Below are positions 1 to 40,189 of a stretch of 40,189 nucleotides of DNA, piece after piece. Under the pieces are notes generated by a model that saw only the letters and a list, made by a program, of their open reading frames with translations, had not been told where the DNA came from and made no database searches. The stretch covers positions 1 through 40,189 of the IMG/VR virus record IMGVR_UViG_3300027985_000473; one strand, given 5' to 3'. The stretch is from a virus. Position 1 is the stretch's first letter, and each line of letters begins with the position of its first letter. The position numbers were made by a program, and so were the translations under genes.

Positions 1-104
1 TGGGAAGTCCAGGCGTCCACGTCCAAGAGTTCACACGGAGGAATCCGAGGAGAAGGACGTTCACCACGTCGTTGAGCACACCAGACCCAAGCGACACACA
101 GCGA
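1..104. repeat. Direct terminal repeat, left copy
   Basis: This 104-base stretch is identical to 40086-40189. It lies inside the tail fibre reading frame, and the frame continues correctly when the two copies are overlaid. The simplest reading is a circularised assembly overlap giving a 40085-bp circular map. A physical terminal repeat in the middle of a gene is possible but less likely. The true virion ends are not visible here. Confidence 0.95.
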
Positions 105-880
105 ACAGGCATCGTACTCGCCGCGTCCGCATCCGCGAGGTAGAGATAGCCGTCAGTCCCGATGCGGCAAAGCCAGGGCATTCCGATAGTTTCACCGCAC
201 GAGCGCTGGATGATGATGCCCGTGGCCGTCAGGTCGGCAGTCGGGAGGGGGAATACTGCGTCGGCCTTGACGATGTCTGCATCAAATGCCTGCACCGTCA
301 CACTGATGTCAGCAGGACGAAGCGCGTCAGAAGGTACGCTAGCTGCTGCCGCTTCTGCAGCAGCTTGCGCCACCTCAGCGAGCCCCTGTGCTATCTCAGC
401 AGCGAGCTGCGCAGCACCAGCAGCAATAGCAGCGTCTTCAGCCGCTTCACGCTGATTGAGTATGTCGCCGTATGAAACGGGATTCGGGTCTGTAATCTCG
501 GAAACCACAGCTCGCGAAAGAGTTTCTTTAAGCTGCTGGCACATCATGGTCACTTTGGCCAAGCAGTTTTCATGCGACGCAGACGGGAATTTATCGAGGG
601 TCGCATACGCGTACAGCTGGGTAAACGGTATATTACGAACGATAGTTATGATCAGCCCACTGGCTGGAACTACTGTGAGTGTAGCAGTACCTCCAGAGGC
701 CTCTCCCGCCCCTTCAAGAGTGTAGTCGGTGTCAAGAGTAAGCTTTACCGGGTCGTCTGTACCACTTTTTGTCCAGACTTCAATGTGTGAATTATCGAGA
801 AAAGGGAAAGAGATGGTAAAGATATACGCTGCGCCATCGCCAACGTAGTCCTCACGAAAAGTCTCGTTATTGACCAGCAT
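1..880 (-). CDS. Tail fibre, N-terminal part (gene crosses the circle join)
   Basis: The ATG is at 880. The frame stays open to base 1 and, after overlaying the 104-base repeat, continues to a stop at 39946. The whole protein is about 339 residues. Residues 1-130 (starting MLVNNETFREDYVGDGAAY) resemble the T7 gp17-type fibre N-terminal domain that attaches the fibre to the podovirus tail. Residues about 145-180 are very rich in Ala with Gln and Glu, as expected for a trimeric coiled-coil rod. The distal part is short and not recognised. The start overlaps the end of the giant internal virion gene by 14 nt. The protein is much shorter than T7 gp17, so receptor contact may fall to the next gene (39125-39946). 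The fibre assignment is fairly sure. The receptor is unknown. Confidence 0.8.
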   Translation of the reverse strand, partial: MLVNNETFREDYVGDGAAYIFTISFPFLDNSHIEVWTKSGTDDPVKLTLDTDYTLEGAGEASGGTATLTVVPASGLIITIVRNIPFTQLYAYATLDKFPSASHENCLAKVTMMCQQLKETLSRAVVSEITDPNPVSYGDILNQREAAEDAAIAAGAAQLAAEIAQGLAEVAQAAAEAAAASVPSDALRPADISVTVQAFDADIVKADAVFPLPTADLTATGIIIQRSCGETIGMPWLCRIGTDGYLYLADADAASTMPVRCVSLGSGVLNDVVNVLLLGFLRVNSWTWTPGLP

Positions 881-3800
881 TACGCGTCTCCTTATACTGC
901 TTACGGGCGCTGCGAATAAGTTCTAAGCCTTCACCAGCAATCATAATCATTTGAGAGTACATAGTATCAATTAGCTTCCGTTTTTCATCGGGAGCCAGTG
1001 CATCAGTAAATTCTACGTGTCTTATAGCCGCGCTTATATTACCCATAGCAGCACGCATTTGGTTAAGCTTCATGGCCGGACCTTCGAGCAGCTCAATAGC
1101 CCTCGAACTCGAAGATTCACGACCTTCTTTCATCAGCGCCATTGCAGAGTAATACGGACCCTCTACTTTCTTTGCTTCAGTATCAAAATCGTTGATGCTC
1201 TTAGCGGCTGCAGACGGGTATCTGACCACAAACGACTTTATGACAGGCATATCCGACAGCGTTTTTGTCGGCTCAACACGGCCCTTAAGAATAGTCTGCT
1301 TTGCCGCTTCGTCTGCCAGCTGAAGGGTGTACCTTCCAAGTGTTCCTGTCCAGCCGGTTATAAGGTGCTCAATGTTAAGCGGAGAAGATAATTTACGCCC
1401 AATAGGCGAGTTAACGAGGGGGTCAATTTGCCCGAGGAGTCTGCTGAAAGCTTTAGCCAGTTCCGACGTATTTCTGTTGTACTGAGTTTCGGGCAACTCT
1501 TTTTCCATGAAAGGGGGTATTATATTATTGCCCGTAAAAAAGCTGTGATTGGTAGCCACTTCTAAAGCAGGAGCCACAACAGAGGGCATCGGAGACGGTA
1601 TAGCCTGTTCTAAGACGGCGTTAACGAATCCGCTATTGCCGAGCTTTTCAAGTAAATCGACATGCCCCTGCTCATAGGCGTAGTCAATGAACATTTCAAT
1701 TGGCGAAGCAAACATAAGCGCAACTTCGTGGGGCTTAGGAAGCCTGAGAATGGCGTACGGCGTAGGCACAATCCAAAAAGCGTGACGCTGCCACGCGGGG
1801 ATTTCTTTAAGGGCCTTCGCCGTATCAGAGTCTGGGTCATTGTAAATAATGTCATTCTGAACCAGTGAAAGAAGGATAGAAGGAACTGTAATTCCAGCTA
1901 TCGCATCAAGAACAAGTTGAGATGGCTTACTCTGCATCTCTCTGACGAATTTATCGATACCTTGCACCTTGGCATTAAAGAATGCTGCGATAGCATTAAC
2001 ACCTTTTGTTGCGGCACCTATGCGCATGAAGTCAAGTAAGTCCCTGGACTGGTATGCCGCTTCTCGGCTAGAGAAACCAGCTTCTTGTGCCGCCATAAAC
2101 TCACCAAGACGAGTCGCTACCTCAGAAGTTTCGGAGGCCGCTCTAAGGACTCCAACGACATGCTTAGGTGCTGTAAGCGGGTTAAGCAGATGTAGTATAT
2201 CTTTATAGCTCTTAATGGGGTTACGAATAACGTTAGTCACAGGAGTCTTAGTAAGCTCACTAAGCATTTCCTGGGTATAATTCCTGTCCAGTGAAGTTAA
2301 GTTAGCATTGGCCCCGCCTTCTCTAAGCCAGCGCCAATAGGTATCTTCTAGTCCTGGGAACAGCTTGCCGCCGGTCTTAGTGCTAACAAGTGCTGCGAGG
2401 CCCCTAGCTGCACTAACAAACGGTACGTACCCGCTATTGGAATAGAGACCGGCAGCCCACTGGTCTCGCCAGAGGTTTCTTGACATAAAGTCGGGGGCAA
2501 ACACCGCGCCTGCCCTAAGAACACCTGCTCCAGTTGCTAAGCCTTTCATTATGCCGTTGTAAATATGCACCGATTCTGCATCAAGTACTTTAACCGTCTT
2601 TGCAATACCCTCAGGGACTGAATACGCCTTTTTTGCGCCGTGATCGTAGAATTCAATACGAGTCGCGGACTTACTCACGAAGTCCTTGGGAGCACTGCTT
2701 ATCGGAATGCCGAAGTGCTTGGCTATGACGGCTTTAACTTTATTCTGCTCTGCAGCTCGAACAGTCAAAAACGTCATACGTATGGCCGTTTCAAGAGGGT
2801 CTATGTTCTCGCGGACACCGGCCGTCTTATTACCGGGCTCATAAGCCTCTACAACCTTATCAAGAGGCATGTAGTCTTTATTCTGCGCAAGGATTTCTGC
2901 AGCACGTTTTTTAGTTATAAGGCCAGACTCTACGGAGTATTGTAGCAAGTTAGCGTGGTAGCCAAAGAAGTCTTTAGCGGCCTCGCCATAAGTACTCGTC
3001 ATGACTTTATCTGTTGCTACCTTAGTAGCGGCAGATATATCTGTGCCAGTAGTAAGGCCACGTTTGCTGAGGGCTACCGTTGCCTTAGCCTGTAAGAAAG
3101 CCCTAAACTCATTAACGTCTTTAACGCCGTTGATAATACTTTTAAGACTCTTACCCTTGTACGTTATATCGCCATTCATAGACTCGTAGGCGACACCACG
3201 TTGAAGCCAGTGCATGGCTACACCAGGCGAGCCCATAAGCATGCGAGCTTTGAAATACGGTACTGTAATCTTACCGGGGGCAGCTCCCTCATTAAGGGGA
3301 GCGAACTTGTCCACGAGAGACTGATAAGTATCAGCCATCTTCTGGTTGAGGTTAAACGGAGTTTTGTCTCCTACTGATAGACTTTCATTTACCTTGGTCA
3401 AAGCTTCGTTTAAGTCAGCCATCCTGGTAGGCTTAAGATTGGGAGCTCTAACGCTTTCCTGGTTAAAAGGCAACATACGATGCTTGACTTGTATCGCCTG
3501 GTACTCATTTCCTACTCCTCCTTCGTTTTTCGGAGCGGAAAGGTAGGAAATAAGTTCATCAGAAGGGTTATTGAAAGCTTTATTGGCGGCGTGTGTTATC
3601 TTTTCGTCGTTAGCCCCCGCCAGCTTAGCTTTGAGGTCTTCTGGCGCGAACTTAGAGTCAAGGAACTGTTTAAATACCTCGGCGCCACGGAACTCAGAAT
3701 GTACAAATACGCGTGTTCCAGCATCAACGTGCAAAGGGCGTATTTCGAGCTTTGCGCCTTCAGTGGTTGCCTTAAGCGGCATGTGGTCTTTTGATGTATA

Positions 3801-4808
3801 GACCCACGGAGCTCTGGTAGCTACGTTACCCTCAACAGACTCAAAAGCTCCGTATACTACCCGCACCCCAGAGCCGTACGCTGAAGGTACCCGGCTATTC
3901 ACGCTAGAGATTTCGGGCACGATAGTTGGGTCTATCTTAGCATCCTGGATAATTGTACGTGGGTCTTTACCTGTCTTGATAAAGATGTCGGTAAGCTTGC
4001 GGGTGTAAAAACCACCGAGTTTGACGCCGCCAAGGCTCATACCGCCGACAATAAAGTCTTGTGCGGTCGGGAGATGTCCTTCAAGAGCCGAGCCAGCGAC
4101 AGTCATCGCTGTCAATTCAGACAGTGTAGAACGAATCACACCCTGGCCAAGTGCGGAGGCTATTTCACCAGCTTTGCCGCCGGCTGCTCCTGTCGCGGCT
4201 GCTTTTCCGGAAGCAAGTAGTACATTTGCCGTTCTGTCGAATACTTCCTTAGGAGTTGTAGCCGCCCCTTTGGTATACTGGTCAATGAGAAATGTCCTGA
4301 CTCCTTCGGTAAGTCCCATGGCTCCTGCGGCCGCTGCCACTGGGTTTCCAGCCAACGTTCCAGGAGCTCCTCCAGCAACGAGGGTTGGGAGGTCGCCGAG
4401 CTGCTGGGTAGCGAGTCCAACAGTTTTCTGAAGTATAGATGAGTCAGGCGTAAGAACCAGTGAAGGAGCCCGGCCGCGAACGGCCAAACCAAGGATAGAC
4501 CCTTCGTACCCAGCGAGAGCAGCCTCAGAAAGAGAGGATACCGGTTTTCCGGTTTGGGCATTATTATCATCCTTGATTTCAGTAACTGGATTAAGTGTGA
4601 GTCTAGTGGCCTGCTCAACAGACGAAATTTGATCTTCTTTAGAAGTCATGAAAGAAACGCCATAAGTGCTCTTGATATGTGCGTCAGCTTCGTCAGGTGT
4701 AAAACCCGCGGCTACAGCATCAGAGTACTCTTGGTTGATTTGACCGCGGACTTCTTCTAGTGAGAAGCCGGCCGCAATCATTTCTCTTATTTTGGCGTTC
4801 GTAATCAT
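867..4808 (-). CDS. Giant internal virion protein (T7 gp16-like position, LPD38-like region)
   Basis: A protein of about 1313 residues, almost the size of T7 gp16, in the same place between the smaller internal proteins and the tail fibre. Proteins of this class are ejected with the DNA and line the channel across the host envelope. The region around residues 700-900 resembles the large polyvalent protein-associated domain LPD38 of phage internal proteins. No lytic transglycosylase motif is visible at the N-terminus, unlike T7 gp16. Ala- and Gly-rich stretches near residues 130-230 could be membrane-active. The ATG at 4808 overlaps the preceding stop (TGATG) behind an AGG Shine-Dalgarno. A GTG one codon upstream is an alternative start. 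Confidence 0.75.
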   Translation of the reverse strand: MITNAKIREMIAAGFSLEEVRGQINQEYSDAVAAGFTPDEADAHIKSTYGVSFMTSKEDQISSVEQATRLTLNPVTEIKDDNNAQTGKPVSSLSEAALAGYEGSILGLAVRGRAPSLVLTPDSSILQKTVGLATQQLGDLPTLVAGGAPGTLAGNPVAAAAGAMGLTEGVRTFLIDQYTKGAATTPKEVFDRTANVLLASGKAAATGAAGGKAGEIASALGQGVIRSTLSELTAMTVAGSALEGHLPTAQDFIVGGMSLGGVKLGGFYTRKLTDIFIKTGKDPRTIIQDAKIDPTIVPEISSVNSRVPSAYGSGVRVVYGAFESVEGNVATRAPWVYTSKDHMPLKATTEGAKLEIRPLHVDAGTRVFVHSEFRGAEVFKQFLDSKFAPEDLKAKLAGANDEKITHAANKAFNNPSDELISYLSAPKNEGGVGNEYQAIQVKHRMLPFNQESVRAPNLKPTRMADLNEALTKVNESLSVGDKTPFNLNQKMADTYQSLVDKFAPLNEGAAPGKITVPYFKARMLMGSPGVAMHWLQRGVAYESMNGDITYKGKSLKSIINGVKDVNEFRAFLQAKATVALSKRGLTTGTDISAATKVATDKVMTSTYGEAAKDFFGYHANLLQYSVESGLITKKRAAEILAQNKDYMPLDKVVEAYEPGNKTAGVRENIDPLETAIRMTFLTVRAAEQNKVKAVIAKHFGIPISSAPKDFVSKSATRIEFYDHGAKKAYSVPEGIAKTVKVLDAESVHIYNGIMKGLATGAGVLRAGAVFAPDFMSRNLWRDQWAAGLYSNSGYVPFVSAARGLAALVSTKTGGKLFPGLEDTYWRWLREGGANANLTSLDRNYTQEMLSELTKTPVTNVIRNPIKSYKDILHLLNPLTAPKHVVGVLRAASETSEVATRLGEFMAAQEAGFSSREAAYQSRDLLDFMRIGAATKGVNAIAAFFNAKVQGIDKFVREMQSKPSQLVLDAIAGITVPSILLSLVQNDIIYNDPDSDTAKALKEIPAWQRHAFWIVPTPYAILRLPKPHEVALMFASPIEMFIDYAYEQGHVDLLEKLGNSGFVNAVLEQAIPSPMPSVVAPALEVATNHSFFTGNNIIPPFMEKELPETQYNRNTSELAKAFSRLLGQIDPLVNSPIGRKLSSPLNIEHLITGWTGTLGRYTLQLADEAAKQTILKGRVEPTKTLSDMPVIKSFVVRYPSAAAKSINDFDTEAKKVEGPYYSAMALMKEGRESSSSRAIELLEGPAMKLNQMRAAMGNISAAIRHVEFTDALAPDEKRKLIDTMYSQMIMIAGEGLELIRSARKQYKETRNAGQ

Positions 4809-6337
4809 CACTTACCTGTCCGCTTTTTCCAGTCTGCGATTGATTCACCTTCTTGGCGCATGTCTCCGGGAGCGAGTGAAGTAACGCTACCTTGCCCCGG
4901 CAGAACTGGCGTCCATTCAAGAAGAACAGGCTGTGAGAGTGCTGCTTTACCGACTTTGTTGTCCTGGTTGGTAGAGACGAGTCTATTAAGCCAGCTTCCT
5001 GCGTCGTTAATATCGAAGTCTTTCATCAGCTGTTCAGGAGTACGGTCCTTAGCATACAATGATGCTGCCTGAATAAGCTTAAGAGCTTTATTTTCAGCAT
5101 GCTGGTCTGTCGGCATACCGATAGCCTTAGCAGGGGCAATAGCATTCCTGATGTACTTGGCCATGGTTTCCATGGCCGGCCCTTTAGCTGAATTCCAAGC
5201 TTTTTGTGTTTGTTCTATCTGGGTCCGCACCTTCATGAACCCAGCTTCATCGACCTTTCCTTCGAGGACGTCTTTCTGGAACGCTGTTTCATCTGCCTGC
5301 GTCCATGCCCGCGTGCTGGCTACGTCATGCCAACGCATCGTGTAGCTCTGGGTCATGGCGTCAACGGCTTTGCCGCCGACGTTCTGGCCCCAGTGAAGAA
5401 GAGCAGACCGCCTTTCAAAAGACAATTTCGAGTCGTCTTGTATGTCACGCAAGGCTGTGGCCGCCCTTTCGCCGCCGGCCATCATGTCAGTAAGGTACTT
5501 ATTACCTATGTCATTATCGTACTTTTCTTGCGCACGCTTACGTAACATTTCATTACGGTTGTCAAGAGCTATTTGCAGGTTTTTCTGCGCTTGCAGCTTA
5601 GACTCTGTGCTATCCAAAATGTCTATCATCTTGGATGAACTAGCCCCAAACCTTTTTGCTATGGACCCCTTGTTATCTTTGAACCAATCAAGGGTCCCCT
5701 GTGGGTCTATACGAGACCACAACTTAAATTGCTGTTCAACCGCTTTATCTTTGAACTTCTCTGCTTCGTCACCGCGCCCAGGAAGTAGTTCATCAACGTC
5801 CTTCATGTACAGCTCAAGAGCAGACATATCACCCACAGGTATATCAGCCAAAGCATCGAGTTTTGTGTTGAGGAGCGCATGTCTTGCTTGTGTATCTGCG
5901 ACTGCCCGCTGCTGAAGCTCAACAACGCCGATTTTGTCAAGGTGTTGTTCCGCTTCTCTGTTAAAGAGCTTATCCCATAAGTCGGGATTCATAGAAATAT
6001 TTTGTTTCATACTGTCACGCATCTCAGCAAGAGCCGCTGTTTCACGATCAAGCAACCCGTCAGCTTTATCAGGCGTAAGGCCCCCGAGAACCTCAAGACG
6101 ACGAGAACGCATGGCCGCACTGATAGCCGTTTCGGCTTCCATGGCCTTACGCTCATTTGCTGTCTTATTCAAAGCGTCGGCGAACTTCTCCAGATCATCA
6201 AAGCCAGCATTAAAAGCCTGCTGGGCACGCGCAGTTATCTGCAACGCTGAAAGATACCCACGGTTATCAAGAGCAGGTCCGCCAATAGAGCTAACCTGGC
6301 GCTCGTACTCAGGTATGGGAGAGGCTCGCTTACTCAT
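4808..6337 (-). CDS. Internal virion protein (gp15-like position)
   Basis: 509 residues, mostly helical and rich in Ala, Glu, Lys and Gln, with long coiled-coil-like stretches (about residues 30-130 and 250-320). No enzymatic motif was seen. It lies between a small internal protein and the giant internal protein and overlaps both neighbours, matching the gp14-gp15-gp16 order of T7-like ejection proteins. The role as second ejection-channel protein is inferred from size, composition and synteny. Confidence 0.6.
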   Translation of the reverse strand: MSKRASPIPEYERQVSSIGGPALDNRGYLSALQITARAQQAFNAGFDDLEKFADALNKTANERKAMEAETAISAAMRSRRLEVLGGLTPDKADGLLDRETAALAEMRDSMKQNISMNPDLWDKLFNREAEQHLDKIGVVELQQRAVADTQARHALLNTKLDALADIPVGDMSALELYMKDVDELLPGRGDEAEKFKDKAVEQQFKLWSRIDPQGTLDWFKDNKGSIAKRFGASSSKMIDILDSTESKLQAQKNLQIALDNRNEMLRKRAQEKYDNDIGNKYLTDMMAGGERAATALRDIQDDSKLSFERRSALLHWGQNVGGKAVDAMTQSYTMRWHDVASTRAWTQADETAFQKDVLEGKVDEAGFMKVRTQIEQTQKAWNSAKGPAMETMAKYIRNAIAPAKAIGMPTDQHAENKALKLIQAASLYAKDRTPEQLMKDFDINDAGSWLNRLVSTNQDNKVGKAALSQPVLLEWTPVLPGQGSVTSLAPGDMRQEGESIADWKKRTGK

Positions 6338-6819
6338 TAGTTAAACCACCCTGCGTCTTTTCCGATCTGCAGGCCTTTACCTACGCCACTCAGCAGTGTG
6401 CCGCCTGCGTTCCAAAAGCCGGCAGAAGCCGCTGCGCTACCCTGGGCCCGTAAAGAATTGCCCTGAGATTCACCGGCTGCGGCATACAGCCTGCCTGTCC
6501 TTCGCAGGGTCTCGGCGTCTTCACTCACCCTTTTGGCCGAGTTAGCTACAATAGACAGAAACGACCCACTATCCAACGTTACGCCAGCGCCAGCAGCTGC
6601 GACAATCTGCTTGGCTTTCATCCTGACTCCCTCTTGTTCGGTGAGAGCCGCTTTTTCACGATAAGCCAAGTTATCTGTCTCAGCTTTCATCTCTGCAAGC
6701 TGAGCTTGACTCCTTAGTATGGAGTTCTGATCTTGACCTTGCTTGATGTTACTCACAACACCAAACACGGTTTTGGCAATAGTTGAGGTCAATGCAAGGC
6801 TAGCGAAGTCTATGCCCAT
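6337..6819 (-). CDS. Small internal virion protein (gp14-like position)
   Basis: 160 residues. The N-terminal segment is hydrophobic (IDFASLALTSTIAKTVFGVV), followed by a helical Gln/Ala/Glu-rich core and a Gly/Ala-rich end (residues 115-155). This pattern is typical of the small membrane-inserting ejection protein of T7-like phages. Its start overlaps the end of the acetyltransferase-like gene. The assignment rests on order, size and composition. Confidence 0.55.
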   Translation of the reverse strand: MGIDFASLALTSTIAKTVFGVVSNIKQGQDQNSILRSQAQLAEMKAETDNLAYREKAALTEQEGVRMKAKQIVAAAGAGVTLDSGSFLSIVANSAKRVSEDAETLRRTGRLYAAAGESQGNSLRAQGSAAASAGFWNAGGTLLSGVGKGLQIGKDAGWFN

Positions 6820-7256
6820 TTTGCATGCTTCCTGTAGCTGGTTTCATACGGAGTGTAACCGAGCTTTTCCCAGATTCTATTAAGTCTACTGTTGGTAGGA
6901 GAATTAGTTCGAATCGAGGTAATTCCCTCAGCAAACAACTGCATTTCAAAAAAGGTTATGAGCTTTGTGCTTATACGTCCACGAAACTCAGGCATAACAT
7001 AAATGGCCATACAGTTAGCGACAATATCTTTAGCGTTAAACGGATTAACGTCTACGACAAAGAAAGCGTAACCAATAGGCTTACCGTTTTTCCTAACCAC
7101 GAACATCCTTGCTCGACCGGACATGGCTACGGTATAAAATGTCGGCCAGGCGAAATTATACTCGTCGCCTATTACCTCTTGACCATGAGCGTAAAAGATA
7201 TGCAACATCTCACCGCCGGCGACTATTGCATCTTCTTTTGTGTATGTGATTCCCAT
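6810..7256 (-). CDS. GNAT-family N-acetyltransferase-like protein
   Basis: 148 residues. The ATG at 7256 directly follows the stop of tail tubular protein B. A longer in-frame start at 7322 lies inside that gene and is rejected. The sequence has the GNAT layout: a beta strand with an internal GKPIGYAFF motif, the strand AIYVMPEFRG followed by RGRISTKL (acyl-CoA phosphate loop, about residues 95-110), and the late NRIWEKLGYTPYE motif. GNAT-like proteins are often found in this slot of podovirus tail-internal gene blocks. The substrate is unknown. Confidence 0.7.
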   Translation of the reverse strand: MGITYTKEDAIVAGGEMLHIFYAHGQEVIGDEYNFAWPTFYTVAMSGRARMFVVRKNGKPIGYAFFVVDVNPFNAKDIVANCMAIYVMPEFRGRISTKLITFFEMQLFAEGITSIRTNSPTNSRLNRIWEKLGYTPYETSYRKHAKWA

Positions 7257-7257
7257 G

Positions 7258-8997
7258 CTAGATCTTCTTGGGGTCAGTGGTGTAAGTAAGAGAACGTATG
7301 CAAGACGGAAGAGGGTAGTCATGGACTATCCTCAGTGCCCAGTTTTCATCGCTATCGCCAGCAGGCTCTATCTTTATGTACTCGGTTCTAAGAGCAGCCG
7401 CGGCGTCCATTGTCTCAGTAGGACCTGCATCAACCTCAAACAAGGGCTCAGTGCTTTTATTGTACTTAAGCCCAAGAGAAGCCAGTACAGAAACTATTGC
7501 GTTAGTTATGCGCTTTACTGCGCCGAGAGAAGGTTGATCACGAACTTGGATGTTAAGGGTAACTGCCTCCGCGCTATACGGCAAACCAGCGTGAACAATA
7601 GACCCTGCGGCCTGCAGTTGAATAACGCCGTCTGTTACTACGCAAGGCGGGTGTACCCAGCCGTCCACAAGAACGTTGACTGTCTGCCCTTCAAGATGCG
7701 CGACAGGAATCTCAGTGGCTGGCGCACCGCGGTATGTTATACCACAATCAACAAAGAAACTTTCTTCTACGTCGAACTGCTGTTTAGGCGGCTTACGTAT
7801 CGCTTCTATATGCCGTTTGGTCTGACCATTGATTGTACGACGAACTATCATCCATATCTCATCACCGAGTAGACCAGGCATAACAGCTAAAGACTCGACA
7901 TACCCATTGAAGGTGTGTTGACTCCAAGCTATAACCTTCTGCTGCTTCTCATACGTAAGGCACTTTACGTTGCCAACGTCGTCCAAGCACCAGATAAAAG
8001 TATCAGGAGCTACCTGCAAATCAATAGTGTTTACTAGGTCCTCGAGTATATCATCACAGTACACAGTCAGGTCTATGGCCGAGTACTTGTTCTCGACAAA
8101 GGAGTATTCAAAAGACCGCATCCTATCGCGGTTTCTCGGTATAAACAGGACAATGGCACCTACTTGGACAGGTCGAATTTGTGCAGAGCCGTAGTTTGTT
8201 TGCTGAGTAACGCGAACGTTTGTTGGGGTGAGAGCTTCGCTCAGGCTGGATGACGATAGCCTGTATTCTGCACTCGCAGTACCAATAGCAATTGCATCCA
8301 ACGCACGCATCCATAGAATACCATTCACGTCATCTACTGACATTGTGTATTCAAAGCCCATGTCATCGAGTACTTCACCCGCAGTATCTTTGAGGGTAAA
8401 AGTATCAAACATGGCAGTCCTGGACGCCCAAATTGTCTGAGGTTTTGTCGGAGTAGAAGCGTAAAAAAGTCGTTGTTCGAAAAACGCAACGCATGACGGC
8501 CAGTTATTCGTGGTCCAGTCGGTCGGGGCGTCAATAAATGTGACTTCTTGCAACGTCCAGTTATTATTTGCCAGACGGCTAAGTTTTCTCGGCTTATACT
8601 TAGGATGAACAAGATAGACTACGTCAGCGCTCTGCGCCCAATTCAACTTTGAAATATCGGCCTCAAGGTAGGGTGTAGCTACCTCATAAGGGTCATCTTC
8701 GGTGTCCAGAATAAGGCTACCATCATGGAAGAATCGGATATACTGGTGTCCAAACTCCATCATAATGGATTGCGATACGCTGAACTTAAACGGTATTAAC
8801 CTGGCTAACTTTGTCTGGTCCTTCGTAGGCTCTACGAACTCGGTACCATTTCTTTTGAAAAGCGGGCCATGAGGCGTAGGAATGTAGTTAATACAGGATG
8901 CTAGTCCAGTATCGTAGACTTCCAAGTCGACACGATCGTGGAGTCTGCGCCCGAGTTGCCCAGCGGCAAAAGAAGTTTGTGACGGATGAGTTCGCAT
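7258..8997 (-). CDS. Tail tubular protein B (T7 gp12-like nozzle)
   Basis: 579 residues, rich in beta strands, with the characteristic N-terminus RTHPSQTSFAAGQLGRRL and early motifs of tail nozzle proteins in T7-like phages (SxxxGELS/GQL type, HGPLFKRNGTEFV). It follows immediately after the gp11-like gene (stop and start adjoin), the canonical order. Six copies would be expected to form the lower tail tube that closes until ejection. Little doubt about the class. Confidence 0.85.
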   Translation of the reverse strand: MRTHPSQTSFAAGQLGRRLHDRVDLEVYDTGLASCINYIPTPHGPLFKRNGTEFVEPTKDQTKLARLIPFKFSVSQSIMMEFGHQYIRFFHDGSLILDTEDDPYEVATPYLEADISKLNWAQSADVVYLVHPKYKPRKLSRLANNNWTLQEVTFIDAPTDWTTNNWPSCVAFFEQRLFYASTPTKPQTIWASRTAMFDTFTLKDTAGEVLDDMGFEYTMSVDDVNGILWMRALDAIAIGTASAEYRLSSSSLSEALTPTNVRVTQQTNYGSAQIRPVQVGAIVLFIPRNRDRMRSFEYSFVENKYSAIDLTVYCDDILEDLVNTIDLQVAPDTFIWCLDDVGNVKCLTYEKQQKVIAWSQHTFNGYVESLAVMPGLLGDEIWMIVRRTINGQTKRHIEAIRKPPKQQFDVEESFFVDCGITYRGAPATEIPVAHLEGQTVNVLVDGWVHPPCVVTDGVIQLQAAGSIVHAGLPYSAEAVTLNIQVRDQPSLGAVKRITNAIVSVLASLGLKYNKSTEPLFEVDAGPTETMDAAAALRTEYIKIEPAGDSDENWALRIVHDYPLPSCIRSLTYTTDPKKI

Positions 8998-9555
8998 TTA
9001 GTACCTCGAAGAAATCCAGTCGCCTTCTTCTACCGCTTGAGGGAAATCCTCGATCGCGTGAATCGACCTAGCATGGCTTATAGCCGTGTCAAGGTCATTG
9101 AGAATCTGTTGTCTCAATTCTTTATCCTGCGTCAATTCGATGCAGATAGCCTGTGCCACCTCGTATACCAAGGCGGCGCGAAAATTCGGGTCCATAACGT
9201 TTTCATCCGTAACTCGAGACACATACCTGGCGCTCAGCGAACCCTCGTCTGTGAGTATATTACGCCCTTCGAGACGATATACTGCATCTTCGGGGTCTAA
9301 TGACACCAGGCGCAAGTCATCGGGCATACGGGCAAACGCGTTGGCAAAACCAAACGCGGGCGCCGCCACCTGCTTAGGAAGCGGCGCCCGTTTAATTGCG
9401 AAGGTCCAGATATAGGTGCGCAACAGCTTGTCACGACATTCTGCATACTCCCTGAGACAAGCGCGTGAACGCTTGGAAGAAGTATCGAGTGCTAGGATGG
9501 AGTCTTGCCCTATCCGTGACAGCGCTCGGTTGCAGATTTCGATATCAGTAGCCAT
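8998..9555 (-). CDS. Tail tubular protein A (T7 gp11-like adaptor)
   Basis: 185 residues, starting with the family pattern IEICNRALSRIGQDSILAL and containing REYAECRDKLLRTYIWTFAIKR, diagnostic of gp11-like gatekeeper/adaptor proteins that join the portal to the nozzle. The C-terminal half has the helical VYEVAQAICIELTQD region. It sits between the capsid block and tail tubular protein B. Confidence 0.87.
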   Translation of the reverse strand: MATDIEICNRALSRIGQDSILALDTSSKRSRACLREYAECRDKLLRTYIWTFAIKRAPLPKQVAAPAFGFANAFARMPDDLRLVSLDPEDAVYRLEGRNILTDEGSLSARYVSRVTDENVMDPNFRAALVYEVAQAICIELTQDKELRQQILNDLDTAISHARSIHAIEDFPQAVEEGDWISSRY

Positions 9556-9576
9556 TACGCACCTCTATCCGGAGTT

Positions 9577-10032
9577 TTAGTCAGCGACGTAGAAGACCAT
9601 GCCTTCGATGACGTCGTTGGCCGCGAGAGCAGCCGACGGAGTCGCCGTGATCAGCAGGCCATCCTGGGACGTGATCTCAAGGCCGTCGGGCGGAACCGCG
9701 GCAAAGGTGCCGAGGCCAGCCGAAGCCGCCGTGGCCGCCCGCAGAGCCGCAGCCGAGGCAGCAGTGGTCGAACCATCCAGGTTGGTGTACGCAGCATAAC
9801 CGACCGACACGGTGGTGGCGCCGGTGGCTGCGGTGACCTTGAACTGGCTGGTGTTGAGGATGCGGATCTTGCCAGCGGGCAACTTGACCAGCTGGAAGAA
9901 GTCCGGGGTACCCTCGGCCGTGAGCTTGATGCGCGCGCAACGCACGCGGCCGAGGAGGTCGGACGGGGGAATGCCCTGACGGCCCGCGCTTGTCTGCTGG
10001 GTGTAGATGACACCCTTTTCGGTACCTGCCAT
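9577..10032 (-). CDS. Small virion protein, probable head decoration protein
   Basis: 151 residues, Ala/Thr/Gly-rich, beta-type composition, with one 40-residue low-complexity Ala segment in the middle (residues about 75-115). It lies 3 bases downstream of the capsid gene. It shares the capsid gene's high GC and strong codon bias, unlike its neighbours, which suggests a very abundant virion protein. A head decoration or capsid-stabilising role is inferred from position and expression signs only. Confidence 0.55.
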   Translation of the reverse strand: MAGTEKGVIYTQQTSAGRQGIPPSDLLGRVRCARIKLTAEGTPDFFQLVKLPAGKIRILNTSQFKVTAATGATTVSVGYAAYTNLDGSTTAASAAALRAATAASAGLGTFAAVPPDGLEITSQDGLLITATPSAALAANDVIEGMVFYVAD

Positions 10033-10035
10033 GAC

Positions 10036-10923
10036 TTACTCCTTGCAGTTGATCTTGAGGACTTTGCACTCCTCCATGCGGGTGGCGCCGATGTCCATCG
10101 AGCCGTACACCTGCACAGAGTAGTTCTTGTCACCACGCTCGCTGATGCGGGTGGTGACGTCCTCGTTGAGGCCCAGGAGCAGACCGGACTTGGCCCAGGC
10201 GAGGCACGAACGGGTCGTGCCGACCTTGGGCAGGCGCTCCAGACGGATGAACTTGAAGCCCATGAACTCGTCGACGTTGCCGGCGACGAGTGCCTTAACG
10301 GTGTTGTAGTCGGACGAGGTGACCTCAGTGGTGCCGAGCAGGTTTTCGATCTGCATGGAGGTGACCGCGATGAAGCGCTCTTCCTCGGGGTCGACCTCGG
10401 CCTGATCGAGCAGCCGCTTGGCGGTCTTCAGCTTGCCCATGGTCAGGCCGACGGCGGTGCCGGTGTCCGAACCGACGGAGCCGTCGTAGCCGATCAGGTT
10501 GGTGGCGGTCGGGAAGGCGACTTCGACGCTGCCGGACTTGCCGGTCCAAGCGCTGCCGAAGGCCGCCTCGATGATGACGTCGTCCATGGAGCGGTTGAAC
10601 GCGGCGACACAAGCCTGCACGTACGAAGACGTGGGGTCCTGCGTCAGACGCACCTTGTCGGGACGGTCGATCAGGTCGGACCAGACCCACGGCTCCGTGG
10701 TGACGCGCCGGCGAAGGTGCGGGGTGTCCATGCGCGGAGTATCCGCGTGACGGCTTGTGAGCCGCTGCGCGGCGACGGCGCCGATCGAGTCGAAGTAGTC
10801 GTACTCAGCGGTCATGGATTCAACACGAACGGCGCCGCGAAGCCGCGACTTCTTCTGCTGACAGATCAGACGCACGTTCGAGTTGTACGTCTGCCGCATT
10901 GCGGTGGTGATTTCGATGCTCAT
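10036..10923 (-). CDS. Major capsid protein
   Basis: 295 residues, resembling the phage capsid family that includes many podovirus and cyanophage coats (PF19821-like). It has the early QQKKSRLRGAVRVE region, then TEPWVWSDLIDRPDKVRLTQ, and a terminal SVQVYGSMDIGATRMEECKV motif. It follows the scaffold gene and precedes the tail tube genes. GC is clearly higher than in the surrounding genes, consistent with codon selection for massive expression. A strong GGAGAGG ribosome binding site precedes the ATG. Confidence 0.85.
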   Translation of the reverse strand: MSIEITTAMRQTYNSNVRLICQQKKSRLRGAVRVESMTAEYDYFDSIGAVAAQRLTSRHADTPRMDTPHLRRRVTTEPWVWSDLIDRPDKVRLTQDPTSSYVQACVAAFNRSMDDVIIEAAFGSAWTGKSGSVEVAFPTATNLIGYDGSVGSDTGTAVGLTMGKLKTAKRLLDQAEVDPEEERFIAVTSMQIENLLGTTEVTSSDYNTVKALVAGNVDEFMGFKFIRLERLPKVGTTRSCLAWAKSGLLLGLNEDVTTRISERGDKNYSVQVYGSMDIGATRMEECKVLKINCKE

Positions 10924-11013
10924 TTTCCTCTCCGGTTGAGGTAATACCGGTTGTTAGCGGGTTGTCCTTTCGGGCCCAGGTGGGCACATTGACGGGCTTT
11001 CGCTTGTCGTCAA
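10924..11013 (-). promoter_or_regulatory. Leader of the capsid gene with hairpins and a GGTAATACC palindrome
   Basis: This 90-bp gap is the largest in the head gene block. On the minus strand it holds TTGACG paired with CGTCAA around a 13-nt loop just after the scaffold stop. It then has CCGGT/ACCGG flanking a perfect GGTAATACC palindrome (10940-10948), and finally a strong Shine-Dalgarno. GGTANTACC-like sequences also sit in the spacers of the early promoters. No good -10 box was found, so a regulatory or mRNA-stability element is as likely as a promoter. Confidence 0.4.
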
Positions 11014-11844
11014 CTACCCCGGGTACGCCTGCTTCATCAGCTGCTGTACCCGCTCCACGATACGCTTGTGGTCAGGATGATCGGCGGTGAAATATGCCGG
11101 GCTATTCTGCAGCCCCGAAATTTCATCCAGAAGGTCCTTCTGCGACTTCACAGCGTTACCCTTCTTGTCGATGCCGATTTCCTCACCCATGGCCTCACCC
11201 ACAGTGATCATCATGTCGACGAACTGTGCGTTCCGGCCGAGACCAGAGGCGGCGATCGCTTCAACCAGGTCGTCATCACCGAAGTGAGCGATTGTCCGGT
11301 TGGCGATAGCCATCTTGACGTCGTAGGCCTGGCCATACTTGTTGCGCAGATTGGTGTCCGCCATGTTCAGGGCCATGGTCTTTTCACTTTCCACGCTTGC
11401 ATGGTCCTTGGCCTGCTTCGTCATGAACTCTGTAAACAGGCTGTTGGCCTGCTTGTCAGACAGACCGATCGAGTGGGCCACATTCTTGAACCACTCAGTG
11501 TCGCGCCCGATGGCTTCCTTGATGGGAGCCGGGAATTCGTAGCCAGTGAACTCGGCGATCTTGTAGCCGTCAGGGGACTTGGGTGCGCCAAGACGCTGGT
11601 ACAGCATGGCGTACTCTTCGTCCGTCTTCGGCATGGGAATCTTATCCCGGCCGATGAGCTGTTCGGCGTTGATGTAGCCCTTAGCAAGAGCGTTGATGTC
11701 CGTGAACTTGGACAGGACTTCATTGCTCTTGAGGTCTTCAGCCAGGCCATCGCGCCACGACGCAGAAGCCGAGGGAGGTGTACCTCCGCCGCTCTGTTCA
11801 CCGCCGCCGGACCCTTCGGTGGGTTGCCCGTTGTCATCAGCCAT
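11014..11844 (-). CDS. Scaffolding protein
   Basis: 276 residues, acidic and helical, with a disordered Gly/Glu/Gln-rich N-terminus (ADDNGQPTEGSGGGEQSGGG) and the region EYAMLYQRLGAPKSPDGYKI, which is common in scaffold proteins of T7-like and related phages. It is directly upstream of the capsid gene. The ATG at 11844 is chosen because AAGGAG precedes it by 7 bases. It lies 8 bases inside the end of the preceding small gene. The ORF start at 11862 has no such site. Confidence 0.8.
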   Translation of the reverse strand: MADDNGQPTEGSGGGEQSGGGTPPSASASWRDGLAEDLKSNEVLSKFTDINALAKGYINAEQLIGRDKIPMPKTDEEYAMLYQRLGAPKSPDGYKIAEFTGYEFPAPIKEAIGRDTEWFKNVAHSIGLSDKQANSLFTEFMTKQAKDHASVESEKTMALNMADTNLRNKYGQAYDVKMAIANRTIAHFGDDDLVEAIAASGLGRNAQFVDMMITVGEAMGEEIGIDKKGNAVKSQKDLLDEISGLQNSPAYFTADHPDHKRIVERVQQLMKQAYPG

Positions 11845-12076
11845 TGTTCTCTCCTTCAACATTAAAAGGTTCCTGGCAAATTGCCATTATCCTGAGGAGG
11901 ACGTTACGTTCTCCTTCACGCCTTGCAAGCTCCAACGGGTCATGCGGCCCGGGAGTTTCAACAAACGTTGAACTATGCATGTGGTGTGCCTTACACATGT
12001 CACCCCACATCAACTTTCCGTCCTCAGTAGAGAAGACGTGCTTGTAAGCTTCTTTTACTCGGTCTTTGCTAGACAT
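11837..12076 (-). CDS. Small head-region protein (Bbp19-like)
   Basis: 79 residues with the pattern AYKHVFSTEDGKLMWGDM....ARREGERNVLLRIM, as in the Bbp19-like family of small phage proteins between portal and scaffold genes. It overlaps the portal stop and the scaffold start, so it is translationally embedded in the head operon. The biochemical role is not known; a virion or head-assembly function is implied by position. Confidence 0.6.
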   Translation of the reverse strand: MSSKDRVKEAYKHVFSTEDGKLMWGDMCKAHHMHSSTFVETPGPHDPLELARREGERNVLLRIMAICQEPFNVEGENNG

Positions 12077-13679
12077 TCAGCTCTCCGAGTGTTTTAGCTC
12101 CGTCAGCCATGGCAGCAAGACCTATGCCGCCATCTTTAGCCATGGCGGCCATTTCTTTCATCTGCTGTTGCTGGACACGTTGCTGCCTAAGGGTTTCAAC
12201 TTCCTTAGGCGTATTGTAGAACTCGGGGTCAAGGCTAAACATCTTACCGACTTTACGTGTGATATTGTCGGTATTGAAGTTGTCCATTGCGTCGGGACGC
12301 ATCGCAATATACGGCGATATAACCTGCCAAGTACGTAGAAGGCTATTGGCCTCCACCTGCTCTTGTGCTCGGGCAATCGGCGACGTATACACGATCTTCA
12401 ACTTAAACCCACGCTGCAGCATGTGAGGCGGAGGAGGTGGCAACTTACCAGCTCTGTACAGGAGTCCGAAAACACGCTGAAGCATGGGGCCGAGCAACTC
12501 AGTCTGCGTACGACCGACTACCGGGCCCATAAGGCGCATCTTTTCTTCGGTACGTTGGATGACCTCTGTAGCGGTCATTTCGGGTCCTTCGTTGAGTTGC
12601 AACTGGTCAACGAAGAAAATCTCACGTACACGCGCACGCACGTCCTGAACCAGGTCGAACCCAAGGTCGGGACGGCCGCCCGTCACAAGAGGCGATATGC
12701 GATCGTCTTTGTCCGTACCCGGACGGAAGTAGTTGACTCCGCCAGGGACTGTACGAATGGGATTCACGAACCCCTGGTCAGGTGCCATGAGCGGCGGGTC
12801 AACAATCTTCTGGGCTCCGCGAAGGATGGTCTTCATCATCTCCTGGAGCATCTGAAGGTCAGGAAGTGCATTCGACCCTGGACCACGACCGTAAGATTCC
12901 CAAGACATCTTGTAGAACCGAGCAGCCATGTGGGGCATTTCATGGTAGCCGCGACGGAGCATCAGGTGTTTGTGCTCAACGTCAATGTGCTCAGACGTAA
13001 AAGTCATGCCCATGAAGTGTTTGGGTGCTGGCTTGATGACATGCAGCACGCTGAACTTCGTGTCTCTCTTGCCCTCGCTATACAGCTTCCTGACTTCTTC
13101 GGCGCACTTGTCAAAACCATAATAGTCAACGAGCTGCTCAACAGTACGCTCATAGTTCCTGAACAGCGTTGTAATACGGCCTTCGTTATCCTCCACGAAA
13201 TAGCATTCATGCAGCGGCAGGGTCTGGAACAGAAGACCCGAAAGATCGCGGCGCTCGGTGACGTACATGCATGCACTTCCGAACCCACAGTACTCCAGGT
13301 AAAATTCGTGCAAAGCGGCTGTAAAGCCTGTTGCCGGTTTCTGAATTTCCTGCGTAGCGATCTGCGAACACTCTTTCAACCACACAGCCATGTCCCGGTC
13401 ATCCATCTGTCTCGGGTTGACAGTCTGGAATTCGGCCCATGGGGCAGTAGGGTTCGTGAGCAGAGAAAAGAATCCAGACGCGAGAAGTTCACATGCATGA
13501 ACTCCTGTCGCATCATACAGGTTTTGGCCTACCTTATTGCCCTGCGTTTGCGGAGTCAGAGCAAAGGCAATCTGCGCCGGCAGAACGACTTTCGCAATCT
13601 GGTCCCACAGGGCCTCGAATGACGAACGGTCGGTCTTAAGAGTAGCCAACCGCTCTATAAGACCTTTTACATCTGTCAT
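12069..13679 (-). CDS. Portal (head-tail connector) protein
   Basis: 536 residues, matching the T7 gp8-like connector family in size and motifs. These are an N-terminal LIERLATLKTDRSSFEALWDQ helix, ASGFFSLLTNPTAPWAEF, the PGVNYFRPG-type crown/wing region, and a Gln-rich C-terminal helix (RQQRVQQQQMKEMAAMA). Twelve copies form the DNA channel on which terminase docks. It lies downstream of terL and a 76-residue gene, whose stop it overlaps by 4 bases. Confidence 0.88.
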   Translation of the reverse strand: MTDVKGLIERLATLKTDRSSFEALWDQIAKVVLPAQIAFALTPQTQGNKVGQNLYDATGVHACELLASGFFSLLTNPTAPWAEFQTVNPRQMDDRDMAVWLKECSQIATQEIQKPATGFTAALHEFYLEYCGFGSACMYVTERRDLSGLLFQTLPLHECYFVEDNEGRITTLFRNYERTVEQLVDYYGFDKCAEEVRKLYSEGKRDTKFSVLHVIKPAPKHFMGMTFTSEHIDVEHKHLMLRRGYHEMPHMAARFYKMSWESYGRGPGSNALPDLQMLQEMMKTILRGAQKIVDPPLMAPDQGFVNPIRTVPGGVNYFRPGTDKDDRISPLVTGGRPDLGFDLVQDVRARVREIFFVDQLQLNEGPEMTATEVIQRTEEKMRLMGPVVGRTQTELLGPMLQRVFGLLYRAGKLPPPPPHMLQRGFKLKIVYTSPIARAQEQVEANSLLRTWQVISPYIAMRPDAMDNFNTDNITRKVGKMFSLDPEFYNTPKEVETLRQQRVQQQQMKEMAAMAKDGGIGLAAMADGAKTLGELNV

Positions 13680-13906
13680 TGTGCGGACCCGAGAAGAGAC
13701 TTACGGGTTTTGAACTTGTCGTCGCCCTGGCCGCCGGTAAGCAGAGTGTTAGCGCGCCCCGCCATCTGCTTTTCATACGCCGCCTGCTGATCAGCTTTCT
13801 GCTTATTTGCTTTTGCTTCAGCGGCCGCTGTTGCCTTCCGCTGCTCTTCGAGAGCTCTCTCGTAGGCTGAATTGTCAGGCTTGGGTGAACTGAAAAAACC
13901 GCCCAT
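13676..13906 (-). CDS. Small Ala/Lys/Gln-rich protein between terminase and portal
   Basis: 76 residues. A Gly/Phe-rich start (MGGFFSSPKP) leads into a single charged helix of Ala, Lys, Gln and Glu (residues 12-50), then a short tail. Small proteins of this form often sit between terL and the portal in podoviruses of this type. Stop and start overlap both neighbours (1 and 4 bases). Function unknown; a minor virion or assembly protein is the likeliest reading. Confidence 0.6.
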   Translation of the reverse strand: MGGFFSSPKPDNSAYERALEEQRKATAAAEAKANKQKADQQAAYEKQMAGRANTLLTGGQGDDKFKTRKSLLGSAQ

Positions 13907-15291
13907 TAGTGCACTCCGTATAGAAGAGGGTTGTAATCCTCTATGACCTCAACCAGCTGCCTATTACGAGGGGCTCCCGCCCTCTCGTGGGGTGAACGCC
14001 TAAGCGGGTCATAGTTTGTTCCGATGGCAACAGGCACACGTTTCACGAAGTCAGAAGGTGCCTGCCTTGTGGTAGCGAGCGTCCTAAACGCATCTGCGAA
14101 GTGACTTGTCCAGTCATGGATAGGCGCGCCATACGCACGCTTACGGTCATCCCAGGCTGCACGGTAGCCCTTCAAGGCTTCGATACCCTTTGCACACCTG
14201 GAAGCGTCGAACCGGCACTTATGAAGAAGAAGACGACAGGAGTTAATCCCCTCTTCGATAGGCGCCCGGGGTGCGATGCGTTGGCGATGCCTGCCCATGT
14301 TGGCTAGAGTTTGACGACGTGAGACGCCGGTTCCCGGCTCACGTTGCTTGCCATCGTGGGGGAGGCAGTCATCGCCGTAGACGTAAGGTTTCTGGTCCAA
14401 GACTTTCACGTAGTGGTCGAACCCAAAGCCTTGGTTATAGTACAGGTCAATAACGTTAACCCATTCACCGACGTTCTGGTACATCCAGATGACCATTGTG
14501 TCATCGATACCAATGTCCCACGCGGTATGGACAGGGAAAGCCGGGTCGTAGGGGAGATCGCGAATCTGGCCGTTCTTCTCAATGATCGACATCTGCTCGC
14601 CGTAGAACGAACCAACCAGTGCAGCGTCCCATGAGCAGTAGAACTCCTGCATCGCCAAGGACGGCGGCATGCCAGACGCGATTTCCGCCTGCACTTCATC
14701 GTCGGTCATGACGTTGGTATCCTTAATGGTCAAGACCTCAGAATACCAACCGCGTTCTGTCTTGGACGCCTTGTACATGTCGTACATGTGGTTCTTACCA
14801 CGAGGCGTACCGTTGAAGAGCGCCCAGCCCTTGTTTTCAAGTAAGATTGGACGCAGGTAGTCCCACGCTGCGATCTTATGCAGGGAGAACTCAGAGAACA
14901 AAACACCGACCGGGTTGGTACCCACGATCGAGTCAATGTTATCCGAGCCGAGGAACCTGATGAATGAGCCGTTCTGGAGTTCCAGAGTCATCTTCTGGTT
15001 ATCCTTGCGAACGATAAGCTCGCGAGGAATGTGGTCGATGAATCTGAAGCCGTCTTTGTCCATGCCTTCCCACAAGATTGCTCTTGCTTGGGTGTAGTAT
15101 GGCAGGATATAGAAATACGTTCCTACACGCTTAATGGACTCGCGCGCAGTAATGTTGATGAATACTTTGTCTTTGCCGGCGCGTCTGTGCCAGACGAACA
15201 GTCCCCTGTTAAACCCGTCGGGCAGGCAGTTGTACATATTGTACTGATACTGCCTGAACTTCATGTTAAAGGGGATTGATATCGTGGACAT
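13906..15291 (-). CDS. terL: Terminase large subunit
   Basis: 461 residues. The ATPase half has a Walker A of the terminase type (FVWHRRAGKDKVF, about residues 32-44), a Walker B-like strand ending in Glu (VGVLFSEFS) and a coupling motif with LFNGTPRGKN. The nuclease half shows the metal-binding Asp in AWDIGIDDTMV and the late HFADAFRTL Asp. It cuts and pumps concatemeric DNA into the prohead through the portal. It directly follows the small subunit with a 1-base overlap. Confidence 0.9.
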   Translation of the reverse strand: MSTISIPFNMKFRQYQYNMYNCLPDGFNRGLFVWHRRAGKDKVFINITARESIKRVGTYFYILPYYTQARAILWEGMDKDGFRFIDHIPRELIVRKDNQKMTLELQNGSFIRFLGSDNIDSIVGTNPVGVLFSEFSLHKIAAWDYLRPILLENKGWALFNGTPRGKNHMYDMYKASKTERGWYSEVLTIKDTNVMTDDEVQAEIASGMPPSLAMQEFYCSWDAALVGSFYGEQMSIIEKNGQIRDLPYDPAFPVHTAWDIGIDDTMVIWMYQNVGEWVNVIDLYYNQGFGFDHYVKVLDQKPYVYGDDCLPHDGKQREPGTGVSRRQTLANMGRHRQRIAPRAPIEEGINSCRLLLHKCRFDASRCAKGIEALKGYRAAWDDRKRAYGAPIHDWTSHFADAFRTLATTRQAPSDFVKRVPVAIGTNYDPLRRSPHERAGAPRNRQLVEVIEDYNPLLYGVH

Positions 15292-15719
15292 TACGCTTCC
15301 AGCCTATTCATGATCTGGACGACGATGCCCCCACCTTTTCCGGCAGACTCATCGATCTTCTGGGTGTACATGCCGCCAGTCAGAGCTTGGAAGGACTTTG
15401 AAATATCGGCGAGTGCCTTTGGGGCACCGGGGTCGTTTACGTCTATTTCGTTTGCGACCAGCAGTATCTTTTCAAGAATTGTTATTTCGGCTCTGGCGTA
15501 GTGTGGCAGAAGCGCGAGGCGCTTGGCCATGGAAAGCTTGGCTACTTCTTCGGCTGTTTCGACTTCGGGTTTAATGATGGCCGGAAGCACCCAGTTTCCG
15601 TCAGCCGCCGCCTTTTTAACGACAGTGACAGGAACTGAGAGCAACCCAGCGATCTTTGCCTCGTCGTACCCGAAAGATTCGTAGTACAGGCGGATAAGGG
15701 TAAGTTGGGACTCATCCAT
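15291..15719 (-). CDS. terS: Terminase small subunit (probable)
   Basis: 142 residues with an N-terminal helix-turn-helix-like segment (TLIRLYYESFGYDEAKIAGLLSVPVTVVKKAAADGNW) followed by helices. This is the usual build of a DNA-recognising small terminase. It is the first gene of the leftward late operon and overlaps terL by one base. No strong Shine-Dalgarno precedes the ATG. The assignment rests on position plus the HTH-like region. Confidence 0.7.
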   Translation of the reverse strand: MDESQLTLIRLYYESFGYDEAKIAGLLSVPVTVVKKAAADGNWVLPAIIKPEVETAEEVAKLSMAKRLALLPHYARAEITILEKILLVANEIDVNDPGAPKALADISKSFQALTGGMYTQKIDESAGKGGGIVVQIMNRLEA

Positions 15720-16112
15720 GAGGCCAGGCTAACAAATTTTCTTGGATTTGTAAACAAAAATAGTCTACATTTCACGTATACTTGGTGCATTAAATCAAGG
15801 GTAGGGTAATCCTAATTTACAAAGAAAGTATAATGCGTCAAAAGTATGCTTCTGCACCAGGTGAGAATGGGGCTATATATGATGATAGGGGACGAAGGGT
15901 TACCGTACTTTTGTAGAAGGGAAATTTTAAAAAGGGACTTTGTGTATACGGGTGACCCGACGAAGGATCGTCGCAAGGCAATTCCCCCCTCCGGGGGCCC
16001 TAAATGACATATAATCATTTCTTCGTGGGGAAAGCATACAGGAGCGTCACTCCGTAGTCTATACATTACATTCTTTGTGTACGTAATGCCGCACTGATAC
16101 ATTTGTGTTAAT
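15720..16112. promoter_or_regulatory. Non-coding control region upstream of the late operon
   Basis: About 390 bp without a convincing gene. On the minus strand two late-promoter candidates are visible, both weak. One is TTGACG (15841-15836) with TAAATT (15819-15814) at 16-bp spacing. The other is TTTTTGTTTACAA, ending at 15748, whose upstream part is identical to the early promoter at 23430 but whose -10 (TAGCCT) is poor. Other structures are the hairpin CGACGA-AGGA-TCGTCG near 15960-15975 and CCCCC-TCC-GGGGG near 15986-15998. The 96-codon minus ORF here has no family-like features. Confidence 0.4.
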
Positions 16113-16424
16113 CGTATAGGCCAGCCAATGTACTACACGAATGTTCTCTACTCCTAGCTCCGTCCTGTCATGCTTCCTGTACTGTCATGCTTCTGTACTG
16201 TCACACTTTTCGTGCTGTCACACCTTTTGTGCTGTCATACTTTCAGGTCGTCACACCTTCTGCGTAGGACCGCAGAAGCTGCGCCAACCAGAAAGTCCGC
16301 CATCCCAAAAGCTGCGCCATCCCAAAAAGATGCGCCATCCCAGAAGCCCGCCAGTCCAGGAAGCCCGCCAGGACGTCACGTCGTCGCGCCGAACATTCGT
16401 TTCGTACATTGGCTGGCCTATACG
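16113..16424. repeat. 312-bp imperfect palindrome made of two inverted arrays of ~17-bp repeats
   Basis: The ends, 16113-16146 and 16391-16424, are 34-base inverted repeats with 32 matches. Inside, 16161-16262 holds six 16-18-base units (type GTGCTGTCACACCTTTT). 16273-16373 holds six units (type AAAAGCTGCGCCATCCC) that are the diverged inverse of the first six in the same order. The apex is CTTCTGCG-TAGGAC-CGCAGAAG (16257-16278). Seven- and eight-base perfect pairs (for example 16161-16167 with 16369-16375, and 16072+100 i.e. 16172-16179 with 16357-16364) alternate with mismatched stretches of about 4-5 bases. It could be a structured RNA, a replication or packaging signal, or a small inverted-repeat element. 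Confidence 0.85.
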
Positions 16425-16458
16425 GGAGGGGCCGCACAAACTTTTTTCATTTACCCCC

Positions 16459-16487
16459 TTTACATTACCCCCAAAAAGCCTTATATC
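16459..16487 (+). promoter_or_regulatory. Sigma-70-like promoter of the first winged-helix gene
   Basis: TTTACA (16459-16464), 17-bp spacer, TATATC (16482-16487). It uses the same -35 and spacing as the other early promoters, and the spacer begins TTACCCCC. It lies just outside the large palindrome and 44 bp before the ATG at 16531. Confidence 0.65.
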
Positions 16488-16530
16488 TTAATCACCACAT
16501 CACATGAACCCCTAACAACAGGAGCACACC

Positions 16531-16863
16531 ATGACCACCAACCAGAACCCCATCTCCGAAGAACTCCAGAACATCATCAACAACCCTGACCAGATCTCCA
16601 CCTCCGAACTCGACTTGATCACCCTACTCGAAGAAGCAGTATCCTACATCAACTTCCTCATCAACCAGCGTCAGAATCCCGACGCCAGAAAGACCCAAGT
16701 CTTGAATCTCCTTCAGGCTGCCCCTCACACCATTCAGGAGCTCGCCGACAAGTTGAACACTTCTACGAAGAACATCTCTTCCCAACTCACCTACCTTCGC
16801 AAGGACGGCCATCCGATATGTACCAACCATATCGGCCAGAAGTTCCTCGCGAATATCGAATAA
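16531..16863 (+). CDS. Winged-helix DNA-binding regulator (paralogue 1)
   Basis: 110 residues. The C-terminal half (about residues 58-108) is a winged helix: QVLNLLQAAPHTIQELADKLN, then the recognition-helix stretch TSTKNISSQLTYLRKDG, then a wing. It is nearly identical in that part to the protein at 17367 and related to the one at 27880. The N-terminal half is acidic and helical, possibly a dimerisation arm (LITLLEEAVSYINFLINQRQN). It has its own promoter, an AGGAG site 6 bases before the ATG and a hairpin after the stop, so it is an independent transcription unit. Codons are strongly C-ending, suggesting high expression. Role inferred: a DNA-binding switch for phage transcription. Confidence 0.75.
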   Translation: MTTNQNPISEELQNIINNPDQISTSELDLITLLEEAVSYINFLINQRQNPDARKTQVLNLLQAAPHTIQELADKLNTSTKNISSQLTYLRKDGHPICTNHIGQKFLANIE

Positions 16864-16873
16864 CCAATAACGC

Positions 16874-16905
16874 AGCCTGGTTGGTCTATATAGGCCAACC
16901 AGGCT
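16874..16905 (+). terminator. Hairpin after the first winged-helix gene
   Basis: Perfect 11-bp stem AGCCTGGTTGG (16874-16884) with CCAACCAGGCT (16895-16905); the loop can pair further. The following bases (GTCAAATTT) are only weakly U-rich, so termination may be partial. The hairpin contains TATAGGCCAACCA, closely related to TATAGGCCAGCCA in both ends of the 312-bp palindrome, so it may be a recognition site rather than only a terminator. Confidence 0.55.
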
Positions 16906-17276
16906 GTCAAATTTCCGTCGCGCTCGCTTCGCTCGCGGAGAAGATGCGGTCCACCGTCGCCCTGAGAGGGACTCCGGTGATCTACTAGCTGGGGAAGTCC
17001 TCACTACGAACCGTCACAATTCCTGTAACAGGAATTGCGCCGATTCTCCGTTCGTCTTATCTACCAGAATACGACCGCAGTCGCCTTCGGCGTGCGGTCA
17101 TAAAGACACGTCCACCACCGCATGGAGAGACCATGCGCTGCCGGACCGGCCCAGCACAGCAAGACGGAGCATATCAGGCAATCTATATCCCAGCACAGCA
17201 AGACGGAACACATGATTGTGCGTCCATGTATAGCGTGCCGACCTGCCCATGAAGTTTTTTAAAAATTGGTGATATT
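16906..17276 (+). ncRNA. Hairpin-rich non-coding stretch, candidate structured RNA
   Basis: 371 bp with no gene. Possible helices: CGGAGAA (16936-16942) with TTCTCCG (17044-17050) enclosing CACCG/CGGTG near 16952-16979 and a perfect 9-bp hairpin CAATTCCTG-TAA-CAGGAATTG (17017-17037). These are followed by GACCGCA/TGCGGTC (17073-17099, with inner CGCC/GGCG) and CGCATGG-AGAGA-CCATGCG (17119-17137). It lies between a hairpin terminator and the next promoter, and no promoter of its own was found. Whether it is transcribed as an RNA is inference. Confidence 0.4.
17150..17207 (+). repeat. Two 19-bp direct repeats, CCCAGCACAGCAAGACGGA
   Basis: Exact copies at 17150-17168 and 17189-17207. A shortened relative (CAGCCCAGCAAGACGGA) is at 17854-17870. 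A near copy lies inside the second winged-helix gene around 17451-17470 (CCAGCACAGCAAGAAGGACG). The copies bracket the promoter and gene of winged-helix paralogue 2, which would suit operator or recombination sites. Confidence 0.75.
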
Positions 17277-17280
17277 TTCG

Positions 17281-17309
17281 TTTACAAGGTAATTCCCCCG
17301 TGTTATAAT
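17281..17309 (+). promoter_or_regulatory. Early promoter of winged-helix paralogue 2
   Basis: TTTACA (17281-17286), 17-bp spacer containing GGTAATTCCCCCGTG, TATAAT (17304-17309). It shares the -35, the spacing and the GGTANTNCC-like spacer element with the promoters at 18574, 23430 and 27812. The gene's ATG follows 57 bp later. Confidence 0.85.
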
Positions 17310-17366
17310 ATAGTCATTGAGAGTGCGAGTGGCACTCTTAAAACATCCACACCACAGGAGTGCATC

Positions 17367-17738
17367 ATGAACACGGAGACCACCAACACCCAGGCTGAGG
17401 AAATCCAGAACGAGCAGTTCGTGCCCATGACCATGGAAGAGATCAGCCAGCACAGCAAGAAGGACGTGCTGGAGGGCTACGAGAACCTGCTGCTCGAGTA
17501 CACCGAGCTCCTCTCGAAGTACGAGGAACTGCAGGCCAGGATGGGTCAGGGCAGCGAGCACCGGCGTGAACAGGTTCTGAGGCTGCTCCAGGAGGGGCCC
17601 GCGACGCTCCAGGAACTGGCTGACAAGCTCAACACGAGCACCAAGAACATTTCCAGCCAGCTCTCCTACCTCCGCAAGGACGGCCATCCGATCGGCACCG
17701 ACCATCTCGGCCGCAAGTTCATCGTCAAGGTGGACTAA
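17367..17738 (+). CDS. Winged-helix DNA-binding regulator (paralogue 2)
   Basis: 123 residues. The C-terminal winged helix (about residues 70-122) contains QVLRLLQEGPATLQELADKLN, TSTKNISSQLSYLRKDGHPI and a beta wing. It matches the 16531 protein almost residue for residue, while the N-terminal 65 residues differ and form acidic helices with a leucine-rich segment (LEGYENLLLEYTELLSKYEELQ) that could dimerise. It has its own strong promoter, an AGGAG site and a textbook terminator. GC and codon bias are high, like the capsid gene. A DNA-binding regulatory role is well supported; the target is inferred to be the shared promoter/operator set. Confidence 0.78.
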   Translation: MNTETTNTQAEEIQNEQFVPMTMEEISQHSKKDVLEGYENLLLEYTELLSKYEELQARMGQGSEHRREQVLRLLQEGPATLQELADKLNTSTKNISSQLSYLRKDGHPIGTDHLGRKFIVKVD

Positions 17739-17748
17739 ACAGCCTCAC

Positions 17749-17783
17749 AAGGCCGCTAAGTTTGGCTTAGCGGCCTTTCTTTT
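17749..17783 (+). terminator. Rho-independent terminator
   Basis: Perfect 12-bp stem AAGGCCGCTAAG (17749-17760), loop TTTGG, CTTAGCGGCCTT (17766-17777), running into TTTCTTTT. It closes the single-gene unit of winged-helix paralogue 2. Confidence 0.92.
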
Positions 17784-17870
17784 ACCCATTGGTGCTGGGA
17801 CTTAGGCAACTCCGGGCGTAAATTCGAGCTTCAGGAGTGACCTTTTCCTGCCTCAGCCCAGCAAGACGGA

Positions 17871-18573
17871 GCCTGTGTGTCTCGTTTGACCATGAAATGT
17901 CGGGGCGAGTGTAGAAATTAACTAATAATAGCTTATCGGGCGTTCCAATGCACACAATTTATATGTAAATTTTAAACATTTCAATAATTTAAGCTTCTAA
18001 TAAACAATTTAATAGTAATTCATTGGAAAATTTAGTTTGAAAACATCCATTTTTCACCACCCAGTAGCACTGTAGGATCAGCCGGGACCACTGCCATACG
18101 AAGCTTGTGGTACGTTATAGCACACGTGTGGTATGTTATAACGTATAGCCTATAGTACATTATAGCATACCACTGGCGTGCTATAACACATAGCCTGTAG
18201 TATACTATAATACAGAGCCTGTAGTACGCCATAACATATGGCTTGTAGCATACTATAACACATATACAGTGAGATACGCTACCTACACCGCACCCAGCGT
18301 TACAAGATAAGTAAGTAATTAGTCAATAAGTAAGGAATTAGTTAACCGAGAACTAACCTATAGGGTTTTTGCGGAGAATTACGTTAAAACTACTTAACAA
18401 GCAAATTTTAACATTTTTGTCTATTTTATTACCTATTTATTAAATCATATCAAATAGTTAAGTAATAAGTAAACGAAAGGAACTTTCTCACTTCCTAACT
18501 GCTGTATATTACGCATTACTTTATTTTTTGGGGTCGTCCAGCCATACCATTATGATTTCCAGTAATATTTTTA
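17871..18573. other. AT-rich non-coding region, candidate replication origin
   Basis: About 700 bp without a gene and much richer in A+T than the rest of the window. It holds an 8-bp inverted repeat TTCCAATG (near 17944) and CATTGGAA (near 18020), the repeat array at 18101-18270, and then several AAGTAA/AATTAG direct repeats between 18306 and 18475. Repeats beside an AT-rich stretch just upstream of the early genes resemble a replication origin, but no known origin was recognised. Confidence 0.5.
18101..18270 (+). repeat. Array of about seven degenerate 20-25-bp repeats (iteron-like)
   Basis: Successive units approximate GCCTGTAGTATACTATAACA, for example at about 18193-18216, 18217-18240 and 18241-18262, with more diverged copies upstream from 18101. 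Each unit contains a TAGTATACTA-like partial palindrome followed by TATAACAC. The arrangement is that of binding sites for a replication initiator or regulator. Confidence 0.75.
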
Positions 18574-18602
18574 TTTACAAAGTATTACCATTGCGTTATA
18601 AT
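18574..18602 (+). promoter_or_regulatory. Early promoter of the 18628 operon
   Basis: TTTACA (18574-18579), 17-bp spacer with AGTATTACC, perfect TATAAT (18597-18602). It is of the same design as the promoters at 17281, 23430 and 27812 and starts the early operon that leads into the primase-helicase. Confidence 0.85.
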
Positions 18603-18627
18603 AATCTCATAAACACGGGAGACTGGA

Positions 18628-19284
18628 ATGGAATGGTCTGACATTATACATCCTGCATTTCAGCAAATGCGCACTCTGAAGTCGCCTTATAAAGTATATA
18701 TCCTGGTCGATAAAGCGTATTCTCGCAAATACTCAATAAGACAAACAGTTAAGTACATGGCCAGGATAATAGCCAAAAAAGAAATAACACCTGGTGCTAT
18801 ACGGTACTTGTGGTTTGTGATTCACCGTTATACACAGTGGCACGACCCCGACCTGGCATTTAAAAAAGAAGATTGCAGCCTTCGTATCCCGGAGGTGTCG
18901 GCGTCTAAAAACGCTCTGCCCATGTTGTTTAAAAGGTTCCAGACTTCACGGCAATCGCGCAATGAGCTGCCCATTTCAAAGCTGGCCTTTGGCTGGGTAC
19001 ACTCCTCTGAAATTCCTGAGATTGCTACTATTGAAAAGTTCAAGAGTATGCTTCACCCGGCCCTGAGAATGCTGGAAAGGTATTCCATGGAGCCTGAGGT
19101 ATATCTGTTAATGACGATGGCGTATGCGAAAGGTGGACCTGCTTTACAGGCGCGCGCAGCTTGTGCTAAACATGGCTTCAGGCTTACTGCGGGCGCAGCA
19201 AAGTATCTCTGGGAAAAAATGATAGACTACGATACGGTTAACCGGCGTTTGGATCTGCCGGCCGCAGAACGGGCGTATGGCTAA
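18628..19284 (+). CDS. Unknown early protein with an internal duplication
   Basis: 218 residues, first gene of the early operon, with GGGAG six bases before the ATG. I do not recognise a family. Residues about 8-78 and 140-210 look like two copies of one helical domain. Both contain HPA(F/L), a VY(I/L)L....AY segment, then (I/L)T(P/A)GAI/A(R/K)YLW, and end near a DL dipeptide. The middle part is a charged linker. The next gene's ATG overlaps its end by 8 bases. Confidence 0.65.
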   Translation: MEWSDIIHPAFQQMRTLKSPYKVYILVDKAYSRKYSIRQTVKYMARIIAKKEITPGAIRYLWFVIHRYTQWHDPDLAFKKEDCSLRIPEVSASKNALPMLFKRFQTSRQSRNELPISKLAFGWVHSSEIPEIATIEKFKSMLHPALRMLERYSMEPEVYLLMTMAYAKGGPALQARAACAKHGFRLTAGAAKYLWEKMIDYDTVNRRLDLPAAERAYG

Positions 19285-19576
19285 GCTAACATTTAATGAG
19301 ACATACGACTTGCGGGAGTCGCTTATAAAAAACGCGCCAGAGAATTGTGTTCTGGTCGTGGATGACGGTATATTCGTAGCCATGTTAATGGATAGGCTTA
19401 TATCCAAGCTAGATAGACGTGACATAATAATTGTGCCTATAAAAAAGTTCGCGGGCATGATAAAAGATGACATGCAGGTAGTGATAGACCCAGGCGGAAG
19501 GTTCTCGTATGGCGAGCAGGAATACTTAAGTAATTTTCTTAAAACCAGGCAAGAAAAGTTCTTGCTAAGATGGTAG
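19277..19576 (+). CDS. Small early protein, member 1 of a tandem trio
   Basis: 99 residues, unrecognised. It shares a pattern with the next two genes: a hydrophobic strand (NCVLVVDDG), a helix with Leu spacing, KLDRRDIIIVPI, an Asp-Pro pair in the second half (VIDPGG), and the end LLRW. The alternating strand-helix pattern suggests a small alpha/beta fold. The last two codons (AGATGG) precede the next start by 5 bases and probably act as its ribosome binding site. Confidence 0.65.
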   Translation: MAKLTFNETYDLRESLIKNAPENCVLVVDDGIFVAMLMDRLISKLDRRDIIIVPIKKFAGMIKDDMQVVIDPGGRFSYGEQEYLSNFLKTRQEKFLLRW

Positions 19577-19578
19577 TC

Positions 19579-19935
19579 ATGAGCTCAACAACCTTGCTGA
19601 CAGAACGTGCAAACGTTATACTGTCAATTCCAAAAGACGCCTTTTTACTATCAGCTGAAGAAGCTGCTGACGAGCTGCGCCGCTTGTGTTTAAAGCTCGA
19701 CCGCTCGGACATCCAGCTGCACCCAATTAGTTGGATACATACAGAAGCCTGGATTAAGTTAAACACTATTAGTTTGTACGTTGACCCGGCGTTAGAACCA
19801 CATCTCACTGAGTTTGAACACTACCGCATACGGGTCATACGCATGAATGTTCAAAATAAATCTCGTCCAGACAAATACATGCGGAAAGATGAATACCAAC
19901 CAGAAGAACGTTTCCTACTGAGATGGAAGTTATGA
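19579..19935 (+). CDS. Small early protein, member 2 of a tandem trio
   Basis: 118 residues from the ATG at 19579. An ATG three codons earlier lies on the likely ribosome binding site and is less suitable. Related to its neighbours through VILSIPKDAFLLSAEEAADEL, KLDRSDIQLHPIS, a DP pair and the end FLLRWKL. It carries an insertion near the C-terminus (NVQNKSRPDKYMRKDEYQPE). Function unknown. Confidence 0.65.
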   Translation: MSSTTLLTERANVILSIPKDAFLLSAEEAADELRRLCLKLDRSDIQLHPISWIHTEAWIKLNTISLYVDPALEPHLTEFEHYRIRVIRMNVQNKSRPDKYMRKDEYQPEERFLLRWKL

Positions 19936-20219
19936 GTAACTTCACCAGTATGAGCGGTAAGCGCCTTAAGCTTATTGCTTCACTTCCAACAGGGGCTGCT
20001 ATCGTAACTAGGACCTGCCAAGCAGCCGACTACATTTCTCACCTGGCCAGGGTAAATGGTAGAAAAGATTTAGCCATTGTTACCTTTTCAGAGCTCTCTA
20101 CTTATCCGTTATACAGACACAAGACAGTGGCTCACGACCCGGAAGAGTTTGAGTTTACCCATAAAGAGATACACACAATTCAAGAGCTAAAAGCTGGGCT
20201 TATGCTTATGAGGTGGTAA
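19932..20219 (+). CDS. Small early protein, member 3 of a tandem trio
   Basis: 95 residues; the ATG overlaps the previous stop (ATGA). It keeps the trio pattern: LKLIASLPTGAAIV, a helix with AADYISHLARVNGRKDLAIVTFS, HDPEEFEFTHKEIH, and the end LMLMRW. The final codons AGGTGG lie four bases before the next ATG and form its Shine-Dalgarno sequence. Function unknown. Confidence 0.65.
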   Translation: MSNFTSMSGKRLKLIASLPTGAAIVTRTCQAADYISHLARVNGRKDLAIVTFSELSTYPLYRHKTVAHDPEEFEFTHKEIHTIQELKAGLMLMRW

Positions 20220-20525
20220 ATGAATAGCAAAGACAGAAAGCTTCACGAAGAGTTTAGTCAGTACACTTTTGGCGTTAGCGGCTCTATGCACGAACAGGTA
20301 AAGCGGCAGCGTGACATAGCGTACGACGAAGCACGAAACGCCAAGAAGTACGCTGAGGTGTTCCTCGGCCACTCAGAAACAGGTATTTGGGAGACCGTTG
20401 GTATACAGGTTATGTTTTCCAGGCAAGAGCTGTCTCTCTTTTTCGGCCACGGCACGGAATTACGAGACTTCATCTGGATGGCTATTGAAAACGACTTGAG
20501 AAAACTTTTCAGCGTTAGGCGGTAA
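20220..20525 (+). CDS. Unknown early protein
   Basis: 101 residues, no family recognised. The first half is a charged helix (HEQVKRQRDIAYDEARNAKKYAEVFL); the second half has TVGIQVMFSRQELSLFF. It begins one base after the previous stop behind GAGGTGG, and its own end (AGGCGGTAA) provides the ribosome binding site for the next gene. Membership in the early operon is clear; function is not. Confidence 0.6.
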   Translation: MNSKDRKLHEEFSQYTFGVSGSMHEQVKRQRDIAYDEARNAKKYAEVFLGHSETGIWETVGIQVMFSRQELSLFFGHGTELRDFIWMAIENDLRKLFSVRR

Positions 20526-20526
20526 T

Positions 20527-20787
20527 ATGGCAGCAACACAGGCTTTGTTCTCTACACGACGGAAGTTTTCCAATAAGGCTTACACAGCAGTCGTGGTACT
20601 GTTTAGGCGTGGTATTGGCCCCACTGAAGCCCAGAAGTTTATTCAGGACAACTTTGGTGAACTAATTTCTACTCCGCATATCTCGCACCTGTACCGTAAG
20701 CTTGAAAAAGCTGGTGAAGTTCGGGTCTCTAAGTTGGATACCAACGAGATAATGGCGGAGATTGAAAGTGAAATTTCAGGCCACTAG
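20527..20787 (+). CDS. Small helical protein upstream of the primase-helicase, possibly DNA-binding
   Basis: 86 residues. Residues about 15-70 could form a helix-turn-helix or winged-helix unit: AYTAVVVLFRRGIGPTEAQKFIQDNFG, then TPHISHLYRKLEKAGEVRVSKLD, in which the second part looks like a recognition helix with a wing. It overlaps the start of the primase-helicase gene by about 20 bases, which suggests coupled expression and perhaps a replication accessory role. Confidence 0.6.
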   Translation: MAATQALFSTRRKFSNKAYTAVVVLFRRGIGPTEAQKFIQDNFGELISTPHISHLYRKLEKAGEVRVSKLDTNEIMAEIESEISGH

Positions 20788-23143
20788 CATCCCTAAAGAG
20801 CTGCGTGACACCCCGGGTTGGACCACACATAACAATAAAGTTCCGACTATACACCCGAATAAGCCTCAAGACTGTGTAGTTCTCGACAGGCTCACGGGCA
20901 ACAATATTGGCTTCATCAATAGTGAGGCCAATCCTTACATTATTATTGACATAGACCATCCGAAGAACGAAGCAAAAGAGCAGATCAAGCATGACTTATC
21001 TGTAGGCGCGTATGCTTGGAGTTCACCTGAGCATATAAGAGCCCTATCTCCGTTTATCTCAACTTTACCTACGAGTATAACTCAACTGTTCGGTAAAACG
21101 TACACTGAGTTCAGTATAACAGGCACTGGCATACACCTGGTCATGAAGCTGACAGAGGACAAGCCTCTTAAAGCGTATTATAAGACTGCTACATTCCCTG
21201 GCCAGGTGTCATTCAAGAACAACTTTATGGTGTTTACTGGTATTCCTTTTCCTGGGGCTGGCCAAAACATAATGAGTGTTGATCTTGATACTCTCATGAA
21301 GTTCTGCGCTCCGGTATCTAGCAAAGCATCGCGGGTAACACAGCCTGAAAAGTCTGATGAAGACTTGATGCTAAAGAAGCCCTCTCTCTCTTTGGTACGT
21401 AAAGCCTTAGGCTTACTTACCTTAGACCAGTCTGAACGGCTTAAGACAGTCTACAAAGAAACTCTCGGGTACGAGTATGAGCACTATCAATACTGGCTTG
21501 AAGTCGGCATGGCTTTGCATGACTACGACTCGTCAGTCAACGGCTACGCCCTTTACTTGGAATGGTCTGCTTTAGACCAGGAGTGTTACACAGGAGAAAA
21601 GGACGTAGAAGCAAAGTGGGTGTCGTTCGAGACATCTAAGAACGTAAAGATTACCTGGCGTACTCTTATGAAGCTCGCCAACAGGCTTGAGCTCGACTAC
21701 CCCAGGCAAACTATGGTAAAAGGAAAGCGGACCGGCAATCCTGTCCATAGTGAGTTCGAAAACTTCGTATACCTGGCTGACCGGTTTTCTCTTAAGCTGT
21801 ACGAGGACGATGGGTTTTATGTATCCGGCGACAAAGACATATGTGAGAAGTACTTTAAAGCTCACAACGCGAAAGAATGGTTTGGCAAGTATTATGGGCC
21901 TTTCTCACGGGAAACCCTTGCAGGTTGTATACTACTCCTCTGCCAGGGTCATCGTTATCGCGCACTCTCCTTATCCACTGCTAAGGCTCTTACAGATACC
22001 TGGTTAACTAGGCCCAGGCTAGAGTTCGACTTATTTGCCACCTGGTTGGATACCCCGCTTGAAGACCACCCTGATGAGCTTCAGTACGTAGAAACTCAAG
22101 AAGGGCGAGTCCATGTATCGGCGTTTAACCACAACTCGAATATCAACTATTTGATGAAGTGCATTACGCTGAATAGAACTCAAACGAGTGAGGCGTTGTG
22201 CACTGACCTCATCAAGAAAACGTTAATGCACATTATCAAATTTCGCGAGCAGATCAACATGCCGTTTGTAGATAACGGCGGCATGCTCATACTCATTGGT
22301 CCAGAAAACACAAGAAAGTCTACGTTCTTTAAACTGCTTTTGCCTCAGCCTCTGTGGTTCATGCGAAAAGAGATAAACATGGCCATTGATGGCGCTAAAG
22401 GTATGCGTGACTTTATCCGGTATCTCGGCCGACGTGTTATTGTCCAGGTGGACGAGTTTGAAGGTCTTATGGACCACGCTAAGCACGGCGCGGTATTTAA
22501 GGCTATCATAAGTGGTAACTCGATGTCGTTGACAGACATCTACAGCACACACGAAACAGAACTCCCTCGTAAAGCTATCATAGTAGCAACATCCAACGAG
22601 CGGAAGCAGATATTTTCTGACAACGGTACAAGACGGATGTGGACTGTCCAGGTAGAGCATATAGACACCGATGCTATGCTTAAAATAAACTGGTACAAGT
22701 TTTATAACGACTTGCGTAAAGAGTTCAGAAGCGAGATAAAAGCCGGCCGTACACCGTGGCTACTGAATCAGAATCAAATTGATTCAGTGGAACAACAAAA
22801 CTTGCTGGTATCGGCCAAAAGCGATATACAGCTGATGTTGGAGGAATGTTTCCCATGGGATATGGCAAAGATCGACTTCAGGGATATAAAGAGCGTACAG
22901 CAGGACATAACCGGACAGCTTTACACGACCCGAGAGGTGATAGATTATTTACACTTCAAGGGGTTTCCATCGAAGAGCTTAAAGATGTCAGCCTTGACGA
23001 GGGCTTTAGAGAGGTACTGCGGAGATTACACTTTAACCAGAGTGAGCCCGAAAGTTCTTATACAGCCCAAAGCTACTGTTTTTCGTGGCCAGATAACTCA
23101 AGGTCGTTTTACGAAATGGGTGTTGCCAACTCGTTCAGACTAG
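20768..23143 (+). CDS. Primase-helicase (primpol-like N-terminus, DUF5906-like SF3-type helicase)
   Basis: 791 residues. The N-terminal part contains YIIIDIDHP (two acidic metal ligands, about residue 58) and GTGIHLVMKL, typical of primase-polymerase domains. The central helicase has a Walker A at about 508 (ILIGPENTRKST), Walker B at about 557 (VIVQVDEFE) and a sensor IVATSNERK near 605. The C-terminus looks like a winged helix. It would unwind the fork and lay primers. The GTG at 20768 is chosen because GGAG sits 7 bases upstream; the TTG two codons earlier is too close to that site. The usual Gly before the P-loop Lys is Arg here (TRKST). Confidence 0.82.
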   Translation: MKFQATSIPKELRDTPGWTTHNNKVPTIHPNKPQDCVVLDRLTGNNIGFINSEANPYIIIDIDHPKNEAKEQIKHDLSVGAYAWSSPEHIRALSPFISTLPTSITQLFGKTYTEFSITGTGIHLVMKLTEDKPLKAYYKTATFPGQVSFKNNFMVFTGIPFPGAGQNIMSVDLDTLMKFCAPVSSKASRVTQPEKSDEDLMLKKPSLSLVRKALGLLTLDQSERLKTVYKETLGYEYEHYQYWLEVGMALHDYDSSVNGYALYLEWSALDQECYTGEKDVEAKWVSFETSKNVKITWRTLMKLANRLELDYPRQTMVKGKRTGNPVHSEFENFVYLADRFSLKLYEDDGFYVSGDKDICEKYFKAHNAKEWFGKYYGPFSRETLAGCILLLCQGHRYRALSLSTAKALTDTWLTRPRLEFDLFATWLDTPLEDHPDELQYVETQEGRVHVSAFNHNSNINYLMKCITLNRTQTSEALCTDLIKKTLMHIIKFREQINMPFVDNGGMLILIGPENTRKSTFFKLLLPQPLWFMRKEINMAIDGAKGMRDFIRYLGRRVIVQVDEFEGLMDHAKHGAVFKAIISGNSMSLTDIYSTHETELPRKAIIVATSNERKQIFSDNGTRRMWTVQVEHIDTDAMLKINWYKFYNDLRKEFRSEIKAGRTPWLLNQNQIDSVEQQNLLVSAKSDIQLMLEECFPWDMAKIDFRDIKSVQQDITGQLYTTREVIDYLHFKGFPSKSLKMSALTRALERYCGDYTLTRVSPKVLIQPKATVFRGQITQGRFTKWVLPTRSD

Positions 23144-23418
23144 AAGAGTTAACAGATGGCGTGCTTACTAAAGAGGTTCTAACAAAGGTATTCAAACAAA
23201 TGAGTAACCAGTCGTTCTTTACACCGGACGCGTTTAATATCATAGGCCCCAACGGCGACGTCATAGAAACCGTAATAGATGATGGGCACAACTGCGGGTG
23301 GGCTCCTCCGTGCGGGGGATGCGCTCGGTGTCTCATAGCTCAAGCAGAGCACGCAGGTCTTATGGTGGAAAAGGAGCGGTCGACTGCTATACTCCTACAC
23401 TGGAACTCCAGCGACTAG
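23116..23418 (+). CDS. Small protein with a cysteine cluster
   Basis: 100 residues from the ATG at 23116, overlapping the helicase end by 28 bases. The frame is open further upstream, but that stretch is covered by a convincing helicase C-terminus, so the later ATG is preferred although its ribosome binding site is weak. Residues about 67-80 hold CGWAPPCGGCARC, a likely zinc-binding knuckle, followed by a helix. Function unknown. Confidence 0.55.
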   Translation: MGVANSFRLEELTDGVLTKEVLTKVFKQMSNQSFFTPDAFNIIGPNGDVIETVIDDGHNCGWAPPCGGCARCLIAQAEHAGLMVEKERSTAILLHWNSSD

Positions 23419-23429
23419 CAAAGTTTTTG

Positions 23430-23458
23430 TTTACAAGGTGTTACCTCCGTGATATAAT
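23430..23458 (+). promoter_or_regulatory. Early promoter of the XRE regulator gene
   Basis: TTTACA (23430-23435), 17-bp spacer with GGTGTTACC, perfect TATAAT (23453-23458). The upstream AAGTTTTTGT is shared with the promoter at 27812 and may be an UP element. Confidence 0.87.
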
Positions 23459-23485
23459 ACATTTATAAGTTAACAGGAGGTCACT

Positions 23486-23890
23486 ATGTTTACTAGCGCT
23501 TCTGGTCTCTCAGATTTCAATATCAGTAGGCGAGGCAACGATGTTGAACTTGCTTTCTCCGACGAGCTTGAAATTCAGAACATCAACCTTATTCTCACTA
23601 AGGATCAGTTTAAGGTCTTCAGTGGCCTGGTTATCAGATACCACATGTGGACTTTCCGTAAAAACCCTTCTTCTAGCAAGGATACGCCAAACTTTGCTGA
23701 GTCATTTGGCCTTAGACTTAAGGCCGCTCGTAAGGAGCGTGGTTGGACTCAGAAGTCGTTGGCTGAGGCTACCAAGATTTCTCCCAGCGCGCTCTCAAAG
23801 TACGAAAACGGCAAAAGGCTGCCTGATATCGTAAACCTGGCTGCCTTGGCCTATGCTATGGATTGCTCGGCTGATATACTGTTGTTCTAG
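23486..23890 (+). CDS. XRE-family (Cro/CI-like) transcription regulator
   Basis: 134 residues. The C-terminal half (about residues 72-134) is a standard XRE helix-turn-helix: GLRLKAARKERGWTQKSLAE, ATKISPSALSKYENGKRLPD and LAALAYAMDCSADILLF. The N-terminal 65 residues are an unrecognised beta-rich domain (FNISRRGNDVELAFSDELEIQ), which is unusual because phage XRE proteins mostly have the HTH first. It has its own strong promoter and a perfect AGGAGG site. No integrase is present, so a lysis-lysogeny role is doubtful; a temporal repressor or activator of the early promoters fits better. Confidence 0.8.
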   Translation: MFTSASGLSDFNISRRGNDVELAFSDELEIQNINLILTKDQFKVFSGLVIRYHMWTFRKNPSSSKDTPNFAESFGLRLKAARKERGWTQKSLAEATKISPSALSKYENGKRLPDIVNLAALAYAMDCSADILLF

Positions 23891-23948
23891 GTGGTATCAT
23901 GCCATGTGCTGATATGTAGATAGAACAACATAGAAGGATATACACATA

Positions 23949-24257
23949 ATGGCATACTTTGCTACTTGCCCAAAAAAGACCTTGAAAGCTCTTGTTACTA
24001 TTATTTCACAGGCAGCCCGTGCTAGTTCTATCCAGGAGCTGGTTTATGGAGACGACGTCAAGGTGCGTCCCATTACTGCTGAAAACTCAAGTGATCTGTT
24101 TTTCAACTACAGCACAAATGAACAGGAGGTGCGAGAACTGTTCACTCAGGCAACATCTACTCAGTATTGGATTAAAGACGTAATGTTGGCCTGGGCGCAC
24201 ATTCGCGGCGATTTCCGTGATTGGCCTACCGTACATATCAGTGTAACATTTACATAA
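23949..24257 (+). CDS. Unknown small protein
   Basis: 102 residues, no family recognised. Cys-containing N-terminus, then helices (LKALVTIISQAARASSIQELVY) and a Trp-rich end (YWIKDVMLAWAHIRGDFRDWPTVHISV). AAGGA precedes the ATG. It lies in a run of small genes downstream of the XRE regulator that probably share its promoter. Confidence 0.6.
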   Translation: MAYFATCPKKTLKALVTIISQAARASSIQELVYGDDVKVRPITAENSSDLFFNYSTNEQEVRELFTQATSTQYWIKDVMLAWAHIRGDFRDWPTVHISVTFT

Positions 24258-24270
24258 GGAAGATGAACCG

Positions 24271-24534
24271 ATGAGGATGGCTCGCATACACTGTACCGTG
24301 GCATATGCCTTGTTTAAGGCTTTTGACATCGAACACGGAGTAGTTTCCTGGTCAAAAGACTCAGTGTCCAATGAACTCAAGAATGACGTGAGCATCATCA
24401 AGCAGCGTGTGAATAAACATCAGCACAACTACTACCTGGTTGATAAGAAGGGTGGAACAGAAGCTCGTGAGCTTATCAACAAGCACTGTAAAACCAGCCA
24501 TTGCATGATCTGGCTGCCGGTACCGGGAGTATAG
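24271..24534 (+). CDS. Unknown small protein
   Basis: 87 residues (81 if started at the second ATG, 24277). AAGGAAGATGAACC lies ahead of the first ATG. It contains an early Cys-His segment (RIHCTVAYALF) and a Lys-rich helical middle (KNDVSIIKQRVNKHQHN). No family recognised; same transcription unit as its neighbours. Confidence 0.6.
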   Translation: MRMARIHCTVAYALFKAFDIEHGVVSWSKDSVSNELKNDVSIIKQRVNKHQHNYYLVDKKGGTEARELINKHCKTSHCMIWLPVPGV

Positions 24535-24536
24535 TC

Positions 24537-24740
24537 ATGAAAGAATACTTCTTCACTTTTGGTATAGGCCAGCCTTTGGAAGGTTGTTACACCACCGTCC
24601 GTGCTAGCTCTATGGAGGAAGCTCGTCAAATGATGTTCGAGGAGTATGGCAGTAAGTGGGCTTTCTGCTACGAATCTGCTATGGCTGCTGGCGTCCATCG
24701 GTTTGACCTCATGTACGTGCCATTCGGCACAAGGAACTAG
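24537..24740 (+). CDS. Unknown small protein
   Basis: 67 residues from the ATG at 24537, just after the previous stop with GGGAG about 6 bases upstream. A start 36 bases earlier overlaps the preceding gene and is rejected. The pattern YFFTFGIGQPLEGCYTTVRASSMEEARQMMFEEYG resembles small phage proteins with an SSMEEAR/M-type helix after two strands. Function unknown. Confidence 0.6.
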   Translation: MKEYFFTFGIGQPLEGCYTTVRASSMEEARQMMFEEYGSKWAFCYESAMAAGVHRFDLMYVPFGTRN

Positions 24741-24742
24741 TC

Positions 24743-24918
24743 ATGACAAAGATATTTGTAGGACCAGACATGTTGTTATGGGGAAAAGGGCTTTGATTAT
24801 CGAGAGTAAAGAATGCCCTGAGGCGGTATTTGCTCAATTCGATGACACTCAACTGATAACCGTAGCCTACGGATGGACGAAGTATCCGGCCAAGTACTTC
24901 GTACTGGAGCTAATGTGA
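24743..24918 (+). CDS. Small gene split by a -1 frameshift at a slippery heptamer
   Basis: The ATG at 24743 reads MTKIFVGPDMLLWGKGL and stops after 17 residues. The -1 frame continues from the same place as RALIIESKECPEAVFAQFDD and so on to 24918. The zero frame passes over G GGA AAA (24781-24787), a canonical X XXY YYZ slip site. A -1 slip gives one 58-residue protein that looks whole, with a short beta-strand start and a conserved-looking AQFDD...YGWTKYPAKYF end. Either frameshifting is programmed or the homopolymers carry an indel. An independent start at 24778 in the second frame (46 residues) is the alternative. Confidence 0.6.
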
Positions 24919-25193
24919 GTACTATTTTTACGGCTTCTAAAGCATACCTAAACGACGAGTACTGGGATATACCCATATCCCTACGTCTGATGCGTAAACT
25001 CGCCACCCTAACCCCCTGGATGGAATATACGTACAATGAGGCCGTGAAAGCGTGTATAGCCCATATCGAAGCCCGTATCGCAGCGGCTAAGCTTTATAGT
25101 GAGGTATATCTGTCCGAAAGTTCAGATGAACGGTACCGTATTCCCACCCGCGAAGAACACAGATGGATGAGTAATTTAGAAGATGACTATTAG
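24915..25193 (+). CDS. Unknown helical protein
   Basis: 92 residues from the GTG at 24915, which overlaps the previous TGA (GTGA) and has GGAG five bases upstream. The longer ORF start at 24873 lies inside the preceding gene. The middle is helical (NEAVKACIAHIEARIAAAKLYSEVYLSES). No family recognised. It is the last gene before a large hairpin. Confidence 0.6.
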   Translation: MSTIFTASKAYLNDEYWDIPISLRLMRKLATLTPWMEYTYNEAVKACIAHIEARIAAAKLYSEVYLSESSDERYRIPTREEHRWMSNLEDDY

Positions 25194-25198
25194 GATTT

Positions 25199-25269
25199 AA
25201 AATCCTGCCAGCTCCAGCGGCTGAGGCGTATACTCCTGTTGATGTGGAATAGGAGCTGGCAGGATTTTT
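25199..25269 (+). terminator. Very long hairpin, probable terminator or attenuator
   Basis: Perfect 17-bp stem AAAATCCTGCCAGCTCC (25199-25215) with GGAGCTGGCAGGATTTT (25252-25268), 36-nt loop, ending in a run of five T. It fits a rho-independent terminator, though the stem is unusually long and the loop large. It stands between the small-gene run and the DUF2800 gene, for which no new promoter was found, so partial read-through or RNase processing is likely. Confidence 0.7.
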
Positions 25270-25290
25270 AACACTAATATAGGAGTAACT

Positions 25291-26454
25291 ATGTCCACGC
25301 ATTCAGAATGGTCCCCGTCCAGGTTGTCCAGGATTGTTCTTTGTCCTGGTTCTGTTGCACAGGCTCGCAGTGTACCAGTGGAACCACAAAATCCAGCAGC
25401 GGCTTTGGGTTCACTGAAGCACGCGCACGTGGAACGTATTCTCGGCCAGCCGCCTGAAACGTGGGATGAACTGACGGGTAAAATCGATGCGGAGCTTCGT
25501 AGCGACGTTGGCACGTGCATTGATTTTATGCGTGGGTTACTCGAGCCTGATGGAATGTTCTTCACTGAACTCCGCGTATCACTTGGTATGTTTGGTGTCC
25601 CTGAGGTTGAAGGTACACTCGACCTTCTTATTATCAACCCCACCAATTACCACATAATAGACTGGAAGTTTGGCACACAGGTGATAGTGCACGCCCACGA
25701 CAACGCCCAGCTTCGTTCATACGCTCTCGGCGCATATGCTATGTTCCATAAGCTGTATAGTATCGACCCTGACAAGCCCTGTACACTGCATATAGTACAG
25801 CCGCCTGTGAGCCACTTTTCGGAAGAAGAGACCACCTTCACTGAGCTTGTAAACTGGTGTGATAGCGTGGTGTACCCTGCGGTACAGTCTTCGCAAGCTG
25901 ATGAGCCCCCCCTGTGTCCCGGGCCGAAACAGTGCCAATGGTGCCCTGCCAGAGCTGTGTGCCAAGCGCGCATGACATACGCTCATACTGCGGCAGCTGA
26001 AGTTTTTAAAGACTTCATCGAGTTCAGGGAAGGTCGACTCGTCAACAAAGAGCGTCTCGTCGAAATGCTCGCAATCTGCGATGATATAACCAAACTGGGC
26101 AAAGATATCCGGGCGTTTGCGGTGCGTGAAATAACGCGCGGCAGTGATTTCCCCGGGTTTAAACTGGTACACAAACAAGCAAGACGGAAGTGGATAGACG
26201 AAAGCGCAGTACTCGAATTCCTGGACAGCCGGTATAACCTGTCCATGGAAGACGTGTTCTCGGAGCCGAAGTTGGTCAGCCCGTCGCAGGTTGAACAAAT
26301 GCACCGTAAGCTTAAGAAGGACCCAGAGTTCAAAGCTCTGTATTCTTCGGAGCCTTCGTCCATTGTCCTCACTACTGAGGATGATGCAAGACCGGCGATA
26401 ACTTCTTTCAAGTCTGTGGCGGACATATTCGCTGATTTCATCGAAGAGGAATAG
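25291..26454 (+). CDS. DUF2800 family PD-(D/E)XK nuclease (Cas4/AddB-like)
   Basis: 387 residues. The nuclease core shows GSLKHAHVERIL (His and Glu, about residues 48-60), GTLDLLI (Asp about 109) and IIDWKFGT (Asp/Lys about 125), the PD-(D/E)XK signature. One Cys in RIVLCPGS near the start and three or four in CPGPKQCQWCPARAVC (about residues 208-223) match the iron-sulphur cluster layout of Cas4/AddB nucleases. The family travels with DUF2815 and family A polymerases in phage replication modules, as here, and probably processes recombination or replication ends. A good AGGAG site precedes the ATG. Confidence 0.85.
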   Translation: MSTHSEWSPSRLSRIVLCPGSVAQARSVPVEPQNPAAALGSLKHAHVERILGQPPETWDELTGKIDAELRSDVGTCIDFMRGLLEPDGMFFTELRVSLGMFGVPEVEGTLDLLIINPTNYHIIDWKFGTQVIVHAHDNAQLRSYALGAYAMFHKLYSIDPDKPCTLHIVQPPVSHFSEEETTFTELVNWCDSVVYPAVQSSQADEPPLCPGPKQCQWCPARAVCQARMTYAHTAAAEVFKDFIEFREGRLVNKERLVEMLAICDDITKLGKDIRAFAVREITRGSDFPGFKLVHKQARRKWIDESAVLEFLDSRYNLSMEDVFSEPKLVSPSQVEQMHRKLKKDPEFKALYSSEPSSIVLTTEDDARPAITSFKSVADIFADFIEEE

Positions 26455-26456
26455 CC

Positions 26457-26648
26457 ATGAAAATGCCGTACTGGGAATCCGGTGTATGCCCATGTTGCGG
26501 CCATCCGTTGTATATACCACCGCCGGAGAACTGCTCATGTCATTTAGGTCATCCTCCTTGTAGTTCTTGTACTAGCTGCAAGTTGACATGTGCAGAATGT
26601 GGATGGGAAGAAGATGATGAAATTGATGTAACTTTGATGAGGTGGTAG
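26457..26648 (+). CDS. Small zinc-ribbon-like cysteine-rich protein
   Basis: 63 residues with eleven Cys, arranged as CPCCGH, CSCH, CSSCTSCKLTCAEC. Two zinc-binding sites are likely, so nucleic-acid or protein binding is plausible. It starts two bases after the nuclease gene's stop. It ends in LMRW, whose codons (ATGAGGTGG) form the ribosome binding site of the next gene. Function unknown. Confidence 0.65.
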   Translation: MKMPYWESGVCPCCGHPLYIPPPENCSCHLGHPPCSSCTSCKLTCAECGWEEDDEIDVTLMRW

Positions 26649-26649
26649 T

Positions 26650-26814
26650 ATGACAGCTCTATTTGTGCTGTTTTGTGTATGGGGAGTAGTCATGATTAGG
26701 TATATAGACATGATCGAAGACACTGGTCTACGTCTTAGAATAGGTCTCGTCCACCTGGGCTGGTTCTTTTACCTTATGTGGTACTTTTTACACACAGGAG
26801 CTTTCCGTGCCTAA
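26650..26814 (+). CDS. Small membrane protein (54 residues)
   Basis: The ATG at 26650 sits directly behind GAGGTGG. The product has two hydrophobic segments, residues about 2-17 (TALFVLFCVWGVVMI) and about 31-47 (IGLVHLGWFFYLMWYFL), joined by a short charged loop, so it is probably a two-helix inner-membrane protein. The next gene's GTG start overlaps its stop. A role in superinfection exclusion or host takeover is possible but unsupported. Confidence 0.6.
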   Translation: MTALFVLFCVWGVVMIRYIDMIEDTGLRLRIGLVHLGWFFYLMWYFLHTGAFRA

Positions 26815-26968
26815 AGTAACACGTAAAGAAGAATTTAAGGCCTATAAGCACGCCAAAGCCATCCTCGTAGCGGCGCAAAAAGGTGTGCTCGACAAAAAGT
26901 ATACTTGGAGAGACATCCTCATGGCCAAGGTACTTATAGTGCTTTTTGAAGAGTGTCAAGATGAGTAG
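26807..26968 (+). CDS. Small basic protein (53 residues)
   Basis: The GTG at 26807 follows AGGAG by 7 bases (26796-26800). The product is lysine-rich and helical (MPKVTRKEEFKAYKHAKAIL, then YTWRDILMAKVLIVLFEEC). It overlaps the membrane protein gene by 8 bases and the next gene by 8. Tight coupling on both sides supports it as real. Function unknown. Confidence 0.55.
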   Translation: MPKVTRKEEFKAYKHAKAILVAAQKGVLDKKYTWRDILMAKVLIVLFEECQDE

Positions 26969-27218
26969 GTCTAAGACGTTTTTTTCGTGGGAACTAGTGC
27001 CATGGGTTGCCATAATAGTGGTAATTATATGCGCAGTCTACAACCACAGTACCTATATGTACCAAAAAGGGCTGATAGAAGCGCAGACGGAAGCTGAAGA
27101 CAGGCAAGCAGCTATGTGTAAAGAATACGAAGACACGATGATCAGGCTTTTGAAAAGCAATGAAGAAACCCTGGCCATATGCGGGCAGGTTTTCGATATG
27201 TTGAACACCTCTAACTAG
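26961..27218 (+). CDS. Single-pass membrane protein with a helical tail
   Basis: 85 residues from the ATG at 26961; an in-frame ATG five codons earlier is less likely. One transmembrane segment at about residues 12-28 (LVPWVAIIVVIICAVY) follows a short basic start. The remainder is a charged helix (EAQTEAEDRQAAMCKEYED). The layout resembles an i-spanin, but it is in the early arm, far from the endolysin, so that role is doubtful. Confidence 0.6.
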   Translation: MSRSKTFFSWELVPWVAIIVVIICAVYNHSTYMYQKGLIEAQTEAEDRQAAMCKEYEDTMIRLLKSNEETLAICGQVFDMLNTSN

Positions 27219-27228
27219 GAGTTTTGTC

Positions 27229-27768
27229 ATGCAACACGTGAAGGTTTCTTTCCAGGTGGATGAGTCCGAGGTCTACAAGACCCAGGTCAGTGAAACCCAG
27301 GACTTCGGCGAGAAGCGGATTGCCTGGGGCAAGAAGCTGTATTCGTTCTTGTCCATCTTCCCTTGTTCCGTCGGCGATGTCGTCGTCGTCGAATGCTCGA
27401 ACGGCCTGCGGGTTTGTAAGGTCCGTGAGGTCAGCACCGTGGTCGTGAAGGCCGCCACCTGTTTCGTCGTCGGCAAGCTGGACCTCGAAGGCCTGGAGAA
27501 GATGAAGGCTCTCCGTGCTGAGCATATCGAGCTGCAGGAAGCGATGGAAGCCAAGCTCGCGAACTTTCAGCGCGAACAGCTTTGGGAACAGATGGCGGCG
27601 ACTGATCCGGAGGCTGCTGAGCTTCTTCGTCGGTACAAGGAAACCCAAGGAGTGCTCACCGGCAAGATCGCCCTTTCCTCCGTGGCCGACGCCGCGAGTA
27701 CCTCCGATACCTGTTCCACCGCCCCCACCGATGCCGGAGAGGTGGCTGGTAAGCCCTTGGACGGTTAA
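27229..27768 (+). CDS. Unknown abundant early protein (beta-barrel plus coiled coil)
   Basis: 179 residues, with GC and codon bias far above its neighbours, as in the capsid and winged-helix genes. Residues about 1-85 are beta-rich, with an SH3-barrel-like run (VGDVVVVECSNGLRVCKVREV). Residues about 86-145 form a charged coiled coil, and the tail is Ala/Ser/Thr-rich. The barrel motif resembles small nucleic-acid- or protein-binding domains, but no family is assigned. Confidence 0.6.
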   Translation: MQHVKVSFQVDESEVYKTQVSETQDFGEKRIAWGKKLYSFLSIFPCSVGDVVVVECSNGLRVCKVREVSTVVVKAATCFVVGKLDLEGLEKMKALRAEHIELQEAMEAKLANFQREQLWEQMAATDPEAAELLRRYKETQGVLTGKIALSSVADAASTSDTCSTAPTDAGEVAGKPLDG

Positions 27769-27784
27769 GCCAAAGCCCGGCAAA

Positions 27785-27811
27785 GCTGATTAAAAATCAG
27801 CGAAGTTTTTG
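27785..27811 (+). terminator. Short hairpin terminator before a promoter
   Basis: GCTGATT (27785-27791), loop AAA, AATCAGC (27795-27801), then GAAGTTTTTG. The T-run overlaps the upstream element of the next promoter. It is a weak to moderate rho-independent terminator that would separate 27229 from the next gene. Confidence 0.55.
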
Positions 27812-27840
27812 TGTACAAAGACTTACGGTTGCGTTATAGT
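27812..27840 (+). promoter_or_regulatory. Early promoter of winged-helix paralogue 3
   Basis: TGTACA (27812-27817), 17-bp spacer with ACTTACGGTTGCGT, TATAGT (27835-27840). The -35/-10 are one base off the other early promoters, so it may be weaker. It shares AAGTTTTTGTNTACAA upstream with the promoter at 23430 and GCGTTAT with the one at 18574. Confidence 0.75.
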
Positions 27841-27879
27841 ATTCATAAATTGAACCTTTAACAGTGAGGTATCTGTATC

Positions 27880-28371
27880 ATGGAATTCAACGGCGTCACC
27901 TACTCCAACAAACGTGAGCTCATCAAGGCAGCCATCGAGGCCGGCGGCCAGACCATCGAGAGCCTCTGCGAACTCGCCGGCGTTGACCAGAAGGGTCTGT
28001 CGAGCCAGTTCGCGTATCTGCGTCTCACCGGCGTCTACCCGAACAAGGGCGAGGACGGCAAGTTCACCCTGATCACCAAGGAAGAATTCGAGGCCAAGCG
28101 TGGCGAACGCAAGCCGGCGGTGGCCCTCACCCCCGCTCAGATCCTCGAGAAAGCCGAGAAGCGTGAAAAGCGTGCCGCCGCCGCCGTCACCACGGCCCAG
28201 GGCCGCTACGACAAGGACGCCAACCGCGAAAACGAGCTGCGCCTGGCCATCGCCAAAGCCGAACTCGAACTCGCTTCCATCCTGCTCGGCAAGGTCTCCT
28301 CGGGCGACGCCGATGCCAGCGACGAGATCGAGACCGATTCCGTGGGCGGTGCCGACGACGATCTGGCGTAA
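27880..28371 (+). CDS. Winged-helix DNA-binding regulator (paralogue 3, with C-terminal coiled coil)
   Basis: 163 residues. Here the winged helix is at the N-terminus (about residues 12-65): ELIKAAIEAGGQTIESLCELA, DQKGLSSQFAYLRLTGVYPN, then the wing GKFTLITKEEF. The recognition stretch parallels SSQLTYLRKDGHP in the proteins at 16531 and 17367. It is followed by a long Ala/Glu/Lys/Arg helix (85-145) and an acidic end. High GC and strong codon bias. It is expressed from its own promoter and closed by a terminator, the same single-gene unit design as paralogues 1 and 2. Confidence 0.72.
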   Translation: MEFNGVTYSNKRELIKAAIEAGGQTIESLCELAGVDQKGLSSQFAYLRLTGVYPNKGEDGKFTLITKEEFEAKRGERKPAVALTPAQILEKAEKREKRAAAAVTTAQGRYDKDANRENELRLAIAKAELELASILLGKVSSGDADASDEIETDSVGGADDDLA

Positions 28372-28392
28372 CGCGAACGCCTGAATTCGCGT

Positions 28393-28438
28393 AGCCCGGC
28401 GTTGGGTATTCTTGTTCCTCAGCGCCGGGCTTGTTTTG
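28393..28438 (+). terminator. Rho-independent terminator
   Basis: Nine-base-pair GC-rich stem AGCCCGGCG (28393-28401) with CGCCGGGCT (28423-28431), followed by TTGTTTTG. The 21-nt loop is rather large. It ends the winged-helix unit ahead of the tRNA cluster; no clear new promoter follows, so some read-through is likely. Confidence 0.7.
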
Positions 28439-28475
28439 ACTGCTCTTTGATAATCAAATGTTGACGTAAGGAATT

Positions 28476-28551
28476 GGGGGCATAGCTCAGCTGGGAGAGC
28501 GTCTGCTTTGCACGCAGAGGGTCACGAGTTCAAGTCTCGTTGTCTCCACCA
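28476..28551 (+). tRNA. tRNA-Ala (anticodon TGC)
   Basis: 76 nt cloverleaf including an encoded CCA. The acceptor GGGGGCA/TGTCTCC includes a G3-U70 pair, the identity element for alanine. The anticodon stem TCTGC/GCAGA encloses TTTGCAC (anticodon TGC at 28509-28511), and the T arm contains GTTCAAGTC. It would decode GCA and related Ala codons. Confidence 0.95.
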
Positions 28552-28758
28552 ATATACTTTACTGCGGAGGTCATATGCGGTGTAAACTAGCCCATGCTAC
28601 GCTGCTGACCTCACGGCCGTGGTACCGCACCGAAGAGGCCGGTGTAGGACATGGCACGCTGAGGGGCTGCTAGCAGCGAGGTAAAGCCCTCGCAACCGTG
28701 TGGGAGGTGGGCGGACTCAACCTACCGTTCCACCTCCCACTTCTGCAGTAAAGTATAT
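28552..28758 (+). ncRNA. Candidate structured RNA between the two tRNAs
   Basis: The stretch is closed by a perfect stem, ATATACTTTACTGC (28552-28565) with GCAGTAAAGTATAT (28745-28758). Internal helices: GAGGTCA/TGACCTC (28567-28573 with 28606-28612) containing TAGC-CCAT-GCTA; GCACCG/CGGTGT (28627-28645); GCGAGG-TAAAGC-CCTCGC (28676-28693); and an 11-bp GTGGGAGGTGG/CCACCTCCCAC (28700-28740). No ORF of note. The stem begins exactly at the tRNA-Ala CCA end, so tRNA processing would release it. No known RNA family was recognised. Confidence 0.65.
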
Positions 28759-28765
28759 TTAGTAA

Positions 28766-28840
28766 GCCGGCGTACCCAAGCGGTATGGGACTTGATTTGT
28801 AATCAAGCTGCCGGGGGTTCGAATCCCTCCGCTGGCCCCA
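28766..28840 (+). tRNA. tRNA-Thr (anticodon TGT)
   Basis: 75 nt cloverleaf including CCA. Acceptor GCCGGCG/CGCTGGC, D arm CCCA/TGGG, anticodon stem CTTGA/TCAAG with loop TTTGTAA (anticodon TGT at 28798-28800), T arm GGGGG-TTCGAAT-CCCTC. The discriminator base is C, uncommon for Thr. Confidence 0.93.
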
Positions 28841-28845
28841 TAAAT

Positions 28846-28951
28846 TCTTGACCCGCCCCGCAAAGAGAGTGGAATCGGAGCACGCCCCTACCATCTGCAT
28901 AGTCGGCTATGCAGAGTGCAAAGAACCACACACCCTAGGGGCGGGTCAAGA
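28846..28951 (+). ncRNA. Candidate structured RNA downstream of tRNA-Thr
   Basis: Closed by a perfect 14-bp stem, TCTTGACCCGCCCC (28846-28859) with GGGGCGGGTCAAGA (28938-28951). Inside is an 8-bp hairpin CTGCATAG-TCGG-CTATGCAG (28895-28914). CGCCCCTA (28883-28890) can instead pair with TAGGGGCG (28936-28943), which competes with the outer stem. It ends 27 bases before the ATG of the dNTP pyrophosphohydrolase gene, so it could be a separate RNA or a 5' regulatory element. Confidence 0.6.
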
Positions 28952-28977
28952 TCAGCCCAGTAATGAAGGAGAGGCAT

Positions 28978-29307
28978 ATGAATGAGGGGTTGAAAAATGA
29001 CAATGAAAAGGCGTGTCGTCCTGAGTTGCTTGTGCCGGAGTTCATATCTGGCCTTGGTATCGTTCTCGCCTACGGTGCCCGTAAATACAAACCGAACAGC
29101 TGGCAGCAGCTCGTTAGCGGGCGGCTTCGCTATATCGGAGCTGGGCTGCGCCACTTCCTGGCAGCAATTTCTGGTGAGCGTAATGACCCGGAAACTGGCC
29201 TCTCCCATTGGCTCCACCTAGGAGCTTGTGTCATGTTCTTATTCTGGTTCGATGAAGTGGCTACAGAAGAACAAAAGGCCAACGCCTTGAAGCCGTACAA
29301 GGAGTAA
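28978..29307 (+). CDS. dATP/dGTP pyrophosphohydrolase-like protein (DUF5664 type)
   Basis: 109 residues, matching the phage DUF5664/dATP-dGTP diphosphohydrolase N-terminal family: RPELLVPEFISGLGIVLAYGARKY, NSWQQLV...RYIGAGLRHFLAAISGERNDPETGLSHWLHLGACVMFLFWF. The Glu, His and Asp residues of the all-alpha NTP pyrophosphatase fold are visible. It would cleave dNTPs to dNMP plus pyrophosphate. It heads a nucleotide-metabolism block. The ATG at 28978 is chosen for its GGAG site; an in-frame ATG at 28963 precedes that site. Members are known from phages with modified adenine, but no PurZ-like gene is in this window. Confidence 0.75.
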   Translation: MNEGLKNDNEKACRPELLVPEFISGLGIVLAYGARKYKPNSWQQLVSGRLRYIGAGLRHFLAAISGERNDPETGLSHWLHLGACVMFLFWFDEVATEEQKANALKPYKE

Positions 29308-29309
29308 CC

Positions 29310-29999
29310 GTGGACATACGTCCCTACGACCCAAAAGTTAGCGTGGTATGGGCTACCTCCAGTCCTGCCCATGTTGTTAAGTTGGCGGCGGCTCATGCGA
29401 CGTTCGCTAAGCCCATGCTTGCTTCTGAGTCTCTCAAGCCTGGTATAGTCAAGTACCTGCTGCATGCCGGTCACACTTCCGTCTTTGAACACGCCGTCAT
29501 CGAGTTTAATCTGAGCCAGGTATCCAGGTCATTCTTGGCTCAGATTACCAGGCACCGCATGGGCTCTTTCATGTCGGCCAGTCAGCATTACCAGGACTAT
29601 CGTGATTACCCGTGCTTCATATCGGGGGAGCTGACACCTACACAGCGCAAGGTAATGGACGACGGGCTTGAACACGCCTACCACACATACGAGACTTTGG
29701 TCGATATGGGTGTTAAGCCCGAAGAAGCAAGGCAAGTTTTGCCTAATGCCGCAGCAATCAATCTTCTTTGGACTGTCAACGCTCGGTCCCTCATAAACTT
29801 TTTCAATCTTCGGCTGTGTGAGCGTAACGTCATGGAAATGCGCTTAGCAGCTCAGGAAGTGTATGTTCTGGCATGCGCTTGGTTCCCTGAGCTGTTTGAG
29901 CACGTAGGCCCCGACTGCTACATGCATCACACCTGCCGCCAGGGTTCTATGGCCTGTCCTAACGTTGCAAAAAACCTGAGGGACTATGCTACGCGCTGA
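29310..29999 (+). CDS. thyX: Flavin-dependent thymidylate synthase-like protein
   Basis: 229 residues with a GTG start behind AAGGAG. The ThyX signature is present as RHRMGSFMSASQHY (about residues 81-94), with HTSVFEHA upstream and a C-terminal WFPELFEHVGPDC. ThyX makes dTMP from dUMP using FAD and methylene-folate. The last signature Arg of the usual SxRY is His here (SQHY); in known ThyX that Arg contacts the dUMP phosphate, so substrate handling may differ. It is followed with a 14-base overlap by dCMP deaminase, which supplies dUMP. Confidence 0.82.
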   Translation: MDIRPYDPKVSVVWATSSPAHVVKLAAAHATFAKPMLASESLKPGIVKYLLHAGHTSVFEHAVIEFNLSQVSRSFLAQITRHRMGSFMSASQHYQDYRDYPCFISGELTPTQRKVMDDGLEHAYHTYETLVDMGVKPEEARQVLPNAAAINLLWTVNARSLINFFNLRLCERNVMEMRLAAQEVYVLACAWFPELFEHVGPDCYMHHTCRQGSMACPNVAKNLRDYATR

Positions 30000-30432
30000 C
30001 CTTACCACATATTTCCTCCAAGTGGCTGAAGCTGTAGCAACTAGATCAACCTGCCTTGATAAACAGGTAGGTTGTGTCTTAGTTGACAAGGACTTTCGTA
30101 TCATAGCTACGGGCTATAATGGAACCCCTTCTGGTCTGCAGAATTGCTGCGACCTTGGGTTTTGTTCTAAAAATCAATCGCATAAAATAGGTGAGTGCTT
30201 AGCGCTCCATGCTGAACAGAATGCTCTTCTCTCGTGCAATACGCGAGACGTAGTAACGTGCTATTGCACACTAGAACCATGCAAACAGTGTACACTCATG
30301 CTCATGAACTCAGGGTGTAAACAGATATACTACATTCATAAAACCAACCCCAAGAAGTCCGGTGAAGCCCTCTTCATTGGCCAGGGTAAAGGATGGAAAC
30401 AATGGCCGATAGCGAGAATAGAGCCGCTATAG
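29986..30432 (+). CDS. Deoxycytidylate (dCMP) deaminase
   Basis: 148 residues with the zinc-deaminase motifs HAEQNAL (about residue 75) and CTLEPCKQC (about 95-102), an N-terminal CLDKQVGCVLVDKD segment and ATGYNGTPSG, all diagnostic of dCMP deaminases. It converts dCMP to dUMP, the substrate of the adjacent ThyX. It overlaps ThyX by 14 bases and the next gene by about 30. Confidence 0.88.
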   Translation: MLRADLTTYFLQVAEAVATRSTCLDKQVGCVLVDKDFRIIATGYNGTPSGLQNCCDLGFCSKNQSHKIGECLALHAEQNALLSCNTRDVVTCYCTLEPCKQCTLMLMNSGCKQIYYIHKTNPKKSGEALFIGQGKGWKQWPIARIEPL

Positions 30433-30866
30433 CTGACGCTATGCTGCTCGTGGCTCAAAACACGAATTTTGAGCAAGCTTTCCATGACCTTTTCGGTACG
30501 ATCAACGATTACCAGACAGCCCTCGGGTCACCGTCGGCAGCAGATCTCATGGATCTGCCAATGTCTGTGTGGAGTACCTGGAAAGCCGACCACATGCGTA
30601 ACTACATCCTGGCCATGCATGCTGAGCTGTCTGAGCTCTTGGAGGCCTATCCCTGGAAACCCTGGCGCCCGACGGACTACAAGGAAATCGACATCGACAA
30701 CGTCTTGGAAGAGGTTGTTGACATACTGTTCTTCTTGAACTACGCTTTGCGCATTACGGGGCTTTCGCGGGGAGCCTTAGCTGAGCGTTTCAAGAGGAAA
30801 CTCAAGGAAAACTATGAACGAATTCTGTCTGGCTACAACAGGTCGGCAGAAGACATGAAAAAGTAA
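30402..30866 (+). CDS. MazG/dUTPase-2-like all-alpha NTP pyrophosphohydrolase
   Basis: 154 residues from the ATG at 30402 (an ATG at 30393 is possible). The metal-binding motif is visible: AELSELLEAYPWKPWR followed about 25 residues later by NVLEEVVDILFFL, giving the E..E..E..D set of dimeric dUTPase/MazG folds. Next to dCMP deaminase and ThyX, a dUTP or dCTP pyrophosphatase that feeds dUMP or dCMP is the likeliest activity; the exact substrate cannot be read from sequence. Confidence 0.75.
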   Translation: MADSENRAAIADAMLLVAQNTNFEQAFHDLFGTINDYQTALGSPSAADLMDLPMSVWSTWKADHMRNYILAMHAELSELLEAYPWKPWRPTDYKEIDIDNVLEEVVDILFFLNYALRITGLSRGALAERFKRKLKENYERILSGYNRSAEDMKK

Positions 30867-30876
30867 GGAGAACTAC

Positions 30877-31443
30877 ATGCCTGTTATTGGACCGATTCGC
30901 TTCACGTACTGCGCGGTGTTTGAACCCAAGCCCAACCAGTCGGGTGTTCTCAAGTACTCGACCGGCATCCTCATCGATAAGAACGACAAAAACCTGATCA
31001 CCAAGGTCAAGTCGCTCATCGACGCGGCAGTCGCCAAGGGCATCCAGAACAACAAGTTCTCGGCCGCCCAGAGCAAGTCTGCTAAGTTCAAGTACCCGCT
31101 GCGTGACGGTGACGAGTTCTATACGGAGCAGCCCGGCGCTGATCGTGAGGCGTACAAGGGCAACCTGTTCATGAACGCCTCGAACTCCGACCCTATCGGG
31201 GTCATCGACAAGTTCGGCCATCAGATCATCAACCGCAACGAGTTCTACTCGGGCTGTTACGGTCTGGCTGACGTCAGTTTCTTTCCGTTTAACACGAATG
31301 GAAGCATCGGCGTCGGCCTCGGTCTGAACAACGTCATGAAGAAGTCTGACGGTGAACGTCTCGACGGCCGGCAGGACGCCCAGACGGCGTTTGCTGATTT
31401 CGTTGAGCCGGAAGGCGAGGACCCCGAGTCTGAGCTGAAGTAA
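30877..31443 (+). CDS. DUF2815 family single-stranded DNA-binding protein
   Basis: 188 residues of OB-fold type, resembling the DUF2815/Enc34-like phage SSB family: GPIRFTYCAVFEP, YSTGILIDKND, KYPLRDGDEF, FMNASNSDPIGVIDK and a GCYGLADVSFFPFN motif, with an acidic C-terminal tail (EPEGEDPESELK), a usual SSB feature. High GC and codon bias suggest abundance. A strong AAGGAG site precedes it, and the polymerase gene lies just downstream. Confidence 0.85.
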   Translation: MPVIGPIRFTYCAVFEPKPNQSGVLKYSTGILIDKNDKNLITKVKSLIDAAVAKGIQNNKFSAAQSKSAKFKYPLRDGDEFYTEQPGADREAYKGNLFMNASNSDPIGVIDKFGHQIINRNEFYSGCYGLADVSFFPFNTNGSIGVGLGLNNVMKKSDGERLDGRQDAQTAFADFVEPEGEDPESELK

Positions 31444-31448
31444 ACAAG

Positions 31449-31475
31449 GTGGGGGGAGCCCGCGACTCCCCCCAT
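31449..31475 (+). promoter_or_regulatory. GC hairpin between the SSB and polymerase genes
   Basis: TGGGGGGAG (31450-31458), 7-nt loop, CTCCCCCCA (31466-31474). No T-run follows, so it is not a standard terminator. It may protect the SSB mRNA 3' end or reduce polymerase expression, matching the need for much SSB and little polymerase. Confidence 0.6.
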
Positions 31476-31487
31476 AAAAGGGATAAA

Positions 31488-33416
31488 ATGCCTACTGTCC
31501 TTGACTTCGAAACTAAGTCAGACGTGGACCTCGTAGCTAGGGGTAGACGTCACTACTTAGCTAGCCCTGAAGCAGATATACTGTGTATGGGGTACCTAGA
31601 TACCGAAACCAAAGTACGAGGTGTATGGACCCCTGGTAAGCCTTTACCAGATATTGATTACAATCGGATTATAGCTTTCAATGCCGCTTTCGAGCGGGAC
31701 GTCATTAACACTATAGGTGTCGCATACGGAATGCCGTCTGTGGTATCTGATAATTTTATTGACGTTCAAGCTTTAGCAGGTAGGTATGGCTTACCGCAAA
31801 ACTTAGCGGACTTAGCCATAGTACTGAATTTAAATAGCCAAAAAGACCCCGCCGGCAAGCACCTTATACAGCTATTTTGCGTTCCGCCATATGGTAGAGA
31901 TGAACTCGGCAATCTAATGCCACATCTCAAGCCACAGTTTGAACAACTTAAAAAGTACTGTTTAGGAGACGTTGATACTACCTACGAAGCTTGGACCACT
32001 CTACCTGCCTCTGACTTATCTCCTAAAGAGCGTAAATACTGGCTACTAAACTGGGAGATGAACGACATTGGTCTGCCCATTGCGTATGAGGAAGCTAAGC
32101 GAATTAGAGAGGTAGTTGAGATATACTGTTATGACCACAACGAGCGTCTTCCGGCATTAACCAATGGGCAGGTTACAAAAGTAACTCAGGTTAAGCGTAT
32201 AGTTACTTGGGTCAACTCTCAGGGGGTAACTTTACCTAACTTGCAAGCTGAAACCGTTGGTAAGATTCTAACTGAATATGAAGAGCTACCTGACACTGTA
32301 GCAGAAGTACTCGAATTGAGGGCCGCTATTGGCCTTTCATCTATTGGTAAGTATAAACGAATTGAAAACATGACCTTTGAAGGTCGTATGCATGATAACA
32401 GCCGGTACTACGGGGCGCATACGGGCCGTAACACTGGCATGGGTTTTCAGTTACTGAACTTGCCTCGTAAAAAGACAAAGACTCCTGAAGAAGATATTCG
32501 TAAGTTCTTAGATGGTAGTATAGTAGAAGAGAACCCGGTTATTGCTGCTAGAGCGTTAATCAGGTCAATGATTAAAGCAACTATCGGCCATTTGATAATG
32601 GTGGCTGACTATAAATCGATTGAGTACGTTCTTCTCATCTGGCTAGCAGAAGACTGGGAGGCACTTGATAGGTTTGTCAAGGGTCTTGACCAATATATTG
32701 ATATGGCTGCGTTTTTGTACGGTAAGGCTTATGATCTGGTGACAGATGTAGAACGGCAGTTTGGAAAGATTATCATTCTTGGCTGTGGTTATGGCCTTGG
32801 TGCTTATGGCTTTGTGCGTAACGCAGAGAGCTGGGGTGTTAAGATACCTTTAAGTATAGCTAAGTTCGCCGTGGATGGCTATAGGTCAAAGTTCCATAAA
32901 GTGGTACGTATGTGGTATCAGCTTAAAGATGCTGCATTGTACGCCATAAGGTATAAGGGTAAAGCTATTTCATGTTATAAGTGCACTTTTAAAGTAGTTA
33001 AAGACCGTGTCGGCACCGAGTGGTTACAGCTCACGCTTCCATCCGGCCGCGCTATGTATTATAATAAGCCATTTATCGATCAAGATACATACGGTGATGT
33101 ACCTGCTTTTTGGGGGCAGTTCAAAGCTTCTAAGACCTGGATAGTAAAACATCTCATTCCGGGCCTGCTTACTGAAAACATAATCCAAGCTATAGCCCGT
33201 GATATACTCTGGTACGGTAAGACTGTGCTTAAGGATAACGGGTACAAACTCATAGGATCTATCTATGATGAGGCCATAAGCGAAGTGCCGGAAGCCTGGG
33301 GAACTGATGAAAAGCTACATGAGTACTACAAACTTATGTGTACGCGAGAAGAGTGGAGTTCTACAATACCACTAGACGCAGACGGCTTCTATGGCCCACG
33401 GTATAAGAAAAACTAG
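31488..33416 (+). CDS. Family A DNA polymerase with 3'-5' exonuclease
   Basis: 642 residues from the ATG at 31488 behind AGGG; an earlier ATG at 31449 sits in the hairpin. Exonuclease motifs: Exo I VLDFETK (Asp6, Glu8), Exo II AFNAAFE, Exo III YCLGD. Polymerase motif A is ADYKSIE (about residue 373), motif B RQFGKIIILGCGYG (about 422-435), and motif C SIYDEAI (about 592), where most family A enzymes have HDE. No fusion to other domains. It is the replicase of the phage, working with the primase-helicase and SSB genes of the same arm. Confidence 0.9.
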   Translation: MPTVLDFETKSDVDLVARGRRHYLASPEADILCMGYLDTETKVRGVWTPGKPLPDIDYNRIIAFNAAFERDVINTIGVAYGMPSVVSDNFIDVQALAGRYGLPQNLADLAIVLNLNSQKDPAGKHLIQLFCVPPYGRDELGNLMPHLKPQFEQLKKYCLGDVDTTYEAWTTLPASDLSPKERKYWLLNWEMNDIGLPIAYEEAKRIREVVEIYCYDHNERLPALTNGQVTKVTQVKRIVTWVNSQGVTLPNLQAETVGKILTEYEELPDTVAEVLELRAAIGLSSIGKYKRIENMTFEGRMHDNSRYYGAHTGRNTGMGFQLLNLPRKKTKTPEEDIRKFLDGSIVEENPVIAARALIRSMIKATIGHLIMVADYKSIEYVLLIWLAEDWEALDRFVKGLDQYIDMAAFLYGKAYDLVTDVERQFGKIIILGCGYGLGAYGFVRNAESWGVKIPLSIAKFAVDGYRSKFHKVVRMWYQLKDAALYAIRYKGKAISCYKCTFKVVKDRVGTEWLQLTLPSGRAMYYNKPFIDQDTYGDVPAFWGQFKASKTWIVKHLIPGLLTENIIQAIARDILWYGKTVLKDNGYKLIGSIYDEAISEVPEAWGTDEKLHEYYKLMCTREEWSSTIPLDADGFYGPRYKKN

Positions 33417-33424
33417 GAGTCAGT

Positions 33425-33745
33425 ATGCATGACGGACGCGGAGACTTTAGCGAGAGTAACCTTCTGCGGGATATAATGAAGCGTTATCCCGTTGACAAAG
33501 GGCTGGTAAACAACCAGGAAGAATTGCGCACAGTTCTTTCTAACTGGACATATCTGAACATGCACCTTAAGTCTGAAAAGTACCAGAGTGTTGACATCCT
33601 TGTACAGCTATTTAACTTTGAGTTTGAGACCAAGAGACGTGAACACATACTTCATCGTCTCTTGACCAGAATACAGTCCCGTCTTAACTTGACTATGTGT
33701 CACCAGCTTGAAAGGATGTTGAGCGATGGGAAAACAGGAAGCTAA
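33425..33745 (+). CDS. Unknown replication-module protein
   Basis: 106 residues, charged and mostly helical (NWTYLNMHLKSEKYQSVDILVQLFNFEFETKRREHILHRLLTR). No family recognised. It sits between the polymerase and VRR-NUC genes and overlaps the latter by 20 bases, so a replication accessory role is a reasonable guess. Confidence 0.6.
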   Translation: MHDGRGDFSESNLLRDIMKRYPVDKGLVNNQEELRTVLSNWTYLNMHLKSEKYQSVDILVQLFNFEFETKRREHILHRLLTRIQSRLNLTMCHQLERMLSDGKTGS

Positions 33746-34034
33746 AGTTGAGGCATACTTGATTAAGAAAATTAAGGAACTCGGGGGAGATTGCTACAAA
33801 ATAGTCTCTCCCGGCCGGAATGGTATGCCTGATCGTATATGCTGCTTACCTAAGGGCGTTACGATTTGGGTCGAAGTGAAAACTGAGATAGGAGTGGTTT
33901 CAAAAATCCAGGTAGCCTGTATAAACAGGTTAAGAGAACTTGGCCATCGGGTTATGATACTGTTTGGGAAGACGGATGTGGATGCTTTTATAACTGGGCT
34001 CAAAAACTGCGAGGAGAACAAAAATGGACTCTAA
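33726..34034 (+). CDS. VRR-NUC domain nuclease
   Basis: 102 residues, a stand-alone VRR-NUC fold: EAKVEAYLIKKIKELGG, SPGRNGMPDRICCLP (catalytic Asp), TIWVEVKTEIG (catalytic E-x-K), then QVACINRLRELGHRV. Phage VRR-NUC proteins act as structure-specific (Holliday-junction-type) nucleases and usually sit beside an SNF2 helicase and polymerase, as here. Starts behind AAGGAT and overlaps the ligase gene by 11 bases. Confidence 0.87.
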   Translation: MGKQEAKVEAYLIKKIKELGGDCYKIVSPGRNGMPDRICCLPKGVTIWVEVKTEIGVVSKIQVACINRLRELGHRVMILFGKTDVDAFITGLKNCEENKNGL

Positions 34035-35226
34035 TGAAGCTGGCATTATTCTTCGTAAAGTTGAAAGAGCCCGTGGTCATGCAAAGCAAGCCATACTGCG
34101 CGACAATCCCAGCATGCAGAAGTACTTTAAGACGGCGTATCATCCATTCATACATTTCTTCATCACGCTGAAGACTATGCCGCCGGCTCTTGGATACTCC
34201 AACTTTGAAGCCGCCGGCGTTAACAAGTTGCTCAATGACCTGAGCAAGAGGCGTATCACAGGAAACGCCGCAAAAGACGCCGTGTTTAAAGTCTTCAAGT
34301 TACTCGACCCGGACTCCGCTTACCTCCTCTTCCGTATAATCAATAAAGACATGAAGTGCGGTGTCGCCACCAAGACGGTAAACAAGCTGTGGCCGGGCCT
34401 CGTGCCGACACACGATATCATGCTGGCCTACCTCTACGACGAGAGCCGAGTTCGTTCATGGCCGGTCCTTGTATCTGCCAAGATTGACGGACTCCGTACT
34501 ACTTGGCGTAACGGAAAGCTTTTATCAAGAAACGGCATTGAGTTGCGCGGACTTGACCATGTTGGTGAGGCTATCATCGCCAGCGGTTACACTGGTGAAC
34601 TCGACGGCGAAATGTATGTCCACGGCAAGAAAACGTTCGATGAAGTCAGTGGTGACATCCGCGCCTTTAAAAAGTCGGATAACGCTGTTTATTACGTATT
34701 CGACGCCCCGTCTCTCGACGATCAGGAAACCCGCATATGCCACGCCGCTGGAGCTGTGCATGTTATGAATCTTTGCGGCTATGACTTCTTGAGAATGGTG
34801 CCGCACATTCTCTGTCACACTCACGAAGAAGTGTTGGCAGCTAAAATTCGTATTGAAAATGAGATGGCTGAACTCGAGATCAAGTGTGACGGCATCGTGG
34901 TCAAAGACCCTAATGCGCCGTACGTCGGTGATCGTGACTGGGCTTGGATGAAAGTCAAAAACGCTGACCCCGTTGACCTCGTTGTACTTGACATTTACGA
35001 AGGTGAGCCTAACACTGCTTTTGTTGGCATGTGTGGTGGTCTTATAGTGCGATTCAACGGGGTTGAAGTACGTGTGGGCGGTGGCCTCTCGCAGCGTCAA
35101 CGCATGGCATGGTGGCAAGACCCCGACCAGATTATCGGTAAGACTATCGAGGTCGTTTACCAGGAAGTTACAGCCGCTGGCAGCCTCCGTCATCCACGTC
35201 TTAAGACTGTCAGGGGGGATAAGTAA
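34024..35226 (+). CDS. ATP-dependent DNA ligase
   Basis: 400 residues with an N-terminal helical domain, then the nucleotidyltransferase core: motif I SAKIDGLRTTW (adenylated Lys about 153), motif III-like ELDGEMYV, motif IV IKCDGIVVK, motif V WAWMKVK, and a C-terminal OB domain (VRFNGVEVRVGGGL...GKTIEVVYQEVT). It seals nicks in replicated DNA. A GAGGAG site is seven bases before the ATG. Confidence 0.9.
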   Translation: MDSNEAGIILRKVERARGHAKQAILRDNPSMQKYFKTAYHPFIHFFITLKTMPPALGYSNFEAAGVNKLLNDLSKRRITGNAAKDAVFKVFKLLDPDSAYLLFRIINKDMKCGVATKTVNKLWPGLVPTHDIMLAYLYDESRVRSWPVLVSAKIDGLRTTWRNGKLLSRNGIELRGLDHVGEAIIASGYTGELDGEMYVHGKKTFDEVSGDIRAFKKSDNAVYYVFDAPSLDDQETRICHAAGAVHVMNLCGYDFLRMVPHILCHTHEEVLAAKIRIENEMAELEIKCDGIVVKDPNAPYVGDRDWAWMKVKNADPVDLVVLDIYEGEPNTAFVGMCGGLIVRFNGVEVRVGGGLSQRQRMAWWQDPDQIIGKTIEVVYQEVTAAGSLRHPRLKTVRGDK

Positions 35227-35601
35227 ATGAAAGTCGGGGTAAGCTATTATTTATCGAATTTTAGGTGCCCCGAAGGGTGTCAGGCGGTGGCTACTGCAAC
35301 AGCAGCTGCGGTAGCCGCCTCTGGGCGCCCGTACAATAACAAGGCTCTTCTACTGAAGCGTTTACAGTCCTGGGTCAATAAGTACTATAAGCTTACTTAC
35401 CTTGGACCGGAAGTAGAAATAGAGGGAGCCTGGCTCGAGAACCCCGGAGAATTCTTGGTCTTTTGCCATGCCATCATGGTCGATTTAAAAATCACAAATG
35501 CCAGTGAATTACGGCTCTCTCGTGCGGATAAAAGGCTCGGTTTTACTGCAAATAACCTAATTGGGTCCGTTGCATTAAAGTGCATTGAAGAAAAAGACTA
35601 A
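35227..35601 (+). CDS. Unknown small protein
   Basis: 124 residues. The start follows the ligase stop by one base. It has an Ala-rich helix near residues 18-35 (GCQAVATATAAAVAASG) and a mixed alpha/beta C-terminus (LRLSRADKRLGFTANN). No family recognised. Confidence 0.55.
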   Translation: MKVGVSYYLSNFRCPEGCQAVATATAAAVAASGRPYNNKALLLKRLQSWVNKYYKLTYLGPEVEIEGAWLENPGEFLVFCHAIMVDLKITNASELRLSRADKRLGFTANNLIGSVALKCIEEKD

Positions 35602-35636
35602 GGTCCTTATGTTGGTATATGTCAAAAAGGCTCGTT

Positions 35637-35963
35637 ATGCGTAAAAAACAACGCATTAAACATCGCGGCTGCGCTACTAAGCTAGCAGAAGCTCAAGTAG
35701 AGAACCAAAGGCTCCAGGGCCTTTTATTTGATAGTTTGAATGAAAGAAACCGGTTATTAACTAAAATTGATGACCAACTGAACTCTATATTTGCTTTACA
35801 GATCAAGCTCAATGACGCAAATAGTATAATAGACAAATACAAAGTAGCTATAGAGTCATTAGTAAAACCTGTTGAAATCGTGGCGCCGCCATGGGCCGGA
35901 AAGTACTGTCAAGAAGTGCTAACGTTAATTCAAAAAAGGGTTATGAAAATATTAAATGGCTAA
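35637..35963 (+). CDS. Coiled-coil protein of unknown function
   Basis: 108 residues if started at 35637 (AAGG 8 bases upstream); 114 from the ATG at 35619, which lacks a ribosome binding site. The start is very basic (RKKQRIKHRG), followed by a long coiled coil (residues about 18-70). A possible 11-codon leader ORF at 35610 ends on the 35637 start and could couple translation. No family assigned. It overlaps the helicase gene by 8 bases. Confidence 0.55.
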   Translation: MRKKQRIKHRGCATKLAEAQVENQRLQGLLFDSLNERNRLLTKIDDQLNSIFALQIKLNDANSIIDKYKVAIESLVKPVEIVAPPWAGKYCQEVLTLIQKRVMKILNG

Positions 35964-37311
35964 GCCAGAGCACGACTACCAGATAGCTGCCAGACAATGG
36001 ATAGCTGGTAAAAGACGCGGTATGTTATATATAGATATGGGTCTTGGTAAGACCCGTATTATACTAGAGCATATTGTACGCGCTGGTCGTCAAGCTGTAG
36101 TGTTTGCTCCACTTAGCGTCATCTATAACACCTGGCCATTGGAAATAGCTAAATGGGTACCCGGTTTAACGTACCGCATCTTGCATGGCCCAGATAAGGA
36201 TTATCACCTCAGTAAATCTGCCGATATATACCTCGTCAACTATGACGGGTTACAGTGGTTCTACGCCAACGTATCTAACAATGTCCGTAAGTTTAAGGAC
36301 CGTTTCTACGTACTTGATGAGTCTACGAAAGTAAAGTCTCATTCAAGCGTTAGGCTTAAGGCTATGAAGCCATTTGCCAACCTAGCTCAAGACCTGATAC
36401 TCATGTCCGGAACTCCGATGCCCAACGGCTACAGGGACTTATGGGCTCAGTTCTGGCTTATAGACCATGGTCAGGCGTTAGGAAAAACATACTCAGAATT
36501 TAGAGATAGGTATTTGATAGAATCTGGTCCACCTAGGTTTGAGATACGACTTAGGCCTGGGGCTAAAGAAGATATAGACAGTAAAGTCGCTGACATGACT
36601 TTTAGGCTCGATAAAAAAGATTATTTGTCGCTTAAAGACCCGGTATACTCCACAAAAAGTCTTATCCTGCCCACTGACGCTCGTGAAGGATACGATGAGT
36701 TAGAGAATGACTACGTTCTTGGGGACTTTTCAGTGCATTCTGGTGGAGCACTGAATATGAAACTACGACAGTACGTACAGGGGGCTGTATATGACGAGAA
36801 CTCACATACACATTGGATTCATTCTACTAAGTTGGACTTCCTTGAAGACCTCGTCGATACAGCAACTTCCCCCATACTTCTTCCAATACAGTTTAGGTTT
36901 GAACTAGAGGCGCTTAAAAAACGGTTTAAAAACTTACCTTGTATAGCCGGGGGTATGAAACCTGCTGAAACTTCTAGTATTATACGTAGTTGGAATTCTG
37001 GTAATGTGCCTTTGTTGCCATGTCATCCTGCGGCCTTAAGCCATGGGGTGAACATGCAAGACGGAGGGCATCATGTCGTGTGGTTTGCGTTGCCGTACAA
37101 CCTCGAGCATTATGAGCAGTTAAACGGGCGCCTAGCTAGACAAGGGCAGGTTAACACCCCCGTATTTGACCATTTGATTATGAGTAATACAGTTGATGAA
37201 GATGTAAAAGCCGCCCTCGATACGAAGGCGGCTGATCAGGTTTCTTTTGGTGATGCTATGCGTCAAGCTATGCTTGCGCGCAGGGCTACTTCTTCGAAAA
37301 GTCCAGCTTAA
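35956..37311 (+). CDS. SNF2-type DNA helicase/translocase
   Basis: 451 residues with superfamily 2 motifs: Q-like HDYQIAARQW, I DMGLGKT (about residues 27-33), Ia VFAPLSVI, II LDEST (about 119), III MSGTPMPN (about 150), and VI NGRLARQGQ (about 390). The size and the DES(T) variant fit phage SNF2 helicases that work with VRR-NUC nucleases in recombination or fork repair. It is the last gene of the rightward arm. Its final 26 bases overlap the end of the convergent holin-like gene. Confidence 0.88.
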   Translation: MAKPEHDYQIAARQWIAGKRRGMLYIDMGLGKTRIILEHIVRAGRQAVVFAPLSVIYNTWPLEIAKWVPGLTYRILHGPDKDYHLSKSADIYLVNYDGLQWFYANVSNNVRKFKDRFYVLDESTKVKSHSSVRLKAMKPFANLAQDLILMSGTPMPNGYRDLWAQFWLIDHGQALGKTYSEFRDRYLIESGPPRFEIRLRPGAKEDIDSKVADMTFRLDKKDYLSLKDPVYSTKSLILPTDAREGYDELENDYVLGDFSVHSGGALNMKLRQYVQGAVYDENSHTHWIHSTKLDFLEDLVDTATSPILLPIQFRFELEALKKRFKNLPCIAGGMKPAETSSIIRSWNSGNVPLLPCHPAALSHGVNMQDGGHHVVWFALPYNLEHYEQLNGRLARQGQVNTPVFDHLIMSNTVDEDVKAALDTKAADQVSFGDAMRQAMLARRATSSKSPA

Positions 37312-37759
37312 CGGCCCCTTTGTCAAACGCGCTACGGCCTACAAAGTAGTAGCCGAATACCCACGAAGCCAGTTCAGTAAGGGCAGAAAGCTTGCTAGCT
37401 TCAACCGTCTTCATGAACACCGCAAGCATGACGGCCACCGTCAGGCCGAGTAGGCACATGGGGCGAACATTTTTCGCGAGCCATGAATCCGACTTCATGT
37501 CAGCTTCATGACGTCTTGTGAGGTTTTCCTGGATACCCTGCTCCGCGTGCGCCCACAGTTCTTCGAACCGGACGGCGTACTCTTTGTTTACTTTGACGAG
37601 TTCAAGAGCAGCAGTTGGGTCTTGGGAGCCAGTAATCCCCATGGCCAAATCGCCGGCTTTTTCTGCTACTGCAGCAGCTGTCGACTTATCGCCAGCAATC
37701 CATTTAACGATTGACGGTACAACAGTAGCCAGGCCTGTGATGATGGTGATAGGGTCCAT
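37286..37759 (-). CDS. Holin-like protein (3TM / GTA-holin type)
   Basis: 157 residues from the ATG at 37759, which overlaps the endolysin stop (TAATG); an ATG 15 bases earlier lies inside that gene. It has hydrophobic segments near residues 3-22 and 100-120 and a weaker one about 128-145, with VRPMCLLGLTVAVMLAVF and WVFGYYFVGRSAFDKG, the pattern of the three-transmembrane holin family (GTA_holin_3TM). It would time lysis by releasing the adjacent M15 endolysin. Last gene of the leftward arm. Confidence 0.75.
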   Translation of the reverse strand: MDPITIITGLATVVPSIVKWIAGDKSTAAAVAEKAGDLAMGITGSQDPTAALELVKVNKEYAVRFEELWAHAEQGIQENLTRRHEADMKSDSWLAKNVRPMCLLGLTVAVMLAVFMKTVEASKLSALTELASWVFGYYFVGRSAFDKGAVKLDFSKK

Positions 37760-38175
37760 TACGGCTCTACCCACTGTATCCTCGGCACGTTACGAAAACC
37801 GATGTGAAGCCAGGATACGTTTTCTTCGACAACGGTTATAAAAGAAAAACATTCCAGGTCAATATGGGCTCGGATATCTGCCCTCATTTCTTCCGCTGTA
37901 AGCTTAGAGGACGTGAGGTCGATAGCACGCCCAAACTTATGGTCAGACAGCGTCGCGCCTGTGAGAGACATAAAGTCTCTTAGGCCGCGGTCCTTAAACT
38001 GACCTCCCTGTTTCCAAGTATTAGCGACTAAAGACCCCCAACGTTCACGAAGGCGATCAATAGTCCAAAGCATCCTGGAATCAAGCACCCACCACAGCCG
38101 TTCAGCCCCAAACTTATCCAGTAGGGTTGGGGGAACGAGTTCTTCAATTGTAAAGTACGTGGGCCTATAGGTCAT
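37759..38175 (-). CDS. Endolysin, M15 family peptidase
   Basis: 138 residues. The zinc-site motif SDHKFGRAIDL gives His79 and Asp86, and SWLHIGF gives His124, the H-x6-D...H set of VanY/M15 endopeptidases that cut peptidoglycan cross-links. No signal peptide is seen, so it needs the holin for access. It overlaps the preceding gene's stop by 4 bases and the holin-like gene start by 1, forming a lysis cassette. Confidence 0.87.
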   Translation of the reverse strand: MTYRPTYFTIEELVPPTLLDKFGAERLWWVLDSRMLWTIDRLRERWGSLVANTWKQGGQFKDRGLRDFMSLTGATLSDHKFGRAIDLTSSKLTAEEMRADIRAHIDLECFSFITVVEENVSWLHIGFRNVPRIQWVEP

Positions 38176-38579
38176 TTTGGCGCCGCCTTAGTAATATGCT
38201 CTCTTACCTGATTCCAAAATCCTTGGCCGGCCATTAAGGCTAAATATCCAAGTATGCCAAGTATAGTCCATTCAAAAATTTTTGACCATATTGAAGTTGA
38301 ACGCGTTCTCCATGCCGTCACCCAGCGGTGGTTGGCCGCGTATTCTTCTTCTTTTTCAATACGTCTCTTGTCTACCCAAAGGTGGTTTTGGCGCATCTTT
38401 TCTACGCCTTGGTCGAAGTTACCTTTGTCCAGGTCTGCTATCATTCCGAGGACGTGGGGTATTTTTTCAGCTACTTCGTCACTTATGGGTATTCTACAAA
38501 CATGATGTTTGTCGAAGTACTTTTCAATACCTACAACTACAGCATCTGCTATAGCTTTGCGCAGCTCTTCTTCGCTCAC
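38172..38579 (-). CDS. Membrane-anchored protein in the lysis cassette
   Basis: 135 residues. The first 90 are charged and helical; one transmembrane segment lies at about 102-120 (IFEWTILGILGYLALMAG), followed by a short basic tail. Placed just before the endolysin, it could be a second holin-like or spanin-like component. The topology (N-terminal domain, C-terminal anchor) does not match a standard spanin. Function unproven. Confidence 0.6.
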   Translation of the reverse strand: MSEEELRKAIADAVVVGIEKYFDKHHVCRIPISDEVAEKIPHVLGMIADLDKGNFDQGVEKMRQNHLWVDKRRIEKEEEYAANHRWVTAWRTRSTSIWSKIFEWTILGILGYLALMAGQGFWNQVREHITKAAPK

Positions 38580-38587
38580 GGCGACCT

Positions 38588-39115
38588 CTATACGTGCTGA
38601 CTTGCCTTGATAAAGAAGTCGTCAATGTCCGTCACGCCCAAAGCCGTTGCGAATGCGATAAGGTTTTCATTGTTCCTTTCGAACACGGAGCTGCGCTTCC
38701 ACGCATTCCTGATCTTGACCTTTGCAGTGTGTTCATCCTGTGTTTCGTCCGGAAGAGCGTCGATCAGGCTGTCTACGACGTCGAGATTTATTTCGCGAAG
38801 CTCGGCCTCGGTGTAAAGCTGACGGACGGATATTGTTTGCGGCACTACGATGACGACTGGAATTGGCTCCCATGACGTAGCTCGACGCACCCACACACCC
38901 TCTTCGAGCCCCTCGCTCCAGGCAGTGGCCTGCATGCCCTCGGGCGGGCCTTCCTCGCGCCAGGGAACGGCTCCTATCTCGACCAGCTTGCCGTCGTCAA
39001 CGAAGTCCGTACCGCCGTAGACCTCGCCCGCATGAGGGCCGCCGTCGTCTGGGTAGATGTAGGTTTCGTTAGCCGAGACCACTTGACCCGTGGTGAGAAT
39101 GTATATCGTTTGCAT
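38588..39115 (-). CDS. Unknown protein, possibly tail fibre chaperone-like
   Basis: 175 residues, acidic. The N-terminal part is beta-rich (IYILTTGQVVSANETYIYPDD) and the C-terminal part helical (ELREINLDVVDSLIDALPDET, RNAWKRSSVFERNNENL). It follows the fibre and LamG-like genes in the late operon, a common place for fibre assembly proteins, but no family was recognised. Confidence 0.55.
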   Translation of the reverse strand: MQTIYILTTGQVVSANETYIYPDDGGPHAGEVYGGTDFVDDGKLVEIGAVPWREEGPPEGMQATAWSEGLEEGVWVRRATSWEPIPVVIVVPQTISVRQLYTEAELREINLDVVDSLIDALPDETQDEHTAKVKIRNAWKRSSVFERNNENLIAFATALGVTDIDDFFIKASQHV

Positions 39116-39124
39116 ATTGCCTCC

Positions 39125-39946
39125 TTAGTAAGGAACGAAAGTAGACTGTTGCGGTGAAGAGCCAGACGACACGGTAAAGGTATTACCCATTCCAGACGTG
39201 TCCGTACCGAGCGCACCGGACGTAGCGTAGTCTTGCAGGAATCCGTTGTTGCCATACGCACCCGTGTACGGAAGGGAACGGCAGGCAGTACCAGTCCCGG
39301 TGAACAGTGTGCTCGACGGAACAACGTACCCCTCAATGGTCATAATGTGCGCAAGATAGCCGGGGAACGAACGGCCAGAAGACGGCTCACCGCCTACACG
39401 ACTAACATAAGCACCAGCACACCAGCTTGTTACGTCATTCTGCGCGATTGTCGTGGACGTGTTGAACGCGATTGCGGAGTTATTGAGCGTAAGGGTGCAG
39501 CGTGCGGCTTCGGTAGCCTGCGTACTATCGAAGTTGATACAGAAGGCGTACCAAGTGTTCTTCGCTATCGCTACGCTACTTACACGCCGCCAGTACCCGG
39601 CATAGCCGAATACGAGGCAGTTGGAGGAGTCGAAGATTCCCAAGTAGCAGGCCGTACTGCTCAACGAGGACATGAGAATGTACTGCGCGTTCTGCTCGGA
39701 GTAGTCGCGGACGCGATAGAACCACCCCGCAATGGTGAACTTCTTTCCATCGGTAGCAGCCGTGGCGGGCGTCCGTTCAAGCCAAGGTGTGGCCCCCTGA
39801 TCTAGCGGGAGATACAGCGAGTTAGTGAGGGTTAGGTGTGGGTTATAGGAAAGTCCCATAACCTTTCCTACGTTCGCAGCAGCCACACCGCCAACCTTGG
39901 CAAGGGCCGTAGCCGCCACCCCCATGACTTTCGAGATGGAGCTCAT
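39125..39946 (-). CDS. LamG/concanavalin-like putative receptor-binding protein
   Basis: 273 residues. After an Ala/Gly/Val-rich start, residues about 45-230 look like a lectin-type jelly roll: SLYLPLDQG, KFTIAGWFYRV, ILMSSLSSTACYLGIF, TWYAFCINFDS, CTLTLNNSAI and FPGYLAHIMTIEGYVV, the usual alternating strands of LamG/concanavalin A folds. It directly follows the short tail fibre (1-base overlap), so it probably binds the host surface, as a separate spike or fibre tip. Ser/Gly/Thr-rich end. Confidence 0.7.
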   Translation of the reverse strand: MSSISKVMGVAATALAKVGGVAAANVGKVMGLSYNPHLTLTNSLYLPLDQGATPWLERTPATAATDGKKFTIAGWFYRVRDYSEQNAQYILMSSLSSTACYLGIFDSSNCLVFGYAGYWRRVSSVAIAKNTWYAFCINFDSTQATEAARCTLTLNNSAIAFNTSTTIAQNDVTSWCAGAYVSRVGGEPSSGRSFPGYLAHIMTIEGYVVPSSTLFTGTGTACRSLPYTGAYGNNGFLQDYATSGALGTDTSGMGNTFTVSSGSSPQQSTFVPY

Positions 39947-40189
39947 TACGCCACCTCAATAACAACAGGCGACGGGCAGACGAACACAAGCGTGGCACTG
40001 AGGGCATACCCGACGATCTGCACTTGGTCGCCCGTGCCGGAAGGGGCGGTCTGCGTCCACATGCCGGGGTCCGTGGAGGCGTAGATGGGAAGTCCAGGCG
40101 TCCACGTCCAAGAGTTCACACGGAGGAATCCGAGGAGAAGGACGTTCACCACGTCGTTGAGCACACCAGACCCAAGCGACACACAGCGA
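39946..40189 (-). CDS. Tail fibre, C-terminal part (continues at bases 105-880)
   Basis: This is the 3' end of the fibre gene that starts at 880 on the other side of the join; bases 40086-40189 duplicate 1-104. The reading frame matches exactly across the overlap. The C-terminal residues are hydrophobic and beta-rich (ending LVFVCPSPVVIEVA). Its TAA stop overlaps the ATG of the next gene by one base (TAATG), which indicates translational coupling in the late operon. Read alone it would look like a 78-residue ORF, which is an artefact of where the map was cut. Confidence 0.8.
   Translation of the reverse strand, partial: RCVSLGSGVLNDVVNVLLLGFLRVNSWTWTPGLPIYASTDPGMWTQTAPSGTGDQVQIVGYALSATLVFVCPSPVVIEVA
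40086..40189. repeat. Direct terminal repeat, right copy
   Basis: Exact second copy of bases 1-104. Overlaying the copies joins the minus-strand fibre ORF that starts at 880 to its stop at 39946. This shows that the late operon is continuous across the window ends. Confidence 0.95.

Follow-up and report, generated by a model that had tools for sequence, protein, structure and literature searches.

We identified a single imperfect palindrome of 312 bases at positions 16113-16424 of the IMG/VR virus record IMGVR_UViG_3300027985_000473, whose full 40,189 nucleotides form the window analysed here, in a non-coding gap between early and late genes. We propose, with a probability of roughly 40%, that this palindrome is a functional element acting as a folded minus strand, more likely as RNA than as single-stranded DNA (ssDNA).

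The record carries a 104-bp direct terminal repeat (1-104 and 40086-40189), and the palindrome occupies the divergent gap between leftward late and rightward early genes. The late genes run leftward from 15719 and begin with a 142-aa protein (15291-15719, minus strand) presumed, by its position directly upstream of the terminase large subunit (TerL) only, to be the small terminase (TerS); a family search with it gave no match above cut-off. TerL (13906-15291, minus strand; phrog_2, 9.1e-28), portal and tail genes follow. The early genes run rightward from 16531 and encode a winged-HTH protein, primase, exonuclease, ThyX, DNA polymerase A, ligase and helicase. The first of these, 110 aa and HTH_11/ArsR-like (16531-16863, plus strand; PF08279 2.2e-6, PF01022 1.8e-5), has a paralogue of 50% identity at 17367-17738, and neither winged-HTH protein has detectable relatives in the phage, viral or bacterial collections searched. 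A host-type promoter-like site, TTTACA-17-TATATC (16459-16487, plus strand; a consensus match only), begins 34 bp right of the palindrome and reads away from it. Exact TTTACA-17-TATAAT sites of the same form are found at 17281, 18574 and 23430, and to the right of the palindrome we saw no sigma-70-type promoter pointing leftward. Virion-RNA-polymerase hairpin promoters were also considered and set aside, the 1314-aa virion protein carrying only an LPD38 domain. Further into the early side, 28-bp inverted repeats (25188-25279, 89% complementary) lie just 5' of the DUF2800 exonuclease gene, and two tRNA genes (28476-28548 and 28766-28837) have 21-bp inverted repeats between them (28551-28571 / 28739-28759).

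The palindrome is far beyond chance expectation, scoring 158 where the top palindrome of a single shuffled window reached 47.5. Its 34-bp outer arms (16113-16146, plus strand, and 16391-16424, minus strand) are 94% complementary, with two differences. Inside them lies a left array of six 16-18-bp units (16163-16264, plus strand) with the core TGTCA (CGTCA in the last unit), the cores starting at 16166, 16183, 16199, 16216, 16233 and 16249. The right array (16271-16373, minus strand) holds six units in mirrored order with the minus-strand core TGGCG. At the apex (16257-16278), CTTCTGCG (16257-16264) and CGCAGAAG (16271-16278) form an 8-bp stem around the 6-nt loop TAGGAC (16265-16270). Re-analysis bore out the coordinates of the preliminary description together with its other details: ends of 34 bp that match at 32 positions, six units mirrored on each arm, and an apex stem of 8 bp. 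That layout needs one correction, since the block of about 17 bp that separates the outer arms from the arrays is essentially without matches: the left spacer (16147-16162) pairs poorly with the right spacer (16374-16390), differing from it in 11 of 17 aligned columns. We rejected a coding role for the palindrome on the basis of the 16-18-bp unit length and of overlapping frames that lack a family match. The contiguous, diverged 16-18-bp units have no spacers of the kind that define a CRISPR array, and neither end of the palindrome shows the GC stem (up to about 20 bp) and direct T run of an intrinsic terminator.

To compare the zones, we reverse-complemented the right arm and aligned it with the left. 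The arms differ at 2 of 34 positions in the outer arm, 11 of 17 in the spacer and 29 of 103 in the array (the last two lengths are approximate). Pairing left and right units in mirrored order gave the best score among all 720 unit permutations. The cores, scored over six positions, differ by a mean of 0.9 and 0.6 within the arms versus 2.7 between them, and the linkers show an edit distance of 2.2 for paired units, compared with 3.7 and 3.6 within an arm and 4.4 for unpaired units. Core differences recur at fixed phases: in each of the six units the arms differ T/G at position 3 and A/G at position 5, with further phase-fixed differences at position 6 (T/G in three units) and position 8 (three units), and this clustering was matched in none of 100,000 shuffles (p<1e-5). 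The earlier proposal that pair positions are kept while the cores differ in a fixed way therefore stands statistically, inside one genome, for unit order and phase. Phase-locked differences need parallel changes in six units, an outcome that neither random decay nor homogenisation of the arrays provides. If each arm were homogenised, the mirrored linkers would be lost, and if one arm were an inverted copy of the other, the cores would match as well. Judged from this one genome, selection on a fold with fixed cores appears to fit the data best.

The preliminary description had suggested folding the segment, and we found that it forms a single hairpin on both strands. As RNA, the plus strand reached -132.5 kcal/mol (z -12.7) and the minus, late-gene strand -176.3 kcal/mol (z -15.4), with no shuffle as good in either case; with DNA parameters, ssDNA energies were -72.2 kcal/mol (z -9.5) for the plus strand and -114.7 kcal/mol (z -19.3) for the minus strand. 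The stronger minus-strand z-scores in both chemistries support a folded minus strand. Read on the plus strand, the arm differences amount to U-C and A-C clashes. Of the 40 substitutions tabulated, 24 are G-A mismatches and 11 are G.U wobbles when read on the minus strand, where the core positions hold mainly single G-A mismatches or G.U wobbles and the helix runs on almost without a break. The earlier picture of a long helix interrupted by an internal loop about every 17 bp thus suits the weaker plus strand, whereas the minus-strand helix is nearly unbroken, and the idea that the cores are kept unpaired likewise holds for the plus strand only since the core loops become G-A and G.U on the minus strand. 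The mismatches are oriented in favour of one strand: when the two bases at each mismatch phase were swapped at random in 400 trials, none gave a strand tilt as large, and only 1.25% of these orientations reached an equally low best-strand energy. GC skew is -0.26 in 16001-17000, and a local minus-strand purine bias could contribute partly to the tilt. Together, the mirrored order, arm-shared linkers, arm-specific cores, mosaic conservation and non-coding character support a folded element.

We next consider relatives of the palindrome. Blastn against phages (50,697 phage records) and plasmids returned no homologue, and there is no second copy in its own genome. Rfam 15 gave no family at the gathering threshold for the palindrome, the best match being 21 bits versus a cut-off of 70; weak miRNA matches, far below cut-off, are due to the hairpin shape, and the only Rfam matches at threshold in the whole window are two tRNAs, both outside the palindrome. 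A search of viral contigs for the core-repeat pattern yielded 110 stretches, the best of which were coding or simple repeats on inspection. The palindrome is an orphan among the collections searched. Its occurrence in one genome, the lack of a homologue, of an Rfam family and of a leftward sigma-70-type promoter, and the purine bias all count against a folded element. The absence of homologues is also in keeping with a relic, in which an inverted duplication of a tandem repeat decays without function, and template switching does give rise to long foldbacks. We regard such a relic as improbable: phase-locking, mosaic conservation and strand tilt are unexpected from random decay, and compact phage genomes usually shed long palindromes. 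A mobile inverted-repeat (MITE-like) insertion, raised in the preliminary description, would fit the 34-bp terminal inverted repeats but found no support otherwise and is very improbable. The flanks (GTTAAT versus GGAGGG) show no target-site duplication, the element is single-copy, and its outer 20-bp end has no exact match in an 84,980-species bacterial genome collection.

Distant relatives of the structural proteins were found through portal (best ~39%) and TerL (best ~47-50%) and screened for long palindromes. Across 28 pieces of 15 IMG/VR genomes found by TerL and 9 phage records, none had a palindrome of comparable strength. In two distant phages with syntenic TerS-TerL-portal genes, G001/L258 and G002/L261, a TTGGCA/TTGACA-17-TATACT promoter is immediately preceded by an intergenic stretch of 200-290 nt that folds as a single hairpin (z about -4 to -6), among early genes and 2-3 kb from the terminase. 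Like the palindrome described here, these are single hairpins composed of short repeats and sit right in front of an early promoter, but they share no sequence similarity with it, fold more weakly, have irregular repeats and lie away from the terminase. Across the 19 consensus promoters of the window and these two phages, four of the five strongest upstream palindromes belong to G001/L258, G002/L261 and the window's first two early promoters, an association spotted after the fact in this small sample. Other long palindromes were discarded: in L294 and L297 they are repeats within the coding sequence of late (tail-type) genes, and a perfect foldback at 4480-4672 of L006, at a contig end inside a gene, is most likely an assembly artefact. 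In L150, a hairpin with ~100-bp arms (1160-1350) lies between two apparently divergent genes whose 5' leaders seem to be inverted copies of each other, and the TerL match of G002 (C1, 12674-14038) contains one internal TAA stop.

The promoter context bears on the main rival to a folded strand, ahead of a packaging signal and then a relic, although we still consider it rather unlikely. Here the palindrome would act as double-stranded DNA, a platform whose two inverted arrays, each with six sites, bind a regulator (possibly one of the two winged-HTH paralogues) ahead of the first early promoter. An inverted duplication would have left the hairpin as a by-product, and the mirrored linkers would be kept by template-switch correction of the quasi-palindrome. 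Consistent with this, the palindrome ends close to the promoter-like site, the promoters at 17281 and 18574 likewise follow repeat arrays or hairpins, the long palindromes of both syntenic phages lie directly upstream of TTGNCA-17-TATACT promoters, and the neighbouring gene encodes a DNA-binding fold. Template switching is able to repair hairpin stems (PMC8794818). Binding sites should match between arms, however, yet here the cores differ while the linkers match, and such a platform leaves the one-strand mismatch tilt unexplained.

The terminase genes suggest another use of the palindrome, as a packaging or concatemer-processing signal in which a cruciform or folded-back DNA end near these genes would be comparable to the T7 hairpin end. 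Phage T7 is reported to form such a hairpin end during concatemer processing. The presumed TerS-TerL genes begin ~0.4 kb downstream of the palindrome, packaging sites often occupy such a position, and the phage encodes T7-like portal and tail proteins. Both cases would combine palindrome-driven folding near packaging functions with a T7-like virion lineage, but the T7 palindrome is short, whereas the element described here has 150-bp arms and repeat arrays without a mapped genome end there. None of the syntenic phages examined has a comparable palindrome beside the terminase, those of G001 and G002 being 2-3 kb off, and the record's terminal repeat lies away from the palindrome. We hold a packaging signal to be improbable, ranking just above a relic.

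Replication had also been put forward as a role. The palindrome is less likely to be the origin because both the minimum of GC skew and a set of iteron-like 24-bp repeats lie ~2 kb away, at about 18.1-18.6 kb, which makes that region the better origin candidate. Iteron arrays occur at plasmid and phage origins or partition sites. Like them, the palindrome places several repeats, here of 16-18 bp, in a control region next to the gene of a DNA-binding protein, but unlike theirs its repeats are mirrored with inter-arm pairing kept, and the likely origin is elsewhere. The combination of an iteron array at a GC-skew minimum with an AT-rich unwinding region was not found at the palindrome; the minimum and AT-rich repeats are at ~18-19 kb. 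There, a 24-bp tandem array in AT-rich DNA at the GC-skew minimum (18114-18277) is a likely replication origin or operator array, and its first units form their own ~72-nt mirrored hairpin (~18114-18187).

Other repeats are found between the palindrome and this array. After the first HTH gene lies a 34-bp hairpin (16873-16906) whose arms are 94% complementary without a loop, and within it positions 16889-16901 match the palindrome end (TATAGGCCARCCA) at 12 of 13 bases. The segment between the two HTH genes contains five or six consecutive hairpins (16864-17145; z -5.2 for 16864-17280). A 25-bp direct repeat, CCCAGCACAGCAAGACGGAGCATAT, occurs upstream of and around the second HTH gene (17150-17174, 17189-17213 and 17852-17876), with a fourth copy of 72% inside the gene (17446-17470); a pattern search with this repeat gave four matches, all unrelated.

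Returning to the folded minus strand, we envisage a hairpin with ~150-bp arms that has a strong base of 31 pairs, then an open spacer, and six near-identical modules leading to a capped apex, in which each of the six helical modules would be marked by a G-A mismatch and a G.U wobble. As RNA, it may either lead the late transcript that runs leftward or be a small RNA in its own right, made from the divergent control region. The six modules could offer six equal binding places for a protein, and the regular mismatches might confer resistance to double-strand-specific nucleases. A second possibility is that the same fold would form in ssDNA: for a fork moving leftward out of the presumed origin at 18.1-18.6 kb, this strand would be the lagging-strand template. 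The structure, phase-locking, strand tilt and position are observed, and in this model we infer transcription or ssDNA exposure, protein binding and the preference for RNA over DNA.

Rod-like modular RNAs (viroid-like or pri-miRNA-like) share with this element a long rod and regularly spaced non-canonical pairs, but the palindrome differs in matching no Rfam family at the gathering threshold. More speculatively, and with a likelihood we place low, the element could represent a new class of phage modular hairpin RNA (or ssDNA), a strand-specific rod of six equivalent G-A/G.U modules that would control the early-to-late switch by loading a protein six times in register. Linkers conserved between arms combined with cores conserved within arms form an internal signature that is searchable elsewhere. 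If the fold is used, it would be a modular scaffold in which repeat number and mismatch spacing are directly testable, and part of the unannotated control DNA in environmental podovirus-like phages would be structural.
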